DNA of 64,000 bases from an uncultured Eudoraea sp. (GTDB lineage: Bacteria; Bacteroidota; Bacteroidia; Flavobacteriales; Flavobacteriaceae). Of the stretch, positions 1 to 64,000 are shown in pieces. Position numbers and translations under genes: made by a program. The DNA lies in the NCBI RefSeq assembly GCF_947260015.1, contig NZ_CAMYOM010000005.1:124001-188000 (forward strand). The letters run 5' to 3'. Under the pieces are notes generated by a model. The model did no database searches and had not been told where the DNA came from. It was given only the letters and a program-made list of their open reading frames with translations. Numbering within the stretch: position 1 is the stretch's first letter; each line of letters opens with the position of its first letter.

Positions 1-563
1 TCCGTCCTTGGAATTCCCAGGGAGTACGACCAGGACCTGTGAAACCGTTTGTGATAGCTCACTAGAGGTAGGGGAAAAGGCAGACCGGTAGTACTATTAT
101 AAGTCAGGCCTAATATTAATCTAAAGGGTTTCTCAACATCCTTTTTCTCCTTCCACATAGTAGCAGTAAGGTTTAATAAAAAGTCATCTCCCTGAAGGCC
201 ATTTACCAAATTAGATGCTATTCTTGGAGTTACAATGCCCACAAATCGCCAGTCTTCATTGAATTTAAAAATATAACCCACATTAAGATCAATGACATAA
301 AGGGTACTCAACTCACTGGAATCAAATGGATAATCCTGAGTGATATCAAAATCAATAATATTAAACTCACCCCCTAATACCAAATACTTATCTAAGCCAA
401 CCTTAATAGGAACATTTAGTAAAAATCGGTATCGCGATGCTGCATTACCCGTTTCTTCTTTCGGGAGCGAAGTATATTCAACTCTCAAAATATCCGTGCT
501 TTGAGCAAAACAAATTCCACTTACTAAAAGTAAGAACCAGAATAATCCAATACGTTTTACCAT
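1..563 (-). CDS. DUF6268-type outer-membrane protein, 3' part cut off by the window start
   Basis: The minus-strand frame from the ATG at 561-563 stays open to base 1, giving about 187 residues without a stop, so the C-terminus lies outside the window. The protein begins MVKRIGLFWFLLLVSGICFA, a clear signal peptide with probable cleavage after CFA. The rest is rich in alternating hydrophobic and aromatic residues (LNVGYIFKFNEDWRFVGIVT, then LILGLTYNST), as in outer-membrane beta-barrels. The overall pattern resembles the DUF6268 family common in Flavobacteriaceae, whose function is not known. The family call is from memory of its pattern; export and barrel character are seen in the sequence. 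Confidence 0.65.
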   Translation of the reverse strand, partial: MVKRIGLFWFLLLVSGICFAQSTDILRVEYTSLPKEETGNAASRYRFLLNVPIKVGLDKYLVLGGEFNIIDFDITQDYPFDSSELSTLYVIDLNVGYIFKFNEDWRFVGIVTPRIASNLVNGLQGDDFLLNLTATMWKEKKDVEKPFRLILGLTYNSTTGLPFPLPLVSYHKRFHRSWSYSLGIPRT

Positions 564-612
564 CTTATTATTCTAGACTTACTATAACAATTCATCAATT
601 AATATTAAGCTT

Positions 613-843
613 TTATTTTTTAAATAAGTGAACATCTCTTTGAGGAAACGGGATTTTGATATTATTTTCCTGGAATTTAGAGTCAATTACATACCGGATT
701 CTGCCTTTTATCTTTAACGCATTAAAACTGTCATTAATATAAAAATGGATTGAAAATAAAAGGCTGGAGTCCCAAACCTCTTCACGAATAAAATTCTCTA
801 CCTTGCCAGGTTTCTCATCTTGCATTATTAGTATTTTAGCCAT
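613..843 (-). pseudogene. Orphan C-terminal tail of an MscS-family mechanosensitive channel
   Basis: The 76-residue frame carries the signature end of the MscS cytoplasmic domain: a VWDSSLLFSIHFYIND stretch (beta-rich cage), an RIRYVID segment and the terminal IPFPQRDVH motif at residues 64-72. A normal MscS protein has roughly 280 residues, with three membrane helices and the pore before this part. Here an in-frame stop lies just upstream (856-858) and the preceding DNA codes for the ABC permease, with 16 bases overlap. It is most simply the remnant of a channel gene whose front was deleted. It could still be translated from the ATG at 841-843, since the frame is intact, but no pore can form. 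Confidence 0.6.
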
Positions 844-2165
844 CTGTACAGTTCTTTATAAGTAGGTTTTTTACCATACATTAAAATTCCCACCCGGTAG
901 ATTTTAGCAGCAAGCCATACGATAGCAATAAAAGTTACAATTAAGCATATAATGGATAGAATTACCTGCCACAATGGAACCCCGCCTTCTCCAATCCCTC
1001 CGGGTAAACGCATCAGCATAACAATTGGTGAGGTTAACGGAAATAGTGAAAACGCAACAGCAATAGGACCATTGGGGTTGCTAAATACGGAAAAGAATCC
1101 AACATAAATGGCCAACATTAAAGGAAGTATTATAGGAAAAATAAATTGCTGAGTATCTGTCTCGTTATCCACCGCTGCCCCAATAGCGGCATAAATTGAG
1201 CTATAAATTAAATATCCGAGAATAAAATACACCAAAAAAAGAGAAATAAGCATAAACCAAGGTATCTCCAGGAATTCGATTGCATACAATTGCATTGTAT
1301 CTGGCGCTGGTGGTAAAGGCGAAATACTATTCATAGGATTCGGAGATGTGCCAGATTGATCACTCAGACCCGTCAGATCAATTCCAAAAACTAAAAAAAC
1401 TACAAAAAGCAACAAGGATGCAGAAATTATCCAGATTGTAAATTGTGTTATTCCCGCTAAGGAAGTCCCGATAATTTTACCTAACATTAATTGAAATGGT
1501 TTTACTGATGAGATTATTACTTCAATAATACGACTCGTTTTCTCTTCAATAACACTGCGCATCACAAAACCACCGTAAATTATAATAAACATCATTATCA
1601 AATAACCAAAACCGCCCCCCACAAAGGCTTTCATTTCATTTATCCCCTTTAAATTCTGTTCTCCTGTGAAAGTTGCTATATTAATTTCGAATCTGTCATT
1701 TATTGTAGTAAATTCCTCTGTAGAAACCCCAATATCTATAAGTTTTCTTTGTCTTAAGCGTTCTTCAAATATATATTCCAAAGGATCCAGAACAGAACTA
1801 TTTGGAGCTTCTTTTGAATAAAAGTAAGAACTTTGGGCTACCTCTTCAAGGTCGCTGTGATTAGGAATATGTAAAAGACCGGAAAAGCCAAGACTTAAAG
1901 TAGAATCCTTAGCGGCTTGCAATGACAAATCTTTAAAAAAAATATAGGAAGTTCTTTCGGTAGTATTAAAGTCATTAGAAAAATAATCACTTTCATTAAA
2001 TACCGCAATTATTCTCTTCTGACTATCATTTACCTTGGTGAGATAAGCAACAAGCACGATCATTCCCACCATCAGTATGGGACTTAGAAAAGTCATGATC
2101 ACAAATGATTTGTTTCGAACTTTGGCCAGATATTCGCGTTTAATGATAAGAGATAATTTATTCAT
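828..2165 (-). CDS. ABC-2 type exporter permease (NatB-like)
   Basis: About 445 residues. It begins MNKLSLIIKREYLAKVRNKS, the usual cytoplasmic start of NatB-type permeases, followed by a first membrane segment (FVIMTFLSPILMVGMIVLVA), a large extracytoplasmic loop of about 150 residues and a C-terminal block of five or more hydrophobic helices. The VIEEKTSRIIEVIISSVKP motif before the second helix is typical of ABC-2 permeases. I chose the ATG at 2163-2165 because it matches the family start and overlaps the ATPase gene by 8 bases; an upstream ATG at 2202-2204 would only add a poor leader. With the upstream ATPase it should form an efflux complex; the substrate is unknown. Confidence 0.85.
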   Translation of the reverse strand: MNKLSLIIKREYLAKVRNKSFVIMTFLSPILMVGMIVLVAYLTKVNDSQKRIIAVFNESDYFSNDFNTTERTSYIFFKDLSLQAAKDSTLSLGFSGLLHIPNHSDLEEVAQSSYFYSKEAPNSSVLDPLEYIFEERLRQRKLIDIGVSTEEFTTINDRFEINIATFTGEQNLKGINEMKAFVGGGFGYLIMMFIIIYGGFVMRSVIEEKTSRIIEVIISSVKPFQLMLGKIIGTSLAGITQFTIWIISASLLLFVVFLVFGIDLTGLSDQSGTSPNPMNSISPLPPAPDTMQLYAIEFLEIPWFMLISLFLVYFILGYLIYSSIYAAIGAAVDNETDTQQFIFPIILPLMLAIYVGFFSVFSNPNGPIAVAFSLFPLTSPIVMLMRLPGGIGEGGVPLWQVILSIICLIVTFIAIVWLAAKIYRVGILMYGKKPTYKELYRWLKY

Positions 2166-3093
2166 GGTCATTTTTGCGTTGTACTGTTTGAATAAAAATA
2201 TCATTAACGGTAGGGATGGTCTCTACAAAATTATTAATGACCGACTTTGAAGATAAAAATGTCAAAAAAGATCTGGTATCATCTGTGGGCAGTTGAACTG
2301 TAAAGTCTAACTGCTTTCTGTTCATATCATGGTGAGAATGGGATATATCAAATTTATCGGAAATCAGATCTAAAAAATTTTCTCCATTTTCCAATTCAAG
2401 CCCTACTCTAAACATATTGTTTTTGTACAGTTTTTTGATATCTTCAAGCCTGCCGTCCAAAATCTTTTCTGCATTATGCAACAAGGCGATATATTCGCAT
2501 AGTTCTTCAACAGATTCCATTCTGTGAGTTGCAAAAATAATAGACGCCCCTTTTTCCTTTAGATTTATTATCTCATCCTTTATAATATTGGCATTTATAG
2601 GATCGAAACCACTAAAAGGTTCGTCAAAAATAAGGAGTTTAGGCTCATGAAGAACTGTTACAATAAACTGAATTTTTTGTGCCATACCTTTTGAGAGTTC
2701 CTGAATTTTCCTGTTCCACCAATCCCCTATCTCCAGTTTATCAAACCAATACTTAAGCTTCTGTTTGGCGTCAGATTTGCTCAATCCCTTAAGCTGGGCA
2801 AGATATAGTGCCTGCTCGCCAACCTTCATACTTTTATAGAGGCCTCTTTCTTCAGGAAGATAACCAATAAGTGCAATATGATGTGGTTGCAGTGGTTCTC
2901 CATCAAACATAACTTCACCGGAATCCGGATAGGTAATCTGATTTATTATCCTTAATAAAGTTGTTTTACCAGCGCCATTGGGGCCTAAAAGGCCGCAAAT
3001 ACTATTTTTTGGTATTGCCAGTGAAACATTGTTTAGTGCAAATTGGTTGCCAAATTTTTTAGTAACATTACTGGCAACAAGGATGTTATTCAT
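2158..3093 (-). CDS. ABC transporter ATP-binding protein (NatA-like)
   Basis: 311 residues with a complete ABC ATPase set: Walker A GPNGAGKTT (37-45), a GYLPEERGLY stretch typical of NatA-type exporters, signature LSKGMAQ (133-139), Walker B LLIFDEP (153-159) and the switch histidine in ATH (189-190). The C-terminal 80 residues form the extra domain seen in this subfamily. It is transcribed with, and overlaps, the permease gene. NatAB of Bacillus exports sodium; that substrate cannot be inferred here. Confidence 0.9.
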   Translation of the reverse strand: MNNILVASNVTKKFGNQFALNNVSLAIPKNSICGLLGPNGAGKTTLLRIINQITYPDSGEVMFDGEPLQPHHIALIGYLPEERGLYKSMKVGEQALYLAQLKGLSKSDAKQKLKYWFDKLEIGDWWNRKIQELSKGMAQKIQFIVTVLHEPKLLIFDEPFSGFDPINANIIKDEIINLKEKGASIIFATHRMESVEELCEYIALLHNAEKILDGRLEDIKKLYKNNMFRVGLELENGENFLDLISDKFDISHSHHDMNRKQLDFTVQLPTDDTRSFLTFLSSKSVINNFVETIPTVNDIFIQTVQRKNDHE

Positions 3094-3613
3094 TCAGGCA
3101 ATTTTTGTTACATTTTGATTGTATAAGTAAAGTGTTCAAAATGAGTTTTGAGTTAAGTTAGAAAAAATTACAATTACAACGACTACAATATTATTAAGCT
3201 AACAAATCAGAATCTATTATCATTCCCTTTTTATAGGATTCAAAGATATAGAAATGCATTAAAATGGTTTTGTAATTCTTAACATTTTGTTTTGCACCTC
3301 ATTGATTTGCCGATAAAAGCCTGTATCTATCATTCTTATTTTATATTCCTATAGTATATAAAGCGAAATAGAATCGAAATTTCTGATAAGATCAAAGATT
3401 GTCAATATAATATCCAGATAATTAATCGACTTATAATCAATTTTATAATAAAAAAGAGCAATGTTATATGTTGTCCAAACGCATAAAAAACAAAACCCAC
3501 CCTTAAAAGAATTAAGGATGGGAAAAAAATTGCTATGAAAAAGAAAATTAATATTGGTTTCCCAATATTGATTCAAATATACGTTTTTTATTTAAAAAGA
3601 AAACTTTAATTCG
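3094..3613. other. Intergenic stretch between the ABC operon and dnaJ
   Basis: 520 bases without a convincing gene. A 75-codon frame on the minus strand (3349-3576) has low-complexity composition and overlaps the dnaJ terminator, so I do not call it. The only structured element seen is the terminator at 3496-3522. The promoter of the ABC operon should lie between 3094 and about 3250, but I see no clean TTTG/TAnnTTTG pair there. Confidence 0.5.
3496..3522 (-). terminator. Rho-independent terminator of grpE-dnaJ
   Basis: An 11-base stem (3496-3506 with 3512-3522, one C/A mismatch) closes a 5-base loop. On the minus strand it is followed by a T-rich tract (TTTTGTTTTTT). It lies about 90 bases beyond the dnaJ stop. 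Confidence 0.8.
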
Positions 3614-4726
3614 TTAAGAGAACATATCCTTTACTTTTTCAAAAAAGGATTTATCTGATTTTTCAGGCTTAGGTTCAAAGTTCTCACTATGCTGCATCTT
3701 CTCAAAAAATTCACGTTGCTCCTTATTTAGTTCCTTTGGTGTCCAGACGTTTACATGCACCAAAAGGTCGCCTGTCCCATAACCATTGATACTGGAAATA
3801 CCTTTTCCCCTTAATCTTAGAATCTTGCCCGACTGAATCCCGGATTCTAATTTAATGCGAACATGACCTGTTACAGTATCAATCTCCTTGGTGGTACCTA
3901 AAACCGCATCCGAAATACTTATGTATAAATCATAATGCAAATTATCACCTTCTCTTTTTAAGGATCCATGTTCGATTGTCTCTATGGCCACCAGCAAATC
4001 GCCTGCTATTCCATTACCAGGAGCTTCGTTACCCTTACCGGAAACTTTTAGCTGCATGCCTTCCTCTACACCGGGTGGTATTTTTATAGAAACTGTCTCT
4101 TCAACTATTTTCAAGCCCTGAGCGTCAGCATCACTTGGTCTATTATCTATTATTTGTCCACTTCCGCCGCAACTGCTGCAAGTAGCTGCCGTTTGCATCC
4201 TACCCAGAATTGTATTGGTTATTTTTGTTACCTGCCCTGCACCATTGCAAGTAGTGCAAGTTTTATAGGTCACGCCAGCAGCCTGCTTTTTGCGCTTCAC
4301 TTTAACCTTTTTCTCTACACCATGAGCAATCTCTTCAAGGGTTAAACTAACACGAATTCTCAAATTGCTGCCTTTCATCCTGCGTTGACCACCGCTAAAA
4401 CCTCCAAATCCTCCAAATCCACCGCCAAATGCACTGCCGAAAATATCACCAAATTGGCTAAAGATATCCTCCATATTCATACCTCCACCACCAAAACCGC
4501 CGCCTTCAAAAGCAGCATGCCCATATTGATCATATCTGGCTTTCTTATCCGGATCACTCAGAACTTCGTAAGCTTCTGCTGCCTTTTTAAACATTTCTTC
4601 TGCCTCGGGATCTCCCTGGTTTTTATCAGGGTGAAATTCTATCGCTTTTTTGCGATATGCTTTTTTAATCTCGGCTGCTGTGGCATTTTTGGAAATACTT
4701 AATATTTCGTAGAAATCCTGCTTCAT
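3614..4726 (-). CDS. dnaJ: Chaperone DnaJ (Hsp40)
   Basis: 370 residues. J domain at 1-68 with the HPD motif at 32-34, which stimulates DnaK ATPase; a Gly/Phe-rich linker at about 74-113; a shortened zinc domain; then the two beta-barrel substrate-binding domains and a charged tail. Only two CxxCxGxG-type motifs are visible, CTTCNGAG (157-164) and CSSCGGSG (183-190), where classical DnaJ has four, so probably one zinc site rather than two. The gene follows grpE by 15 bases and shares its promoter. It acts in the cytoplasm with DnaK and GrpE in protein folding and heat-shock response. The dnaK gene is not in the window. Confidence 0.97.
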   Translation of the reverse strand: MKQDFYEILSISKNATAAEIKKAYRKKAIEFHPDKNQGDPEAEEMFKKAAEAYEVLSDPDKKARYDQYGHAAFEGGGFGGGGMNMEDIFSQFGDIFGSAFGGGFGGFGGFSGGQRRMKGSNLRIRVSLTLEEIAHGVEKKVKVKRKKQAAGVTYKTCTTCNGAGQVTKITNTILGRMQTAATCSSCGGSGQIIDNRPSDADAQGLKIVEETVSIKIPPGVEEGMQLKVSGKGNEAPGNGIAGDLLVAIETIEHGSLKREGDNLHYDLYISISDAVLGTTKEIDTVTGHVRIKLESGIQSGKILRLRGKGISSINGYGTGDLLVHVNVWTPKELNKEQREFFEKMQHSENFEPKPEKSDKSFFEKVKDMFS

Positions 4727-4741
4727 AAGTCTTTTGTAAAT

Positions 4742-5305
4742 TTAATTTCCAACAACCACTTTTGGATGTCGGATTATTTTATCTCCAAGTTTAAATCCCT
4801 TCTCAACAACATCTATGATTTTACCTTTTAACTTTTTGTGAGGGGCCGGAATCTGAGTAATTGCATCATGCACTTCGGCGTCAAAAGCATCGCCTTCTTT
4901 GGTTATTATCTCCTTTAATCCCTTAGACTTAAGAGTTTCTTTAAATTTGTTGCTAATAAGATCCACTCCTTTAAACGATTCTTTATCGGTAGACTTAGAA
5001 ATTTCCTTTAGAGCCCTATCAAAATCATCCATGATAGGTAACAGGGCTACTATGACTTCCTGACCGGCAGTTTTAAAAAGGTCCATACGTTCTTTCGTAG
5101 TGCGTTTTTTGTAATTTTCAAACTCCGCAAAAAGTCTTAAAAACTTATCTTTTTCTTTATTCAGATCTTCCTGTAATTGTTCTTCAATGGATTTTATTTC
5201 CTCTGGGTGCTTATTTGGATCTGATACCAAATCCTGCTCATCCTGTATTTCCTGTTCTTCGGGTATCATTTCATTTATCTCTTCTGACTTATCTTTTTTA
5301 TTCAT
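4742..5305 (-). CDS. grpE: Nucleotide exchange factor GrpE
   Basis: 187 residues: an acidic disordered N-terminus (about 1-40), a long helical coiled-coil region containing KDKFLRLFAEFENYKKRTTK, and the compact C-terminal beta domain ending KLGDKIIRHPKVVVGN. These are the hallmarks of GrpE, which releases ADP from DnaK. It is the first gene of a grpE-dnaJ pair, with the promoter at 5342-5374 directly upstream. Confidence 0.96.
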   Translation of the reverse strand: MNKKDKSEEINEMIPEEQEIQDEQDLVSDPNKHPEEIKSIEEQLQEDLNKEKDKFLRLFAEFENYKKRTTKERMDLFKTAGQEVIVALLPIMDDFDRALKEISKSTDKESFKGVDLISNKFKETLKSKGLKEIITKEGDAFDAEVHDAITQIPAPHKKLKGKIIDVVEKGFKLGDKIIRHPKVVVGN

Positions 5306-5341
5306 TTAATATAGCTTTATATAAACCTCAAATTAGGATGG

Positions 5342-5374
5342 CAAAAGTACTGCCAATTCTTGAAAAATGTCAAA
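5342..5374 (-). promoter_or_regulatory. grpE-dnaJ promoter
   Basis: On the minus strand TTTG (5371-5374) and TACTTTTG (5342-5349) are separated by 21 bases, matching the Bacteroidota promoter TTTG-N19-21-TAnnTTTG. The -33 element sits inside a tandem repeat TGACATTTTGACATTTTT, which could be a control site. Confidence 0.75.
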
Positions 5375-5387
5375 ATGTCACAAAAAA

Positions 5388-5409
5388 AACATCCTGATTG
5401 AAGGATGTT
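5388..5409 (-). terminator. Terminator of the epimerase gene
   Basis: A perfect 8-base stem (5388-5395 with 5402-5409) closes a 6-base loop. On the minus strand it is followed by a run of eight T. It lies about 30 bases past the stop of the epimerase gene and just upstream of the grpE promoter. Confidence 0.85.
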
Positions 5410-5441
5410 CAAAAGTTATCTGCCGGGTTCTTTGTTAAAAT

Positions 5442-6401
5442 CTATACATATTCTTTGGCCAATACATCATCCGGATTATCCTCATTAACTTCCTCTAAGT
5501 ATATATTTTCCAGCGCTCTGCAAATATTATTAAATTTAAAATTAAAGCCTTTTTTTTCTATTTTTTTACTGCTCACACGCTGACTAACAAATAACAGATA
5601 AGACATCTCACCAAGGATAAGTCTCATTACAAATTGAGGTATATTGGGCAAAAACAAGGGTCTATCAAGGACCTTGGCCAATTCTTTAACCATTTTTGAG
5701 TTAGTAACAGGGTTTGGCGCAACGCCATTATAAATACCGGGCAATCTATTTTCAGCTACAAATAGGAGCATACGGGCCAGATCATTCACATGGATCCATG
5801 ATTGCCATTGTCTACCTGAACCAAATGAAGCTCCTAAATATCTTCTAACCGCGCTGGCCATATTTGGCAAGGCTCCCCCTTCTGATGACAGAACGAGACC
5901 TATCCGTATTTTGGTAACAGTAACTTTAAGATCCTGAAATTTATCGATTTCCTTTTCCCAAATCTGAGTTACATCCCCTAAAAAGCTAGAATCTAAGCTT
6001 GTTTCTTCTTCGGTATAAAAATTAGATAAGGAATTTGGATAGATACCTATGGCAGATGCCGAAATAAATGATATTCTTTCTTCCAGATTCAGATTTTTAA
6101 GAGCAATATAAAGTGTCTTTAAGCTATCTACTCTACTTGATAGAATTTCTTTTTTATACGATTTAGTCCATCTTTTAGCAATAGTAGCCCCTGCCAGATT
6201 AATTATTGCTGTAACTCCTTCAAAACAATTTACATCTATCTCATTTATCTTTGGCTCCCAATAAAATCCGCGGTAATCCTTTTCATTTTTAATTTTTGAC
6301 TTATCAGTAGTAAGATAATTTACTGAAATCCCTTTTTCACGACATAAATCGGTTAGCGCGCTCCCTATTAAACCAGTGGCCCCGGTGATTAAAACTTTCA
6401 T
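5442..6401 (-). CDS. TIGR01777-family NAD(P)-dependent epimerase (YfcH/SulA type)
   Basis: 319 residues beginning MKVLITGATGLIGSALTDLC, with the dinucleotide-binding GxxGxxG at residues 7-13. Conserved blocks of this atypical SDR group follow: INLAGATIAKRW, the RIGLVLSSEGGAL block, and the WIHVNDLARMLLF and GIYNGVAPNPVTN stretches near the C-terminus. Related proteins (YfcH, plastid SulA) are oxidoreductase-like with poorly known substrates. It has its own terminator and is separated by 74 bases from mnmD upstream, so it may be read through from the DUF4920-mnmD unit. Confidence 0.85.
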   Translation of the reverse strand: MKVLITGATGLIGSALTDLCREKGISVNYLTTDKSKIKNEKDYRGFYWEPKINEIDVNCFEGVTAIINLAGATIAKRWTKSYKKEILSSRVDSLKTLYIALKNLNLEERISFISASAIGIYPNSLSNFYTEEETSLDSSFLGDVTQIWEKEIDKFQDLKVTVTKIRIGLVLSSEGGALPNMASAVRRYLGASFGSGRQWQSWIHVNDLARMLLFVAENRLPGIYNGVAPNPVTNSKMVKELAKVLDRPLFLPNIPQFVMRLILGEMSYLLFVSQRVSSKKIEKKGFNFKFNNICRALENIYLEEVNEDNPDDVLAKEYV

Positions 6402-6475
6402 CGCATAATTTTTGCCAAAGATATTGGTTTTTATACCCGTGGCAATCAGGTTTAATTTGGATTTAACAGTATCGT

Positions 6476-7168
6476 TTATGAATTATTGCTAAAATTAGTT
6501 TCTCCAGATACTTTGATGGCTCTCAGCATTTCCCTTTTGCCAGGTGGTCCGGGTAACCGTTCAACAATAAAACCAACGGCTTGCATGGCTCTTCTCACAC
6601 TTCCTTTAGCCGAATAGGTTACCAAAACCCCATTTTCTTTAAGAGCATTGTACATCTTTTCAAAAATTATCTCTGTCCAAAGTTCTGGTTGTACCCTGGC
6701 TCCAAAGGCATCAAAATAAATAAGGTCGTAAAGATTACTGTCAGAAATTTCTCGGAAGTCCTTTTTTTGTTTGTTAAATGAAAAATGCGGCCTAACTACT
6801 ATTTTGTTTTCCCAGGAACTTCTATGCATTTCCAAAAAGGCTTCTCTAAAAGCATCTGCTTTTAGAGTTTCGATGTAGTCTAATTGTGATATCTCCTCAA
6901 TAGATATGGGATATGCCTCAATGCCGGTATAATCAACTATTTTGTTCTTCTTTTCGGCTTCAATCAAAGTAATAAGGGCATTAAGACCTGTTCCAAAACC
7001 AATCTCCAAAATACTTATGGCCTCATTGGTTAAATATGTAAAACCTTTATCGATGAAAACATGGTAAGCCTCATTTACTGCCCCGTGTATGGAATGATAT
7101 TGCTCGTTCCAATCCTGTATTTGGATGGTTTTAGAACCATCTCCTGTCGTAATTATCTTTCTTATCAA
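6476..7168 (-). CDS. mnmD: tRNA 5-methylaminomethyl-2-thiouridine methyltransferase MnmD
   Basis: 230 residues equal to the methyltransferase half of the bifunctional enzyme MnmC. The SAM-binding motif EIGFGTGLN is at 55-63, and the family block YFDAFGARVQPELW, then TYSAKGSVRRAM and a GPPGKREMLRA tail are all present. It methylates the wobble uridine of certain tRNAs in the last step of mnm5s2U synthesis. The oxidase half (MnmC1) is absent, as in the stand-alone form known from other bacteria. Its start codon lies one base after the stop of the DUF4920 gene, so the two are cotranscribed. Confidence 0.92.
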   Translation of the reverse strand: MIRKIITTGDGSKTIQIQDWNEQYHSIHGAVNEAYHVFIDKGFTYLTNEAISILEIGFGTGLNALITLIEAEKKNKIVDYTGIEAYPISIEEISQLDYIETLKADAFREAFLEMHRSSWENKIVVRPHFSFNKQKKDFREISDSNLYDLIYFDAFGARVQPELWTEIIFEKMYNALKENGVLVTYSAKGSVRRAMQAVGFIVERLPGPPGKREMLRAIKVSGETNFSNNS

Positions 7169-7169
7169 C

Positions 7170-7673
7170 TTATTGCCCTATTAGTACCCCATCTGCCTCA
7201 AACTCAAAAGTTTTTTTAGGTTCTTTAATCTGAGAAATATCTTCCTGGGATTTGCCAGCATCTTCGGCATAATGCTTTTGGTCATCAACACTCATGTTAG
7301 CTACAAAAGCAATTCCATTTACAACAACTTCCCTGCCCTCGATATCCTTGGGCACAAAAAAGCCATAATCTTTAAACTTCACCATTACTTCCTCTCCATT
7401 TTTCAAATTCAGTTTCATCCAGCAACCTTTAGATTTACAAACATCAGTAACTGTGGCTGAAAACTTTGTCTCCAATGTATCTGCATCCTTAAGTGACTGA
7501 AATTCATCTAGCATTTCTTCGCTTCCAATAGCACCTTTGAAGTCAATTAACTTGCCAAATGAAGCATAATTCTTTTCATTTTGGACATTTTCACTTTCCT
7601 CAGATAGCTTTTGTTTATTCTTACAACCCACTAACAGTACTAAAAACACAAGTAAAATGTTAAAACTTTTCAT
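7170..7673 (-). CDS. DUF4920 lipoprotein
   Basis: 167 residues with a lipoprotein signal (MKSFNILLVFLVLLVGC, lipid-modified Cys17). The mature part contains VTDVCKSKGCWMKL, GFFVPKDIEGREVVVNGIAF and an acidic region, which match the DUF4920 family of Bacteroidota. The Cys-x3-Gly-Cys pair may bind metal or form a disulfide; the role is unknown. It is first in a two-gene unit with mnmD and diverges from ilvE. Confidence 0.8.
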   Translation of the reverse strand: MKSFNILLVFLVLLVGCKNKQKLSEESENVQNEKNYASFGKLIDFKGAIGSEEMLDEFQSLKDADTLETKFSATVTDVCKSKGCWMKLNLKNGEEVMVKFKDYGFFVPKDIEGREVVVNGIAFVANMSVDDQKHYAEDAGKSQEDISQIKEPKKTFEFEADGVLIGQ

Positions 7674-7781
7674 TATTAATAATATTTATGTCCCATCTGC
7701 AAAACTGGTGATTTTTCCTCGAAAAAAGAAGTCATGAAAGGTGATAATTGTTTAATTTTAATCCTGGAAAAAGTGACTTCA

Positions 7782-8846
7782 ATGGATACAGTAGCAAAAA
7801 ACCTGATAGTCGAGAAGGCTGAAACATCTAAGATTAGTAAGGTTAATTTTGATCATCTACCTTTTGGTGCGTATTTTACAGATCATATGTTCGTCTGTGA
7901 TTATAGAAATGGTGCATGGGAAATTCCCAAAATAATTCCTTATCAGCCTTTGCAAATGGAACCTTCCTCCAGGGTATTTCATTATGGTCAGGCAGTTTTT
8001 GAAGGGATGAAAGCCTACAAGGATGATCAAGGTGGTGTTTGGTTATTTAGACCGGATGAAAACTACAGGCGTATAAATAAATCAAGTGTCCGTCTTGCAA
8101 TGCCTGAATTTCCTGAAGAATATTTTTTTGACGGTCTTAAAAAGCTCTTACAATTAGATGAGGAGTGGATTAAACCAGGGGCAGGTAATTCTTTATATAT
8201 CCGTCCTTTTGTTATAGCCACACAAGCAGGTATCATTGCCTCTCCCTCTGAAGAATATAAATTTATTATTATTTGCTCACCAGCACAATCCTACTACGGA
8301 GGTGAAGTAAGAGTAAAGATTGCCGAAAAATATAGCAGGGCCGCAGATGGTGGATTTGGTTTTACCAAAGCCGCCGGTAACTATGCGGGACAGTTTTATC
8401 CAACCAACCTTGCGAAGGAAGAAGGGTATCAACAAGTGGTTTGGACAGATGCCAGCACACATGAGTTCATTGAAGAGGCCGGTACCATGAATATCTTTAT
8501 TCGACTAGATAACAAACTAATTACTTGTCCAACAGGTGATAGAATTTTGGATGGTATAACCAGAAAAAGCATCATTAAATTGGCAAAAGCCCGGGGAATT
8601 GAAGTAGAAATAAGACCTATAAAAGTGTCTGAACTGGTTAATGGCATAAAGAATAATTCTTTAAAAGAAATGTTCGGTAGTGGAACAGCAGCGGTGATTA
8701 ATCCAATACTGGGCTTTGGCTATAAAGAAGAACGCTACGAATTACCAAAAATTGAAAATTCATATGCATCAATCCTAAAGCAACAACTATTGGATATACA
8801 ATATAATAAGATTGAGGATAAGTTTGGATGGAGGTACAAGGTATAG
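7782..8846 (+). CDS. ilvE: Branched-chain amino acid aminotransferase
   Basis: 354 residues from the ATG at 7782 (MDTVAKNLIVEKAETS). An upstream ATG at 7734 would add 16 residues not usual for the family. Fold type IV PLP enzyme of the long BCAT class: YGQAVFEGMKAY, SLYIRPFVIAT, the PLP lysine in FTKAAGNYAGQ (about residue 196), EEAGTMNIF and the GSGTAAVINP phosphate-binding turn. It interconverts Leu, Ile and Val with their 2-oxo acids using glutamate. It stands alone, with a terminator at 8871-8891. Confidence 0.96.
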   Translation: MDTVAKNLIVEKAETSKISKVNFDHLPFGAYFTDHMFVCDYRNGAWEIPKIIPYQPLQMEPSSRVFHYGQAVFEGMKAYKDDQGGVWLFRPDENYRRINKSSVRLAMPEFPEEYFFDGLKKLLQLDEEWIKPGAGNSLYIRPFVIATQAGIIASPSEEYKFIIICSPAQSYYGGEVRVKIAEKYSRAADGGFGFTKAAGNYAGQFYPTNLAKEEGYQQVVWTDASTHEFIEEAGTMNIFIRLDNKLITCPTGDRILDGITRKSIIKLAKARGIEVEIRPIKVSELVNGIKNNSLKEMFGSGTAAVINPILGFGYKEERYELPKIENSYASILKQQLLDIQYNKIEDKFGWRYKV

Positions 8847-8870
8847 TATTCCAATAAAACAAAAAGAAAT

Positions 8871-8891
8871 GGGCACTAAAGTTTAGTGTCC
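8871..8891. terminator. Bidirectional terminator between ilvE and the MazG-like gene
   Basis: An 8-base stem (8871-8878 with 8884-8891, one G-U pair) with a 5-base loop. It is followed by GTTTTATTT on the plus strand and by a T-rich tract on the minus strand, so it can serve both converging genes. Confidence 0.8.
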
Positions 8892-8894
8892 GTT

Positions 8895-9281
8895 TTATTT
8901 ATCCAGAATAGCCTGAATATTTGGTTTAAAATATTTTGGCCCTTTAAGCACTTTACCATCCTCCCTATAAATTGGCTTACCATCTTTTCCTAATTTACTC
9001 ATATTGCTGCGCTGTATTTCTTCAAACACTTCTTCAATTTTATGTTGCATACCGTGTTCCAGAATAGTTCCACATAGAATATAAAGCATATCCCCTAAAG
9101 CATCTGCTACCTCTGCCAAATCATTGTTTTGTGCTGCCTCTAGATATTCCTTATTTTCTTCGTCCATAAGGTCAAATCTCAATTTGTTCTTTACAGCACC
9201 CAGATCAGCTTTCATAGATTGGGATACTCCTAGCCCAAAGGATTTATGAAAAATTTCAACAGAAGCAATTTTCTTTATCAT
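8895..9281 (-). CDS. MazG-like nucleotide pyrophosphohydrolase
   Basis: 128 residues, all-alpha NTP-pyrophosphohydrolase type. Metal-binding acidic motif: DEENKEYLEAAQNNDLAEVADALGD spread over two helices (EExxE...ExxD pattern), then ILCGTILEHGM and the C-terminal KLGKDGKPIYREDGKVLKGP block. Such proteins remove pyrophosphate from non-canonical or excess nucleotides. It is converging with ilvE and diverging from the small membrane gene at 9319. The substrate is unknown. Confidence 0.85.
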   Translation of the reverse strand: MIKKIASVEIFHKSFGLGVSQSMKADLGAVKNKLRFDLMDEENKEYLEAAQNNDLAEVADALGDMLYILCGTILEHGMQHKIEEVFEEIQRSNMSKLGKDGKPIYREDGKVLKGPKYFKPNIQAILDK

Positions 9282-9294
9282 GGTTTTTTTGTTT

Positions 9295-9302
9295 TAGTTT
9301 TG
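9295..9302 (+). promoter_or_regulatory. -7 box for the small membrane gene at 9319
   Basis: TAGTTTTG matches TAnnTTTG. Transcription would start near 9309, which favours the ATG at 9319 over the one at 9313. No good TTTG is seen 19-21 bases upstream. Confidence 0.5.
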
Positions 9303-9318
9303 CGTAAAAATAATGAAT

Positions 9319-9507
9319 ATGTTTAGCACAGGACAACTAATATTTGCGGTAGTTTTTATTTTGTTATTCACATTGATCTTGATAATTTCTTATCGAAAAG
9401 ACAAAAAACTTCACGCTAAAAATTACCGGGGGGTAAAGTGGGTAGGAATTGTGTTTATAATATTCGTAATATTCTTATTTTTAATTAAGTACATCCTCAA
9501 AAATTAA
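9319..9507 (+). CDS. Small two-helix membrane protein
   Basis: 62 residues (MFSTGQLIFAVVFILLF...). Two hydrophobic helices (about 7-25 and 42-59) are joined by a basic loop with YRKDKKLHAKNYRG. I recognise the pattern as a small membrane protein found widely in Flavobacteriaceae, but no function is known to me. The start at 9319 is preferred because the alternative ATG (9313) is too close to the promoter. It is followed by another small membrane gene and crcB on the same strand. Confidence 0.75.
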   Translation: MFSTGQLIFAVVFILLFTLILIISYRKDKKLHAKNYRGVKWVGIVFIIFVIFLFLIKYILKN

Positions 9508-9564
9508 CATATTTACTAAAAACACCACAAAAATGCGGTGATTGACAACATTATTGCTGTTTCA

Positions 9565-9595
9565 TTCGTATAATACAAGAAAAGAAGTAATTTTG
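9565..9595 (+). promoter_or_regulatory. Promoter of the small gene at 9625
   Basis: TAATTTTG at 9588-9595 is a full TAnnTTTG match, with TTCG (one base off TTTG) at 9565-9568 and a 19-base spacer. Confidence 0.6.
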
Positions 9596-9624
9596 CGTTA
9601 ACCAATTATATTATCATTCTAATA

Positions 9625-9804
9625 ATGACCACTTTTTTAACAATTCTTTTTATTCTAATACTTTTGAATGCTGCACTTTTATTTTTTAGCGTATCTAATG
9701 CTGGACAGAGAGTGAATAAGTTAAAGAAAAGTATTTCAGAGCAATCATTAAGTAAAATTTATCCTCTGGATTTAAATCCAACCAATTACAAAAAAGCAAT
9801 TTAG
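9625..9804 (+). CDS. Small membrane-anchored protein (59 residues)
   Basis: A 60-codon frame beginning MTTFLTILFILILLNAALLF: one N-terminal membrane helix, then a short cytoplasmic-type tail with RVNKLKKSISEQSLSKIYPL and an end ...NYKKAI. It has its own promoter at 9565-9595 and stops 17 bases before crcB. The helix plus a conserved-looking KIYP...YKKA tail is a pattern I associate with flavobacterial small proteins, so I believe it is real despite its length. Function unknown. Confidence 0.7.
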   Translation: MTTFLTILFILILLNAALLFFSVSNAGQRVNKLKKSISEQSLSKIYPLDLNPTNYKKAI

Positions 9805-9821
9805 TTTTTTACCTTTAGGGT

Positions 9822-10193
9822 ATGAAACAATTCTTACTTGTTTTTATTGGGGGTGGGTTTGGTAGCTTTCTTCGTTTTATTATTGGCAAAACCTTCAACG
9901 ATTATTTTCATAATTTCTACCTAGGCACATTCCTGGTTAATATTATTGGTTGCCTAATAATTGGTTTTATTCTGGGTACATCAATGAAAGGAAATCTTCT
10001 TTCAAAAGATCAAATCCTGATTCTATCTACCGGCTTTTGCGGTGGATTTACTACTTTTTCAGCATTTACTTTAGAAAATCACGGATTGCTTGAATCCGGT
10101 CAATTACTACACTTTTCATTTTATACTTTAAGTAGTATTACAGTTGGCGTTCTCGCGGTTGTATTGGGACTTTGGCTCTCCAGATTAATATAA
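9822..10193 (+). CDS. crcB: Fluoride ion channel CrcB (Fluc)
   Basis: 123 residues, four membrane helices. Family motifs: GGGFGSFLRFIIG near the N-terminus, the NIIGCLIIGFI helix with its conserved Asn, and STGFCGGFTTFSAFTLE, which contains the TM3 break and the phenylalanines lining the fluoride path. Fluc channels work as antiparallel dimers that expel fluoride. It lies 17 bases after the 59-residue gene, probably in one transcript. No fluoride riboswitch is recognisable upstream. Confidence 0.95.
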   Translation: MKQFLLVFIGGGFGSFLRFIIGKTFNDYFHNFYLGTFLVNIIGCLIIGFILGTSMKGNLLSKDQILILSTGFCGGFTTFSAFTLENHGLLESGQLLHFSFYTLSSITVGVLAVVLGLWLSRLI

Positions 10194-10352
10194 CTACCAC
10201 CGGTATTTAAATGCTATTTACCTTATTAACAGTAATTTATAAACCTCTTCATAATTGAAATAATAAGTAGGTTTTTTGGCTTTCCTACAAATTTAGTTAA
10301 TACTCCCCCACAAAATCATCAAATAAACAAATTATTAACTTTTTAATAGTAT

Positions 10353-10372
10353 ACCCTCAAAATTAAAGGGGT
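10353..10372 (+). promoter_or_regulatory. Distal nitrogen-promoter site, ACCC-N11-GGGGT
   Basis: ACCC (10353-10356), 11 A/T-rich bases, GGGGT (10368-10372), followed by TTTAAT. The same layout occurs at 10405-10424 and at 32469-32488 before the type II glutamine synthetase. Proposed binding site of an unidentified regulator. Confidence 0.5.
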
Positions 10373-10404
10373 TTAATTAAAATTTATATAAAAATTACAT
10401 AACC

Positions 10405-10424
10405 ACCCCAAACTTTTATGGGGT
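10405..10424 (+). promoter_or_regulatory. Proximal nitrogen-promoter site, ACCC-N11-GGGGT
   Basis: ACCC (10405-10408), 11 bases, GGGGT (10420-10424), followed by GTTAAT. It contains the perfect 7-base inverted repeat CACCCCA/TGGGGTG (10404-10410 with 10419-10425). It lies 52 bases after the distal site. Its ACCC ends 33 bases before the -7 box, near -45 relative to the expected start, a position typical of an activator. Confidence 0.55.
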
Positions 10425-10440
10425 GTTAATTATTTTAATA

Positions 10441-10448
10441 TATATTTG
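10441..10448 (+). promoter_or_regulatory. -7 box of glnB-amtB
   Basis: TATATTTG is a perfect TAnnTTTG match 26 bases before the glnB ATG. There is no TTTG at the -33 position, consistent with a promoter that needs an activator. Confidence 0.65.
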
Positions 10449-10473
10449 CCGCGATCAACAATAAAATTTAAAA

Positions 10474-10812
10474 ATGAAAAAAGTTGAAGCAATTATTAGA
10501 AAATCCAAATTTGATGATGTTAAAAAAGCACTTCATGAAATTGAGGTAAATTTCTTTAGTTACTGGGATGTAACTGGAGTAGGAAATGAAAAACAAGGAC
10601 ATGTCTATCGGGGTATTTCATACAGTACCACAGACATCCAAAGAAGGTATCTGGAAATCGTCGTGTCCGATGAATTTCTTGAAAGAACAATAAACACGGT
10701 ACTGGAAGCCGCCTATACAGGAAATGTAGGTGATGGAAAGGTCTTTGTTTCTGATGTCTTACAAGCTTTTCGAATAAGAACCAAGGAAAACGGCCAGGCC
10801 GGAATCAACTAA
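10474..10812 (+). CDS. glnB: Nitrogen regulatory protein PII
   Basis: 112 residues. MKKVEAIIRKSKFDDVKKAL start; T-loop region GNEKQGHVYRGISY, about two residues shorter than the E. coli loop but with its YRG; B-loop TGNVGDGKVFV; C-terminal RIRTKENGQAGI. PII proteins sense ATP/ADP and 2-oxoglutarate and plug the Amt channel when nitrogen is plentiful. The gene is cotranscribed with amtB, 27 bases apart, so it is functionally a GlnK; the symbol glnB is used loosely. Confidence 0.93.
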   Translation: MKKVEAIIRKSKFDDVKKALHEIEVNFFSYWDVTGVGNEKQGHVYRGISYSTTDIQRRYLEIVVSDEFLERTINTVLEAAYTGNVGDGKVFVSDVLQAFRIRTKENGQAGIN

Positions 10813-10839
10813 AAAGTCACTAACTAATACTTAAAAGAA

Positions 10840-12096
10840 ATGGAAGCAGGATTATTTACAGCTAATAATGTTTGGATGATGGTATGTACCGCCCTTGTAT
10901 TTTTTATGCATACAGGGTTCGCCTTTTTAGAAATTGGCCTCACCAGACAAAAAAACACAATTAATATACTTTTTAAAAACATCTTTATTATTACAGCAGG
11001 ACTACTATTGTATTATATAGGTGGTTTTAATTTAATGTATCCCGGTTTTGAAGAAGGCTCGATGGGTATTTTCGAATTTGCCGGTTTTGGTATTGACCCT
11101 CCGGCAAATGGAATGACAGCTGAATACGCCGATGGAGGTTACACCTGGTGGACAGATTTCTTGTTCCAGGGAATGTTTGCAGCCACAGCGGCAACAATTG
11201 TATCAGGAGCGGTTGCCGAACGTATTAAAATAGGTCCTTTTATGATTTTTACAATCATTTATGTAGGTCTTATATACCCTATAGCCGGTTCCTGGCAATG
11301 GGGTGGCGGATTCCTTTCTTCATTAGGAGGAGAAGAAGGAGGAGGCTTTTATGATTTTGCAGGATCTACTCTGGTACATTCAGTTGGTGGATGGGGAGCT
11401 TTAATAGCAATTTATCTTTTGGGAGCCAGAATAGGCAAATTCAGTAAGGACGGGAAACCAAATGCTATCCCGGGACATAGTATTCCAATGGCTACAGCGG
11501 GCGTTTTAATACTTTGGTTGGGCTGGTTTGGGTTTAACGGTGGCTCTGTTTTATCTGCAGACCCAGCTGCTACATCACTTGTACTTGTGACTACCTGTTT
11601 GGCCGCAGCGGCTGGCGGTATTGCATCCGCAGCATTATCTACAATTATGTATAAGAATATGGACCTAACTATGTTCCTAAACGGAATATTGGGAGGCCTG
11701 GTAGGTATAACAGCAGGTGCTGACCTTATGTCGCCAACCGAGGCAGTAATTATAGGTCTTATAGCTGGTATGATAATTGTCCTTGGTGTGGCTCTAATTG
11801 ATAGGATTCGATTAGATGACCCTGTTGGAGCGGTTACCGTACACCTTATTTGCGGAATCTGGGGAACACTTGCAGTAGGCATATTTGGAGATTTAGCCGG
11901 AGGGCAACAGTTAATATATCAATTAACCGGAATTGCTTCAGTGGGAGTATTCTGCTGTATCTCGGCCTTCATAATCATTTTTGCGCTTAAGAAAACAGTA
12001 GGAATAAGAGTCCCAAAAGAGGAAGAAATAGACGGGCTGGACCTGGCTGAACATGGAATGGATGCTTACGCCGACTTTAGAATGAGTGAACAGTAA
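10840..12096 (+). CDS. amtB: Ammonium transporter AmtB
   Basis: 418 residues, about eleven membrane helices. The pore twin histidines are visible as STLVHSVGGWG (His180) and AVTVHLICGIWG (His335). Other family blocks are FFMHTGFAFLEIGL, GAVAERIK and ILWLGWFGFNGGS. No cleavable signal peptide is apparent; the N-terminus starts with a short exposed stretch. It brings ammonium into the cell under nitrogen limitation and is controlled by the adjacent PII protein. Confidence 0.96.
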   Translation: MEAGLFTANNVWMMVCTALVFFMHTGFAFLEIGLTRQKNTINILFKNIFIITAGLLLYYIGGFNLMYPGFEEGSMGIFEFAGFGIDPPANGMTAEYADGGYTWWTDFLFQGMFAATAATIVSGAVAERIKIGPFMIFTIIYVGLIYPIAGSWQWGGGFLSSLGGEEGGGFYDFAGSTLVHSVGGWGALIAIYLLGARIGKFSKDGKPNAIPGHSIPMATAGVLILWLGWFGFNGGSVLSADPAATSLVLVTTCLAAAAGGIASAALSTIMYKNMDLTMFLNGILGGLVGITAGADLMSPTEAVIIGLIAGMIIVLGVALIDRIRLDDPVGAVTVHLICGIWGTLAVGIFGDLAGGQQLIYQLTGIASVGVFCCISAFIIIFALKKTVGIRVPKEEEIDGLDLAEHGMDAYADFRMSEQ

Positions 12097-12110
12097 TAAG
12101 ATGAAAAGCT

Positions 12111-12138
12111 AACGGAGCGTTTGGCAGAACGCTCCGTT
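12111..12138 (+). terminator. Strong hairpin between amtB and the porin gene
   Basis: A perfect 11-base stem (12111-12121 with 12128-12138) with loop TGGCAG. It is followed by ATAAAACATTTT rather than a clean T run, so it may only partly terminate, or it may stabilise the upstream mRNA and set different levels for amtB and the porin. Confidence 0.6.
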
Positions 12139-12213
12139 ATAAAACATTTTCAATAAAATCAATTTAAATATCATTTAACGTTCTCCTTGACAGGAAACTA
12201 AAAACATTGAATT

Positions 12214-13356
12214 ATGAAAACATTTACAAATACAAGTTACATAAAAAATTTACTTCTTTTAGCATTGTTATTGCTTGGCAAAGCTTCTTTTGCACAGGAT
12301 GTTGAAGTAATTGTAGTTGAAGAAGAAGAAGAGAAAAAGAAATTCTCTTTTAGTGGATCCGCAGATGGCTACTTCAGGGCAAATTTTAATGGCCTTAACA
12401 AAGTAATACCAGTCGATGCTGGTGGATCTGTTGGACCAACCGCGCCCGGAACTTCATTTGCAAACAGACCTGGTTTTGCACTGGGTATGGTTAATTTAAT
12501 AGGAACTTATGAAGGCAAAAAAGTAGGGGTGGTTGCTGATTTAGTTTTTGGCCCAAGAGGTGAAGAAGCAGTTTTCGGCTCACCGGTTGGCTCTGCAAAT
12601 ATTATTAACCAGCTGTATGTTTACTGGAATGTTAGTGAAAAAACCACTCTAACTTTTGGAAATTTCAACACTTTTCTAGGGTATGAGGTTATCTCGCCTA
12701 CTGGTAACTTTAACTACAGTACTTCCTATATGTTTTCATACGGACCCTTTTCGCATGCCGGTATAAAAGCCGATTTTGATCTTGGGAACGATTGGTCCGC
12801 TATGGTAGCAATTATGAATCCAACCGATTTTACAGATATTAACCCCTTTAGTGAATATACTTTTGGAGCCCAAGTTGGCTATTCCGGTCAATTCTTAAAT
12901 TTTATTTATGGAAAACAAGGTTTCAATGAAACCATTGTTACTGGTGTTCCTACGGATACTGATATTAAAGGACTTTTCCAAATTGACTATACCGGTGGTT
13001 TTGACATAGGTGATTCATTTTTTCTTGGAATAAATGCCACTTACCAGGATACTGATGGCGTTGGTTTTTATGGCGCGGCTTTATATCCTCAATATACCAC
13101 ATCAGATACATTTACTATTGGTTTGAGAGGTGAATATTTTAAAGAAATGGGTGATTTTGGTGCAATTGGAACCGGAGTTGATGATTCCGATGTTTTTGCT
13201 ATAACCCTTTCGGGAAATGTGACAATTGGTGATTACCTCACGTTTATTCCTGAAATAAGATTAGACAGTGCATCTGATGATGCATTTATAAATAATGATT
13301 TAGAAGCATCTAAAAGCCTATCCTCTTTCTTATTGGCTGCTGTATTTGCTTTCTAG
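12214..13356 (+). CDS. Outer-membrane porin linked to the ammonium transporter
   Basis: 380 residues with a signal peptide ending GKASFAQ, a short acidic/basic stretch (VVEEEEEKKK, about residues 33-42) and then repeated amphipathic strands with Gly, Tyr and Phe. The last residues ...SSFLLAAVFAF end in phenylalanine, as expected for outer-membrane insertion. It lies downstream of amtB, separated only by the hairpin at 12111-12138, which suggests that it lets nitrogen compounds cross the outer membrane. The family is a general Gram-negative porin type; substrate unproven. Confidence 0.8.
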   Translation: MKTFTNTSYIKNLLLLALLLLGKASFAQDVEVIVVEEEEEKKKFSFSGSADGYFRANFNGLNKVIPVDAGGSVGPTAPGTSFANRPGFALGMVNLIGTYEGKKVGVVADLVFGPRGEEAVFGSPVGSANIINQLYVYWNVSEKTTLTFGNFNTFLGYEVISPTGNFNYSTSYMFSYGPFSHAGIKADFDLGNDWSAMVAIMNPTDFTDINPFSEYTFGAQVGYSGQFLNFIYGKQGFNETIVTGVPTDTDIKGLFQIDYTGGFDIGDSFFLGINATYQDTDGVGFYGAALYPQYTTSDTFTIGLRGEYFKEMGDFGAIGTGVDDSDVFAITLSGNVTIGDYLTFIPEIRLDSASDDAFINNDLEASKSLSSFLLAAVFAF

Positions 13357-13402
13357 ATAGAAAAATTAGTTTGGTTTGTTTTGTTTAGTTAAATAAATGC
13401 CG

Positions 13403-13426
13403 GCCCCGATGGTAACACATCGGGGC
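13403..13426. terminator. Bidirectional terminator after the porin gene
   Basis: A perfect 9-base GC-rich stem (GCCCCGATG, 13403-13411 with 13418-13426) and 6-base loop, followed by TTAATTATTT. It lies between the converging porin and DUF1684 genes. Confidence 0.75.
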
Positions 13427-14092
13427 TTAATTATTTGACTTTTGTTTAAAGCTTTTCACCCCTGCTTTAATTTCGGTGTTAAGGTTATTTCTTTTTGGGA
13501 CAATAGGACAGGAGTATTTCTTATTATATGCACAATATGGGTTATAAGCCCTGTTAAAATCGAGTATAATAGAATTTCCTTCAGGAATAGCTAAATCCAG
13601 ATAACGACCACCGGCGTAAGTCTCTTCGCCATTCGTATTATCCAAAAAAGGCAGAAAGAGATAATCTTTAAATTCTTCCGTTTCCATCAACTCCAGGTTT
13701 TGGTAAACTTCCAGACTGTATTTTTTACCTTTTAAAGTAAATTCTGCTACCCCGTATAGCACTTCTTCAGAAAGGCGATCAGTGGTAGTTGGCATCATAA
13801 AAGGAATTGCATCTGCCGTTCTCTCCAGGGAAGCTATTACTCTAAATGAAGTATCGGGCTTAAAGAAATCTAATCCCTCAAAATCTTTTCGATACCTGTC
13901 AGGCAGTGGAGAAGTATCCGGGTTTTTGAATTCTTCATTGAGTTCCTTTTGAAATAAGACGATCTCCTTAACTATTTCCGAATTTTGGGCAACTATATCC
14001 GTCTTTATAGTGTCGTGATATTTACGCTTATCCACGCATCCCAAAATGCCGACATATAAACTAATGATTCCAAGTAAAAGATTTTTTTTCAT
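13427..14092 (-). CDS. DUF1684 lipoprotein
   Basis: 221 residues from the ATG at 14090-14092 (MKKNLLLGIISLYVGILGC, lipobox cysteine at 19). An ATG two codons upstream is less likely. The DUF1684 features are clear: YRKDFEGLDFF, FTLKGKKYSLEVYQNL, YAGGRYLDL and the C-terminal DFNRAYNPYCAYNKKYSCP. The family is widespread in Bacteroidota and of unknown biochemical role; it is probably anchored to a membrane facing the periplasm. The stop directly follows the shared terminator. Confidence 0.85.
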   Translation of the reverse strand: MKKNLLLGIISLYVGILGCVDKRKYHDTIKTDIVAQNSEIVKEIVLFQKELNEEFKNPDTSPLPDRYRKDFEGLDFFKPDTSFRVIASLERTADAIPFMMPTTTDRLSEEVLYGVAEFTLKGKKYSLEVYQNLELMETEEFKDYLFLPFLDNTNGEETYAGGRYLDLAIPEGNSIILDFNRAYNPYCAYNKKYSCPIVPKRNNLNTEIKAGVKSFKQKSNN

Positions 14093-14159
14093 AAACACAT
14101 AATTCGTTCAAAAATACAACATCTCTTTTTTTATATATTTTTACTTTTCAAGACTTAAT

Positions 14160-14231
14160 ATGAACAGATCATTAATTCTCAGCGTGGTAAAAGCATTTCT
14201 TTATCTAAGGAAACGATGCTGCTATGTTTAG
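14160..14231 (+). CDS. Short upstream ORF (leader peptide) before the MFS gene
   Basis: A 23-codon frame beginning MNRSLILSVV and ending LYLRKRCCYV, followed 24 bases later by the terminator at 14256-14277 and 65 bases later by the MFS start. It includes R-K-R, resembling the basic-X-basic motif of drug-arrest peptides, and a Cys-Cys pair. The ORF overlaps segments that can pair with each other or with the terminator arm. Translation is not proven; see the finding. Confidence 0.4.
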   Translation: MNRSLILSVVKAFLYLRKRCCYV

Positions 14232-14255
14232 AATCAATACTATTTTAAAGATTGT

Positions 14256-14277
14256 AGCCTGGCAAGAATGTCAGGCT
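14256..14277 (+). terminator. Terminator/attenuator in the MFS leader
   Basis: A 9-base stem (14256-14264 with 14269-14277, one G-U pair), loop AGAA, followed by six or more T. It ends about 14 bases before the MFS ATG, so it must be bypassed for expression unless a promoter lies inside it. The upstream segment 14217-14224 can pair with its 5' arm (TAGC...GCA, 14255-14264) as an antiterminator. Confidence 0.75.
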
Positions 14278-14296
14278 TTTTTATGATTTAGACAGA

Positions 14297-15505
14297 ATGA
14301 AATCGGTATATATTAGCTATATAAATTCATTTAAAGGATTATCCAAAGAGGTTTGGTGGCTGTCTTTAATTACCCTTATTAACAGAGCGGGGACCATGGT
14401 CATTCCATTTTTGTCACTTTATCTTACCCAGGATCTCGGTTTCACATTGGAAAATGTAGGTATTATCATGAGTTGTTTTGGATTAGGATCGCTTATAGGT
14501 GCCTGGCTGGGAGGGAAATTAACAGATATGTTCGGCTCATACCCGGTGATGCTGGTAAGTCTTAGTTTGACAGGTATGCTTTTTATAATACTACAATACC
14601 TTGATTCATTTTGGGCAATTTGTGGAGGTATTTTTGTGTTAATGATCATTGCGGACGCATTCAGACCCGCAACATTTGTGGCACTAAGCGCATATAGTAA
14701 GCCTGAAAACAAAACCAGATCCGTAACTCTTATCCGTCTTGCAATAAATCTTGGATTTTCTGCCGGACCAGTACTTGGCGGTCTAATTATTGGCACCTTA
14801 GGTTACTCTGGGTTATTTTGGGTAGATGGTCTTAGCTGTATCGCCGCAGGTATATTGTTATTAGTACTCCTGAATCCTAAAAAGGCTAAAGTCCTTGATA
14901 GCGTTGAAAATAAAATTCCGTTATCTGCATATAAAGATATGCCGTATTTGGTGTTTATTATTGCAATGGTGCTGTTCGGATTCATATTTGTGCAGTACTT
15001 TTCTACAATCCCAATTTACTATAACGATGTGCACGCATTAAATGAAACTAAGATAGGTCTACTATTAGCCATGAATGGTTTCCTAATATTTGTATTTGAA
15101 ATGCCCCTTATAAAGTTTTTAGAAACAAGGTCTTCATCTAAAATAACCAATATGATAATTGGTTTAATGCTAGTTACTTTCAGTTTTGTAATACTAACTT
15201 TCACCACATGGATTGGTATCCTTGTTATAGGGATGTTTTTGATGACACTTGGAGAAATGATAGCGTTCCCATTCTCTAATGCATTTGCCATGGATAGGGC
15301 AAAAAGAGGCAGACAAGGAGAGTATATGGCTCTTTATAGTATTTCCTTTTCAATCTCTCACATTTTCGCACATAATTCGGGGATGATTTCCATTGCCAGG
15401 CTAGGTTATCAAACCACCTGGTATTTGGCCACTTTTGTAGGTTTACTTGGCATTTTGCTACTTTTGTTATTGAAAAAATTACTTCTAAGAAATTCCCTAA
15501 AGTAA
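14297..15505 (+). CDS. Major facilitator superfamily exporter
   Basis: 402 residues with about twelve membrane helices. The MFS loop 2-3 signature is seen as GSLIGAWLGGKLTDMFG (about 66-82), with a second copy weaker in the C-half. The arrangement resembles the MdtH/multidrug branch, but no substrate can be assigned. It is preceded by a uORF and terminator and followed after 5 bases by the DJ-1-like lipoprotein gene, so the two are probably cotranscribed. If the attenuator model holds, its expression is induced by something that stalls ribosomes on the leader. Confidence 0.88.
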   Translation: MKSVYISYINSFKGLSKEVWWLSLITLINRAGTMVIPFLSLYLTQDLGFTLENVGIIMSCFGLGSLIGAWLGGKLTDMFGSYPVMLVSLSLTGMLFIILQYLDSFWAICGGIFVLMIIADAFRPATFVALSAYSKPENKTRSVTLIRLAINLGFSAGPVLGGLIIGTLGYSGLFWVDGLSCIAAGILLLVLLNPKKAKVLDSVENKIPLSAYKDMPYLVFIIAMVLFGFIFVQYFSTIPIYYNDVHALNETKIGLLLAMNGFLIFVFEMPLIKFLETRSSSKITNMIIGLMLVTFSFVILTFTTWIGILVIGMFLMTLGEMIAFPFSNAFAMDRAKRGRQGEYMALYSISFSISHIFAHNSGMISIARLGYQTTWYLATFVGLLGILLLLLLKKLLLRNSLK

Positions 15506-15510
15506 AATCT

Positions 15511-16248
15511 ATGAATAAATTTCTCTCCCTCTTGTGCATTTTAGGTTTGGTTTCAGGATGCTTCGACAAAAAGAATCATTCCAAAACTTCAGGTAACATT
15601 CTTACAAGAAATATTGAATTACATCCTGATAATTATAATGTTGCCTTTTTAATTATGGATGGCACATATAATACAGAATTTACTGCCCCATATGATATTT
15701 TTCAGCACACCAAATACAGAGAAGGTATTAAGGCCATGAATACTTTTACGGTGGCTAATACTTTAGAGCCAATTACTACTTTTGAGGGACTGCGCATTTT
15801 ACCTGATTTTAATTACTTAAGGGATTCCCTTCCGCCTATAGATATACTGGTAATTCCCAGTGCAGAACACCATCTGGATACCGATTTAAAAGATAGGGCC
15901 ATGCTTAATTTTGTAAAAAGGGTCGACAAGAATGCGCTATTTATGACTTCACATTGTGATGGTGCTTTTGTTCTGGCAAAAGCCGGCTTGTTAGACAAGG
16001 TTACCTCCACAACTTTTCCGAGCGACATTGCAAAATACAAGCATATGTTTCCTCTTCTAAAAGTGAAAGACAGTGTACTGTTTGTACATGACGGTAAATA
16101 CATTACCTCTGCAGGTGGTGCGAAAAGCTTCGAGGCCTCTTTATATCTATGCGAGTACCTTTATGGAAAAGAAGTAGCAAAGTCTATTGCCAAAGGATTA
16201 GTAATTGATTGGGACCTTAATGCAATTACAAAATCTATTCCTCAATAA
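15511..16248 (+). CDS. DJ-1/PfpI-family lipoprotein
   Basis: 245 residues. Lipobox LGLVSGC with Cys17; the rest is a class I glutamine amidotransferase-like domain of the DJ-1/PfpI type. The nucleophile elbow is FMTSHCDGAF with Cys149, followed by LAKAGLLDKVTSTTFPSD and an AGGAKSFEASLYLCEYLYG block like AraC-associated and isonitrile-hydratase-like members. Being a lipoprotein it would act outside the cytoplasm, unusual for the family. Its 3' end overlaps the converging gene by 14 bases. Confidence 0.85.
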   Translation: MNKFLSLLCILGLVSGCFDKKNHSKTSGNILTRNIELHPDNYNVAFLIMDGTYNTEFTAPYDIFQHTKYREGIKAMNTFTVANTLEPITTFEGLRILPDFNYLRDSLPPIDILVIPSAEHHLDTDLKDRAMLNFVKRVDKNALFMTSHCDGAFVLAKAGLLDKVTSTTFPSDIAKYKHMFPLLKVKDSVLFVHDGKYITSAGGAKSFEASLYLCEYLYGKEVAKSIAKGLVIDWDLNAITKSIPQ

Positions 16249-17659
16249 TGGCATCATAACGAGATCCCTCTAAGTACTTATTTACTATAGCATTGAACTC
16301 GGGCATAATTCTCAATAGTGCTGTATTATCTAATGAATATAGGCGTGTCTTGTCCTCATAGCCATTTTTTAACAATTCTTCCAGATAAAATAAGGCCGTA
16401 CCAAAATCTTCGTATTTAGAACTATCCGAAATTATTTTTAAATAATACTGATATGCCTTTGGCTCTGCAATTGTTTTCAACATCCAGAGAAAACTTAATG
16501 CCTCATCATTAACTACCGGATACCCCATTTCAATATCTATGTTATCTTCGATAAGTGCATTGAGATATCCCAATAATCGTTTTCCCATTTGTCGTTCAAA
16601 AGGATCCGGCTTATTATCATATTTTTTGAGTTCCGTCATCTGATAATTCCACCATCCCAGATTATTGTAATTCAGAGCAGATAAATCATCAATTAAATTA
16701 TAGTTATAATCCTCTTTTATAAATAATTCCTGAAGAAGAACATTATTAAAAAGCCGTCTTTGAGCTCTATAGGACTTATCTTTTGTTAGATTTTTCTCTT
16801 TCTCCCTTAATGAATCAACTTCAAGGTGCGGTCTGTAAACAGAAATGATTTCATTGAGGAGGTTATTAGCAGGCAACATCTGATTCGAATCTAATAGCTT
16901 TTGAAACTCAGCCAAATTTTGGCGATAATTATTCATGACAAATTCATCATTTTTAGCGACATTCCCTTTAGCTATAGCCGAAAGTGTAAGTATCTTTAAT
17001 GCCTTGTCTATAAGGCTATAATCAGTCCATCGATCACCTCCATCAAACACCAATAAATTATTTGGGAATTTCATTTTGTTCAACAATTCCCTGCCCTGTA
17101 ACATTTGAGTGTAATTGTAATCTTCATTACCAACAATTCCGATAAAATGAAATGGATTTTTATCGTCTACTAATTCAACACTTGCCACGAAAGATCCACA
17201 TGATATCACTCCCTTTACCTGCTTTATAAAAAAGGGAACTAAAGATGCAAATTTTGCTCCGGATGTAAACCCGGCAGTATAAAATCTATTGCTATTCACA
17301 GGTAAAAGTGCTGCAACTTCCTGAAACATCCTACTCGCGATTAAAACATTTTTAGAAATTGAAAGTGTGTCGCTAATATCGTTAGACGAAGCAAGTAGAA
17401 ATCCGTTTTCTTCTGCGGCTTCCTTAAAAATATTTAACACCTGACTATTTTTGCCATCCATATCAAAAACAAATATGATCGGCCAGGTGCCCTTACCATC
17501 AAACTTTTTTGGAAGATATAATTTATATGTTTCGGAGATTGAATCGTTGATGCGGATAGAATCTATAATCCTTCCCTTTTTAAATACTGCTTGCCTTGTT
17601 TGTGAACTGCCTGTATAAGCCAAGCATACAAATAAAAGAAGAAATAAAACTCGCTTCAT
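16235..17659 (-). CDS. Secreted alpha/beta-hydrolase-like protein with a degenerate nucleophile
   Basis: 474 residues from the ATG at 17657-17659 (MKRVLFLLLFVCLAYTGSSQ, signal peptide); the upstream ATG at 17714 gives a longer, non-signal leader. The N-terminal half has an esterase/PHB-depolymerase-like pattern: YKLYLPKKFDGKGTWPIIFV, then the nucleophile elbow FYTAGFTSGAKFAS. The elbow reads G-F-T-S-G, with Thr (about residue 132) where Ser is expected in G-x-S-x-G. The C-terminal half is helical, without a recognised domain. It may be a binding protein rather than an enzyme. It converges with the DJ-1 gene. Confidence 0.65.
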   Translation of the reverse strand: MKRVLFLLLFVCLAYTGSSQTRQAVFKKGRIIDSIRINDSISETYKLYLPKKFDGKGTWPIIFVFDMDGKNSQVLNIFKEAAEENGFLLASSNDISDTLSISKNVLIASRMFQEVAALLPVNSNRFYTAGFTSGAKFASLVPFFIKQVKGVISCGSFVASVELVDDKNPFHFIGIVGNEDYNYTQMLQGRELLNKMKFPNNLLVFDGGDRWTDYSLIDKALKILTLSAIAKGNVAKNDEFVMNNYRQNLAEFQKLLDSNQMLPANNLLNEIISVYRPHLEVDSLREKEKNLTKDKSYRAQRRLFNNVLLQELFIKEDYNYNLIDDLSALNYNNLGWWNYQMTELKKYDNKPDPFERQMGKRLLGYLNALIEDNIDIEMGYPVVNDEALSFLWMLKTIAEPKAYQYYLKIISDSSKYEDFGTALFYLEELLKNGYEDKTRLYSLDNTALLRIMPEFNAIVNKYLEGSRYDAIIEE

Positions 17660-17988
17660 ATTTCTGAAATAATCAAAAACCTGGCCAAAATAGTTGAGAA
17701 TTCTACAAATGCTCAAAGTTGTACTGAAAACCTTTCAAAGTGAATAGCGAATACATACTTATTGACCTATAAGTTAAATTAAGTAATTAAATCCCTCAAC
17801 AACAAATATTCAAAACTTTTTATTTCCTAAATCCGGATGTCCAGTTATAAAATGCTGCTGAATCGATAACTTTTTATATAATTTCTTAAAAAAGATATTA
17901 ATTCTGAATTGAATTACTTTCATTAAATCTAATTCAGCCCGTAATGGAGTTAACTCTTTTACAATATTTAAGCCTCAATTAACGAACT

Positions 17989-18438
17989 TTACTTAAGTCG
18001 CTTTATTGGTGCATCAGAAACCACATCAGACAGAATAATATGTGTCCTGGTTTCCCCATATCTAATGAGTTCATCAATTAATCTTTCAAGATGAGTCTGA
18101 TCCTTTAGAACTACCTCCATTATAATATTCTCATCACCCGTAATCCGGTAACAATTTATAACTTCCTCCAGGGTTTTAACCATCTCAAGAAAAGGTTTCA
18201 ATTTACCCATAAAAGCTCTTAATGTAATAATGGCCTTTAGTTGGTAACCTGCCAGGTTATACGATACTTTCGCATTAAAACCTTCGAGAATTCCGAGGTC
18301 TTCCATTTTTTTGACGCGCTCCGCCACTGCCGGGGGAGTAAGCCCTACTTCCCTTCCAATATTGGACATCGACAGCCTTGAATTCTCTTGCAGAAGTTTA
18401 AGGATGCGCCAGTTTAAGTCATCAATCTTGTTATTCAA
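17989..18438 (-). CDS. Lrp/AsnC-family transcriptional regulator
   Basis: 149 residues: N-terminal winged helix-turn-helix (LDDLNW-like start, LQENSRLSMSNIGREVGLTPPAVAERVKKMED) and a C-terminal RAM domain (ITLRAFMGKLKPFLE, CYRITGDENIIMEVVLKD). Such regulators bind amino acids and form octamers. It diverges from the gene at 18558; its targets are unknown. It is not close to the nitrogen genes. Confidence 0.92.
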   Translation of the reverse strand: MNNKIDDLNWRILKLLQENSRLSMSNIGREVGLTPPAVAERVKKMEDLGILEGFNAKVSYNLAGYQLKAIITLRAFMGKLKPFLEMVKTLEEVINCYRITGDENIIMEVVLKDQTHLERLIDELIRYGETRTHIILSDVVSDAPIKRLK

Positions 18439-18557
18439 AGTAAATTGTCTTATTTAATATTATTTATAAAGCTAAGTTACAAAATTACTTTATATTTTAA
18501 ATAAGATATCTAAAATTTGGACGTAACTTTATTCTAGAATTTTTGCTTAAAGAGAAA

Positions 18558-18992
18558 ATGCCCTACAAAAACTTAAGAACCTTACCGGTTTACAGAAAAG
18601 CAATAGAACTCTGCACTATGAGCAGAGAAATTGCCTCGTTTGTTTCCCAGAACAAAGATTTACTGAAATTGTACCAATCCAATAGTTTAAGAGATCATAT
18701 TGCAGATTCTCTATTAACTGATGCCATTTTAATCCCACAGCAGATTGCGCGAGCAGAATCTTCTGAATCATATGCCGTTCGAATGAAAAGTGCTTCATTT
18801 ATCAATATTATGATCCGGAACATAATCTCCTATTGTAACGGACTTGAAAATGATGGATTAAAAGAGAAAGAATATGTGGATTTACTCCGTCAGGAAATTC
18901 AGATTTTCAGAAGATCCTTTAAGAAATGGAGAAAGTCCATTGGTAAAAATGGTGGCGGATCAAGTTGGGGATTCAATGATTATATGCACTAA
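18558..18992 (+). CDS. Hypothetical helical protein, four-helix-bundle type
   Basis: 144 residues from the ATG at 18558 (MPYKNLRTLPVYRKAIELC). An in-frame TTG at 18543 is a less likely start. It is predicted almost entirely helical. The N-terminus (VYRKAIELC), a middle ADSLLTDAILIPQQIARAES and a later MIRNIISYCNGL faintly match the spacing of the 23S intervening-sequence four-helix bundle family, but conserved residues of that family are mostly absent. A basic, Gly-rich tail (FKKWRKSIGKNGGGSSW) could bind nucleic acid. Function not recognised. Confidence 0.65.
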   Translation: MPYKNLRTLPVYRKAIELCTMSREIASFVSQNKDLLKLYQSNSLRDHIADSLLTDAILIPQQIARAESSESYAVRMKSASFINIMIRNIISYCNGLENDGLKEKEYVDLLRQEIQIFRRSFKKWRKSIGKNGGGSSWGFNDYMH

Positions 18993-19056
18993 GCAAGTCC
19001 CTTAAGGCATATATATCTTCACTGAATATTCATTCCGGATTATTCCTGGAATAACT

Positions 19057-22000
19057 TTACATATTTCTTCTATACTGGCCTCCTACTTCAAATAATGCAT
19101 GTGTAATTTGTCCTAATGAACAAACTTTAGTGACCTCTAAAAGTTTTTCAAATAAGTTTTCATTCTTTATAGCTGTTTCCTGTAATTCTTTCAACTGCTT
19201 TTGAGCAATTAGTTTATTTCGTATTTGCAAACCTTGTAAAGTATTGATTTGTTGTTGTTTTTCATTTTCTGTAGCACGAATAACCTCAGCTGGTAGTATG
19301 GTAGGAGATCCTGAAGAGCTTAAAAAAGTGTTTACACCTATTATTGGATATTCACCAGTGTGTTTCAGCATTTCATAATGCATACTCTCTTCCTGAATTT
19401 TTGATCGTTGATACATAGTTTCCATTGCACCTAAAACACCACCACGCTCGGTAATTCTGTCAAATTCAAGTAGAACAGCCTCCTCTACAAGATCCGTCAG
19501 TTCTTCAATAATAAATGATCCTTGTAGTGGATTTTCATTTTTGGTAAGACCTAATTCCTTGTTAATAATCAATTGAATGGCCATTGCCCTTCTAACTGAT
19601 TCTTCCGTTGGTGTGGTAATAGCCTCATCGTATGCATTGGTATGCAATGAATTACAATTGTCATAAATAGCATATAGGGCCTGTAATGTAGTTCTAATAT
19701 CATTAAAATCAATCTCCTGGGCATGCAAACTGCGACCCGATGTTTGTATATGATATTTTAACATTTGCGCCCTTGAATCTGCATCATATTTGACTTTCAT
19801 GGCCTTAGCCCAAATCCGCCTGGCAACTCTTCCTATTACTGCATACTCAGCATCTATTCCATTGGAAAAGAAAAACGACAAGTTTGGACCAAATTTGTTA
19901 ATATCCATCCCCCGGCTAAGGTAATATTCAACATAGGTAAAACCATTTGACAACGTAAAAGCCAATTGGGTAATAGGATTTGCCCCCGCCTCTGCTATGT
20001 GGTAACCCGAAATCGATACAGAATAAAAATTCCTAACGTCATTGAGAATAAAATATTCCTGAACGTCACCCATAAGTCTCAGTGCGAATTCTGTTGAAAA
20101 GATACAGGTGTTTTGTGCCTGATCCTCTTTCAGTATATCTGCCTGGACTGTTCCCCTGATTGTTTTTAAAGTCTCCTGTTTAATGTTTCTGTAAACCTCA
20201 GGGCGAAGTACTTTATCTCCGGTTATTCCCAGTAAAAAAAGACCAAGGCCGTTATTTCCTTCCGGTAGTGGACCCTGATATTTTGGCCTATTTTTTGAAT
20301 CTCCTTTATAAAGTGTTTTGATTTTTAATTCTACATCTTTCTCAAGACCATTTTGATGTATATACTTCTCGCAGTTTTGATCAATTGCAGCATTAATAAA
20401 GTAACCCAATAGCATTGGTGCTGGTCCATTTATGGTCATACTAACTGATGTCATGGGATCACTCAGGTCAAAACCGGAATATAACTTTTTGGCATCGTCC
20501 AGACAGCAAACAGATACCCCCGCATTCCCTATCTTTCCATAAATATCGGGTCTGTGATCAGGATCATTGCCATAGAGTGTCACCGAATCGAATGCAGTGG
20601 ATAATCTCTTGGCAGACATATCAAGGCTTACATAATGAAACCTTCTGTTTGTGCGTTCAGGTCCTCCTTCACCGGCAAACATCCGTGTGGGATCTTCACC
20701 CATCCTTTTAAAGGGGTAAAGTCCGGAAGTATATGGAAATTCCCCTGGCACATTCTCTTGTAATTTCCATTGAAGCAGGTCGCCCCACGCTTTATACTTT
20801 GGTAAAACCACTTTGGGAATTGCAAGGCCTGATAGTGACTTGACATGTGTATCTATACTTATCTCTTTTCCTCTAACTTTAAAAACATATTTAGTGTCTT
20901 TATACTTATTTACAAAACTATCCCAGCTAAGTATTATCTCCCAGTTATAAGGGTCAAAATTGAGTTTTACCCGTTCAAATTCAACTAATAAAAGTTGAAT
21001 TAAATTATCTTTTTCTCCTTCCCCTGAAATATCCAAACCGGAAGCTTCTATCCCCGAACTGGTTAACTTTGGCGGAGTTATGGAAAGACCTCCTATTGTT
21101 TTATAAATTCCATATAATTGCTGGGCTACTTCAACCTGATGTGATACTTTAGTATCATAAGTTTTAATACTTTCCGCAATCTCCGAAAGATATCTTGTCC
21201 TGGATGGCGGTACAACAAATACCTTTTGATCCATTTCCTGGCTGATCACTAAGGTTGATGCAAGATCTGCATTTGCTTTTTCTGTTAATTGTTGCATAAC
21301 CGCTTTGTATAAACGATTCATACCGGGGTCATTAAATTGTGAAGCTATAGTGCCAAATATCGGTAATGTCTCAACATCTGTTTCCCATAGTCCTTGATTT
21401 CGTGCATATTGTTTCCTTACATCTCTTAAGGCATCCGGAGCTCCTCTTTTATCAAATTTATTTATAGCAACAAGATCAGCAAAATCAAGCATATCAATTT
21501 TTTCAAGCTGAGTTGCAGCACCAAATTCAGGTGTCATAACATAAAGGGAAACATCGCTATGCTCAATAATTTCCGTGTCTGATTGGCCAATGCCCGAGGT
21601 TTCAAGAATAATCAGATCAAAGGCAGCTGTTTTTAGTACTTCAACAGCCTCATTTACATATTTGGATAATGCCAAATTGGATTGTCGTGTTGCCAGGGAT
21701 CTCATATACACCCGATCATCATTGATTGCATTCATTCGGATCCGGTCTCCCAAAAGAGCTCCTCCTGTTTTTCTTTTAGAAGGATCAACAGATATCAAAC
21801 CAATAGATTTCTCTGGGAAGTCCCTTAAAAAACGCCTGACCAGCTCGTCAACTAAACTAGATTTTCCCGAACCCCCTGTACCTGTGATTCCCAAAACAGG
21901 GACATCTTTTTTATCCCGGCGAATTCCGGAAAAGAGTTCTTCAAATTCAGAAGGCCTGTTTTCTGCGAGACTTATCAGCCGTGCAATAGTCTTTGGCTGT

Positions 22001-22494
22001 TTTTTCTTTAAAGCTTTTATCAGATTAGTTCCACTGTCCAGTTTTAAGTCGGGAACCGGGGTATCACTTTGTGATACAAGATCATTTATCATACCTTGTA
22101 ATCCCATTGTTCTGCCATCATCCGGTGAATATATCCTGGTAATCCCATATTTCATCAAGGCTTCTATTTCCACTGGTAGAATTACACCTCCGCCACCACC
22201 AAATATCTTAATATGACCAGCTCCATGCTCCTTTAAAAGGTCATACATATATCTAAAATATTCATTATGGCCGCCCTGATAAGAGGTTATTGCTATGGCA
22301 TTGACATCTTCTTGTATAGCGCAATTTACTACCTCATCAACACTTCTGTCGTGGCCTAAATGAATGACCTCTACTCCTGTAGATTGAATAATGCGTCGCA
22401 TAATGTTAATAGCTGCATCGTGACCATCAAACAGAGAAGCCGCGGTAACGACTCTTATTTTATTCTTTGGTTTATAGATTTTATTTTGTTCCAT
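19057..22494 (-). CDS. icmF: Fused isobutyryl-CoA mutase IcmF (B12-dependent)
   Basis: 1145 residues in three parts. An N-terminal cobalamin-binding domain has [10 protein letters not shown] (the DxH lower ligand, His25) and [13 protein letters not shown] MeaI-type GTPase chaperone domain has P-loop GTGGSGKS (205-212) and [12 protein letters not shown]-terminal acyl-CoA mutase barrel starts near 550 and includes [20 protein letters not shown] and [20 protein letters not shown]. This order defines IcmF, not methylmalonyl-CoA mutase, which has the B12 domain last. It interconverts isobutyryl-CoA and butyryl-CoA (some members also isovaleryl/pivaloyl-CoA), with GTP used to load and protect the cofactor. 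It is a single gene, converging with 18558. Confidence 0.93.
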
Positions 22495-22637
22495 TGATAA
22501 TTTTTGGACTTCTTTAGGTCCGCAATTTACGGAAAATGCAAAAAATATTACCTTGCAATCAGAACTTTATAAAAATCATTAGTTTCACCAAGCCTCTGTT
22601 AATAATATTATAATTTTATAGGCTTAAATAAATCATT

Positions 22638-23489
22638 TTGAGAAACACAATTCTTATTCACTGTCCGGATCAATCGGGTATAATTAACGCTATAACCGGG
22701 TTTATACACAATAAAGGAGGAAATGTCGTTTACCTGGACCAGCATGTCGATGAGGAGCTCGGTGTTTTTTTTATGCGTCTGGAAAGTGAGTTTTCAAATA
22801 ATGCGATTGTATTTTCTAAGTTCAAAGAAGAGTTTGGGTTGAAATTGGCGATCCCATATGAGATGCAATGGAGTATACATCCCGGAAACCTAAAACCGAG
22901 AATGGCCATTTTTGTATCCAAATACAACCACTGCCTTTATGACCTCCTCAGTCGTTATAAATCTGGTGAACTAGAGGTAGATATCCCTTTCATATTAAGT
23001 AATCACGAAGACACTAAACATATTGCCGAACAATTTGAAATTCCATTCTACTTTATACCTGTAACCAAGGAATCCAAAGGCGAGGCTGAAATGAAACAAT
23101 TAGAATTGTTAAAGTCACATAAGACAGATTTTATAGTATTGGCTCGTTATATGCAAATAATAAGCAGTAAAATTATAGACCATTTTCCAAATAAAATCAT
23201 CAACATTCACCATTCCTTTCTTCCTGCGTTTGCCGGAGCTAAACCTTATCATGCTGCATTTGCACGAGGCGTGAAAATCATTGGAGCAACCAGCCATTAT
23301 GTTACGGAAGCTCTGGATGCCGGACCCATAATTGAGCAAGATGTTACAATGGTATCTCACTCTCACCGGGTAAAAGACTTTATTGCCAAAGGACGTGATC
23401 TCGAAAAAATTGTACTTTCCAGGGCCGTTCAGCTTCACGTAAACAGGAAAACAATGGTTTATAATAATAAAACAGTAATTTTCTCATAA
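22638..23489 (+). CDS. purU: Formyltetrahydrofolate deformylase PurU
   Basis: 283 residues. The start is TTG at 22638 (protein begins M-RNTILIHCPDQSGIINAI); an in-frame stop lies only three codons upstream and there is no better ATG. N-terminal ACT domain (1-80), then the formyltransferase-like hydrolase domain with SNHED, ARYMQIIS, NIHHSFLPAFAGAKPYHAAF and GATSHYVTEALDAGPIIEQD, which contains the catalytic Asn-His-Asp set. It releases formate from 10-formyl-THF, supplying formate for PurT or balancing one-carbon units. Confidence 0.94.
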   Translation: MRNTILIHCPDQSGIINAITGFIHNKGGNVVYLDQHVDEELGVFFMRLESEFSNNAIVFSKFKEEFGLKLAIPYEMQWSIHPGNLKPRMAIFVSKYNHCLYDLLSRYKSGELEVDIPFILSNHEDTKHIAEQFEIPFYFIPVTKESKGEAEMKQLELLKSHKTDFIVLARYMQIISSKIIDHFPNKIINIHHSFLPAFAGAKPYHAAFARGVKIIGATSHYVTEALDAGPIIEQDVTMVSHSHRVKDFIAKGRDLEKIVLSRAVQLHVNRKTMVYNNKTVIFS

Positions 23490-23567
23490 CCCCAAAGTAA
23501 AAGCCCTTTTTACCCCGCATATTATTTAGTATATTAACAGAATAATATTTTACAAAGATTAAGGCTT

Positions 23568-24533
23568 ATGGTTAAAATAGCGGTTTTAGGTCCAATACCA
23601 AGAGATACCATCTATACGCACCAGGAGGAGGTTATACAAAAATATGGTTGTGTGACACATCCTGTAATTGCTTTGTCAAAACTATTGGGAGAGGAAGGAA
23701 CTGTTATTCCAATCACCAATGTACATCAGAAAGATTTTGATCCCATTCTGGAAGTGTTTAAACCTTATTCAAATATTGACACTTCTCATATTGGAAGTGA
23801 GGAAGATAGAGGCACTGTTATAGAATTGAGGTTTATAGATCAAAATAATCGATTAGAGAAACAAACATCATGTATGAGGCCCATTTTGCCAAAAGATATT
23901 TCAGATTTGGATGATGTTGATGCGTATGTTTTTGTTCCTATCACAGACTTTGAAATTTCCCTTAGTACGCTTAGTTATATTAAAAAGCTTAAAAAGGGGT
24001 TGATAATCTTTGATGCCCATGGCCCAACTACTACAATGAGTATGACCGGAGATCGATATCGAAAATTTTGGGTGGATATGGATGAATGGCTTCCACATAT
24101 TGATGTTCTTAAAATGAATCTTGAAGAATCTCAGGCGTGTTGGTTCAAAAGCGAATATGAGTATGAGGAAATGACGAGTTATGAAGAAGATAAAACCGAT
24201 CATTTGGATGCAATGGCAGAGCACGTACTGTCAAAAGGGGTCACTTATTTTTATGTTACGCTGGATTCTAGAGGCTGCGTTGTGTATTACCGGGAAGACG
24301 ATACTACTGTGAAAAAATTTATAAAATCTGTTTTTATGAAAGATGTTGTAGATACTACAGGATGCGGGGATTCTTTTGCGGGAGGTCTGGCCTATGGGTT
24401 TTCTTTTTACAAAGACCCCGTTAAAGCCGCGCAATATGCAAATACCCTTGGAGCCCTGCGAACACAAGGAAAAACTTTTGATGTTTTTAAAAACAAAACA
24501 GAAACCGAGAAGTTAATTTCCGATCACTATTAA
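23568..24533 (+). CDS. PfkB-family carbohydrate/nucleoside kinase
   Basis: 321 residues, ribokinase fold. The C-terminal signature DVVDTTGCGDSFAGGLAYG carries the catalytic Asp and the anion hole; an N-terminal GPIPRDTI replaces the usual GG-containing motif; LKMNLEES fits the mid-domain block. It may phosphorylate a sugar or nucleoside, but the substrate is not evident. It follows purU by 78 bases on the same strand. The middle region (WFKSEYEYEEMTSYEEDK) is an acidic insertion. Confidence 0.85.
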   Translation: MVKIAVLGPIPRDTIYTHQEEVIQKYGCVTHPVIALSKLLGEEGTVIPITNVHQKDFDPILEVFKPYSNIDTSHIGSEEDRGTVIELRFIDQNNRLEKQTSCMRPILPKDISDLDDVDAYVFVPITDFEISLSTLSYIKKLKKGLIIFDAHGPTTTMSMTGDRYRKFWVDMDEWLPHIDVLKMNLEESQACWFKSEYEYEEMTSYEEDKTDHLDAMAEHVLSKGVTYFYVTLDSRGCVVYYREDDTTVKKFIKSVFMKDVVDTTGCGDSFAGGLAYGFSFYKDPVKAAQYANTLGALRTQGKTFDVFKNKTETEKLISDHY

Positions 24534-25048
24534 ATATTCGATGGGGATTCCTAAGTCATCAATTATTTATCCAATTAACGTCAGTTTTTACAATGAATTC
24601 TGTTTAATTTAAAGCAATAAGTGAAAATTTCTTAAAATTCTTGCAATAAACAGAACATTTTAACGTTAAAATTTTGAAGGTAAATCACTACAATTTCTAA
24701 ACCTATGTAGTTCTGCTAACTTATATGGCAGATATCCTTAAACGAATTATTTGAGTTAGTATTTTTTGAGTTAGTTAGTTTAAACCGGTGGGAGCACCGG
24801 TTTTTTTTGTGCCAAATTAATTATTGGAGTAAAAAGATCAAATTGTAATTCACATTTGAGAAAAAAATTTACTAAAGATTTTACATTTGATTTTCAATGA
24901 TTCCTCTAAAACATTCAAACTCCTGCAATCTTAGATTTTTGGAAGCATTTGGTGCTTATATTCAACAATTTAGTTAAAAATTAGATAAATCACCTGATTT
25001 TTAGGTGAATACATATTTAGGTAAACATCCAAACCTTCATTTTGGCCG
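24534..25048. other. 515-base non-coding stretch with a terminated transcript end
   Basis: No credible gene of normal length. A 9-codon frame MADILKRII (24725-24754) lies about 29 bases before a strong terminator (24783-24802). A direct repeat TTTGAGTTAGT (near 24749 and 24765) lies between them. The region after the terminator is plain A/T-rich DNA. The piece 24534-24802 is either a long 3' untranslated region of the kinase gene or a small RNA. Confidence 0.4.
24783..24802 (+). terminator. Strong rho-independent terminator
   Basis: A perfect 8-base stem AACCGGTG/CACCGGTT (24783-24790 with 24795-24802), loop GGAG, continuing into a run of eight T. It lies 250 bases after the nearest upstream stop codon. 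Confidence 0.9.
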
Positions 25049-25056
25049 TATATTTG
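25049..25056 (+). promoter_or_regulatory. -7 box of the 65-residue gene
   Basis: TATATTTG is a perfect TAnnTTTG match, 20 bases before the ATG at 25077. It excludes the upstream GTG (25005) as the start. Confidence 0.55.
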
Positions 25057-25076
25057 TAAGAACAAAGAATGTGACC

Positions 25077-25274
25077 ATGGATAATCAATATTGTAAAGTT
25101 GGAGCAATTACTCCAATAACAAGTGGACATAAGGCTCTAGCCCTAATGGAATATCAATATCAGAACTTTTTAAGTAAGGCATCAGACTTTAAGACTACAG
25201 ATGATAAGCTTGCAGCATTTTTTGAATTGAAGGCAAGAAAACTTAAAAAGCTTTTAGAGGATTTTGTGCAATAG
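25077..25274 (+). CDS. Hypothetical 65-residue protein
   Basis: From the ATG at 25077: MDNQYCKVGAITPITSGHKA, then a helical part with YQYQNFLSKASDF and a basic amphipathic C-terminal helix (FFELKARKLKKLLEDFV). No membrane segment or signal. It has its own promoter box and stops three bases before the converging pyrF stop. I do not recognise a family; the even codon pattern, promoter and gene-tight packing argue it is real. Confidence 0.6.
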   Translation: MDNQYCKVGAITPITSGHKALALMEYQYQNFLSKASDFKTTDDKLAAFFELKARKLKKLLEDFVQ

Positions 25275-25277
25275 TAT

Positions 25278-26096
25278 TTAGTTATTTCTAATTTCTTTTG
25301 CCATTTTATCGCGTAATTCGGTTGCTTTTTGCGCCGCTATAATTGCAAAATCCCTTTCTTTTGAGGCGTAGATAATCCCCCGTGAGGAATTCACCAATAA
25401 CCCGACATTTTTGTTCATACCATATTTACATACTTCTTCAAGGCTTCCACCCTGGGCCCCTACCCCTGGCACTAAAAGAAAACTATCTGGAATTATTTTC
25501 CTGATTTCAATTAAATGACTCGCTTTTGTAGCTCCAACTACATACATTAGATTTTGAGAATTTTTGTACGATATTGATGTTTCCAGAACTTGTTCATATA
25601 GAGTTTTTTCACCAATTTGTTTAGTTTGAAAATCAAAGGCACCCTCATTTGAGGTCAAGACCAGGAGAATAGTGTGTTTGTTCTCAAAAGATAAAAATGG
25701 TTCAACAGAATCCCTGCCCATATAGGGTGCAACCGTGATTGAATCAAAATCCAGATCTTCAAAAAATGCTTTTGCGTATCGGTATGACGTGTTCCCGATA
25801 TCACCTCGTTTTGCGTCAGCAATGGTAAAAATTTCAGGATAGTGTTCATTTAGGTATTCGATAGTTCTACGAAGGGCTTCCCAACCTCTTGTGCCATAAG
25901 CCTCATAAAAAGCAATATTTGGTTTATAGGCTACACAAAGGTGATGGGTGGCATCAATAATAGCCTTATTAAATGAAAAAATGGGTGACTCTTCATGCAG
26001 AAGATGTGATGGAATTCTTTCCAGGTCAGTATCAAGACCTATACAGAGAAAGGATTCTTTTTTATGGATTTGTTCAACTAAGTGTTCAATTTTCAT
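25278..26096 (-). CDS. pyrF: Orotidine 5'-phosphate decarboxylase
   Basis: 272 residues, subfamily 2 type. The catalytic block [20 protein letters not shown] holds the Asp-x-Lys-x-x-Asp core. [14 protein letters not shown] at the start binds the substrate, and [12 protein letters not shown] and [11 protein letters not shown] bind phosphate. Last step of UMP synthesis. It starts 8 bases after the prfA stop, so the two probably form one transcript. Confidence 0.95.
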
Positions 26097-26104
26097 CCTG
26101 ATTT

Positions 26105-27181
26105 CTAAAAAATCTCCGAAGCTTCTTTCAGTTTTTCGGTATTATCAACCAACATCAACTCATCAATAATCTTTTGAATATCTCCGTTGATAATATTCTG
26201 CAGATCGTAGAGCGTTAGGCCTATCCTATGATCGGTAACCCTACCCTGTGGATAATTATATGTGCGAATCTTTGCTGAACGATCTCCACTACTAACCTGT
26301 GAATTTCGTTTTGCAGCATCCTCCTCCTGTCTTTTAGCAAGTTCCATATCGTAAAGTCGCGATCGCAAAACTCTAAAGGCTTTATCTTTATTCTTGTGCT
26401 GCGATTTTTCATCCTGACACTGAGCTACTAAACCTGTGGGAATATGTGTTAATCTAACCGCAGAGTAGGTTGTGTTTACAGACTGACCTCCCGGACCTGA
26501 TGAACAGAAGAAATCTATACGTACATCCTTAGGATCTATTTGTACATCAAAATCTTCGGCCTCAGGTAGTACCATTACGGTTGCTGCGCTGGTATGAACG
26601 CGGCCCTGTGTTTCTGTCTGAGGAACACGCTGCACGCGATGTACTCCTGCTTCAAATTTCAATGTCCCATATACATCTTCCCCACTAACTTCAAATTGAA
26701 TTTCTTTATAACCTCCACTGGTACCTTCACTCAAATCGATGATATTCGTTCTCCATCGTTTAGACTCACAATACTTGGAATACATGCGGTAAAGGTCTCC
26801 TGCAAAGATACTGGCCTCATCTCCACCTGTCCCAGCGCGTATTTCCATCACTACGTCTTTAGCATCCTCCGGATCTTTTGGGATTAATAATAACTTTATT
26901 TCCTCCTCCAATATGGGCAAAGCCGCCTTAGCCTCATCCAATTGCATTTTTGCCATCTCAACCATCTCCGAATCACTGCCATCACCAATAATCTCCTCAG
27001 CTTCGTTCATATTATTGGTCAGCTCAATATATCGATCTCTTTTATCAATTAGCAAACGCAAATCCTTGTATTCTTTATTAAGCTTTACATAGCGTTTTTG
27101 ATCTGAAATAATATCAGGTTGAATTATTAGGTCTGATACCTCATCAAAGCGTTGTTTAACAATATTTAATTTATCTAACAT
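26105..27181 (-). CDS. prfA: Peptide chain release factor 1
   Basis: 358 residues. The GGQ motif that triggers peptide release is at 231-233 ([18 protein letters not shown]) and the stop-codon reading PxT motif is P187-Q-T ([18 protein letters not shown]). It recognises UAA and UAG. The GGQ glutamine would be methylated by PrmC, which is not in the window. It is upstream of pyrF in the same unit. Confidence 0.97.
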
Positions 27182-27283
27182 TCAATCATCTCTTAAGTAT
27201 GCCAAATTTACAAATTTTTAAAGGTATATTAACCTCTTCACAAGCAAGATAGAAAGAGTTCTTATAAAAGAAGAATGAGAAAA

Positions 27284-28282
27284 TTATTCATTCATGTCCA
27301 AAATTATCCCATGGCTATGAATCATCTGATTATAGCTATCCACAATTATTACTTCGGTATCACCCAGCTGATTTATTAAGGAAATTCCTTTCTCCTTACC
27401 TAAAATATATACCGCAGTAGCAAGAGCGTCACATAGTTCCGCACTTTTGGCAAGTACGGTTACCTTGCTTATTCCACTGGTCGGATACCCGGATTTTGGG
27501 TCTATGTAATGTGCGTATTTCTTACCGTTAAAAGTTACATATCTATCCAGATTACCTGTAATTGACACGGATGATTCTATTAGTGGCAGCCAGGTAAATA
27601 TTTTGCCATTACCTCTTGGGTGATCCACGCCTATTAACCATTTCTCTCCGGTTGCCTTTGTCCCCCAGGTTGAAATATCTCCTGAAGCGTTAATCATACC
27701 CGCAGGAACCTGTTTGGATACCAATAGTTCCTTAACTTTATCTGCAGCGTAACCCTTTCCTATTGCCCCAAATCCAATCTTCATTCCTTTTTCTTTCAGA
27801 AATACAGTGTTTTCAACACTATTCAGGGAGATTTTTTTATAGCCTACTTTAGAAACTGCCTTACTGATTTGTTCCGGAGTTGGAAACATGGACATTGAAC
27901 CATCAAATTTCCAGACCCTCTCCATTGCTACAACAGTAATATCAAAAGCGCCATCGGTGATTTCAGAAATCTGAATAGAACGTTCAATTAATTTGTAAAG
28001 CTCGAAGCTAACTTTAACAGGTTTTATGCCGGCATTCCGATTTATTTCTGAAGTCTCTGATTCAGAGTCCCAGGAAGAAATCAATTTTTCGACACGTTTT
28101 ACTTCAGCAATAGCCTCTTCCAAATTGATATATCCAATTTCTTCATTTTGTGCTACCACAGTGAGTTCAAAGGGACTGCCCATCAATTTTACAGATCTCT
28201 TTACGGTGACATTATTTTTCGCCTGACCATAAACTGAAGTCATGGCAAGAATACCAAAAAGTAGTGCCACCAAACTTTTCAC
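27284..28282 (-). CDS. apbE: FAD:protein FMN transferase ApbE
   Basis: 332 residues with a signal peptide (MKSLVALLFGILAMTSVYGQ), so periplasmic. Family blocks: KLMGSPFELTVVA, WDSESETSEINRNAG, GAFDITV, KIGFGAIGKGYAADKVKELL, NASGDISTWG and the C-terminal AELCDALATAVYILG, whose aspartate-alanine stretch binds Mg and FAD. ApbE attaches FMN covalently to Thr in Na+-pumping NQR/RNF subunits and other flavoproteins. It is followed on the same strand by, and upstream linked to, a Rieske-type lipoprotein gene 140 bases away. Confidence 0.92.
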   Translation of the reverse strand: MKSLVALLFGILAMTSVYGQAKNNVTVKRSVKLMGSPFELTVVAQNEEIGYINLEEAIAEVKRVEKLISSWDSESETSEINRNAGIKPVKVSFELYKLIERSIQISEITDGAFDITVVAMERVWKFDGSMSMFPTPEQISKAVSKVGYKKISLNSVENTVFLKEKGMKIGFGAIGKGYAADKVKELLVSKQVPAGMINASGDISTWGTKATGEKWLIGVDHPRGNGKIFTWLPLIESSVSITGNLDRYVTFNGKKYAHYIDPKSGYPTSGISKVTVLAKSAELCDALATAVYILGKEKGISLINQLGDTEVIIVDSYNQMIHSHGIILDMNE

Positions 28283-28422
28283 TTACTGTGTTTTTTTAAG
28301 TTGTGAAAATATTGGGCGTACCGTTGTACCATTCTCGTCAATTGAAAAAAATGTACAAGAAAAAACGAAAAGATTTAGGGCCAAACTTTTCACGTAATTA
28401 TCAAAATGTGACTAATCCGTAA

Positions 28423-28854
28423 TTACTCAAAAACCCGAAGTATATTACCGTTTAGTTCTGTGTTAAACGTTTTAAGCGGATTGTTTGTAATTGTATTTAA
28501 GGGTGCCCCGTTTTGATCAAATTCTGATCCATGGGTAGAACAACGAAAAATTCCTCCATTATCATCCAAAAATCTCACCTGATCTGTTTGTTGATGGCTG
28601 CAAATCTGACTGGCAGCTATAAAGTTACCTTCCAGGTTTTTTACCACAACCACATCATTTTTTAGAATAAAATCACCATTATTCTGCAACCCTGCACCTT
28701 CCTGTGAATTAAGATCCACAGTAAAGTCAACACCTGTTGGTATGGGCTGCATTTCCAGTTCTTCATCATCACTTGAACAACCGTTAATACAAGGGAAGGT
28801 AAGCGCAAAAGCCGCACCTGCTCCCAGGCTTCTTAAAAATTCCTTTCTCTCCAT
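28423..28854 (-). CDS. Rieske [2Fe-2S] lipoprotein
   Basis: 143 residues from the ATG at 28852-28854 (MERKEFLRSLGAGAAFALTF); the earlier ATG at 28890 adds a non-signal leader. The N-terminus is Tat-like (R-K-E-F-L rather than R-R), with a possible lipobox INGC. The cluster motifs are complete: CSH in AASQICSHQQ and CSTH in IFRCSTHGSEFD. The domain is short, like stand-alone electron-transfer Rieske proteins of Bacteroidota. Placement before apbE suggests an extracytoplasmic electron-transfer step. Confidence 0.88.
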   Translation of the reverse strand: MERKEFLRSLGAGAAFALTFPCINGCSSDDEELEMQPIPTGVDFTVDLNSQEGAGLQNNGDFILKNDVVVVKNLEGNFIAASQICSHQQTDQVRFLDDNGGIFRCSTHGSEFDQNGAPLNTITNNPLKTFNTELNGNILRVFE

Positions 28855-28951
28855 AACATCTATTTTTTTAAAGTATGCATATAATTTCAACCCAGGAATC
28901 GGGCTGAAAACTACTATAAAAAGAACGCTTTAAAAGAGTGATTCGTATACC

Positions 28952-30130
28952 TTAATAGACAAAGGTTCCGTATTCACTCTTAATTGTTAGTTTTTTGGTG
29001 GCATTTGGCTCTACATAGCCAACAATTTGGGCATCTACGTCGAACTCGCGGGAAATCGTTATCAGATCTTTGGCAACACTTTCTTTCACATAAAGTTCCA
29101 TGCGATGACCACAATTAAAGACCTGATACATTTCTTTCCAATCCGTACCAGATTGATCCTGTATTAATTTAAACAATGGTGGTACGGCGAACATAGAATC
29201 TTTAACAATATGCAGTTTATCTACGAAGTGAAGAATCTTTGTCTGTGCCCCCCCACTGCAGTGTATCATACCATGAATATCTTTAGAATCGTATTTCTGA
29301 AGAATTTTTTTAATTATCGGAGCGTAGGTTCTGGTAGGAGAAAGTACAAGTTTACCAGCGTCAAGGGGAGAATCCTGAACAGAATCTGTAAGTTTTACAC
29401 TTCCTGAATACACCAATTCCTCCGGAACATGTGAGTCATAGCTCTCCGGATACTTAGTGCTCAAATATTTTGAAAAAACATCATGCCTTGCTGATGTAAG
29501 TCCATTGCTGCCCATCCCTCCGTTGTATTCTGATTCATAGGTAGCCTTTCCATAGGAAGCCAAACCAACAATTACATCCCCCGGGCAAATATTCGCATTA
29601 TCTATAACATTAGTTCTTTTTAGTCTGGCTGTTACCGTAGAATCAACAATTATTGTGCGTACAAGATCGCCCACGTCAGCGGTTTCCCCGCCTGTTGCAT
29701 AAATGGTTATATCGTGATTTGCTAAATCTTCAATTAATTCCTGAGTGCCATTTATTATTGCCGAAATGACTTCTCCCGGAATCAGGTTTTTATTTCTCCC
29801 AATGGTAGAGGACAGCAGAATATTATCTGTTACACCCACACATAGAAGATCATCCAGGTTCATGATCAACGCATCCTGGGCAATACCTTTCCAAACAGAC
29901 ATATCCCCTGTTTCCTTCCAATACATATAAGCAAGCGAAGATTTGGTACCCGCACCATCTGCATGCATTACCAGGCAGTATTCCTTATCCTTGGTCAGGT
30001 AATCCTCTACAATCTTGCAAAATGCATTTGGAAATAGGCCTTTGTCCATATTTTTTATGGCATTATGCACGTCTTCCTTTGAAGCAGAAACTCCTCTTTG
30101 GTCATAACGTTTGCTGGTAGATGAATCCAT
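28952..30130 (-). CDS. purM: Phosphoribosylformylglycinamidine cyclo-ligase (AIR synthase)
   Basis: 392 residues from the ATG at 30128-30130 (MDSSTSKRYDQRGVSASKED); the upstream ATG at 30166 overlaps the glnN terminator. Blocks typical of the long Bacteroidota PurM: CLVMHADGAGTKSSLAYMYW, ALIMNLDDLLCVG, ATGGETADVGDLVRT, VGLASYGKATYE and a late HCSGGAQTKILHF. It closes the imidazole ring in purine synthesis with ATP. It is single, separated from glnN by a terminator. Confidence 0.94.
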   Translation of the reverse strand: MDSSTSKRYDQRGVSASKEDVHNAIKNMDKGLFPNAFCKIVEDYLTKDKEYCLVMHADGAGTKSSLAYMYWKETGDMSVWKGIAQDALIMNLDDLLCVGVTDNILLSSTIGRNKNLIPGEVISAIINGTQELIEDLANHDITIYATGGETADVGDLVRTIIVDSTVTARLKRTNVIDNANICPGDVIVGLASYGKATYESEYNGGMGSNGLTSARHDVFSKYLSTKYPESYDSHVPEELVYSGSVKLTDSVQDSPLDAGKLVLSPTRTYAPIIKKILQKYDSKDIHGMIHCSGGAQTKILHFVDKLHIVKDSMFAVPPLFKLIQDQSGTDWKEMYQVFNCGHRMELYVKESVAKDLITISREFDVDAQIVGYVEPNATKKLTIKSEYGTFVY

Positions 30131-30170
30131 GGGTTTTGGTTTCCGCAAAAATAGGATAAACCACAAAAAA

Positions 30171-30189
30171 AGCCCACAAAATGTGAGCT
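30171..30189 (-). terminator. Terminator of glnN
   Basis: An 8-base stem (30171-30178 with 30182-30189, one G-U pair on the minus strand), 3-base loop, then a run of T on the minus strand. It lies 13 bases past the glnN stop. Confidence 0.8.
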
Positions 30190-30201
30190 TTAATTATATG
30201 C

Positions 30202-32388
30202 TTATTTAATAAACAATAGTTCCCGGTATTTTGTCAGCGGCCATGACTGATCTTCAATTAGTTGCTCCAGCTTATCGCAATGATATCTGATTTTATCAAA
30301 ATAGGGCCGAACATTATCGCTGTAAGCAAAAGCTTTCTTATTCAGGTCCTTTAAATTGTTTGCGATTTTTCTGGCATTGGTCATATCATCGGTATTCTTT
30401 TTTAATTCAACCATATGCTCTGCAATCTGTTCAATAAGAGTAAGATGACCTTCAGATAATTTTTTATGTGCCGCTCCATAAATCTCTTTTAAGCCCAGAA
30501 CATTTTTAATTAACTTATTTTGGTATTCAATAGCCGAAGGAATAATATGGCTATAAACCAAATCATTAAAGACCCTGCCATCAATTTGGGTGTGAAGAAT
30601 ATAAGTCTCTAATTCAACCTCTTGCCGCGCTTCAACTTCTATTGTACTCATTACTTCCAGGCTATTAAAAAGTTCCAGACTTTCTTTGGAAGTCATAACC
30701 TGAATCGCGGAAGGAGTGGTTTTGTTATTACTCAACTTCCTTTTTTTTGCTTCTTTTTCCCATTCAGCACTATAACCATCACCGTCGAAACGAATTCTTT
30801 TGGAAGACTTGATATATTCTCTTAATACATTAAAAACCGCTTCGTCCTTTTTTAATTTCTTTTTATTAATTAAAACATCTACTTCCTTTTTAAATGCCCT
30901 TAATTGATTTGCTACAATAGTGTTTAGAATGGTCATTGGTTTTGCACAATTGGTTTTTGAACCAACCCCTCTCATTTCAAATTTATTCCCTGTAAAGGCA
31001 AAAGGCGAGGTGCGATTTCTATCTGTATTATCGAGTAAAATCTCAGGAATTTTTCCTACTACATTGAGTTTTAATTCCGTTTTCTCTTCCGGGGAAAGCT
31101 TTCCTTTGGAAACCCCTTCCAATTCATCCAATACATTACTTAGTTGTGTACCTATAAAGATTGAAAAAATAGCGGGTGGAGCTTCATTTGCGCCCAGCCT
31201 GTAATCATTACTGGCAGAAGCAATTGAAGACCTTAACAGTTCCTCATAAGTATCTACAGCTTTAATTGTATTCACAAAAAAGGTTAGAAATTGCAGGTTT
31301 TTCATGGGTGTTGAACCCGGGCTTAAAAGGTTTACCCCAGTATCTGTTGCCAGAGACCAATTGTTGTGTTTCCCTGATCCGTTGATTCGGGCAAATGGTT
31401 TTTCATGAAAAAGGACTTTAAAATTATGCCTATCCGCTACCTTTTCCATAATATCCATTAGAAGCAAATTATGATCAACCGCCAGGTTTGCTTCCTCAAA
31501 AATCGTAGCCAACTCAAATTGATTTGGTGCTACTTCATTATGCCTGGTTTTAACAGGAATCCCCAGACGAGTACATTCTTTTTCCAGATCTCGCATAAAA
31601 TTAATGGCCCTTAAAGGTATTACACCGAAATAATGATCATCCAGTTGTTGCCCTTTAGCAGCCAAGTGTCCAACAAGTGTACGTCCGGTAAGAACCAAAT
31701 CAGGCCGCGAACTAGCCAATGCTTTATCAATTAGAAAATACTCTTGTTCCCACCCCAGTGTTGCGTGGACCTTGGAGACATTTTTATCAAAATATTTAGC
31801 AATGGCGGTAGCCGCTATATCTACCGCATGTAATGCTCGTAATAGTGGAGCTTTATTATCAAGGGCCTCACCAGTATAGGAAACAAAAATTGTGGGAATA
31901 CAAAGTGTCGTACCATAAATAAATGCCGGTGAGGTTGGATCCCAAGCCGTATAACCTCTTGCCTCAAAGGTATTTCGTATACCTCCGCTTGGGAAACTAG
32001 ATGCATCTGGCTCTTGTTGTACAAGCTGAGCACCCCCAAATTTTTCCACAGCTCTTCCATCTGCTAACAAATCAAAAAAAGCATCATGCTTCTCTGCCGT
32101 AGCTCCCGTTAAAGGCTGAAACCAATGAGTGTAGTGTGTTGCACCCATACTGATAGCCCATGCTTTCATTGCTTCCGCGACCTGATCGGCTATTTTTCTA
32201 TCAATTTTGGAGCCTGAAAAAATAGCCCCTTTTACACTTAAAAGAGCATCCTTCGTAAGATACTGCAGCATTCTTTCTTCATTAAAAACATGGGTTCCGA
32301 AAAATTCTGATCGCCGCCCTGTTTCTGTAATGGGTAGCGGTTTATGTTGGTAACTTTCAGTAATTGCATTGAATCTTAATCTGGACAT
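30202..32388 (-). CDS. glnN: Type III glutamine synthetase
   Basis: 728 residues, the normal size for GSIII. The type-specific start (FNAITESYQHKPLPITETGR) is followed by QEYFLID, RTLVGHLAAKGQQLDDHYFG, VKTRHNEVAPNQFELATIFE (substrate and metal glutamates), INGSGKHNNWSLATDTGVNL and DNTDRNRTSPFAFTGNKFEMR. It makes glutamine from glutamate, ammonia and ATP. It diverges from a second, type II synthetase, sharing a 210-base control region. Confidence 0.96.
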   Translation of the reverse strand: MSRLRFNAITESYQHKPLPITETGRRSEFFGTHVFNEERMLQYLTKDALLSVKGAIFSGSKIDRKIADQVAEAMKAWAISMGATHYTHWFQPLTGATAEKHDAFFDLLADGRAVEKFGGAQLVQQEPDASSFPSGGIRNTFEARGYTAWDPTSPAFIYGTTLCIPTIFVSYTGEALDNKAPLLRALHAVDIAATAIAKYFDKNVSKVHATLGWEQEYFLIDKALASSRPDLVLTGRTLVGHLAAKGQQLDDHYFGVIPLRAINFMRDLEKECTRLGIPVKTRHNEVAPNQFELATIFEEANLAVDHNLLLMDIMEKVADRHNFKVLFHEKPFARINGSGKHNNWSLATDTGVNLLSPGSTPMKNLQFLTFFVNTIKAVDTYEELLRSSIASASNDYRLGANEAPPAIFSIFIGTQLSNVLDELEGVSKGKLSPEEKTELKLNVVGKIPEILLDNTDRNRTSPFAFTGNKFEMRGVGSKTNCAKPMTILNTIVANQLRAFKKEVDVLINKKKLKKDEAVFNVLREYIKSSKRIRFDGDGYSAEWEKEAKKRKLSNNKTTPSAIQVMTSKESLELFNSLEVMSTIEVEARQEVELETYILHTQIDGRVFNDLVYSHIIPSAIEYQNKLIKNVLGLKEIYGAAHKKLSEGHLTLIEQIAEHMVELKKNTDDMTNARKIANNLKDLNKKAFAYSDNVRPYFDKIRYHCDKLEQLIEDQSWPLTKYRELLFIK

Positions 32389-32415
32389 AAGCTGAATTTT
32401 ATAATTTGATCAAAG

Positions 32416-32423
32416 CAAAATTA
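32416..32423 (-). promoter_or_regulatory. -7 box of glnN
   Basis: On the minus strand TAATTTTG matches TAnnTTTG, 27 bases before the glnN start codon. No clear TTTG lies 19-21 bases upstream. Confidence 0.5.
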
Positions 32424-32468
32424 AACAATTCATAGAATTATCGATTAATTATATAAATATTGCAAAAT

Positions 32469-32488
32469 ACCCTTAAAAAAATAGGGGT
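32469..32488 (+). promoter_or_regulatory. Distal site ACCC-N11-GGGGT between the two glutamine synthetase genes
   Basis: ACCC (32469-32472), 11 bases, GGGGT (32484-32488), followed by GTTGAT. Extended agreement with the glnB distal site: ATACCCT-YAAAA at the left and AGGGGT-KTT-RAT at the right. It is also 61 bases from the glnN -7 box and so could serve both genes. Confidence 0.5.
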
Positions 32489-32489
32489 G

Positions 32490-32534
32490 TTGATAAATAT
32501 GTCTAATTTTTTGATAAATACCCCTAGTTTTTTA
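32490..32534 (+). promoter_or_regulatory. Direct repeats and proximal half site before glnII
   Basis: TTGATAAATA occurs twice, at 32490-32499 and 32511-32520, exactly 21 bases (two helical turns) apart. The second copy runs into ACCC (32520-32523), a half site whose GGGGT partner is missing. This ACCC ends 33 bases before the -7 box, the same distance as at glnB, and lies 51 bases after the distal ACCC. Confidence 0.45.
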
Positions 32535-32555
32535 ATAGATGTGTTCAAAATAATT

Positions 32556-32563
32556 TATTTTTG
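32556..32563 (+). promoter_or_regulatory. -7 box of the type II glutamine synthetase gene
   Basis: TATTTTTG is a TAnnTTTG match 35 bases before the ATG. There is no TTTG at the -33 position, as at glnB. Confidence 0.6.
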
Positions 32564-32598
32564 GAGATCGCAAAATTGAAAAATTAACACCGAAGATT

Positions 32599-33624
32599 AT
32601 GAGCAAGAGTAAATTAGAATACATTTGGCTGGATGGGCACGAACCAACGCAAGAATTAAGAAGTAAAACCAAGATTGAAGAAGACTTCAGTGGTAAATTG
32701 GAAGATTGCCCTTTATGGTCTTTTGATGGAAGTTCCACAGAGCAAGCCGAAGGCGGTTCTTCAGATTGTCTTTTGAAGCCGGTAGCTATTTATCCCGATC
32801 CGGAAAGAGCTGGTGGGTTTTTGGTAATGGCAGAAGTGTTAAATGCAGATGGCACAGCGCATTCATCTAATCATCGTGCTCAAATTGATGATGATGATAA
32901 TGACTTCTGGTTCGGATTTGAACAGGAATACTTTTTAATGGATACTGAAACGGATCTACCTCTTGGGTTTCCACGTGGTGGATTTCCAGGACCTCAAGGT
33001 AAATATTACTGCTCCGTAGGTGGAAGGTACACCTGGGGGAGAGAATTTGTAGAAGAGCATATGGATCTGTGTATCGCGGCTGGAATTAATTTCGAGGGTA
33101 TAAACCAGGAAGTTGCACCAGGACAATGGGAATTTCAGTGTTTTGCCAAAGGCGCTAAAAAAGCGGGTGATGAGATCTGGGTAGCACGTTATCTATTGAA
33201 TCGCCTTTCTGAAAAATATGGCTATTACATAGAATTACATCCAAAACCTGTTAAAGGCGATTGGAATGGTAGCGGAATGCATGCAAACTTTTCTAATACT
33301 ACTTTAAGAACATGTGGTTCTAAAGAAATATATGAAAGAATTTGTGAGGCCTTCAGACCTGTGGCTAGTGATCATATAGACGTTTATGGTGCTTTTAATG
33401 ACGAAAGACTTACCGGCCTGCACGAAACGGCATCTATTAAGGATTTCAGTTATGGGGTATCAGACAGAGGTGCTTCAATCCGAATTCCGATCATAACCGT
33501 TGAAAGAGGGTGGAAAGGATGGCTGGAAGACAGGAGACCTGCTTCTAATGGTGACCCATACAAGATTGCAGGAAGAATTATTAAAACTGTAAAGTCTGCA
33601 AAAATAGAAGCAGTAGCTAATTAA
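32599..33624 (+). CDS. glnII: Type II (eukaryote-like) glutamine synthetase
   Basis: 341 residues, the short GSII form. It begins MSKSKLEYIWLDGHEPTQEL, has the WSFDGSSTEQAEGGSSDC beta-grasp block, FGFEQEYFLMD, GINQEVAPGQWEFQ, NGSGMHANFS and RGASIRIPI. GSII enzymes are decamers and are not adenylylated by GlnE, so control is likely at transcription. It is divergent from the GSIII gene; both promoters face a shared region with the ACCC/GGGGT sites. Confidence 0.94.
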   Translation: MSKSKLEYIWLDGHEPTQELRSKTKIEEDFSGKLEDCPLWSFDGSSTEQAEGGSSDCLLKPVAIYPDPERAGGFLVMAEVLNADGTAHSSNHRAQIDDDDNDFWFGFEQEYFLMDTETDLPLGFPRGGFPGPQGKYYCSVGGRYTWGREFVEEHMDLCIAAGINFEGINQEVAPGQWEFQCFAKGAKKAGDEIWVARYLLNRLSEKYGYYIELHPKPVKGDWNGSGMHANFSNTTLRTCGSKEIYERICEAFRPVASDHIDVYGAFNDERLTGLHETASIKDFSYGVSDRGASIRIPIITVERGWKGWLEDRRPASNGDPYKIAGRIIKTVKSAKIEAVAN

Positions 33625-33649
33625 CTACCTTTAGATAATTACAATTCAT

Positions 33650-33679
33650 AACCCGTCTTTAAAGTTATAAAGACGGGTT
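33650..33679 (+). terminator. Terminator of glnII
   Basis: A perfect 12-base stem (33650-33661 with 33668-33679), loop AAGTTA, followed by TTTT. It lies 25 bases after the stop codon. Confidence 0.92.
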
Positions 33680-33747
33680 TTTTAATTATCTATAGTCTTT
33701 AAATGGGTATTCATCTAAAACTTTACCGAATTCTCCATCTTAACAAA

Positions 33748-34695
33748 CTATTGACCATAAAACAATGTAAAATACAAAAACAAGATATAAAGAGAAAGTA
33801 AAATTATTCCATCACGCCAACCAAGTCGGAGGCCTTTGGGAAAGAATACCAATGGCAGAATAACAAATGAAATCCCAAGCATCCACCAGATGTCATTGGT
33901 TAAAAGCCCCTGATCTATTACATAAATTGGAGAGATCATCGAGGTAATACCCAGGACCGCCAATAAATTAAAAATGTTAGATCCAATAAGGTTTCCAACT
34001 GAAATAGCTTTTTCCTTTTTAATTATGGCAATAATAGAAGCGGCCAGTTCCGGAATACTCGTACCCACAGAAACAACAGTTATTCCTATGATACGTTCGC
34101 TAACCTCATATAAAGTAGCCATTCCAACGGCACCCTTTACGAGTAATTCCGAGCCCCCCCAAAGCGCTACACCCCCTAATCCTAAAAAAAGTACCGCTTT
34201 ATACAGAGGTAGCGGCTTATCATCTTCGCGAAGATCTTCCACAACAGCTGTTTTCTGAAAGCGAAGTAAAAAAATCAAGAAAAGAAAAAGAAAAAGCACC
34301 ATAATTCCACCTTCATAGGGCTGTAAAACACCATCAAAATAAAGAAAACCAAAAAATAAGAATGAAGCAGCCATCATCACCGGCCAATCGGTTATATAGA
34401 ATGCCTTACGCACATCAATATTACCTAATAATAGAATAATTGCCAGTACTAAACCAAGGTTAGCAATATTAGATCCAATAACATTTCCCAGCGCCAGATC
34501 CGGAAAACCATCAACCGCCGCATTTATACTTACTATAAGTTCCGGGGCGGAAGTTGCAAAGGATACTATAGTCATGCCTATTATAATCCTGGATATGTTC
34601 AGGCGTAAAGAAAAAGCTACAGCCGACTTTAATAACCAGTTACCTCCCAGTACTAATAAAGCCAAACCAATTGCGATAAACAACAAATTGAACAT
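33748..34695 (-). CDS. CaCA-family Na+/Ca2+ (K+-independent) antiporter
   Basis: 315 residues from the ATG at 34693-34695 (MFNLLFIAIGLALLVLGG); the longer frame to 34806 adds a polar stretch not seen in the family. About ten membrane helices with the two inverted alpha repeats: FATSAPELIVS...GNVIGSNIANLGLVLA, and VGTSIPELAASI...GNLIGSNIFNLLAVLG. These carry the ion-binding glutamates and asparagines. It probably exports calcium in exchange for sodium. It is single, converging with glnII. Confidence 0.9.
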   Translation of the reverse strand: MFNLLFIAIGLALLVLGGNWLLKSAVAFSLRLNISRIIIGMTIVSFATSAPELIVSINAAVDGFPDLALGNVIGSNIANLGLVLAIILLLGNIDVRKAFYITDWPVMMAASFLFFGFLYFDGVLQPYEGGIMVLFLFLFLIFLLRFQKTAVVEDLREDDKPLPLYKAVLFLGLGGVALWGGSELLVKGAVGMATLYEVSERIIGITVVSVGTSIPELAASIIAIIKKEKAISVGNLIGSNIFNLLAVLGITSMISPIYVIDQGLLTNDIWWMLGISFVILPLVFFPKGLRLGWRDGIILLSLYILFLYFTLFYGQ

Positions 34696-34848
34696 CAGAA
34701 AGGTTTTAGCAAATATAGCAGAATACGCCCGGAACGGGGCGTGCATATCATTAAATAAACACCATCTTTTCAGATAAATCAGAGATGATTTTTTACCCAT
34801 GGACAATGCCTGAGAATTAAATTATCAACCCAATAAAAACTTAAAATA

Positions 34849-34882
34849 TAGTTAAATAACTACAAAAGTAGTTGCTTAACTA
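34849..34882. promoter_or_regulatory. 34-base dyad operator before the blaI-type gene
   Basis: Nested inverted repeat: TAGTTAA (34849-34855) with TTAACTA (34876-34882), and AACTAC (34858-34863) with GTAGTT (34868-34873) around AAAA. Only the two 2-base spacers fail to match. It covers the -33 region of the promoter, as expected for an autorepressing BlaI/MecI dimer. Confidence 0.7.
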
Positions 34883-34902
34883 AATTAATAGTAATATGTT
34901 TG
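34871..34902 (+). promoter_or_regulatory. Promoter of the BlaI/M56 pair
   Basis: GTTG (34871-34874, one base from TTTG), 20-base spacer, TATGTTTG (34895-34902). The -33 element is inside the dyad. Start of transcription near 34909 excludes the ATG-less 34900 start and supports the ATG at 34921. Confidence 0.65.
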
Positions 34903-34920
34903 ATTAAAATTAATTGCATC

Positions 34921-35280
34921 ATGCAGAGACTCACCAATAAGGAAGAGGAAATAATGAAAATCCTCTGGAGATTAGAAAAGGCATTTGTAAAGGAAATCAG
35001 GGCCGAATTGAAGGGAGACAAGCCCCATTATAATACCTTATCAACTATAGTGCGTAAGCTGGAGGAGAAAAATTACGTTTCGCATGAAGCATTTGGAAAT
35101 ACCCATCGCTATTATCCTTTGGTCACAAAAGAAGATTACAGAAAACGCTTTATCTCTAACACTCTTGTGGATTATTATGACAATTCCTATAAAAGCATGG
35201 TGTCTTTTTTTGCAAAGGAGCAAAAAATATCCATTGAGGAACTCAGGGAAATTATAAAACTAATTGAAAAAGAAAACTAG
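34921..35280 (+). CDS. BlaI/MecI-family repressor
   Basis: 119 residues from the ATG at 34921 (MQRLTNKEEEIMKILWRLEK). Winged-helix DNA-binding domain (1-75: VKEIRAELKGDKPHYNTLST, YVSHEAFGNTHRYYPLV) and a C-terminal helical dimerisation part (ISNTLVDYYDNSYKSMVSFF). Such repressors are released when the partner sensor protease is triggered. The next gene starts directly after its stop (TAG-ATG, no gap). Confidence 0.93.
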   Translation: MQRLTNKEEEIMKILWRLEKAFVKEIRAELKGDKPHYNTLSTIVRKLEEKNYVSHEAFGNTHRYYPLVTKEDYRKRFISNTLVDYYDNSYKSMVSFFAKEQKISIEELREIIKLIEKEN

Positions 35281-36957
35281 ATGGAAGCATTATTGATTTA
35301 CCTTTTAAAAGCCTCGGGAATACTTATTCTATTTTATTTAGTCTACCAGGTATTTCTAAAAAAGGAAACCTTTTTCCGGGTTAACCGCCATTTTTTACTC
35401 ATCGGGGTAATTGCTGCCTTTGTTTGTCCTTTTATCGTTATTAATAATTATGTGGAAATTACAGCGACTCCTTTTACTACTCCTAATTCCTCAGCTGTAA
35501 ATTCCTCTTTTGAGACAAGTCAGCCCTTAATTAATTGGTTGGATTTAATTTATACAGTATACGGTATAGGCATGCTTATACTAGGACTCAAGTTTATTCT
35601 CCAAATCTTTGCCATAAGGAAAGTGATTCACTCAAACAAAATCATTAAAAAGGATGGTTACAATTATATAGAAACTGATAAGGACATTGCCCCTTTTTCA
35701 TTTTTCAGGTATATTTTTTATAACCCAGACAAATTTGAGGCCCTGGAACTTGAAGCAATTTTAAAACACGAACGTGCGCATAGTTGCCAGCAGCATTCTC
35801 TGGACTTACTGATAGCCCATCTGGTTACCATTGTTATGTGGGCAAACCCTTTTAGTTGGCTATACAAAAAAAATATTGAACAAAATCTTGAGTTTTTAGC
35901 AGACGATACGGCTATACAAAGTGTTGTCTCAGGCAAAGCATATAAATACGCTTTACTCAAAGTATCCGGAAATCAATTTTTTACACCAATCACAAATAAT
36001 TTTTACAGTTCATTAATCAAAAAACGAATGGTCATGTTACACAAATCAAAATCACACAAAAGAAACTTACTTAAAATGGCACTAATCCTGCCTGCCTTAG
36101 CAATTTTTCTCTTAAGTTTTAACACGCATACGATCTACGTGCCGAAGACAGCACAGGGTTCTGCTATTATGGTTGCAGAAAGTCTTAAAACCATTGATAT
36201 CCTAATAAATAAGGATACCACAAATGAAGAACTGGAGGAACTTAAAAAAGATCTTTCAGCCAAAGGAATAGATTTCTCTTACACGGCAGTACGTAATGAT
36301 AAGAAGGAGATTATAAATATCGAAATTGATATGCGCTCTAAGAAGAAGGACGGCAAAAAATTAAGAGGTTCCTCTTCATTCGACAATGATGGAAAACCCA
36401 TTGATCCCATAACTATTGTTTTTGACGAAGATAACAACTCCTTTTTTATGGGTGATAATAAGTCAAAACACAAGATTATACATAAAGAAACTGATGTTAA
36501 CACCTGGGTTTACAACGATGATGAGGAACATAAGCTTGTTGAAATAAAAATAGATGATGGCAAGGAAATAATTATTGTAAATGGCAAAGAAGTTTCACGC
36601 GAAGCCTTTGAAGAGATGGAGGAAGAAGACAAGGTGCATAGTAAACATGTTCGGATAGAGAAAAAGAGCTCATCTGGTGGACATACCAAGGTATTTATAG
36701 TTAAGGATACAGATGATGAAGATGATATTGAAGTAATTAGTGAAAATGGTAATGGATTTTTCTTTATTGATACTGATGAAGATGAAGATCAACTTTATAT
36801 TATTGACGGAAAAGAAGGCAGTAAAGAAGATGTTAAATCTTTATCCCCCAATAAGATTGCAACCATAGATGTTTACAAAGGTGATAAGGCGGTTGAAAAG
36901 TATGGAAAAAAAGCAAAAGATGGGGTAATAGTAATTAAAACCAAAAAAGAGAACTAA
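35281..36957 (+). CDS. BlaR1/MecR1-like M56 membrane metalloprotease
   Basis: 558 residues. Several membrane helices in the first 115 residues, then the zinc protease motif HERAH (163-167) with the third ligand region EFLADD (about 204), another helix near 270, and a long periplasmic tail. There is no penicillin-binding domain; the tail is instead very acidic and lysine-rich (390-510) and ends with YIIDGKEGSKEDVKSLSPNK, then VEKYGKKAKDGVIVIKTKK. That ending resembles a TonB-plug beta motif and is common in Bacteroidota M56 proteins. It should sense an envelope signal and inactivate the upstream repressor. Confidence 0.9.
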   Translation: MEALLIYLLKASGILILFYLVYQVFLKKETFFRVNRHFLLIGVIAAFVCPFIVINNYVEITATPFTTPNSSAVNSSFETSQPLINWLDLIYTVYGIGMLILGLKFILQIFAIRKVIHSNKIIKKDGYNYIETDKDIAPFSFFRYIFYNPDKFEALELEAILKHERAHSCQQHSLDLLIAHLVTIVMWANPFSWLYKKNIEQNLEFLADDTAIQSVVSGKAYKYALLKVSGNQFFTPITNNFYSSLIKKRMVMLHKSKSHKRNLLKMALILPALAIFLLSFNTHTIYVPKTAQGSAIMVAESLKTIDILINKDTTNEELEELKKDLSAKGIDFSYTAVRNDKKEIINIEIDMRSKKKDGKKLRGSSSFDNDGKPIDPITIVFDEDNNSFFMGDNKSKHKIIHKETDVNTWVYNDDEEHKLVEIKIDDGKEIIIVNGKEVSREAFEEMEEEDKVHSKHVRIEKKSSSGGHTKVFIVKDTDDEDDIEVISENGNGFFFIDTDEDEDQLYIIDGKEGSKEDVKSLSPNKIATIDVYKGDKAVEKYGKKAKDGVIVIKTKKEN

Positions 36958-36994
36958 TTCCAGAAAGCATCTAAATTTAATATTTATATACTTA

Positions 36995-37024
36995 AAATAC
37001 CGGCCACATTTCTGATCGGTATTT
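36995..37024 (+). terminator. Terminator of the BlaI/M56 pair
   Basis: An 8-base stem AAATACCG/CGGTATTT (36995-37002 with 37017-37024), 14-base loop, then TTTT. It is 38 bases after the stop codon. Confidence 0.8.
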
Positions 37025-37465
37025 TTTTATTTCATGACGGAATAGCCAAAAAAGGTGATTTTTATCAATAAAAAACCCTTGCATTTCAAAAAAAGTTCAA
37101 AATACCCCCTACAAATGTTACTATTTGTAACTTGTTAGATTAATTTATCTTACCATTTATAACATTAAGCAAGGGCATTACAATCAATTTAAAATTCAAA
37201 CCGTCATTTTACTTACAATACTGTATTCAATCTCATTAATTATTGGTGATTTACTTGTCGAGGTAGGTTGGATTCGCATATCTTCGATTTTTAATTAATC
37301 AAAAAGATTTTTTTAACATTATAAAATACAAGTTATGATCACTATTGCCAAGATAATTATATTCGTATTGGTATCCCTGATACTAATAATTACCTAATAA
37401 GAGTTTAGGAATATACTTATATAAATGAAAGCCCTATGCGTTCATTTGTATTCTGTATAAGATAG
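37025..37465. other. Intergenic stretch between the M56 gene and a small ORF
   Basis: About 440 bases. It contains an inverted repeat CCCTTGC/GCAAGGG (37076-37082 with 37169-37175, 86 bases apart), a dyad GTTAC-N5-GTAAC (37117-37131) and a 20-codon hydrophobic frame at 37335-37397. No larger gene is seen. Confidence 0.45.
37335..37397 (+). CDS. Possible 20-residue membrane peptide
   Basis: MITIAKIIIFVLVSLILIIT: one hydrophobic helix with a single lysine near its start. No promoter box or conserved feature can be seen, so it may be a chance frame in A/T-rich DNA. Confidence 0.25.
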   Translation: MITIAKIIIFVLVSLILIIT

Positions 37466-37473
37466 TATATTTG
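37466..37473 (+). promoter_or_regulatory. -7 box of the 50-residue gene
   Basis: TATATTTG is a perfect TAnnTTTG match, with a TTTG at 37445-37448 (17-base spacer, slightly short). The ATG follows 13 bases later. Confidence 0.55.
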
Positions 37474-37486
37474 CAAAAAGCCATAC

Positions 37487-37639
37487 ATGAAAAAAGGACT
37501 CTTTAAGCTTCTTGCCAAGATTAACAAACTGATATTACCTTCCTTTACTAAAAAGAGATTAGACCTTTCCAAAGCCTCCAAGTATCAAATGGCCATTATT
37601 GGGTGGCGTTACTTTATTACTACCAATGCCCTGGATTAA
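37487..37639 (+). CDS. Small basic protein, 50 residues
   Basis: It begins MKKGLFKLLAKINKLILPSF, continues TKKRLDLSKASKYQMAIIGW and ends RYFITTNALD. Basic amphipathic, no signal peptide. The pattern KLLAKINK-LPS-TKK-DL-KASK-Q-AIIGWR-NALD is one I associate with a small protein family of flavobacteria, function unknown. It has its own promoter and its stop overlaps the converging apt stop by 4 bases. Confidence 0.75.
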   Translation: MKKGLFKLLAKINKLILPSFTKKRLDLSKASKYQMAIIGWRYFITTNALD

Positions 37640-38148
37640 AAACTAACCAATGATTTAGTCTGGTAACCATTTAATTTAGCAGCACCTTTAAGGCTCAACA
37701 ACTCCAGTAAAAAATTACATTGTATTACTTTGCCTCCTAATGCTTCCACCAATTCGCAAGTGGCTTTTGCAGTCCCGCCTGTAGCTAAAACATCATCATG
37801 TATAATTACGCTTTCGCCGGGCTGAATACTGTCTGCATGCATTTCCAGAGTGTCTTTCCCATACTCCAATGAATAGGTTCTACTAATCTTATCCGATGGC
37901 AATTTTCCGGCTTTTCGTACGGGAACAAATCCGGCATTTAATCGTGATGCAAGTATTGGAGCAAAGAAAAAACCTCTGCTTTCCATTCCAACCACCTTAT
38001 CTACCCTTACATTGCCAATCATTTTTAACATGGCATCTGCCGCTGCCTGCAATGCGGTGGCATCTTTTAAAAGGGGGGTAATATCCTTAAAGGTCACTCC
38101 TTTCTCAGGAAAATCGTGAATATCTCTAATGTAATTTTTAAAATCCAT
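37636..38148 (-). CDS. apt: Adenine phosphoribosyltransferase
   Basis: 170 residues. Start MDFKNYIRDIHDFPEKGVTF, GMESRGFFFAPILA, the PRPP-binding motif VIIHDDVLATGGTAKATCEL and a LELLSLKGAAKLNGY end. It salvages adenine to AMP with PRPP. It is single, facing away from the tRNA-Arg gene. Confidence 0.96.
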   Translation of the reverse strand: MDFKNYIRDIHDFPEKGVTFKDITPLLKDATALQAAADAMLKMIGNVRVDKVVGMESRGFFFAPILASRLNAGFVPVRKAGKLPSDKISRTYSLEYGKDTLEMHADSIQPGESVIIHDDVLATGGTAKATCELVEALGGKVIQCNFLLELLSLKGAAKLNGYQTKSLVSF

Positions 38149-38167
38149 TTAATTGATAGCTAGTAAT

Positions 38168-38198
38168 TTTGCCTTAAATGTAAAAAGAAATATATTTG
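38168..38198 (+). promoter_or_regulatory. Promoter of tRNA-Arg
   Basis: TTTG (38168-38171), 19-base spacer, TATATTTG (38191-38198): a perfect match to the Bacteroidota promoter. The mature tRNA begins 28 bases later. Confidence 0.85.
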
Positions 38199-38225
38199 CA
38201 GCCCTTTGGGGAACATAATATATTT

Positions 38226-38299
38226 GGCCTCGTAGCATAACTGAATAATGCACTTGATTACGGCTCAAGAGATTACAGGTTTGAATCCTGTCGAGGTCA
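38226..38299 (+). tRNA. tRNA-Arg, anticodon ACG
   Basis: 74 bases form a complete cloverleaf. The acceptor stem is GGCCTCG with CGAGGTC (one G-U pair) and discriminator A. The D stem is GCAT/ATGC. The anticodon stem CTTGA/TCAAG encloses loop TTACGGC (anticodon ACG, presumably edited to ICG). There is a 5-base variable loop, and the T arm ACAGG-TTTGAAT-CCTGT. CCA is not encoded. The D loop reads AACTGAATA with A at position 19, and the T loop has T at 56, so the usual G19-C56 elbow pair is replaced by A19-U56. A promoter lies upstream and a terminator downstream. Confidence 0.9.
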
Positions 38300-38327
38300 C
38301 GAATAAACCACAAAAAGTTGGAAATAC

Positions 38328-38354
38328 AAGCGAGTTTCAAAAAGGAGCTCGCTT
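38328..38354 (+). terminator. Terminator of tRNA-Arg
   Basis: A 7-base stem AAGCGAG/CTCGCTT (38328-38334 with 38348-38354), 13-base loop, followed by CTTTTTT. Confidence 0.8.
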
Positions 38355-38572
38355 CTTTTTTGAAATAAAGCGAAGGGATTCCTTTTGTGGTTTTCAAAGC
38401 GGAGCTTTATCAGGATCATGATCCGCCAATTGGCGGAACTTAATCCTGTGCGACAGGATGCCAACGCACCAGCCACGCCTTCGCGTAGCCGCTATGGCAG
38501 AGCAAGGTGGCCCTTCACTGTCATCCCGATAACTATCAGGAGTCTACCAGACCTTTGACTACCGTTCAGTCG

Positions 38573-38584
38573 CCTGTCGAGGTC
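38573..38584 (+). repeat. Direct repeat of the tRNA-Arg 3' end
   Basis: CCTGTCGAGGTC is identical to 38287-38298 within the tRNA T arm and acceptor stem, 286 bases upstream. Such duplications are left by elements that integrate into tRNA 3' ends; here the span holds no integrase, so at most a scar. Confidence 0.5.
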
Positions 38585-38731
38585 TCATTAATAACATCCA
38601 TTGTCGGCAAGTAAGATAGCCAGGCATTCACATATTTAGACAAATAAGAATCTAAGAGTATTTTGTCCAAGTAAATTAAACTTGAACGGATATCTTTTGT
38701 AATTAGGGCAGACAAATCTAATTTTACGGAT

Positions 38732-38827
38732 ATGAAAACAAAATCCAAAATTATCACGTTTGTTCTGACGCTTGGCAGTGCTTTTGTTATTTTTATGGTA
38801 TTCATGGTAGCATCCAATTTAATGTAG
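38732..38827 (+). CDS. Possible 31-residue membrane peptide
   Basis: MKTKSKIITFVLTLGSAFVI, ending FMVFMVASNLM: a basic N-terminus and one long hydrophobic helix. The composition is that of a true small membrane protein, and it lies in a gene-free stretch on the strand of the next gene. There is no clear promoter box, so the call is tentative. Confidence 0.4.
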   Translation: MKTKSKIITFVLTLGSAFVIFMVFMVASNLM

Positions 38828-38857
38828 GCTCTACTTCAGTCAGGTTAGTCTAATTTG

Positions 38858-38865
38858 TATCTTTG
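38858..38865 (+). promoter_or_regulatory. -7 box of the 97-residue gene
   Basis: TATCTTTG matches TAnnTTTG, 66 bases before the ATG. No TTTG at the proper distance. Confidence 0.4.
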
Positions 38866-38931
38866 CTTTACCTTTCTACTCCAAATCCGTCATGATGTTC
38901 TCATTAATATCATGATCTTAATACCTGAAAA

Positions 38932-39225
38932 ATGCCAAAATCTACCAAAATTTTAGCCATTGTTTTAGTTGTTGTTATCCTGGGCTTTGGTGTGGGAATA
39001 TACCTGCAAGACTTAAAACATGAGGAAAGTACAGCTGCAGCTTGGGAAGCCAACCGGTTTAACGTGGCAAAATTCAACAAGATACTAAAGTATAATTCAA
39101 AAATGAATACGGCCAACTGGGCAGCAATGAAAGATAGTATTTCACAGCAATTAGATTCATTGGTGATCCTAAGATTCAGAAAGGAAATGGACAGCCTCAA
39201 CGCGCTAAAGAATCAAAACCCATAA
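38932..39225 (+). CDS. Hypothetical membrane-anchored protein
   Basis: 97 residues: a basic start and one membrane helix (ILAIVLVVVILGFGVGIYLQ, about 7-26), then a helical, polar domain with NVAKFNKILKYNSKMNTANW and DSISQQLDSLVILRFRKEMD. The topology is N-in with the helical part outside. No family recognised. It converges with the acyl-CoA synthetase gene. Confidence 0.65.
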   Translation: MPKSTKILAIVLVVVILGFGVGIYLQDLKHEESTAAAWEANRFNVAKFNKILKYNSKMNTANWAAMKDSISQQLDSLVILRFRKEMDSLNALKNQNP

Positions 39226-39262
39226 GGGTCTCTTAAATTCTTAAGCAATACAAGAAGCAGCA

Positions 39263-41080
39263 TTAAGCATATATTTCCTGAATTTCCTTTTTGTATTTCT
39301 CCCTTATCACACGTCTTTTGAGCTTTAATGTTGGTGTAAGTTCGGCTACAGAATCATCTTCGTGTATAGGTAACCACACAGCCGGGACAATGCGGAATTT
39401 CTTTATTTGCTCTATATGACTGAATTCGGGATTGTAGTTATCAATTACTTTTTGATATTTTGCAAGAATCCTGTCCTGTTTTACCATATCTTCCAAATTG
39501 GTCCACTTAATATTTTTATGTCTGCACCAATTCTTTAATCCATCCTCTGATGGCACAATGAGTGCAGAAACAAATTTTTGTTTATCCCCGATAACCATGA
39601 TCTGATCAATAACAAAATTTTCCTTTATCCTATTTTCTATGGGTGCAGGTGCGACGTACTTTCCTCCGGAAGTTTTCAATAGCTCCTTCTTCCTGTCTGT
39701 TATTTTTAAAAAATCCTTTCCATTGGGGCCTTTGATCAATTTTCCAATATCCCCGGTGCAAAACCATTTTCTGCCATCTATATCTTTAAACACCTGAGCA
39801 TTTATTTCAGGTTTTTTATAATAGCCCGACATAACATTAGGCCCAATAGCAAGTATTTCACCTTCGTCTTCATTATATTCTCCGGACGACTTATCTATAT
39901 ATAATTCTACCCCGTTTATTGCATAACCTACAGTACCTATTACTGACCCTCCCGGTTTAACGCTATTGACGGTTAAGGTTGGGGAGGTTTCGGTTAAACC
40001 GTAGGCCTCGCGCACGTTGATTCCTGCCGCGCAAAAAACGCGAATTATGTTCATGGGGCAAGGGGCAGAACCCGTAACAATCAGACGTACATTCCCCCCC
40101 AGGGCCTCACGCCATTTGCTAAAAATCAATTTATCTGCAATCCCCCATTTTATCTTATCAATGGGAGATAAATTTTGATCCAGCTCATAATTATCTGTTA
40201 AGCGAAGTGCCCAAAAGAAAAGTGCCTTTTTTGCTCCTTTTAAGTTCAGGCCCTTATTGTAGATCGCTTCATATACTTTTTCCAGCAGTCTTGGCACTGT
40301 TGTAAATACTACTGGTTTTACAGATGCCAAATCACCATTCGGTCCACTCAGGTTATCTGTACCACAAAAATAAATTGAAGTTCCTTCATGGAACCATGCG
40401 AATGAAACCGCTCTTTCATAAATATGACAAAGTGGTAAAAAACTCAGTACATTTTCACCCGTATCCACTTCTAAAAATTTTGAGGTCTCCACAATAACAT
40501 GCATTATATTGTTATGAGTTAACATAACCCCTTTTGGATTACCTGTTGTTCCCGAGGTATATATAATAGTAGCCAAATCTTCCCCGGTAATTTTTTTCTT
40601 AATTTCTTCAACTTCTTTTAGTCCTTCCTTGTACAGTATTTCTTCCCAAAATGGTCTCCCCTTGACATTATCAAAAGTGTAAATACTCTTTAAACTTGCA
40701 ACATTTTTTCGGGTAGACGACAGTTTATCATAAAGATCGAGTCCGCCACAAAAGGCAGCCTTTACTTCTACTTCATTCAGGATATATTCAAACTCTGAAA
40801 TACTTATTGTTGGGTATAATGGAATACTTATAAGTCCGGCCATCTGCAGAGCAAAATCCATAATTACCCATTCGGGCCTGTTTTTATAGATTACCATTGC
40901 CACTTTATCCCCGGGCTTTAATCCAAGTTTCACTAAACCTGACGCAGCTTGTTCTGCATAATTTTTTACATCTTCTGTGCTATAGGAATTCCAATTACTT
41001 TCAACATCCCGGCCACTTAAGGAAGCTTCAAGAGGGTTGGTGTTTAGTTGATTGTAAAGAAGGTCAAAAAGTCTGGTCAT
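39263..41080 (-). CDS. Long-chain acyl-CoA synthetase (AMP-forming)
   Basis: 605 residues, adenylate-forming superfamily. The P-loop-like A3 motif is TIIYTSGTTGNPKGVMLTHN, followed by FLPLCHIYERAVSF, the VREAYGLTETSPTLTVN motif, WFCTGDIGKL and ITDRKKELLKTSGGKYVAPA. The subtype is the long FACS found in Bacteroidota and eukaryotes. It activates a carboxylic acid to its CoA ester and is the last gene of the acyl-CoA cluster; in the 4-hydroxy-acid reading it would correspond to LvaE. Confidence 0.93.
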   Translation of the reverse strand: MTRLFDLLYNQLNTNPLEASLSGRDVESNWNSYSTEDVKNYAEQAASGLVKLGLKPGDKVAMVIYKNRPEWVIMDFALQMAGLISIPLYPTISISEFEYILNEVEVKAAFCGGLDLYDKLSSTRKNVASLKSIYTFDNVKGRPFWEEILYKEGLKEVEEIKKKITGEDLATIIYTSGTTGNPKGVMLTHNNIMHVIVETSKFLEVDTGENVLSFLPLCHIYERAVSFAWFHEGTSIYFCGTDNLSGPNGDLASVKPVVFTTVPRLLEKVYEAIYNKGLNLKGAKKALFFWALRLTDNYELDQNLSPIDKIKWGIADKLIFSKWREALGGNVRLIVTGSAPCPMNIIRVFCAAGINVREAYGLTETSPTLTVNSVKPGGSVIGTVGYAINGVELYIDKSSGEYNEDEGEILAIGPNVMSGYYKKPEINAQVFKDIDGRKWFCTGDIGKLIKGPNGKDFLKITDRKKELLKTSGGKYVAPAPIENRIKENFVIDQIMVIGDKQKFVSALIVPSEDGLKNWCRHKNIKWTNLEDMVKQDRILAKYQKVIDNYNPEFSHIEQIKKFRIVPAVWLPIHEDDSVAELTPTLKLKRRVIREKYKKEIQEIYA

Positions 41081-41170
41081 AGGACACTATATTTTTTGGT
41101 TTGGCATTGGTTTATTTATAAAATTAGTAATTATTTGAATGATCAATGTTGTTCACATAAATTATGAAAC

Positions 41171-41635
41171 TTACTCAAACATCAAACTAATAAATTCAGC
41201 CACACATGCTGGTTTATCATATCCCTCAATCTCCACCACACAATTACTAGTAATTTTCAGACCCTTCTCCCCGTAATTTTCAATTTTTTGAATAGTACAG
41301 ATTAACCTGAGCTGACTATCTACTAAAACAGGGCTTGGAAATCGTACTTTATTCAACCCATAATTTATACCCATTTTGGCAGATTTAACTAACAAAACAT
41401 CTTTTAAAAGTTTAGCTAAAAGTGCAAGTGACATAAAACCGTGTGCCACCGGCTTTTTAAAAGGTGAGTATTTTTCTGCTTTTTCAACATCTACATGTAT
41501 CCATTGGAAATCCATGGTGGCTTTGGCAAAGTCATTAATCATTTCCTGGGTTACCGTTAGCCAATCGCCGGCCGGTAAAGTTTGACCTTCAATTGCCCGA
41601 AAGTCAGCAAAATTCTCTAATTCTAAATTGGCCAT
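41171..41635 (-). CDS. MaoC-like (R)-specific enoyl-CoA hydratase
   Basis: 154 residues from the ATG at 41633-41635 (MANLELENFADFRAIEGQTL); the earlier ATG lies inside the upstream SDR gene. Hot-dog fold; the hydratase motif is ATMDFQWIHVDVEKA (Asp...His pair) followed by FKKPVAHGFMSLALL. It hydrates trans-2-enoyl-CoA to (R)-3-hydroxyacyl-CoA or the reverse. It starts 5 bases after the SDR stop. Confidence 0.9.
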   Translation of the reverse strand: MANLELENFADFRAIEGQTLPAGDWLTVTQEMINDFAKATMDFQWIHVDVEKAEKYSPFKKPVAHGFMSLALLAKLLKDVLLVKSAKMGINYGLNKVRFPSPVLVDSQLRLICTIQKIENYGEKGLKITSNCVVEIEGYDKPACVAEFISLMFE

Positions 41636-41640
41636 ATTAA

Positions 41641-42378
41641 TTATCTTGAAGTTCCACCATCTATTGTAAGGCATATACCCGAAACAAAACGGGCTTCATC
41701 CGATGCCAGGTATAGGTAGCCATAGGCAATATCTATGGGTTGAGCTACAGTACGCAGGGGAATACTATCTTTGATTTTAGCAAAATGTTCTTCCGGTATC
41801 TTGTCTACCATATCCGTCATGGTGAAACCGGGTGCTATGGCATTGGCCGTTATGCCATACTTGCCAAATTCCATCGTCCAGGTTTTTGCCATGGCAATAA
41901 CACCTGCTTTGGTAGCGGCATAATTTGTCTGTCCAAAATTACCCCTTAAACCAACATTTGAAGCGGCACTTACAATCCTTCCATACGTATTGGCCTTCAT
42001 ATAAGGTACAACAGCCTGGGTACAGATAAATACCCCTTTCAGATTAACCTCTATAACCGAGTCCCATTCTTCCTCGCTCATTTTTTCGAGCGTTCTGTCT
42101 CTCGTAATTCCCGCATTATTAATAAGAATATCTATTTTACCATATTTTTCATTTACATTTTTGAAAAGTTTTTCTACTGCAGGTTTATCGGTTACAGAAA
42201 CCTGATTATACTCTGCTTTTCCCCCGGTCTCATTTATGCTATCAGCTACCTTCTGTCCTTGCGGCAGCAGGTCCATAATAATTACTGTCGCTCCTTCTTT
42301 TGCAAAGAGTTCGGATATGGCCTGGCCAATTCCACGGGCACCTCCTGTAACTATGGCTATTTTGTCTTTTAGTCTCAT
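41641..42378 (-). CDS. FabG-type SDR (3-oxoacyl reductase)
   Basis: 245 residues. TGGARGIGQAI cofactor motif (11-21), NNAG (about 88-91), SNVGLRGNFGQTNYAATKAG with the catalytic Ser/Tyr/Lys, and a terminal GICLTIDGGTSR. It works on 3-hydroxyacyl/3-oxoacyl thioesters; pairing with a MaoC hydratase suggests the (R)-3-hydroxyacyl-CoA stereochemistry. Confidence 0.92.
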   Translation of the reverse strand: MRLKDKIAIVTGGARGIGQAISELFAKEGATVIIMDLLPQGQKVADSINETGGKAEYNQVSVTDKPAVEKLFKNVNEKYGKIDILINNAGITRDRTLEKMSEEEWDSVIEVNLKGVFICTQAVVPYMKANTYGRIVSAASNVGLRGNFGQTNYAATKAGVIAMAKTWTMEFGKYGITANAIAPGFTMTDMVDKIPEEHFAKIKDSIPLRTVAQPIDIAYGYLYLASDEARFVSGICLTIDGGTSR

Positions 42379-42486
42379 TTCTTATAGTTCATTAATTATG
42401 TAGTTTTTATCCGTATATGCGGAATTTTATCCTTTAAACTAAGCAGAACTTTAATTTAAAGCAAAATATCTCGAAATGGGATAAAC

Positions 42487-43461
42487 TTAAACTTCTATTA
42501 CCAATTTACCTCTGACCTTTCTGTTTATAATTTCGTCCAATGCCCTGGAGACTTCCTTCAATTCATAAGTCTTATGGATATGGGGTCTTAACCTGCCCTC
42601 ATCATACCATTTCATTAAAGTCCTGGTATTCTCCATATTCTCCTTTGGATTTCTCATAGCAAAATCGCCCCAAAATACCCCAACTATAGAAGCAGTCTTA
42701 AGCAAAGGCAGATTTAAAGGCATTTTAGGTATAGTACCGGAAGCAAATCCTACTACCAGATATCTCCCCTCCCATGCAATCCCCCTAAATGCCGCCTCAG
42801 AATATTCGCCACCAACAGGATCGTATATAACATCTACCCCTTTATTATCAGTCAATCTTTTTATTTCAGACTTCAGATCTTGCTCGGAATAGTTAATGGT
42901 TTGATCAGCGCCATATTCTCTGCATAATTGCAATTTTTCTTCTGTAGACGCTGCCGCAATTACTTTTGCGCCCATTAATTTACCTAATTCCACGGCTGCC
43001 AAACCAACTCCACCCGAAGCGCCAAGCACGAGCAATGTTTCGCCCTTTGCCAGCTTTGCCCGGTCTTTAAGCGCATGATAAGAGGTCCCATATGCCACCA
43101 TAAATGACGCTGCAATTGGGAAATTCATTTTTTTTGATTTCAGGAAACACGTATTGGATGGCACTACTACTTCCTCTGCAAAACCTCCGTTCAAGACAAA
43201 TCCGAAGACCTCATCACCCACTGCCAGGTGTTTTACCTCATCGCCAATCTCCTTTACGACCCCGGCAATATCGCTGCCCGGTGTGAAAGGAAGCTCTGGT
43301 TTAAACTGGTATAAACCCTGGATAATTAATGTGTCAGGGAAATTTATTCCACAGGCTTTTACTTGCACCACTACCTCTTTTGCTTTGGGTTTTAAACCAG
43401 GCATTTCTTCTAAAACCAGAGAAGAAGGTGGTCCGAATTCTTTACATCGTATGGCCTTCAT
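42487..43461 (-). CDS. NADPH:quinone oxidoreductase-type MDR enzyme
   Basis: 324 residues, zinc-free medium-chain reductase: FPDTLIIQGLYQFKPELPFT, GSDIAGVVKEIGDEV, the cofactor motif VLGASGGVGLAAVELGKLMG, DVIYDPVGGEYSEAAFRGI. Family members reduce quinones or alpha,beta-unsaturated carbonyl compounds. Its start overlaps the stop of the next gene upstream by 20 bases. Confidence 0.9.
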   Translation of the reverse strand: MKAIRCKEFGPPSSLVLEEMPGLKPKAKEVVVQVKACGINFPDTLIIQGLYQFKPELPFTPGSDIAGVVKEIGDEVKHLAVGDEVFGFVLNGGFAEEVVVPSNTCFLKSKKMNFPIAASFMVAYGTSYHALKDRAKLAKGETLLVLGASGGVGLAAVELGKLMGAKVIAAASTEEKLQLCREYGADQTINYSEQDLKSEIKRLTDNKGVDVIYDPVGGEYSEAAFRGIAWEGRYLVVGFASGTIPKMPLNLPLLKTASIVGVFWGDFAMRNPKENMENTRTLMKWYDEGRLRPHIHKTYELKEVSRALDEIINRKVRGKLVIEV

Positions 43462-44470
43462 CTTCTACTACTTTTAGCACCAGTTTGCCTAGTTTTTCAC
43501 CTGTAAACAACCTTTTATAGGTTTGCGGAAAATTCTCAATTCCCTCATATATATCTTCTTTGCCTTTCAATTTTCCCTCTGCCAGCCAGGCACCCATGGC
43601 CCTTGCAGCTTCGCCATACCTTTTTGCATAATCAAATACCACCATTCCCTGCATTGTGGCTCGGTTTACCAGGAGTGAAAGGTAATTACTGGGGCCTTTT
43701 ATGGCCGTTTTGTTGTTGTATTGCGATATTGCTCCACATATCACTATTCGGGCATGCATTCTCAGTTTACTCAGGGCAATATCAAGAATTTCGCCACCTA
43801 CGTTGTCAAAATAAACATCCAGGCCTTTTGGACATTCTTCCTTCATCCTGGTTACAACATTCTCGTTCTTATAATCAATAGCAGCGTCAAAACCCAACTC
43901 CTCTACAATATATTTACATTTCTCCTTACCCCCGGCAATGCCGACAACCCGGCATCCTTTAATTTTTGCTATTTGACCCACAATACTCCCTACTGCTCCT
44001 GCTGCTCCTGACACTACCACAATATCTCCTTCTTTTATTTTACCTACTTCAAGAATACCAAAATAGGCTGTCATCCCTGTCATGCCCAAGGTGCTTAAAT
44101 AAGTTGGTAGAGGAGCTAGTTTCGGGTCTATAATACGCAAATCCTTACCATCTGAAATTGCATATTGTTGTACACCCCCAAATCCGGCTACATAATCCCC
44201 TACTTTGAAATTGGGATTTTTATTAATTGCCACAACCTCACCAACAGCGCCCGCGCGCATAACTGAGCCAATAGCCATTGGCTCTATATAGGATTTGGAA
44301 TCATTCATCCAGCCCCGCATAGCCGGGTCCAGGGAAACATAATGTTGTTTCACCAGAATTTCTCCATCCTGCAATTCGGGAATAGGGTTAGTCTCTAATG
44401 ACCAGGTTGAAGCATCTGCCTCACCTAAGGGTCTCTTTACAAATTTTAGTTGTTTATTCATATTTTTCAT
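43442..44470 (-). CDS. NADP-dependent alkenal/one reductase (leukotriene B4 dehydrogenase-like)
   Basis: 342 residues (a start at MNKQLKFVKRP, 44461, is equally possible). Typical blocks of the PTGR/CurA group: DPAMRGWMNDSKSY, GFGGVQQYAI, LGMTGMTAYFGILEVGKIKE, VSGAAGAVGSIVGQIAKIKG, YFDNVGGEILD and CGAISQYN. These enzymes saturate the double bond of enals and enones such as 4-hydroxynonenal or oxo-lipids. Two tandem reductases of this kind in one operon point to oxidised lipid substrates (inference). Confidence 0.93.
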   Translation of the reverse strand: MKNMNKQLKFVKRPLGEADASTWSLETNPIPELQDGEILVKQHYVSLDPAMRGWMNDSKSYIEPMAIGSVMRAGAVGEVVAINKNPNFKVGDYVAGFGGVQQYAISDGKDLRIIDPKLAPLPTYLSTLGMTGMTAYFGILEVGKIKEGDIVVVSGAAGAVGSIVGQIAKIKGCRVVGIAGGKEKCKYIVEELGFDAAIDYKNENVVTRMKEECPKGLDVYFDNVGGEILDIALSKLRMHARIVICGAISQYNNKTAIKGPSNYLSLLVNRATMQGMVVFDYAKRYGEAARAMGAWLAEGKLKGKEDIYEGIENFPQTYKRLFTGEKLGKLVLKVVEDEGHTM

Positions 44471-44477
44471 TTCTGTT

Positions 44478-45251
44478 TTATCCTTTCTTTTTATTTGAGA
44501 AACTCTTTACGTATGCTTCCATTTTGGTTCGAATTTCAGGTTTCCACCATAGGGTTGCAGCTTCTTTCAGCGAATTTTCGGCATTCAAATCAAGTTTGCT
44601 GAGTAAATTTTTGCGAAGTTTATTTTTTGTATTAAGAAGTATTTCCTGATCTGCCTGTAAATAGTGTTGCATCTTAGATTCGGCTTTTGGCAATACTTTC
44701 TCTAAAGGAACCAATTCATCTACTAATCCGGCAGACAAGGCTTCTTTTCCATTAAGCAGCTTCCCTTCCATAATATATCTGCTAGCCAAACCCTGACCTA
44801 TCCAAAAGGCATAGGTTTCTACAAGGTTCTGAGAAATTTGAATATTTACAGCAACCTCATTCAGTCCAATAATATATTGTTCTCCATCTGCCATAATTCG
44901 GTTATCACTTGCCACTGCAAGAACGCAGCCCCCCGCCGGGGAATGACCGGTAATTGCCGATATAACAGGTTTGGTGATCTGCATTAGTTCTATGAAAAGT
45001 GCACCAAAAACATTAAAAAAATCTTCGATCTGCTTTTTGTCATAATGAAATAATTCTATTAAATCCAATCCTGCCGAGAAATAGTGTGGCTGCCCTGTAA
45101 GTATTGCTCCTTTTACTGCACTGTCATTTTCAATATCCCGGAACACTTGCCTAAGCTCCTGAACCATATCATAATTAATGGCATTTACCTTACCACGGTT
45201 CATCTGAACAATGGTATAACCCTCTTTCTTAATAATCTTTAATGTATTCAT
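44478..45251 (-). CDS. Enoyl-CoA hydratase/isomerase family protein
   Basis: 257 residues, crotonase fold: TGQPHYFSAGLDLIEL and ISAITGHSPAGGCVLAVASD form the oxyanion hole. The catalytic glutamates of true hydratases are not evident (the region reads NRIMADGEQYIIGLNEVAV), so it may act as an isomerase or on another acyl-CoA. It ends 7 bases before the alkenal reductase gene. Confidence 0.88.
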   Translation of the reverse strand: MNTLKIIKKEGYTIVQMNRGKVNAINYDMVQELRQVFRDIENDSAVKGAILTGQPHYFSAGLDLIELFHYDKKQIEDFFNVFGALFIELMQITKPVISAITGHSPAGGCVLAVASDNRIMADGEQYIIGLNEVAVNIQISQNLVETYAFWIGQGLASRYIMEGKLLNGKEALSAGLVDELVPLEKVLPKAESKMQHYLQADQEILLNTKNKLRKNLLSKLDLNAENSLKEAATLWWKPEIRTKMEAYVKSFSNKKKG

Positions 45252-45297
45252 CCGGGTAAAATTTTTATTTTGTTCAGCATTGATTTTTTAAATTATT

Positions 45298-46056
45298 TTA
45301 TAATAAAGATGTTCCACCGTCCAGTGTTATGGTTTGACCAGTAATATATTTCGAATTATCAGATGCAAGCCATGCTACAGCTTCGGCAATTTCACCTGCC
45401 TCGCCGAACCTGTCCATAGGAATGAGTTTTTTAAGCGTTTCTCCCATATCAGGTCTGCTTGCAAGTAATTTGTCTAAAAGTGCGGAATGAGTATACCCCG
45501 GACATACCGCATTTATTCTAATATTCTTACGCCCATATTCCAGTGCGGCTGATTTGGTCATACCTACAACCGCAAATTTACTGGCACTATAGGAAAGGTT
45601 GTATCCTGAGGGTTTTAAGCCGGCTAATGAAGCGATATTTATAATATTTCCATCGCCTTGTTTCATCATTTGCTGCAAAGCCACTTTCATACAATAGAAT
45701 ACACCAGTCTGATTCACAGCAATAACATTGTCCCAATCTTCCAGTGTATGGTCAGCAGTCTTACTTTGATTTTCACCACCTATACCTGCATTATTTATCA
45801 TGACGTCTAACTTACCATGATTCTTAACCGTTTGAGCTATTAATAATTCTACTTCTTCAAACTTAGATACATCTGCCTTGAATGCAAATGCTTCGCCTCC
45901 GGATATTTTAATTTGATCAGCAACATTTTGGGCCTTTTCAGAATTAACATCAGACACGATGACCAATGCCTTGTGTTTAGCCAACAAAGCAGCGGATGCG
46001 GCTCCTATTCCACTTCCTGCCCCTGTAATGATCACAACTTTGTTTTCTAATTGCAT
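45298..46056 (-). CDS. SDR family oxidoreductase
   Basis: 252 residues: TGAGSGIGAASAALLAKHKA cofactor motif, MINNAGIGG, INIASLAGLKPSGYNLSYSASK (Ser-Tyr-Lys), GQTITLDGGTSLL end. In the cluster it could oxidise a 3-hydroxyacyl-CoA; substrate unproven. Confidence 0.92.
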   Translation of the reverse strand: MQLENKVVIITGAGSGIGAASAALLAKHKALVIVSDVNSEKAQNVADQIKISGGEAFAFKADVSKFEEVELLIAQTVKNHGKLDVMINNAGIGGENQSKTADHTLEDWDNVIAVNQTGVFYCMKVALQQMMKQGDGNIINIASLAGLKPSGYNLSYSASKFAVVGMTKSAALEYGRKNIRINAVCPGYTHSALLDKLLASRPDMGETLKKLIPMDRFGEAGEIAEAVAWLASDNSKYITGQTITLDGGTSLL

Positions 46057-46126
46057 ATCGCTTTTATTTAATCAAACGCCCTTGATCTTTTATCGCATAT
46101 TTTTAAATTTTAAAAGACAAATGTTG

Positions 46127-47197
46127 TCAGTCAATACTATCCTTCTGAATGGCGTTCCATGCTGTATTACAACATAAGGCAGAAACTTTATTCAGGTTCG
46201 CAAAACGAGGGTCTGTTGTATGTCCATGCTTAAATCTATAATATATCTGTTGGGCAATTACCGCAATTTTAAAAAGACCATATGCAAAATAGAAGGTAAG
46301 ATTATTTATATCCCTGCCACTTTTGAGCGCATATTGCTGCACGATTTCTGTTCGCGTAGGATTGCCTGCCATAGTTGTTGGAGATGGAAGTCCCTGCTTT
46401 AAAAAATCAGCATCTGAAGCTGTGGTCCAATACCCAAGGGAAGTGCCCAAATCCATCAAAGGATCACCTAAAGTGCACATTTCCCAATCCAGTATGGCGG
46501 CTATTTTTTTCCATTGATCATCAGCAAATACGACATTATCGTACTTATAGTCATTATGGATAAGGCTGTAATGATAGTTTTTAGGCTGATTCTTTTCCAT
46601 CCATGACATGACCTTATTGGCGGAAGGAACTTCTTCTGTTGCCGCAGCAAGGTACTGTTTGCCCCAGTTTTTGACTTGTCGCTCAACATAGCCTTCCGGA
46701 TTTCCCAACGATTCAAGTCCGGCTGCCTTATAGTCTACATCATGCAGTTCCACATAGGCATCCAACCATGCATCCGCTATGGTTTTAAATTCATTAGGAG
46801 TAACCTCACGATCTCTGGCCTCATTGGCGGTTAAAATTATTCCGTCTACTTTATTCATTATATAAAAAGGGGCTCCTAATATCTCCGCATCTTCTGAAAA
46901 CGCATAAGGTTCCGGGGTTTTGTCGAATACTTTATGAAGATTGTTTAGCACCTTAAATTCCCTACCCATATTATGGCCCCGTTTAGGTGCCGCAAAGGGC
47001 GGACGACGCAACACGTATTCCTTATCTTCTATTTTTAACAGATAAGTAAGATTGGAATATCCATTATAAAACTGCCTGATGATTAATTCGTTTTTTTCAT
47101 CATTGATCAAATCATAATGCAACAGGAACTTTTTCAAGTTCCGCACATTAAGCTCTTCTCCTTTTCGAACAGTTTTTGTTAGTTCCCTTTCCGGCAT
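46127..47197 (-). CDS. APH-type phosphotransferase (ACAD10/11 kinase-domain-like, LvaA-like)
   Basis: 356 residues, aminoglycoside-phosphotransferase fold. The catalytic loop is SLIHNDYKYDNVVF (H-x-D...N) and the metal-binding part AAILDWEMCTLGDPLMDLGT, a form specific to the kinase domain of human ACAD10/ACAD11 and Pseudomonas LvaA. These phosphorylate the 4-hydroxyl of 4-hydroxyacyl-CoA. Its stop is far from any resistance gene, and it starts 2 bases after the ACAD gene, so it is not an antibiotic kinase. Confidence 0.88.
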   Translation of the reverse strand: MPERELTKTVRKGEELNVRNLKKFLLHYDLINDEKNELIIRQFYNGYSNLTYLLKIEDKEYVLRRPPFAAPKRGHNMGREFKVLNNLHKVFDKTPEPYAFSEDAEILGAPFYIMNKVDGIILTANEARDREVTPNEFKTIADAWLDAYVELHDVDYKAAGLESLGNPEGYVERQVKNWGKQYLAAATEEVPSANKVMSWMEKNQPKNYHYSLIHNDYKYDNVVFADDQWKKIAAILDWEMCTLGDPLMDLGTSLGYWTTASDADFLKQGLPSPTTMAGNPTRTEIVQQYALKSGRDINNLTFYFAYGLFKIAVIAQQIYYRFKHGHTTDPRFANLNKVSALCCNTAWNAIQKDSID

Positions 47198-47199
47198 TT

Positions 47200-48417
47200 T
47201 CAGATTTGTGTGTATTTTTTTACCGTGTTTTTCCCTAATTGACTTAAATGAACCTCATCCGGGCCATCAGCCAGCCTCAAGGTTCTGGCAGAGGCATAAA
47301 AGTGTGCTAATGGGGTATCTCCACAAACGCCCATACCTCCCATTATCTGGATAGCCCTATCAATAACTTTTAAGGCCATATTTGGTGCTACAATCTTAAT
47401 CATGGCAATCAGGTCTTTTGCTTCCTTGTTTCCAACCCTATCCATTTTATCCGCAGCAGAAAGTACTAGCAGACGTGTTTGTTCTATCTCACAACGAGAA
47501 TGCGCAATTTCCTGACGAATGCTGCTATAGGTATCTAAAGTTCTGCCAAACGGACTGCGTTCAGAGGCCCTTTGGGACATTAACTCCAGAGAACGTTGTG
47601 CCATCCCTATTAATCGCATACAATGGTGTATTCTTCCCGGACCCAAACGACCCTGGGCTATCTCAAATCCTCTGCCTTCACCTAGAATAAGATTGCTTTT
47701 TGGCACACGTACTTTATCCAACACAATTTCTGCGTGTCCCTCCGGAGAATCATGGTAACCAAAAACACTTAATGATCTTATAATCTCTAAACCAGGAGTA
47801 TCCATTGGAATCAAAATCATGCTGTGTTGCAGATGGCGGGGCGCATCAAAACTGGTCTTACCCATTACTATGGTGATACTGCAATTTGGGTCCATGGCTC
47901 CTGAAGACCACCACTTTTTACCTGTAACAACATAATCATCGCCGTCGGCTACAATAGACGTCTCGATATTCGTGGCGTCTGAAGAAGCCACATCGGGCTC
48001 GGTCATTAAAAATGAAGATCTGATTTCACCGCGCATTAAAGGCTGCAACCAAGTTTCCTTCTGTTCAGAAGAGCCGTATTTCGCCAAGACCTCCATATTA
48101 CCCGTATCGGGGGGACTGCAATTAAATACTTCTGATGACCATAATATCCTTCCCATGATCTCAGCCAATGGGGCATATTCCAGATTGGTTAATCCAGGAC
48201 TTAAGGCTCCATAACCCACGGGTAAAAACAAATTCCAAAGTCCTTCAGTTTTGGCTTTTTCTTTCAATGCCTCAAGGCCCGGCCATTTTTTCCAAATATT
48301 GGCTGGGTCTCTATGGAAAGTTTCCACTTCCTCCTGTACAGGTATTAAATGCTTAGCTATAAATAGCTTAAGTTTTTCCTGGAAGGCAATGGATTTTTCG
48401 CTGTATTCAAAATTCAT
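47200..48417 (-). CDS. Acyl-CoA dehydrogenase, ACAD10/11 (LvaC) type
   Basis: 405 residues: [38 protein letters not shown] (FAD-contact motif), [35 protein letters not shown] and the terminal [20 protein letters not shown]. The P-D-x-x-S-S-D and ADGPDEVH patterns are those of the ACAD10/11 branch. In that branch the enzyme removes phosphate from 4-phosphoryloxyacyl-CoA. It lies directly before the kinase gene (2-base gap), so the two are strictly coupled. Confidence 0.9.
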
Positions 48418-48445
48418 AGTATTAATTTTAATCGATAATCGAATT

Positions 48446-49222
48446 TTAACCTGAAATTAAGTACCCGCCATCTGCTACATATACCCCACCTGTCATATAA
48501 GACCCTGCATCTGATGCCAGCAACATGACCATACCGGCCATTTCTTCGGGAGCAGCTATCCGCCCCAGAGGTAAGGCTTTTGTAAATCCGGCAATCAATT
48601 TGTCATCTGTCCATAATCCTTCACTAAATTTGGTCTTGATCAGGCCAGGACAAAGTACGTTTGCTCTAACCCCATAGCGGCCCCATTCTTTAGCCTGATT
48701 CTTGGTAAGCATTATCAAAGCTGATTTGGTTGCGCTGTACAATCCTAATCCAAATCCAGGAGTTAATCCCTCAACCGATGAAATATTAATAATACTACCA
48801 CTACCCTTTTCTTTCATGTAAGGCAGGACCAGGTTAGAGAGGAGCCATGGCGCCTTGACGTTTACATTCATTATCTTATCAAAGACAGCTTCGTCTGAGC
48901 CCTCCAGAGGACCATAATAGGGGTTTATGGCTGCATTGTTCACTAAGATGTCTATTCTTCCAAAATGTTCTATAGTCTTAGCAATAAGTGTTTTGCGCTG
49001 TTCAGAATCGCCAATATGGCATTGTATACCCACCGCCTCAAGGCCGGCTTCCCTAAATTCATCGGCAACTTTGTCGACTGCAGCCTGCTTCCGACTGCTT
49101 ACTACCACTTTAGCGCCATTTTCAGCCAGCCCCCAGGCAATAGATTTTCCTATTCCTTTACTTGATCCGGTGACAATAGCGACTTTACTACTTAGGTCAA
49201 ATTTAGATTTTATACTATCCAT
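48446..49222 (-). CDS. SDR family oxidoreductase
   Basis: 258 residues: [60 protein letters not shown] and [16 protein letters not shown]. Close in pattern to SDRs found beside ACAD10/11 genes; LvaD of the levulinate pathway is also an SDR that handles the 3-hydroxyacyl-CoA. Assignment by context only. Confidence 0.92.
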
Positions 49223-49286
49223 CGTTTATTTTCGCTTATTTTATTCAAAAAGTATTTCTTCGGCCCCTAATGCCTTATGACAAAAT

Positions 49287-51098
49287 TTAGGTAAACAACT
49301 GATTTTCATTTGCTGTAGTCAACACATGTTTATCCATTAAAATCTCAGCCAATGCCTTTGTTTTAGGAATTTCATATTTAAAATAAAATTTCATGGCATT
49401 GATCTTACTTTCATAGAATGCGGATGAAAATTTGGTGTCACTCAAAGCTATGGCATTTTGAGATTTAACGGCAATATCCAACCACAACCAGCCAACCACA
49501 ATATTTCCAAAAAACTCCATAAATACCGTAGCATCTGATAAAAATCGTTCATAATCACCTTTTTTAACAAAATCCATCAGAAAATTCAACACTTCCTCTG
49601 TTAAGGATAAAGCTGTTCCAAGTTTCTTTGCATAGGGCAAAAGATCATCATGTTTAGATGCTCTTTTTATGCTTTTCATTATTTCTGCAGACAACAATTG
49701 TAAAGCTTTACCATTATTCATGGTCATCTTTCTTCCCAAAAGATCTAAAGACTGAATTCCCGTTGTTCCCTCGTAAATAGAAAAAATCCGGATGTCCCGA
49801 TAATACTGTTGAAGGATAAAATCTGAACAAAACCCATAACCTCCCAGAACCTGAAGGCCATTACTTACAGAGAGCGTCCCCATTTCAGAAGGATAGGTTT
49901 TAGCAATTGGTGTAAGGATCTCAAGTAAATAGGAGTATTTTTCCCTTTCCTTCTTATCTGAATGAGTCTCAGACAAATCATGGTATTTTGAGGAAAGTAA
50001 TATCAAGCTTAATGAACCCTCCGCGACAACTTTTTGAAGCATAAGCATTCGTTTGACATCCGGATGGTTTATTATAAGGGTCTGTTCCTGATGCACGTCT
50101 TTCTTACCTGTATCGGTTAGACGGCGCCCTTGAGGCCTTTCTCTTGCGTAAGACAAAGACGCTTGATAGGCGGCCATGCTTATAGCAGCAGCTCCGCGTC
50201 CGACAGCTATCCTGGCTCCGTTCATCATCAAGAACATATACTTTAATCCCTGATTGGCTTCCCCAACAAGCCATCCCTTACAATCGTCATTATGTCCAAA
50301 GAAAAGATGAGTCGTACAATAGCCTTTTTGACCCATTTTTTGAAAATCGGCAAAAGTTGTAACATCATTAGATGTAAGGTCACCATTGGCGGACCCCCTG
50401 TTTTTAGGAACAACAAATAAAGAAATTCCCTTTGTACCAGCGGGAGCACCTTTAATTCGGGCCAATAACAAGTGAACAACATTTTCAGCGCCTTTAAAGT
50501 CTCCCCCTGATATAAATATTTTCTGCCCTGAAATTTTATAGCCGTCTCCGGAAGGTTCAGCAGAGGTCACAATATCAGATAAAGAACTTCCTGCCTGTGG
50601 TTCAGTCAGGCACATGGTTCCATTCCAATCGCCTGTGAGCATTTTGGGAATGAATTTATCATTAAGCTCTTTACTGCCAAATTTTACAATCAACTCTGCT
50701 GCCCCAAGGGTCAATCCAATGTAGCCAGGCAAATGATTATTGGCTGTTTCCTGTATATAAGCCGACGCAGTAACCACCATCCCTGGTAATTGCATCCCAC
50801 CGATTTCATAGTCAAACAGTCCGGAAACTAATCCCATTTCCCCGCCCTTTTTTATGTAGTTTTTTACCTGCGGATGGACAATTATTTCTCCATCTTCAAA
50901 ACGGGCAGGCTGTTCATCCATTTCACGGAAAAAAGGGAATAATTCCCTATCGGAAAAATCCTTGACAGCGTTTAAAAAAAGGTCTACAGATTCCTGGTCA
51001 TAGTCCTTAAAACGACTCTGATCCAAAACATTTTGAAGTTGATGAACCTCGTAAAGCAAAAATTTGAGGGTATCTAAATCTAAATATTGGTTTGCCAT
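49287..51098 (-). CDS. Acyl-CoA dehydrogenase, long form
   Basis: 603 residues: MCLTEPQAGSSLSDIVTSAE and ISGQKIFISGGDF (FAD/substrate contacts), YARERPQGRRL, VLGGYGFCSDFILQQYYRDI with SIYEGTTGIQSLDLLGRKM at the C-terminal part of the dehydrogenase, then an extra helical domain of about 120 residues typical of the long (AidB/very-long-chain-like) type. First gene of the eleven-gene unit. Electrons would go to ETF, not encoded here. Confidence 0.93.
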   Translation of the reverse strand: MANQYLDLDTLKFLLYEVHQLQNVLDQSRFKDYDQESVDLFLNAVKDFSDRELFPFFREMDEQPARFEDGEIIVHPQVKNYIKKGGEMGLVSGLFDYEIGGMQLPGMVVTASAYIQETANNHLPGYIGLTLGAAELIVKFGSKELNDKFIPKMLTGDWNGTMCLTEPQAGSSLSDIVTSAEPSGDGYKISGQKIFISGGDFKGAENVVHLLLARIKGAPAGTKGISLFVVPKNRGSANGDLTSNDVTTFADFQKMGQKGYCTTHLFFGHNDDCKGWLVGEANQGLKYMFLMMNGARIAVGRGAAAISMAAYQASLSYARERPQGRRLTDTGKKDVHQEQTLIINHPDVKRMLMLQKVVAEGSLSLILLSSKYHDLSETHSDKKEREKYSYLLEILTPIAKTYPSEMGTLSVSNGLQVLGGYGFCSDFILQQYYRDIRIFSIYEGTTGIQSLDLLGRKMTMNNGKALQLLSAEIMKSIKRASKHDDLLPYAKKLGTALSLTEEVLNFLMDFVKKGDYERFLSDATVFMEFFGNIVVGWLWLDIAVKSQNAIALSDTKFSSAFYESKINAMKFYFKYEIPKTKALAEILMDKHVLTTANENQLFT

Positions 51099-51446
51099 AT
51101 AAAATTGAATTATAATTCTTAAAAATCATCTATTTCAGGCCGGTAGCAACATATAGAGTTCATAATTGGGTTACCTTGAGCAACGGTTACGATTTAAATG
51201 CCTGGAGGTAATGTTTTATTTGATAGAAAAATAAGCAGAAATAATTTCCTTCAATATAATCATTTCGAATGACATTCACCGGTAAATCATCGTGATACAA
51301 ATACAGGATATTTATTTTTCTCAATATATTATTTACCCATCAATTTGCTTTAAATATTTCACAATAAAACAAAAAAATAGCGGGGATGAACCCCCGCTAT
51401 TTTTATTTATGAAGTATATGAGTTAGTACTTTAAGGCATGAAGTTA
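51099..51446. other. Intergenic stretch between the acyl-CoA operon and the arsenosugar operon
   Basis: About 350 bases. The right half holds the arsM terminator; the left half must contain the acyl-CoA operon promoter, but no TTTG/TAnnTTTG pair stands out. Two GGTTAC words (near 51167 and 51184) are the only repeated element noticed. Confidence 0.5.
51373..51404. terminator. Terminator of the arsenosugar operon
   Basis: A perfect 13-base stem (51373-51385 with 51392-51404), 6-base loop, with T-rich tracts on both strands. It lies about 45 bases after the arsM stop. Confidence 0.92.
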
Positions 51447-52415
51447 TTAGCAGCAACCTCCCCCATCATAGTGAAAGGTAGATTCGGAAAAATAAATATC
51501 GTCCCTTTTCAAAGCTTGCAATGCCCCAGAGGTTTTATCACAAATAGCTAAAGGCTGATTTTTTAACAAAATATGACCGGCATTATCATCAAAATAATCA
51601 TCATCACCATAATATATAGCGGCTTTTCCTGTAAATACGCATGGGCCATCATATGGCATTGGATCCTTAATGGCTGCAACTTCAATAGATTCAATATAAA
51701 TTAATTCGTCTGTGGCATAATGTTTTGGATCCAGAATTCTGTAAGGTTTACGTGCTCTAATTTCTATTGTTCCGAAGCCCGCATCAGTTAACATTTTAGT
51801 GTATTCCGCTATTGGTATACTTCCGCTTAAGCACAAAGCGCGTAATCTATCATCATTGCGAAGTGTCTTATTCATAGTTTGTTCACAAGTAGGATCACTC
51901 ATGACCAATTTTCCATGTGGTTTTAAAACCCGATACATTTCTGCAATAGCTTGTTTTAGGTCATCGGTTTTAAAAATATTGAACAAACAATTTTGTGCGG
52001 CAACATCTATACTATTATCTTCAATGGGCAGGTTCAGGGCATCCCCCTTAATAAGATCAACAAAATCTCTTTTAAACCAGGAGTTCTGAGCCTCGGCTTC
52101 AATAAAATTTTTTCGCGAAGCTTCAAGCATTTCATCAACTATATCAATACCTATAACTCCACCCTTTTGACGATTGAAATACGAAAATTGCAATAATTCC
52201 ATACCTCCGCCAACACCAACATAAAGAATTTTAGGATTATTCGTCAGATCCCGTGCACGCACCGTACTGCCACATCCATAATTCATATCCTGCATATTAC
52301 GGGGAATTTGTAATCCCGGTAATTCCCAAACCGGATTAGTGGTGCAGCAAAGTCCAACATCTGGAGTCAAAGCCGCTTCTTTATATAAATTTTGGGTTGC
52401 TTCTAAATAGCTCAT
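51447..52415 (-). CDS. arsM: Arsenosugar-type arsenite methyltransferase ArsM
   Basis: 322 residues. SAM motif LYVGVGGGMELLQF (65-78), a cysteine pair GLCCTTNPVW (Cys23-24), a YGCGS segment (46-50) and a C-terminal HYDGGGCC, giving several thiols for arsenic binding. KLVMSDPTCEQTM also has a conserved Cys. It should methylate arsenite to dimethylarsenic forms that feed ArsS. It is last in the operon behind arsS. The C-terminal Gly-Gly-Gly-Cys-Cys distinguishes it from classical detoxifying ArsM. Confidence 0.88.
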   Translation of the reverse strand: MSYLEATQNLYKEAALTPDVGLCCTTNPVWELPGLQIPRNMQDMNYGCGSTVRARDLTNNPKILYVGVGGGMELLQFSYFNRQKGGVIGIDIVDEMLEASRKNFIEAEAQNSWFKRDFVDLIKGDALNLPIEDNSIDVAAQNCLFNIFKTDDLKQAIAEMYRVLKPHGKLVMSDPTCEQTMNKTLRNDDRLRALCLSGSIPIAEYTKMLTDAGFGTIEIRARKPYRILDPKHYATDELIYIESIEVAAIKDPMPYDGPCVFTGKAAIYYGDDDYFDDNAGHILLKNQPLAICDKTSGALQALKRDDIYFSESTFHYDGGGCC

Positions 52416-52603
52416 TTTTTAGTTTTATAAAGGGTTTTAATTAATTCGTTAAATAAGGTAATCATATATGGTTGAGCTACACTTTCTAATTAGGCCTAAA
52501 CCTCATAAATTTCAATATTCATGAAGTTTGATATTATTCGCTTTGGTCATAGTTTTAATCTATCTTAATTCCGGATTTCTATTAAAGACTATGATAATGT
52601 TTT

Positions 52604-53659
52604 TTATATTACAGATCCCTGACAACTACTGCCTGCTCCAGCAGTACAGCCATAACAATGTTGAAATACTCTAATGTTTCTATTTTGAAGCAGGTCCTCA
52701 TTATATTCTTTTATATGCTTTACTTTACCTTCTACTTTTAAGTCAAGCATTTGGTTAAAATCACAATCATAAAGCCATCCTTCCCAGCTTATGGAAATTG
52801 TATTTGTACACATTACGTTTTTCACCGCTTCAGGATTGTATGCATCAACTAAGGCATACATATAATCTTCATAATTTTCAGATGCAATTAAATAATCTAA
52901 AAAACGGCTTATTGGCAAATTAGTGATCGCAAACAAATCATGGAATTGTATGTTAAAATCTTCAAGAAGTGCTTTTTTGAAATCTTTTTCCATGGATGTT
53001 TGGTCTCCAGGTAAAAAAGCTCCTGACGGATTATATACTAAATCCAATCTCAAATTACTTCCGGGCAAACCATATCCAACTGCATTAAGTTCCTGAAGCG
53101 CTTTAATTGATTTATTGAAAACTCCTTCACCCCTTTGCTTATCAGTTTTCCCGCGAGTCCAATGTGGCATTGACGAAACAATATGGATATTATTTTTCTT
53201 AAAGAATTCAGGTAAATCATAGTACTTTTTATTCGACCTAATAATGGTTAGATTAGACCTTACGATTATATCCTTAATACCAACTTTAAAGGCTTCCTCA
53301 ACAAACCACCTAAAATTTGGATTCATCTCAGGTGCACCACCAGTCAAATCCAAAGTATGTGCTGCAGTAGATTTTATTACTTTTAAGCACTGTTCCATGA
53401 TTTCTTTAGTCATGATTTCTTTTCGATCCGGACCAGCATCTACGTGACAATGTTCGCAAACCTGATTGCACATATACCCAAGATTAATTTGGAGTATCTC
53501 AAGCTGCCTTGGCTTTAACGGGAATTGATCAATCTCAGATATTTTATCTTTGAAAGTTGGTAGTTCACCGCTTTTAAAAATTCCGTTAGATAAAATTTCT
53601 AATTGCCTATTAACATTTGCTAATTCACTTTCTCTTTTCTTTAGGGACTTTGTTATCAT
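52604..53659 (-). CDS. arsS: Arsenosugar biosynthesis radical SAM enzyme ArsS
   Basis: 351 residues. The radical SAM cluster motif is CNQVCEHC (Cys64, Cys68, Cys71, CxxxCxxC), followed by HVDAGPDRKE, LDLTGGAPEMN and a C-terminal region with CDFNQMLDL and HCYGCTAGAGSSCQG. The C-terminal cysteine-rich part matches DUF3641. ArsS joins a 5'-deoxyadenosyl radical to dimethylarsenite, forming the sugar-arsenic bond. It lies between the CMD-like gene (9-base gap) and arsM. Confidence 0.93.
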   Translation of the reverse strand: MITKSLKKRESELANVNRQLEILSNGIFKSGELPTFKDKISEIDQFPLKPRQLEILQINLGYMCNQVCEHCHVDAGPDRKEIMTKEIMEQCLKVIKSTAAHTLDLTGGAPEMNPNFRWFVEEAFKVGIKDIIVRSNLTIIRSNKKYYDLPEFFKKNNIHIVSSMPHWTRGKTDKQRGEGVFNKSIKALQELNAVGYGLPGSNLRLDLVYNPSGAFLPGDQTSMEKDFKKALLEDFNIQFHDLFAITNLPISRFLDYLIASENYEDYMYALVDAYNPEAVKNVMCTNTISISWEGWLYDCDFNQMLDLKVEGKVKHIKEYNEDLLQNRNIRVFQHCYGCTAGAGSSCQGSVI

Positions 53660-53668
53660 TTATTATAA

Positions 53669-54004
53669 TTACATTGATAATTTATTGTATTTGTTCATCA
53701 TCTGAACACCGTGAACAAGAGTTGCTCCGCTTTCAATAGCCGCGCCAACATGAACCGCCTCCATCATTTCTTCCTTGGTCACACCACGTTGTAAACCATC
53801 TTTTGTGTATGCATCAATGCAATAAGGGCATTTTACAACATGTGAAACAGCTAGTGCAATTAACGATTTTTCACGGGCAGTTAGAGCGCCTTCTTCAAAT
53901 ACTTTACCGTAATAATCAAAAAATTTTGTTCCTAATTCTTCACTCCATTCTGTAATGCTCCCAAATTTTCTAAGATCTGCAGGATCGTAATAAGTTTTAG
54001 ACAT
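53669..54004 (-). CDS. Arsenosugar-associated AhpD/carboxymuconolactone decarboxylase-like protein
   Basis: 111 residues. AhpD-type core with the CxxC redox motif KCPYCIDAYTK (Cys59 and Cys62), then EAVHVGAAIESGATLVHGVQ. Proteins of this kind accompany ArsS in many genomes and are called peroxidase-like; the precise job is unknown. It is first in the operon, with the dyad operator 25 bases upstream of its start. Confidence 0.88.
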   Translation of the reverse strand: MSKTYYDPADLRKFGSITEWSEELGTKFFDYYGKVFEEGALTAREKSLIALAVSHVVKCPYCIDAYTKDGLQRGVTKEEMMEAVHVGAAIESGATLVHGVQMMNKYNKLSM

Positions 54005-54028
54005 TCAAGTTAGTTTTATATTTAATTG

Positions 54029-54046
54029 CTAACGCCTGGTCGTTAG
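54029..54046. promoter_or_regulatory. Perfect dyad before the arsenosugar operon
   Basis: CTAACG (54029-54034), 6 bases, CGTTAG (54041-54046). A near -7 box, TATTTTCG on the minus strand (54052-54059), places the dyad over the transcription start, as for a TetR-type repressor. Confidence 0.6.
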
Positions 54047-54322
54047 TCGAACGAAAATACTAAAGTTTACATTAAACTGGTTTATACCTAATTATATTTC
54101 CTGGCTTCTTCGGAAAGGCCTCCCCGGTATACCTAATGAGTTTAAAACGATTAATGGTGAGTTGCGATACAAGTTACGGCCTATTATAAACTGAACCCGA
54201 AAATATTAAACATCTGTTTTTATTTATTACTATTAATATTTTGGCAAAAAATTGCTTCATTAGCTGAAATCCCCCCAGCCCGTGAACACTGCACTTCTGT
54301 TTTTATTTAAGTATAAAACGTT
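54047..54322. other. Non-coding region between the arsenosugar operon and the lipoprotein gene
   Basis: About 275 bases of A/T-rich sequence plus a short C-run (54271-54276). No gene, terminator or further dyad is seen. Confidence 0.4.
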
Positions 54323-54330
54323 TACCTTTG
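54323..54330 (+). promoter_or_regulatory. -7 box of the lipoprotein gene
   Basis: TACCTTTG matches TAnnTTTG, 27 bases before the ATG at 54358. It overlaps the more distal ATG (54328), which therefore is not the start. Confidence 0.55.
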
Positions 54331-54357
54331 GCGGGTTATGAAAAAAATAAAATAGCC

Positions 54358-54831
54358 ATGAAAAAAATCAAGGTTTTATTACACCTAATTGTATTCATAT
54401 TTATTTTACAGGCCTGTTCATCGGACGACAATGCACCAACTGTAGACAATAGTGATGAGGTTGTGGGTAGCTGGAGATTAACTGAACTCAATATAAATCC
54501 GGCCCAGGATATAAATATGGATGGTAATACGACTACGAATATTTTGACTGAACTTCCCTGTGCTACTGGAACACTAATTATAAATAGTGATGGTACATGG
54601 AGTTCAACTATAGTTAATTTAGATATTGCTTCCATTACCGGCGGTCTTTTTGATATAAGGTGTGCCGATAATAGTAATACCTCTTCAGGGGTCTGGCAAT
54701 TTCAAAATTCGCAATTGTCCTTATTTATTAATACCAGATTAATCTTGTATACCCTAAATAATGATAGGTTGACGAGCACTTCTAATGAAGACCTTCCAGG
54801 CTTTATGAGTGAAGTTTACGAAAAACAATAA
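54358..54831 (+). CDS. Lipocalin-like lipoprotein
   Basis: 157 residues from the ATG at 54358 (MKKIKVLLHLIVFIFILQAC, lipobox Cys20). The mature part has the start pattern VVGSWRLTELNINPAQ, then strands with LIINSDGTWSS and SGVWQFQNSQLSLF, as in lipocalin-like/DUF5004-type proteins of Bacteroidota. Function unknown; outer or inner membrane anchored. It stands alone. Confidence 0.75.
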   Translation: MKKIKVLLHLIVFIFILQACSSDDNAPTVDNSDEVVGSWRLTELNINPAQDINMDGNTTTNILTELPCATGTLIINSDGTWSSTIVNLDIASITGGLFDIRCADNSNTSSGVWQFQNSQLSLFINTRLILYTLNNDRLTSTSNEDLPGFMSEVYEKQ

Positions 54832-54954
54832 TCCATTATTTTTAATTCCTAAAGATTGAAGCTGAAAGAGGCATCTTTGAGTAGGTCGAACACATGTAAT
54901 TTAAATTCCATGATTTCTACAATTATTGCGTAATATTTGATTTAAATAATAGAA

Positions 54955-55518
54955 ATGGACTATATACTTAAACCCTGGCCCTGGTATGTTTCAGGACCTT
55001 TAATAACCTTAGTAATGTTATTGCTGATTTATTTTGGCAAAACATTTGGCATGTCAACTACACTGAGAACACTGTGCAGTATTGGTGGTGCCGGAAAATA
55101 TTCTGATTTCTTCCGGTTCGACTGGAAAGCTTATCGTTGGAACCTCGTTGTAGTTCTGGGTGCAATTATTGGCGGCTTTATAGCTGTTACTTTTTTGTCT
55201 GATGGCTCCACCATCGCCCTAAATTCTCAAACCGTTGCAGACCTTGGCCAACTTGGATTTGGCAATGCAGGTGAAGATCTTTTACCCTCTGAAATTTATG
55301 CATGGGATAATGTTTTAACAGTTAAGGGAATGGCCATTCTTATTATTGCAGGTTTCCTGGTTGGTTTTGGAACACGCTACGCAGGTGGTTGTACTTCGGG
55401 TCATGCTATTACAGGGCTCAGTAATCTTCAATGGCCTTCGCTAATTGCGGTAGTTGGTTTTTTTATAGGGGGATTAATAATGACCCATTTTCTTTTACCC
55501 TTAATATTCGGACAATGA
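54955..55518 (+). CDS. YeeE/YedE-family transporter, N-terminal half
   Basis: 187 residues with about four or five membrane helices. The family motif FGTRYAGGCTSGHAITGLSN contains the conserved cysteine (about 146) that handles sulfur species in related thiosulfate importers (TsuA/YeeE). Its stop overlaps the start of the next gene (ATGA), so both halves are coupled. No rhodanese or sulfur enzyme is adjacent, so the substrate is inferred from the family only. Confidence 0.88.
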   Translation: MDYILKPWPWYVSGPLITLVMLLLIYFGKTFGMSTTLRTLCSIGGAGKYSDFFRFDWKAYRWNLVVVLGAIIGGFIAVTFLSDGSTIALNSQTVADLGQLGFGNAGEDLLPSEIYAWDNVLTVKGMAILIIAGFLVGFGTRYAGGCTSGHAITGLSNLQWPSLIAVVGFFIGGLIMTHFLLPLIFGQ

Positions 55519-55928
55519 AAGTTTTAAAATTCTTATTGGTAGGTATTTTCTTTGGTATAGTCCTCGTAAAATCTGAAGCCGTTTCCTGGTACAGGATTTA
55601 TGAAATGTTCAAATTTCAGTCGTTTCATATGTATGGCATCATTGGATCAGCAGTTTTTTTGGGCGTTTTGTTTGTTTGGTTATTTAAAATATTTAGTGTA
55701 AAAAATATTGAAGGAGATAAAATATACCTGATACCAAAAGACAGTGGCTTCATCCGTTATATTGTAGGTGGAACTGTTTTCGGTCTTGGTTGGGCACTTG
55801 CAGGTGCTTGCCCAGGCCCCTTGTATGTTCTATTGGGCACGGGTGTAATAAGTATGCTGATTGTTATTGCAGCCGCTGTATTTGGGACATTTGTCTACGG
55901 TGTACTAAAAAACAAACTTCCTCATTAA
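55515..55928 (+). CDS. YeeE/YedE-family transporter, C-terminal half (DUF6691)
   Basis: 137 residues from the ATG at 55515, inside the previous stop; a longer frame from 55431 is just overlap. Four membrane helices with GLGWALAGACPGPLYVLLGT carrying the second conserved cysteine. The two halves together correspond to one full-length YeeE. The stop overlaps the converging GH3 stop by 4 bases. Confidence 0.85.
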   Translation: MKVLKFLLVGIFFGIVLVKSEAVSWYRIYEMFKFQSFHMYGIIGSAVFLGVLFVWLFKIFSVKNIEGDKIYLIPKDSGFIRYIVGGTVFGLGWALAGACPGPLYVLLGTGVISMLIVIAAAVFGTFVYGVLKNKLPH

Positions 55929-58141
55929 TAAATGCTAATTTTTAATTTCTTCACAATATTATCAGAGGCGTTTCCTACATAAATCATATAATCCCCTTTT
56001 TCCAGACGCCAATTTGAAATAGATTCCTCGTAATATTTTAAATCAGCAATATCAATTGAAATTTCACCAGATTCTTTGGTTCCTTTTTTAACTTTTACTT
56101 TATCAAAACCCTTCAACTCTTTTATAGCCCTGTCCACTTTTGATTTCAGCTTTCCTACATATACCTGAACCACTTCTGCCCCATTTGCGTTTCCTGTATT
56201 GCTAACCGTGTATGCTATTTTTATGGACTCTGTTTCGGTATATTCAGATTTATCTGTTGTTACATCAGAAATAGCATAGGTCGTATAGGACAAGCCATGT
56301 CCGAATGCAAAAAGAGGTTTGATCTTTTTGGTATCGTGCCAACGGTATCCAACCAGAATATCGTCTTTGTAATGCTGGTTAATGCTATCCCCGGGATAGG
56401 AGATTTCACCATAGTAATGCGCGGCATTGTCTGTCAATTTCTTTGGAAATGAAAAAGGTAACTTGCCGGACGGATTTACAGTACCGCTTAGCACGTCAGC
56501 TATGGCATGACCAGCCTCACTTCCTATATACCACGCTTGCATGACCGCCTTAACTTCAGATAGCCAGGGCATGCCTACCGCATTGCCACTGACAAGCACA
56601 ACCCCAACATTATCATTCACGTTCAGGATCTCATTTAAGAGTTCATCCTGACCAAATGGAAGTCCAAATTGTTGGCGATCTCCGCCTTCGCAATCCTGAT
56701 GATGATTTTTATTTAATCCTCCGAAAAACAACACCACATCGGCCTGCGATGCAGCTATAACAGCTTCCTTTTTCAAAACCTCAGCATCTAATTCCGAAGG
56801 AATTACACGTCCATAGGCGGGGGGTCCGGAAGCATAGCCCATGGCATGAACAATAGTAGCATTCTTAAACCGTTCCCGGATTCCCTGCAGTGGTGAAATT
56901 TCATTCTTAGCCTTTAATTCCGATGAGCCTCCACCAACGGTCATTGCACGTGTTGCATTTTCACCAATAACCGCTATCGTTAATTTTTTATCAGTAGGTA
57001 TTGGAAAAAATGAATCTTCATTCTTTAATAAAACCATTCCCTCAGCCCCGACACTTCTTGCCACATCCAGGTGTTCCTGATTATTCATTCTGCCAAAAGA
57101 ACGATTGGGATTCATATTGGTCCTGAACATTAAACGTAAAATTCTGCGCACCTTATCGTCTACATATTTTTCCTCTATCTCGCCACTTTTTAACAATTCT
57201 AAAAATGGGTAAGCCAGATAATAATTATCATAGGCATTTTTTAGGGTAGTTGTTAATCCATCGGTACCGGTTCCCATTTCCATATCCAGACCATAAAGTG
57301 CGGCCTCTTTGGTATCATGGGCACTACCCCAATCGGTAATCACTACGCCATCAAAACCCCAATCATCCTTTAGAATTTTAGTAAGCAATCGTTCGTTATG
57401 GCTGCAAAATTGTCCCCTATACTTGTTATATGCACCCATAATGGACCAGGCCTGCCCTTCTTGAATCGCTGTTTTAAATGCGGGTAAATAAATTTCATAT
57501 AAAGCCCTGTCACTTACTTCCACATTAATATGATTTCGCCATAATTCCTGATTATTAAGGACAAAATGTTTTACACAGGCGGCAACTCCATTTTGCTGTA
57601 GGCCTTGAATATATGGCACCACCATTATAGATGCCAAATATGGGTCTTCTCCCATATATTCAAAATTACGGCCGTTAAGAGGGGTGCGATAAATATTTAC
57701 TCCCGGACCCAGAATAATATCTTTCTTTCTATAACGGGCTTCTTCTCCTATACTCTTGCCATAAGCTTTGGAAAGTTCAGGGTTAAAGGTTGCCGCTAAA
57801 CTGGTTAGAGCAGGAAATGCTGTGATTGAATCATTGGTCCACCCGGCATATCCCCAATTATCCCAATTTATTTCTCCTCTAACCCCATGAGGGCCATCAG
57901 ACATCCAGATTTCCGGAATTCCTAAACGAGGCACACCAGGAGTGCTAAATTTAGATTGGGCATGGCACATAGCCACTTTTTCTTCCAAGCTTAGTTGTGT
58001 TAGCAAGCGATCTATACTTGCTTCTATTTCCTTATTCATTTGATTTGTGGTTTGGGCATACATATCTGATGAACTAAAAAGTAGCACCATGAATGCTATT
58101 GCCAATAAAGCAGGTTTGCAGTGTACTTGATTTGTTCTCAT
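55925..58141 (-). CDS. Glycoside hydrolase family 3 beta-glucosidase
   Basis: 738 residues. Signal peptide (...AIAFMVLLFSSSDMYAQ). The GH3 N-domain has LGPGVNIYRTPLNGRNFEYM, KHFVLNNQE and the nucleophile block FDGVVITDWGSAHD (Asp). The C-domain includes TVGGGSSELKAKNEISPLQG, and a fibronectin III-like domain (GAEVVQVYVG, KELKGFDKVKVKKG) closes the protein. It releases glucose from beta-gluco-oligosaccharides, probably laminari-oligosaccharides, in the periplasm. Last gene of the beta-glucan cluster, 20 bases after GH16. Confidence 0.93.
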   Translation of the reverse strand: MRTNQVHCKPALLAIAFMVLLFSSSDMYAQTTNQMNKEIEASIDRLLTQLSLEEKVAMCHAQSKFSTPGVPRLGIPEIWMSDGPHGVRGEINWDNWGYAGWTNDSITAFPALTSLAATFNPELSKAYGKSIGEEARYRKKDIILGPGVNIYRTPLNGRNFEYMGEDPYLASIMVVPYIQGLQQNGVAACVKHFVLNNQELWRNHINVEVSDRALYEIYLPAFKTAIQEGQAWSIMGAYNKYRGQFCSHNERLLTKILKDDWGFDGVVITDWGSAHDTKEAALYGLDMEMGTGTDGLTTTLKNAYDNYYLAYPFLELLKSGEIEEKYVDDKVRRILRLMFRTNMNPNRSFGRMNNQEHLDVARSVGAEGMVLLKNEDSFFPIPTDKKLTIAVIGENATRAMTVGGGSSELKAKNEISPLQGIRERFKNATIVHAMGYASGPPAYGRVIPSELDAEVLKKEAVIAASQADVVLFFGGLNKNHHQDCEGGDRQQFGLPFGQDELLNEILNVNDNVGVVLVSGNAVGMPWLSEVKAVMQAWYIGSEAGHAIADVLSGTVNPSGKLPFSFPKKLTDNAAHYYGEISYPGDSINQHYKDDILVGYRWHDTKKIKPLFAFGHGLSYTTYAISDVTTDKSEYTETESIKIAYTVSNTGNANGAEVVQVYVGKLKSKVDRAIKELKGFDKVKVKKGTKESGEISIDIADLKYYEESISNWRLEKGDYMIYVGNASDNIVKKLKISIY

Positions 58142-58161
58142 AATTATTAAAAAGTTGTTAG

Positions 58162-58929
58162 TTAATTTTTATAAACCTTGATATAATCGATTACAAAATC
58201 CTGTGGAAAAATAGAATCATCCACTTCGGGGCCTCCAAAAGCCCCACCAATAGCCAGATTTAAAATGATATAAAATGGTTGATCAAAAGGCCAAACTTCT
58301 ACTGATCTGTCCTCCGGAGAAAAGGTATAAATAAGTTGGTTATCCACAAAGAACTCGATCTTGTCTTTGGTCCAGTTAGCGGCGTATTCATGGAAACCAA
58401 TTTCAATATCTTCTATCTGCACTTTTTTGGTATTTTTACTATTTCCATAGCTGTCTTTTGTATGCAATGTACTAAATACCATCCCTTGTTCTTTGCCTAC
58501 ATACTCCAGGATATCTATTTCACCACAAGTAGGCCATCCCACCTGGGAGATATTTGATCCCAACATCCAGAAGGCTGGCCATAAGCCATTACCAACTGGT
58601 AGTTTGGCCCTGATTTCAATCCTACCGTATTGAAATTCGAACTTGTTTTTGGAGGTAATTTTACTGGAAGTGTATATACCATCTTTAAAATTTGCATTCA
58701 AATATAAATAACCATCTGTTAGTGAATGATTAGACGTAGTATATACCTGGCGTTCGTTATTACCCCAGCCACACAGTTCCGGACAACCATCACCTAATTC
58801 AAAATTCCAGAATTTTTCATTAAGTCGATCCCCATCAAAATTTTCTACAAAAAGTAACTCCTTATTTTGAGCATTACTAATTGAGGTGGTTAGTAACAAT
58901 AAAATGCCTATAATTAATTGATTTTTCAT
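58162..58929 (-). CDS. Glycoside hydrolase family 16 endo-beta-glucanase (laminarinase type)
   Basis: 255 residues from the ATG at 58927-58929 (MKNQLIIGILLLLTTSISNAQ). The catalytic motif is GEIDILEYVG (Glu137, Asp139, Glu142 from this start), in the E-x-D-x-x-E form, plus GNGLWPAFWMLGSN and IILNLAIGGAFGG. It cuts internal beta-1,3 (or 1,3;1,4) links in laminarin. Exported by its signal peptide, unlike the GH17 proteins upstream. Confidence 0.94.
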   Translation of the reverse strand: MKNQLIIGILLLLTTSISNAQNKELLFVENFDGDRLNEKFWNFELGDGCPELCGWGNNERQVYTTSNHSLTDGYLYLNANFKDGIYTSSKITSKNKFEFQYGRIEIRAKLPVGNGLWPAFWMLGSNISQVGWPTCGEIDILEYVGKEQGMVFSTLHTKDSYGNSKNTKKVQIEDIEIGFHEYAANWTKDKIEFFVDNQLIYTFSPEDRSVEVWPFDQPFYIILNLAIGGAFGGPEVDDSIFPQDFVIDYIKVYKN

Positions 58930-59137
58930 TAGCAAGATAAAAGGTCAAAACATTCAAATACGCACATAATGGAATTTTAGAGGATCTTGAGGTCTCCCCA
59001 TTTTATAATTATGTTACGGGAATATTCGCGGATTGCCTAAGATATTTTCAGCTTTTAAATTGGTTGAATTATTTAGGTTTTCAGAACATCCATACATAAA
59101 AATAGATACTATTTATAAGTTTTTAAGCATATAATCC

Positions 59138-60079
59138 CTAGTTAGCCGTTTCATTAGAATACAGTTCTCTCATAACCAGTTTTGGAGTTCTGTCTACTTT
59201 AAATAATCCCCAGTGCTTTTCTGGTTCCAGAGCTTCCGATGATCCTTTCCATGGTTCATCAAAAGCTTCAAAAACAAATGTAAGAATGTCTGCTTCTTCG
59301 CACCAAGTAACTAAATCATTGTAGTAAATACGCTGATGTTCCTCACTCACATTCGTTGGGCAAATACCTCTTCCATTGGAAAAAGTTGTCCAACCAGCTT
59401 CAGTAATTACCACTGGTTTATCGGGATAGGTATCGGCTACGGCATAATAATTTTGTTTGGTATATTCCAGGGCTTCATGAATGTTCTTATACTCCCACAC
59501 AGGGTATGTATGGATAGATATAAAATCTACTTCTTCTACCAGGTCTTTTAACTTATCAAGCCAGGGAAGATAATTTTCACAAAAAGTAACAGCTTGTTTG
59601 GCTCCTTTTTTAATCATCTTCACATAATTGATAACACTATCAACTGGTACATAGTGATCGGTCCAATCAACACAAGCCTCATTTCCTGCAGATAAAGAGA
59701 AAATGATTTCGGGGTACTGGTTTGCAAAATGAATCAATTTTTTAATCTGAGCGACATTTGTAATTTTATTTTTCTCCAGTTGTTCTTCAGAATATGATCC
59801 TCCCCAGGGACAACCATAATTATTGGCCTCTGCAACAATATAGGCACCGAGCATTACCTTGAAATTCAGCCTCTCTTTTTCAATTACTTCCAAAACAATT
59901 TCAGTATGCCTGTCGCAGTCATATAAGCGAAGGTATTTCCAATGGTTATGAAGCATTAAAAGATCCTCCTTTATCTCTTCATAACTTGGGTAAATCCCTC
60001 CGGGACTTTGTCCCTCTCTAAAACCAGAATAGCAAATTGCTTTTCCTGCTTCTATTTTTAATTCGTTAATGTAATTCAT
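59138..60079 (-). CDS. GH17-like beta-1,3-glucan hydrolase, no signal peptide
   Basis: 313 residues, TIM barrel of GH17 type. Acid/base in FSLSAGNEACVDW and nucleophile in PVVITEAGWTTF. It starts MNYINELKIEAGKAICYSGF with FREGQSPGG, so no signal peptide is present and the protein is probably cytoplasmic. It is the more divergent of two tandem GH17 genes. It likely trims imported gluco-oligosaccharides, or transfers glucosyl units. Confidence 0.85.
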   Translation of the reverse strand: MNYINELKIEAGKAICYSGFREGQSPGGIYPSYEEIKEDLLMLHNHWKYLRLYDCDRHTEIVLEVIEKERLNFKVMLGAYIVAEANNYGCPWGGSYSEEQLEKNKITNVAQIKKLIHFANQYPEIIFSLSAGNEACVDWTDHYVPVDSVINYVKMIKKGAKQAVTFCENYLPWLDKLKDLVEEVDFISIHTYPVWEYKNIHEALEYTKQNYYAVADTYPDKPVVITEAGWTTFSNGRGICPTNVSEEHQRIYYNDLVTWCEEADILTFVFEAFDEPWKGSSEALEPEKHWGLFKVDRTPKLVMRELYSNETAN

Positions 60080-60119
60080 TTAACAATAATTAGTTATAAA
60101 ATATAGTGGGCGATTCACT

Positions 60120-61007
60120 CTAAAATTTAAGATTTTCATCTTTATCCCAAAGGCCCCAATATGCACCAACATCACCTTCGGCTCCAACTTTCCATGACTC
60201 ATCGAAGGATGAAAAATAGAACATTTGTATATCTTCTTCCTCAGACCACTTTTGTGAATTAATGAAATTTTTTATATAGTTTTCATATGATGGAAATGCA
60301 CCTTCAAGACTGGTGCCTTTGCTAGGCCATCCGGTCTCAGAAATAATTACCTTCTTGCCATTACCAGCTTGTAGTGCCCTGTGATACATATCTTTCATGT
60401 ACAGTAAAGAGTAATCCAGGTCACAGCCTTCCCAAAAGGGGTAACAGTTGGCCAAAATGACATCACATGCTTCGGTTATCCTGGGGCGATCAGCAAACTC
60501 ATAATAGGCATCAACATAACCAACCGGAACATTAGGTAATGCTTCTTTAACCTGATATATAAACCCCAACAGTTCATCCTCTGTTAAATCACCCCTATAC
60601 ATGACTTCATTGCCAACGGCAGCGATATCAACATAACCTTCGTTCGCCAATTTAATTAGGTTGGCAATTTCTTGTTCATTAATTTTTGGATCATCACCCA
60701 ACCATGCACCTACTAGTGTCTTAATGCCAAATTCATGCGCAATTCGAGGAATAGCCTCATTTCCATCAGTGCAGGAAAAGGACCGTATCCATTTTGTATA
60801 TGGTTTGATAATTTCCATACGCCTTCGAATCTGTGCTTCCGTCATAAAATCCCCGGGCTTTTGACCTTCCTCATAAGGACTAAAACAAAGTCCGTGCATT
60901 CCATTCTTCAAAACCTGCTTACCTAAGCTTTTTAGCTCTTCTGTTGTTTTATCGGCATAATCAAGCGCTGCCAATGCTAATCTCTTTTCTATTCTTAATG
61001 ACGACAT
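60120..61007 (-). CDS. GH17 beta-1,3-glucanase, no signal peptide
   Basis: 295 residues. Classical GH17 signatures: DIAAVGNEVMYRGD (acid/base Glu) and KKVIISETGWPSKGTSLEGA (nucleophile Glu), with HGLCFSPYEEGQKPGD at the start. No N-terminal hydrophobic stretch. Both GH17 genes lie behind the sugar symporter gene, supporting intracellular breakdown after uptake. The 40-base gap suggests cotranscription. Confidence 0.92.
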   Translation of the reverse strand: MSSLRIEKRLALAALDYADKTTEELKSLGKQVLKNGMHGLCFSPYEEGQKPGDFMTEAQIRRRMEIIKPYTKWIRSFSCTDGNEAIPRIAHEFGIKTLVGAWLGDDPKINEQEIANLIKLANEGYVDIAAVGNEVMYRGDLTEDELLGFIYQVKEALPNVPVGYVDAYYEFADRPRITEACDVILANCYPFWEGCDLDYSLLYMKDMYHRALQAGNGKKVIISETGWPSKGTSLEGAFPSYENYIKNFINSQKWSEEEDIQMFYFSSFDESWKVGAEGDVGAYWGLWDKDENLKF

Positions 61008-61128
61008 AATCTTATTTTTAAAATTTTAGAAAAATTAATTCCGGCATCTTGCGTTTGATCGATTTCTTTTAAAGAAAACTGATGCCCTTTTCCATATGAC
61101 ATTATATTTTATTTAATTGTTATTTTTA

Positions 61129-62694
61129 TTATAATTCTCCTCTACGTTCTATTAGTTTTGTTTTAATTTCTTTGGCTCTTTTCTCGGTAAGATCGTACTT
61201 CCACATCACCCATATAGCTAGTGCTGCTGTAAACGATGGGACTACTATATCAGCGATTCTAAGGTTGTTCATAGTTTCCAGAGATTGCTCGGTAACATTT
61301 GGATCAAATCCTACGATCTTTAAAATTAATCCTCCCAGAACAAGTGCGATGGCCTGACCTAATTTAACCATCCACCAATAAATGGCGCCAAAAGTGCCTT
61401 CTTTACGTGGCATACCATTTTCCAATTCATCTAAATCACACACATCGGCTGTCATAGACATCATCAAAGTAAATAATCCACCCATTCCGAAAGCAAATAA
61501 AGGAATCGGCAAAAATATAAGCCATGGAATTTCACTACCCGGATCTATGGAGAACCAAGACATTCCAATATCATCTAATATTGGGTTTAAAGCTTCGAAG
61601 ATGGAGCCTATGGCTGAATTTAATCCTTTCCCTAACCCGGTTTCATTAAATTTACTATTTAGTTCTTTATCAAAACCCCACCATTTTAAGAGGTAGCCAG
61701 CAATTGATAAGGCCGTGGAAATTATAAAAGCCTTTCTCTTTCCCCATTTACCTGCCATTTTTGAAATAATGGGTATGACTAAAAATGCAGTAATCATTGC
61801 ATTAATTGTATTAAACCAAGCTGGCCAGGTACCCGCTAGTTCGTAACTACCACTATACATATAAAATACAATAATGAAAACGCCAAATGCTGCTACAAGC
61901 TGAAACCCGTTAAAAACTAAAAACGTGGCTCCACATAACTTCATAAAAGGTTTGTTTTTAGAAACTTGAACTATTCCAACAAACAATTCTTTCATATTGG
62001 AAGCAAGTGTTTTGAAATTAATTTTTTTTCGGTTCTCCATATGTGAAGAATCAATACCCTTGCAAAATAATGCCGGTAGAATTCCAAAAACCACACACAT
62101 TGTCCCTACAATAAGGGCCATAGTCCGGACTCCTTCTGTTTGGGTATTAAAGGTATTTGAATCTGGAATAATTACATACAGCCAAGGCACAATCATCCAG
62201 GCGATTTGTCCCATGCTGTTTGCAAAACTCATTAATCTCGTTCTTTCATTATAATCCGAAGTCATTTCATAGCCAAGACCTACCAATGGTGTTGCAAACA
62301 TTGTATTACCAACAAGGAATAGAATTTGAACAACCATTACATGCCAAATGATATATGATTGTGAGGCATTATCATCAAGCTGCCACATCAAAAAGAAGAG
62401 TATTCCACTTATTATTGCCCCTATAAAAATGTAGGGTCTTCTTCGTCCCCATCTAGATTTTGTATTGTCAGAAATGAATCCCATTATGGGGTCGGTTATA
62501 GCGTCGAATATTCTTGGCAAACCTCCCAAAAGTCCGGCCCATAAGGGATCAACTCCCCAAGCTGTCAGTAAGAAAAATTGAATAAAAACACCTAGTGTTC
62601 CAGGTAATATGTTTAATATAAAATGACCTGCTCCAAAAGCGGCTTTTTGCCCAATAGGGACTTTATCTCTTTCGGCAGTTTTAATGTTTGACAT
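61129..62694 (-). CDS. GPH-family sugar:cation symporter
   Basis: 521 residues, about twelve helices. The MelB-like motif is DAITDPIMGFISDNTKSRWG followed by RRRPYIFIGA (about 63-92). An insertion of about 60 residues with a KGLNSAIGSIFEALNPILDD loop lies between helices 8 and 9. It should import oligosaccharides across the inner membrane. The neighbours suggest laminari- or gentio-oligosaccharides. Confidence 0.9.
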   Translation of the reverse strand: MSNIKTAERDKVPIGQKAAFGAGHFILNILPGTLGVFIQFFLLTAWGVDPLWAGLLGGLPRIFDAITDPIMGFISDNTKSRWGRRRPYIFIGAIISGILFFLMWQLDDNASQSYIIWHVMVVQILFLVGNTMFATPLVGLGYEMTSDYNERTRLMSFANSMGQIAWMIVPWLYVIIPDSNTFNTQTEGVRTMALIVGTMCVVFGILPALFCKGIDSSHMENRKKINFKTLASNMKELFVGIVQVSKNKPFMKLCGATFLVFNGFQLVAAFGVFIIVFYMYSGSYELAGTWPAWFNTINAMITAFLVIPIISKMAGKWGKRKAFIISTALSIAGYLLKWWGFDKELNSKFNETGLGKGLNSAIGSIFEALNPILDDIGMSWFSIDPGSEIPWLIFLPIPLFAFGMGGLFTLMMSMTADVCDLDELENGMPRKEGTFGAIYWWMVKLGQAIALVLGGLILKIVGFDPNVTEQSLETMNNLRIADIVVPSFTAALAIWVMWKYDLTEKRAKEIKTKLIERRGEL

Positions 62695-62726
62695 ATTATT
62701 TAGGTTTAGTTAGTAGTTTTTATACT

Positions 62727-64000
62727 TTATTCTTTTATGTTTGGTACTATCACCGTTTGTAATGCTTGTGCACTTATTTGTATATCGATATCTTTTCCAT
62801 CTAAGGACAGGTTTATATTTTTAACCTGATCCCCTTCATTAAAAACTATAACAGCGATTGAACCATTCGGATTCCTGGCTGCTGTAACCATTAGTGTCTC
62901 ATCTGAACTTTCAATTCCAATCCTTACAGCTCCCGGTCGTATATACTTACTAAAATGAGCAAGTGCATAATAGATAGGCGTAAAATACACCTCATCTTTT
63001 TCAGGATCGACGATAACAGGTGCAATACACCAATTTTTAAACCAATTTGGGCCTCCTTTTGTATCCAGAACCATGTTCCAATCTACCCAACCATCGACCC
63101 AATTGTTCAAGCAACCAATAATATCTCTTGCGTAACGATTTACTGGTGCATATTTAGGATGTAAATGTTTGTCTTTTTCTGGAGCCCAGTCCCAACCCCA
63201 ATCGGTTGCTTCTTTTTCAAAATACCACTTATCATCTTGCCATACCGGAATTTCTGCATCTACACATGCTTCTGCTTGTATTAAGAGCTTATTTGGTGCT
63301 TTATTGTGAGCATATTGCAAAGTTTCAGGCATCCAATCGTACGTACTAGCATACCAATGAATCGCTGTTCCATCAAAATATTTTGAAGTTTCTTCATTTT
63401 TATACATTTCATCTACCCAGTCTTTTAAATGATCTCTATTTTGGTCGTAACCTAATATTTTGAGATCACCTTTACCATCTGCTTCCAGTTTAGGTCCTAA
63501 ATGATTCATTACAAAATCATTCATTTCTTCAGCAGTAAAATGCATACTTTCCCAATTGTTACCATTTCCCAGAGGTTCATTTTCCACTGTGAATCCCCAA
63601 ATGTCAATTCCTTCTGCTTTATAAGCGTCTACATATTTTGAGAAAAACAATGCCCAAGTATCGTAATATTCCGGAAGTAATTTACCTCCAACCCAATTGT
63701 TATTGTCTTTCATCCAGGGCGCTGCAGTCCAAGGAGAGCCAAAGATTTTGAATCCGTCCTTGGAAGCTGCCATGGCTTCCTTGATCATCGGAATTAAATC
63801 GTCTTGGTCTTCCTTGATAGTAAAATGCTCTAACTGTTTATCTCCTTCAACTGGCGTATAAGAATAATTGCTTAGTGAAAAGTCGCAAGAATTCATATGG
63901 GTACGTGTTAGCGAATAGTTGGCACCATCTTCACTGAAATAGGCATCAATTATTTTTTTGCGATTTTCTTTGCTCAATTTGTTTAATAAATATGCTGAAG
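62727..64000 (-). CDS. Glycoside hydrolase family 30 (beta-1,6-glucanase type), 5' end cut
   Basis: At least 424 residues are visible; the frame runs open to base 64000, so the start and any signal peptide lie outside. A TTG at 63975 is not a plausible start since KLSKENRKKIIDAYF continues a longer domain. GH30 landmarks: YSLTRTHMNSCDFSLSNYSY, FKIFGSPWTAAPWMKDN, acid/base in IWGFTVENEPLG, nucleophile probably in LLIQAEACVD, and a beta-sandwich end. It would remove beta-1,6 branches from laminarin or act on pustulan-like glucan. Confidence 0.9.
   Translation of the reverse strand, partial: SAYLLNKLSKENRKKIIDAYFSEDGANYSLTRTHMNSCDFSLSNYSYTPVEGDKQLEHFTIKEDQDDLIPMIKEAMAASKDGFKIFGSPWTAAPWMKDNNNWVGGKLLPEYYDTWALFFSKYVDAYKAEGIDIWGFTVENEPLGNGNNWESMHFTAEEMNDFVMNHLGPKLEADGKGDLKILGYDQNRDHLKDWVDEMYKNEETSKYFDGTAIHWYASTYDWMPETLQYAHNKAPNKLLIQAEACVDAEIPVWQDDKWYFEKEATDWGWDWAPEKDKHLHPKYAPVNRYARDIIGCLNNWVDGWVDWNMVLDTKGGPNWFKNWCIAPVIVDPEKDEVYFTPIYYALAHFSKYIRPGAVRIGIESSDETLMVTAARNPNGSIAVIVFNEGDQVKNINLSLDGKDIDIQISAQALQTVIVPNIKE

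Follow-up and report, generated by a model that had tools for sequence, protein, structure and literature searches.

How do Bacteroidota switch the genes with which they assimilate nitrogen? No established system of transcriptional nitrogen control in this phylum is known to us, and the question is raised by a stretch of 64,000 nucleotides (the window) from a 3.42-Mb genome of 98 contigs, in which paired sites of one type stand before glnB-amtB and between two glutamine synthetase (GS) genes. We think it likely that these sites form the operator of a Bacteroidota nitrogen-control regulon, on whose paired palindromes a dimeric activator would bind, a reading reached without expression or binding data.

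Paired palindromes at two promoters of the window

The first promoter precedes glnB/glnK for a PII protein of 112 aa (10474..10812, + strand; Pfam P-II, 3.6e-22), which is followed on the same strand by amtB for an ammonium transporter of 418 aa (10840..12096; Pfam Ammonium_transp, 3.5e-111) and a gene for a BBP2 (OmpL-like) beta-barrel porin (12214..13356; Pfam PF07642, 1.7e-67). The first-pass annotation had reported two copies of ACCC-N11-GGGGT here, 52 bp apart, and both proved exact: the outer site, ACCCTCAAAATTAAAGGGGT, at 10353..10372 (+), which is kept in relatives, and the inner site, ACCCCAAACTTTTATGGGGT, at 10405..10424 (+), which matches exactly on both strands. A -7 box read from the sequence, TATATTTG (TAnnTTTG), lies at 10441..10448 (+) without a -33 TTTG, and the inner site covers the place of a -33 box. 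With the -7 box at this position, the inner ACCC (10405-10408) ends 33 bases before it, again as annotated; from start to start the distance is 36 bp.

The sites are thus real, but ACCC-N11-GGGGT reads the palindrome slightly out of register; the unit is better written as the 20-bp ACCCY-N10-RGGGT and equally as ACCC-N12-GGGT with a spacer of mostly 11-13. Among 53 promoters, the ACCC-to-GGGT spacer was 12 in 54 sites, 13 in 19, 11 in 16 and 14 in 1; the middle CC and GG positions were 95-98% conserved around an A/T centre, in promoters that had been picked by a score rewarding these same letters. TAAAA[AG]T is a third conserved element besides the two palindromes, and the score did not reward it. 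Of 57 distinct promoters, 41 have it starting 16-17 bp 5' of the inner ACCC and one has it at 23 bp; the other 15 lack it. In the glnB-amtB promoter it is ATAAAAAT at 10388..10395 (+), between the two sites, where we propose an (UP-like) contact of the alpha C-terminal domain of RNA polymerase, a function that is inferred; it is not present at the window's glnII.

The second promoter region separates glnII, encoding a type II glutamine synthetase of 341 aa (32599..33624, +; Pfam Gln-synt_C/N; NCBIfam GlnII at 4.1e-119, under its curated cut-off), from a divergent gene for a type III enzyme (GSIII) of 728 aa (30202..32388, -; Pfam GSIII_N, 2.7e-76). An exact site at 32469..32488 (+) is the outer one for glnII and the nearer one for GSIII, and the inner site of glnII, ACCCCTAGTTTTTTAATAGA at 32520..32539 (+), has a good left half ACCCC and a degenerate right half; their ACCC starts are 51 bp apart. 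The -7 box of glnII, TATTTTTG at 32556..32563 (+), begins 36 bp from the inner ACCC start. The layout is the one seen at glnB-amtB, as the first-pass annotation held, although the second copy is half degenerate. On the GSIII side only a weak candidate box, TAATTTTG at 32416..32423 (-), was seen, 65 bp from the nearer site. Also adjoining glnII, at 34900-36957, are genes for a BlaI/MecI-like regulator and a BlaR1-like M56 peptidase, both named from sequence reading; BlaI-like genes lie near GS genes in three other genomes as well (loci L236, L239 and L241).

Of the divergent GSII/GSIII regions, 13 could be delimited; loci with GS genes where this was impossible, L107 among them, were left out. 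The site spacing was 51-53 bp in all 13. On the GSII side, 11 of them have a TAnnTTTR box at 34-36 bp from the inner ACCC, downstream of it; on the GSIII side the distance from site to box varied. As 12 of the 13 had been fetched via the pair pattern or the sequence model described below, their spacing is partly selected. The parallel between glnB and glnII nevertheless recurs in other genomes and is no coincidence of the window.

Recurrence, gene set and taxonomic spread of the operator

A lone site says little. The window holds 15 single sites with at most one mismatch against 7.04 expected, a number that was reached in 2 of 100 shuffles, and ACCC-N-W10-N-GGGT occurred 29 times in 40 relatives against 15 times for a reversed control. 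Nineteen of these 29 were at nitrogen genes (alanine dehydrogenase, ald, in five genomes) and 10 elsewhere. Since single sites are so little above background, we treat one alone as weak evidence and the pair as strong, and single sites were rejected as regulon markers on account of this noise. The exact pair pattern, by contrast, was found in 22 of 397 genomes of the family (the window's own included) against 1 for the reversed control, and so is not a product of chance. All 22 loci were at glnB-amtB, at porin operons (often beside or divergent from gltB) or at GSII/GSIII.

Promoters gathered by amtB homology and not by motif gave the same picture. An amtB match was present in 109 of 149 family genomes, and 70 loci (30 and then 40 more) were compared. 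With a score of fixed spacing, paired sites were found at 48 of the 70, so not at all of them, either before glnB or farther upstream, ahead of the porin or of a second amtB. When the spacing was left free, two strong sites were detected in 28 of 69 glnB and 21 of 55 porin upstream regions, and by our scoring they stood 52-54 bp apart in 26 of the 28 and in 21 of the 21, respectively. Markov shuffles of the same regions reached the score in 8 of 2480 cases, none at 51-53 bp; when this was repeated, 7 of 4960 did so, none with a spacing of 50-55 bp. Absence from orthologous promoters or equal frequency in random DNA would have refuted the first-pass proposal; the motif is present in the former, and the pair was not found at random places. 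In the 47 promoters that passed, 32 exact TAnnTTTG boxes start 34-37 bp 3' of the inner ACCC and 2 elsewhere in 230 bp; a TTTG 17-28 bp upstream of the box (-33 region) occurs in only one.

A strict pattern consisting of both sites and the middle TAAAAAT was searched in a genome-contig collection that covers 84,980 species by its description and from which records very near the window were possibly excluded. It returned 40 loci, all from Bacteroidota by title, either Flavobacteriales genera or other Bacteroidota, Carboxylicivirga included; some of these genomes also figured in our other searches. Automatic assignment placed 38 of the 40 at glnB/amtB/porin/gltB/GSIII. Inspection by hand added an OMP-glnB-amtB operon (L412), making 39 of 40 at genes of the nitrogen set, and left one contig end within a crcB-MazG-ilvE synteny like that of the window (L396).

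We further trained a sequence model, R1, on 60 amtB-locus promoters (those of glnB, the porin and a second amtB); GS and ald promoters did not enter it. In the window's own genome it ranked glnB-amtB first (1.5e-18) and the GSII/GSIII region next (5.5e-6 and 1.4e-5). The genes at five weak matches were examined: C43:5338 (E 0.037) lies upstream of gltB, C20:1115 and C1:251497 lie within genes, and C20:76727 and C44:4794 beside genes outside the nitrogen set; other returned loci were checked only for nitrogen proteins. At E<=1e-4, R1 matched 105 of 149 family genomes, where many of the amtB matches belonged to its training set. The other 44 had no match at this threshold, and some of them keep amtB (G002, G004, G020, G064, G065). 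The independent evidence comes from 24 non-amtB matches chosen among the matches listed: 17 were at GSII/GSIII, 3 at ald and 2 at gltB, one of the latter beside a porin as in the training set; two (L228 and L234) were not at nitrogen genes.

At class level, matches with E<=0.1 occurred in 227 of 295 genomes, so most of them must be noise. The 29 new loci returned comprised 16 with glnB/amtB/porin/GSII/GSIII/gltB in the 3-kb stretch and 13 without, and the nine lowest E-values all fell at nitrogen genes. The window's family accounts for five of the 16; the remaining 11, all at GSIII or amtB, come from eight other families. By eye, the sites are closer to the -7 box in several of the loci outside the family; because of this, the exact layout may be a feature of Flavobacteriaceae and the half-site older.

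As directly observed, then, the operator is common to several unlinked nitrogen-assimilation operons, namely glnB-amtB, the porin, GSII, GSIII, gltB and ald. The paired sites that the first-pass annotation took for those of a flavobacterial nitrogen activator have a layout conserved across Flavobacteriaceae, with related sites in other Bacteroidia; activation itself has not been shown. The fixed geometry of the operator makes it a bait for purifying the regulator and allows the genes of the regulon to be predicted in many genomes, and the operator offers a natural promoter for nitrogen-switched expression in flavobacteria.

The porin deserves mention among these genes. A homologue was found in 37 of 64 compared loci, and in many relatives it comes immediately after the paired sites and ahead of glnB or amtB, in many cases with gltB divergent from it. 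The operator makes a part in nitrogen uptake likely for the BBP2 porin, through which ammonium or small nitrogen compounds probably cross the outer membrane. In several genomes (G017, G044, G121 and G132 among them) a second amtB, about 45-52% identical to that of the window, adjoins the first, and one double-amtB locus, in G123, contains two paired-site promoters (L058:950-1051 and L058:3526-3627).

Proposed mechanism and candidate regulators

Motif, spacing and promoter box are read directly from the DNA; activation, the docking of the alpha C-terminal domain and the exact distances from the transcription start are inferred, and for the nitrogen signal the inference rests on nothing but the gene set. 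We suggest that a dimeric DNA-binding protein, probably activated by nitrogen shortage, would bind the two 20-bp palindromes. Since 51-54 bp amount to five helical turns, both dimers would face the same side of the helix. The inner dimer, centred at about -38 to -41 from the likely start, would cover the place of the missing -33 box and touch sigma and/or the alpha subunit of RNA polymerase, and the outer one (about -90 to -93) would strengthen recruitment of the polymerase, whose alpha C-terminal domain may dock on the A-tract between the sites. Switched on in this way would be uptake by PII/AmtB, the BBP2 outer-membrane porin, both glutamine synthetases, glutamate synthase and, in some species, alanine dehydrogenase.

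Which protein binds is left open. A literature search agreed with the first-pass annotation in finding no described regulator with this motif; neither the operator nor a Bacteroidota nitrogen regulator was found described in the full-text literature, where subscription papers were mostly not covered. Apart from BlaI-like genes in three loci, no conserved transcription-factor neighbour was visible by eye in the ORF clusters of 64 loci, single-member clusters excluded, or in those of the 40 strict-pattern loci (34 clusters in fewer than three loci excluded). MerR, LuxR, CRP and Lrp proteins were each tried, other families being outside the comparison, and none fits alone: CRP and LuxR types are missing, at the cut-off used, in one genome with the motif, and MerR and Lrp types persist where it is not found.

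CRP promoters that bind two dimers have their site centres near -41 and -93, as here, and lux boxes, too, are 20 bp long and begin with ACC. It is on these grounds conceivable, though improbable, that an NtcA-like activator of the CRP/FNR family or a LuxR/NarL-type regulator binds the sites. A gene for a cNMP-binding (CRP-like) protein lies directly downstream of the paired-operator GSIII gene in Flavobacteriales bacterium UBA2104 (L390:7491-8000), but its product has a single weak match (22%) among the compared loci. A CRP-type HTH exceeded the cut-off in 10 of 12 motif-positive genomes and GerE proteins did so in 11. The exception to both is G052, a genome 90% complete with a strong R1 match (E 1.6e-14), which has no HTH_Crp_2 and nothing better than 20.9 bits for GerE; G139 (86% complete) has only a sub-cut-off CRP-type HTH. 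Moreover, the half-sites are separated by 15 bp, measured between their middle bases, and the spacer ranges from 11 to 13; a CRP site is unlike such an arrangement.

The same promoter geometry could in principle serve repression, with transcription blocked when nitrogen is plentiful and the two sites used for looping or binding of a tetramer. The inner site overlaps the -33 place, so that a bound protein could hinder the polymerase, and two phased sites also suit co-operative repressors. However, the promoters look weak without help because the -33 TTTG is missing (one in 47 has it), about 14-17 bp are left between the end of the 20-bp inner site and the -7 box, and a fixed five-turn spacing with an A-tract between the sites resembles activator promoters. 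We regard a paired repressor operator as unlikely.

For a short MerR protein of about 110 aa (MliR), acting like TnrA/GlnR of Bacillus, one can point to ACC-N14-GGT, which matches the outer bases of MerR-family palindromes, and to the presence of such a protein in all 32 genomes examined, among them those small motif-positive genomes that were tested. GlnR (E 0.03) and TnrA (0.16) are among the PDB matches of the protein from the window's genome, behind metal and other MerR regulators. It appears to be MliR, as judged from its 109 aa and from the agreement of the residues named for MliR (L5, K8, Y11, E15, A19, F20; PMC9478572, accessible part), although full sequences were not compared and only part of the MerR loci rows were usable for the residue reading. 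Deletion of mliR in Bizionia argentinensis, as far as the accessible part of that report tells, mainly lowered iron-uptake genes; the top genes named there include asparagine synthetase B and D-serine dehydratase, and amtB or glutamine synthetase are not among the genes named for growth in marine broth, the supplement excluded (PMC9478572). The protein is, besides, equally present in 16 of 16 genomes without an R1 match and in 16 of 16 motif-positive ones, and we give it little chance of being the regulator.

The prospects of a widespread Lrp/AsnC-family protein seem just as slender. Elsewhere, nitrogen genes are under the control of proteins of this family that use AT-rich palindromes and phased sites, and 1-6 copies were present in 20 of 20 genomes, one of them in the window (17989-18438). 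Against this, the window copy stands apart from 29 other copies in a tree, several small motif-positive genomes have only two copies (not classed singly), and copies persist in all six searched genomes without an R1 match. As to position, the window's gene lies 4.6 kb from the porin. In G103, G126 and G064, PF01037 matches are no more than 5 kb away from amtB, and in G046 a distance of about 6 kb separates them from GSII/GSIII.

Control by sigma-54/NtrC can be set aside for the two promoters, since, as the first-pass annotation had noted, neither the region before glnB nor the stretch between the GS genes has a -24/-12 box on either strand (best match with 4 of 11 mismatches, no GG-N10-GC), and for a structured RNA there was no Rfam match at E<=1 in 10190-10480. 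In the accessible part of one survey, glutamine synthetase is assigned to sigma-54 mainly in Pseudomonadota (PMC12316311).

Comparison with known regulatory systems

Among described flavobacterial proteins, MliR of Bizionia argentinensis is likewise a short MerR-like protein that its authors compared with TnrA/GlnR, but the role reported for it is iron homeostasis, and no link to nitrogen assimilation was found in the accessible part of the report (PMC9478572). For the preferred reading, a dimeric activator on paired palindromes, the architecture of CRP promoters holds: the spacing of 51-54 bp corresponds to whole turns, and a -33 TTTG occurs in 1/47. As at promoters of E. coli with two CRP dimers, the dimer sites are about 52 bp apart, the inner one replaces the upstream box and an A-tract lies between them. 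In E. coli these sites are centred at about -41.5 and -93.5, and the position of the A-tract is the seat of the alpha C-terminal domain. In contrast to CRP, the half-site here is ACCCC/GGGGT, not TGTGA, half-sites are 15 instead of 11 bp apart, and no CRP-type HTH was found in one motif-bearing genome.

The gene set resembles that of the NtcA (cyanobacteria)/NtrC, GlnR, TnrA and AmtR regulons, where likewise one palindromic operator stands before the genes for PII, ammonium transporter, glutamine synthetase and glutamate synthase. The consensus sites of these regulators (GTA-N8-TAC, TGCACC-N5-GGTGCA, TGTNA-N7-TNACA) match neither the sequence nor the spacing of the operator described here, and the promoter differs from theirs in being of the Bacteroidota -7 type, without sigma-54 boxes. 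Whether Bacteroidota thus possess a master nitrogen regulator of their own seems to us evenly balanced: it would be an unrecognised protein with an operator unlike those of NtrC, NtcA, GlnR/TnrA and AmtR, would predate the split of the Bacteroidia families, and would use paired palindromes in place of the -33 box of the primary sigma factor.
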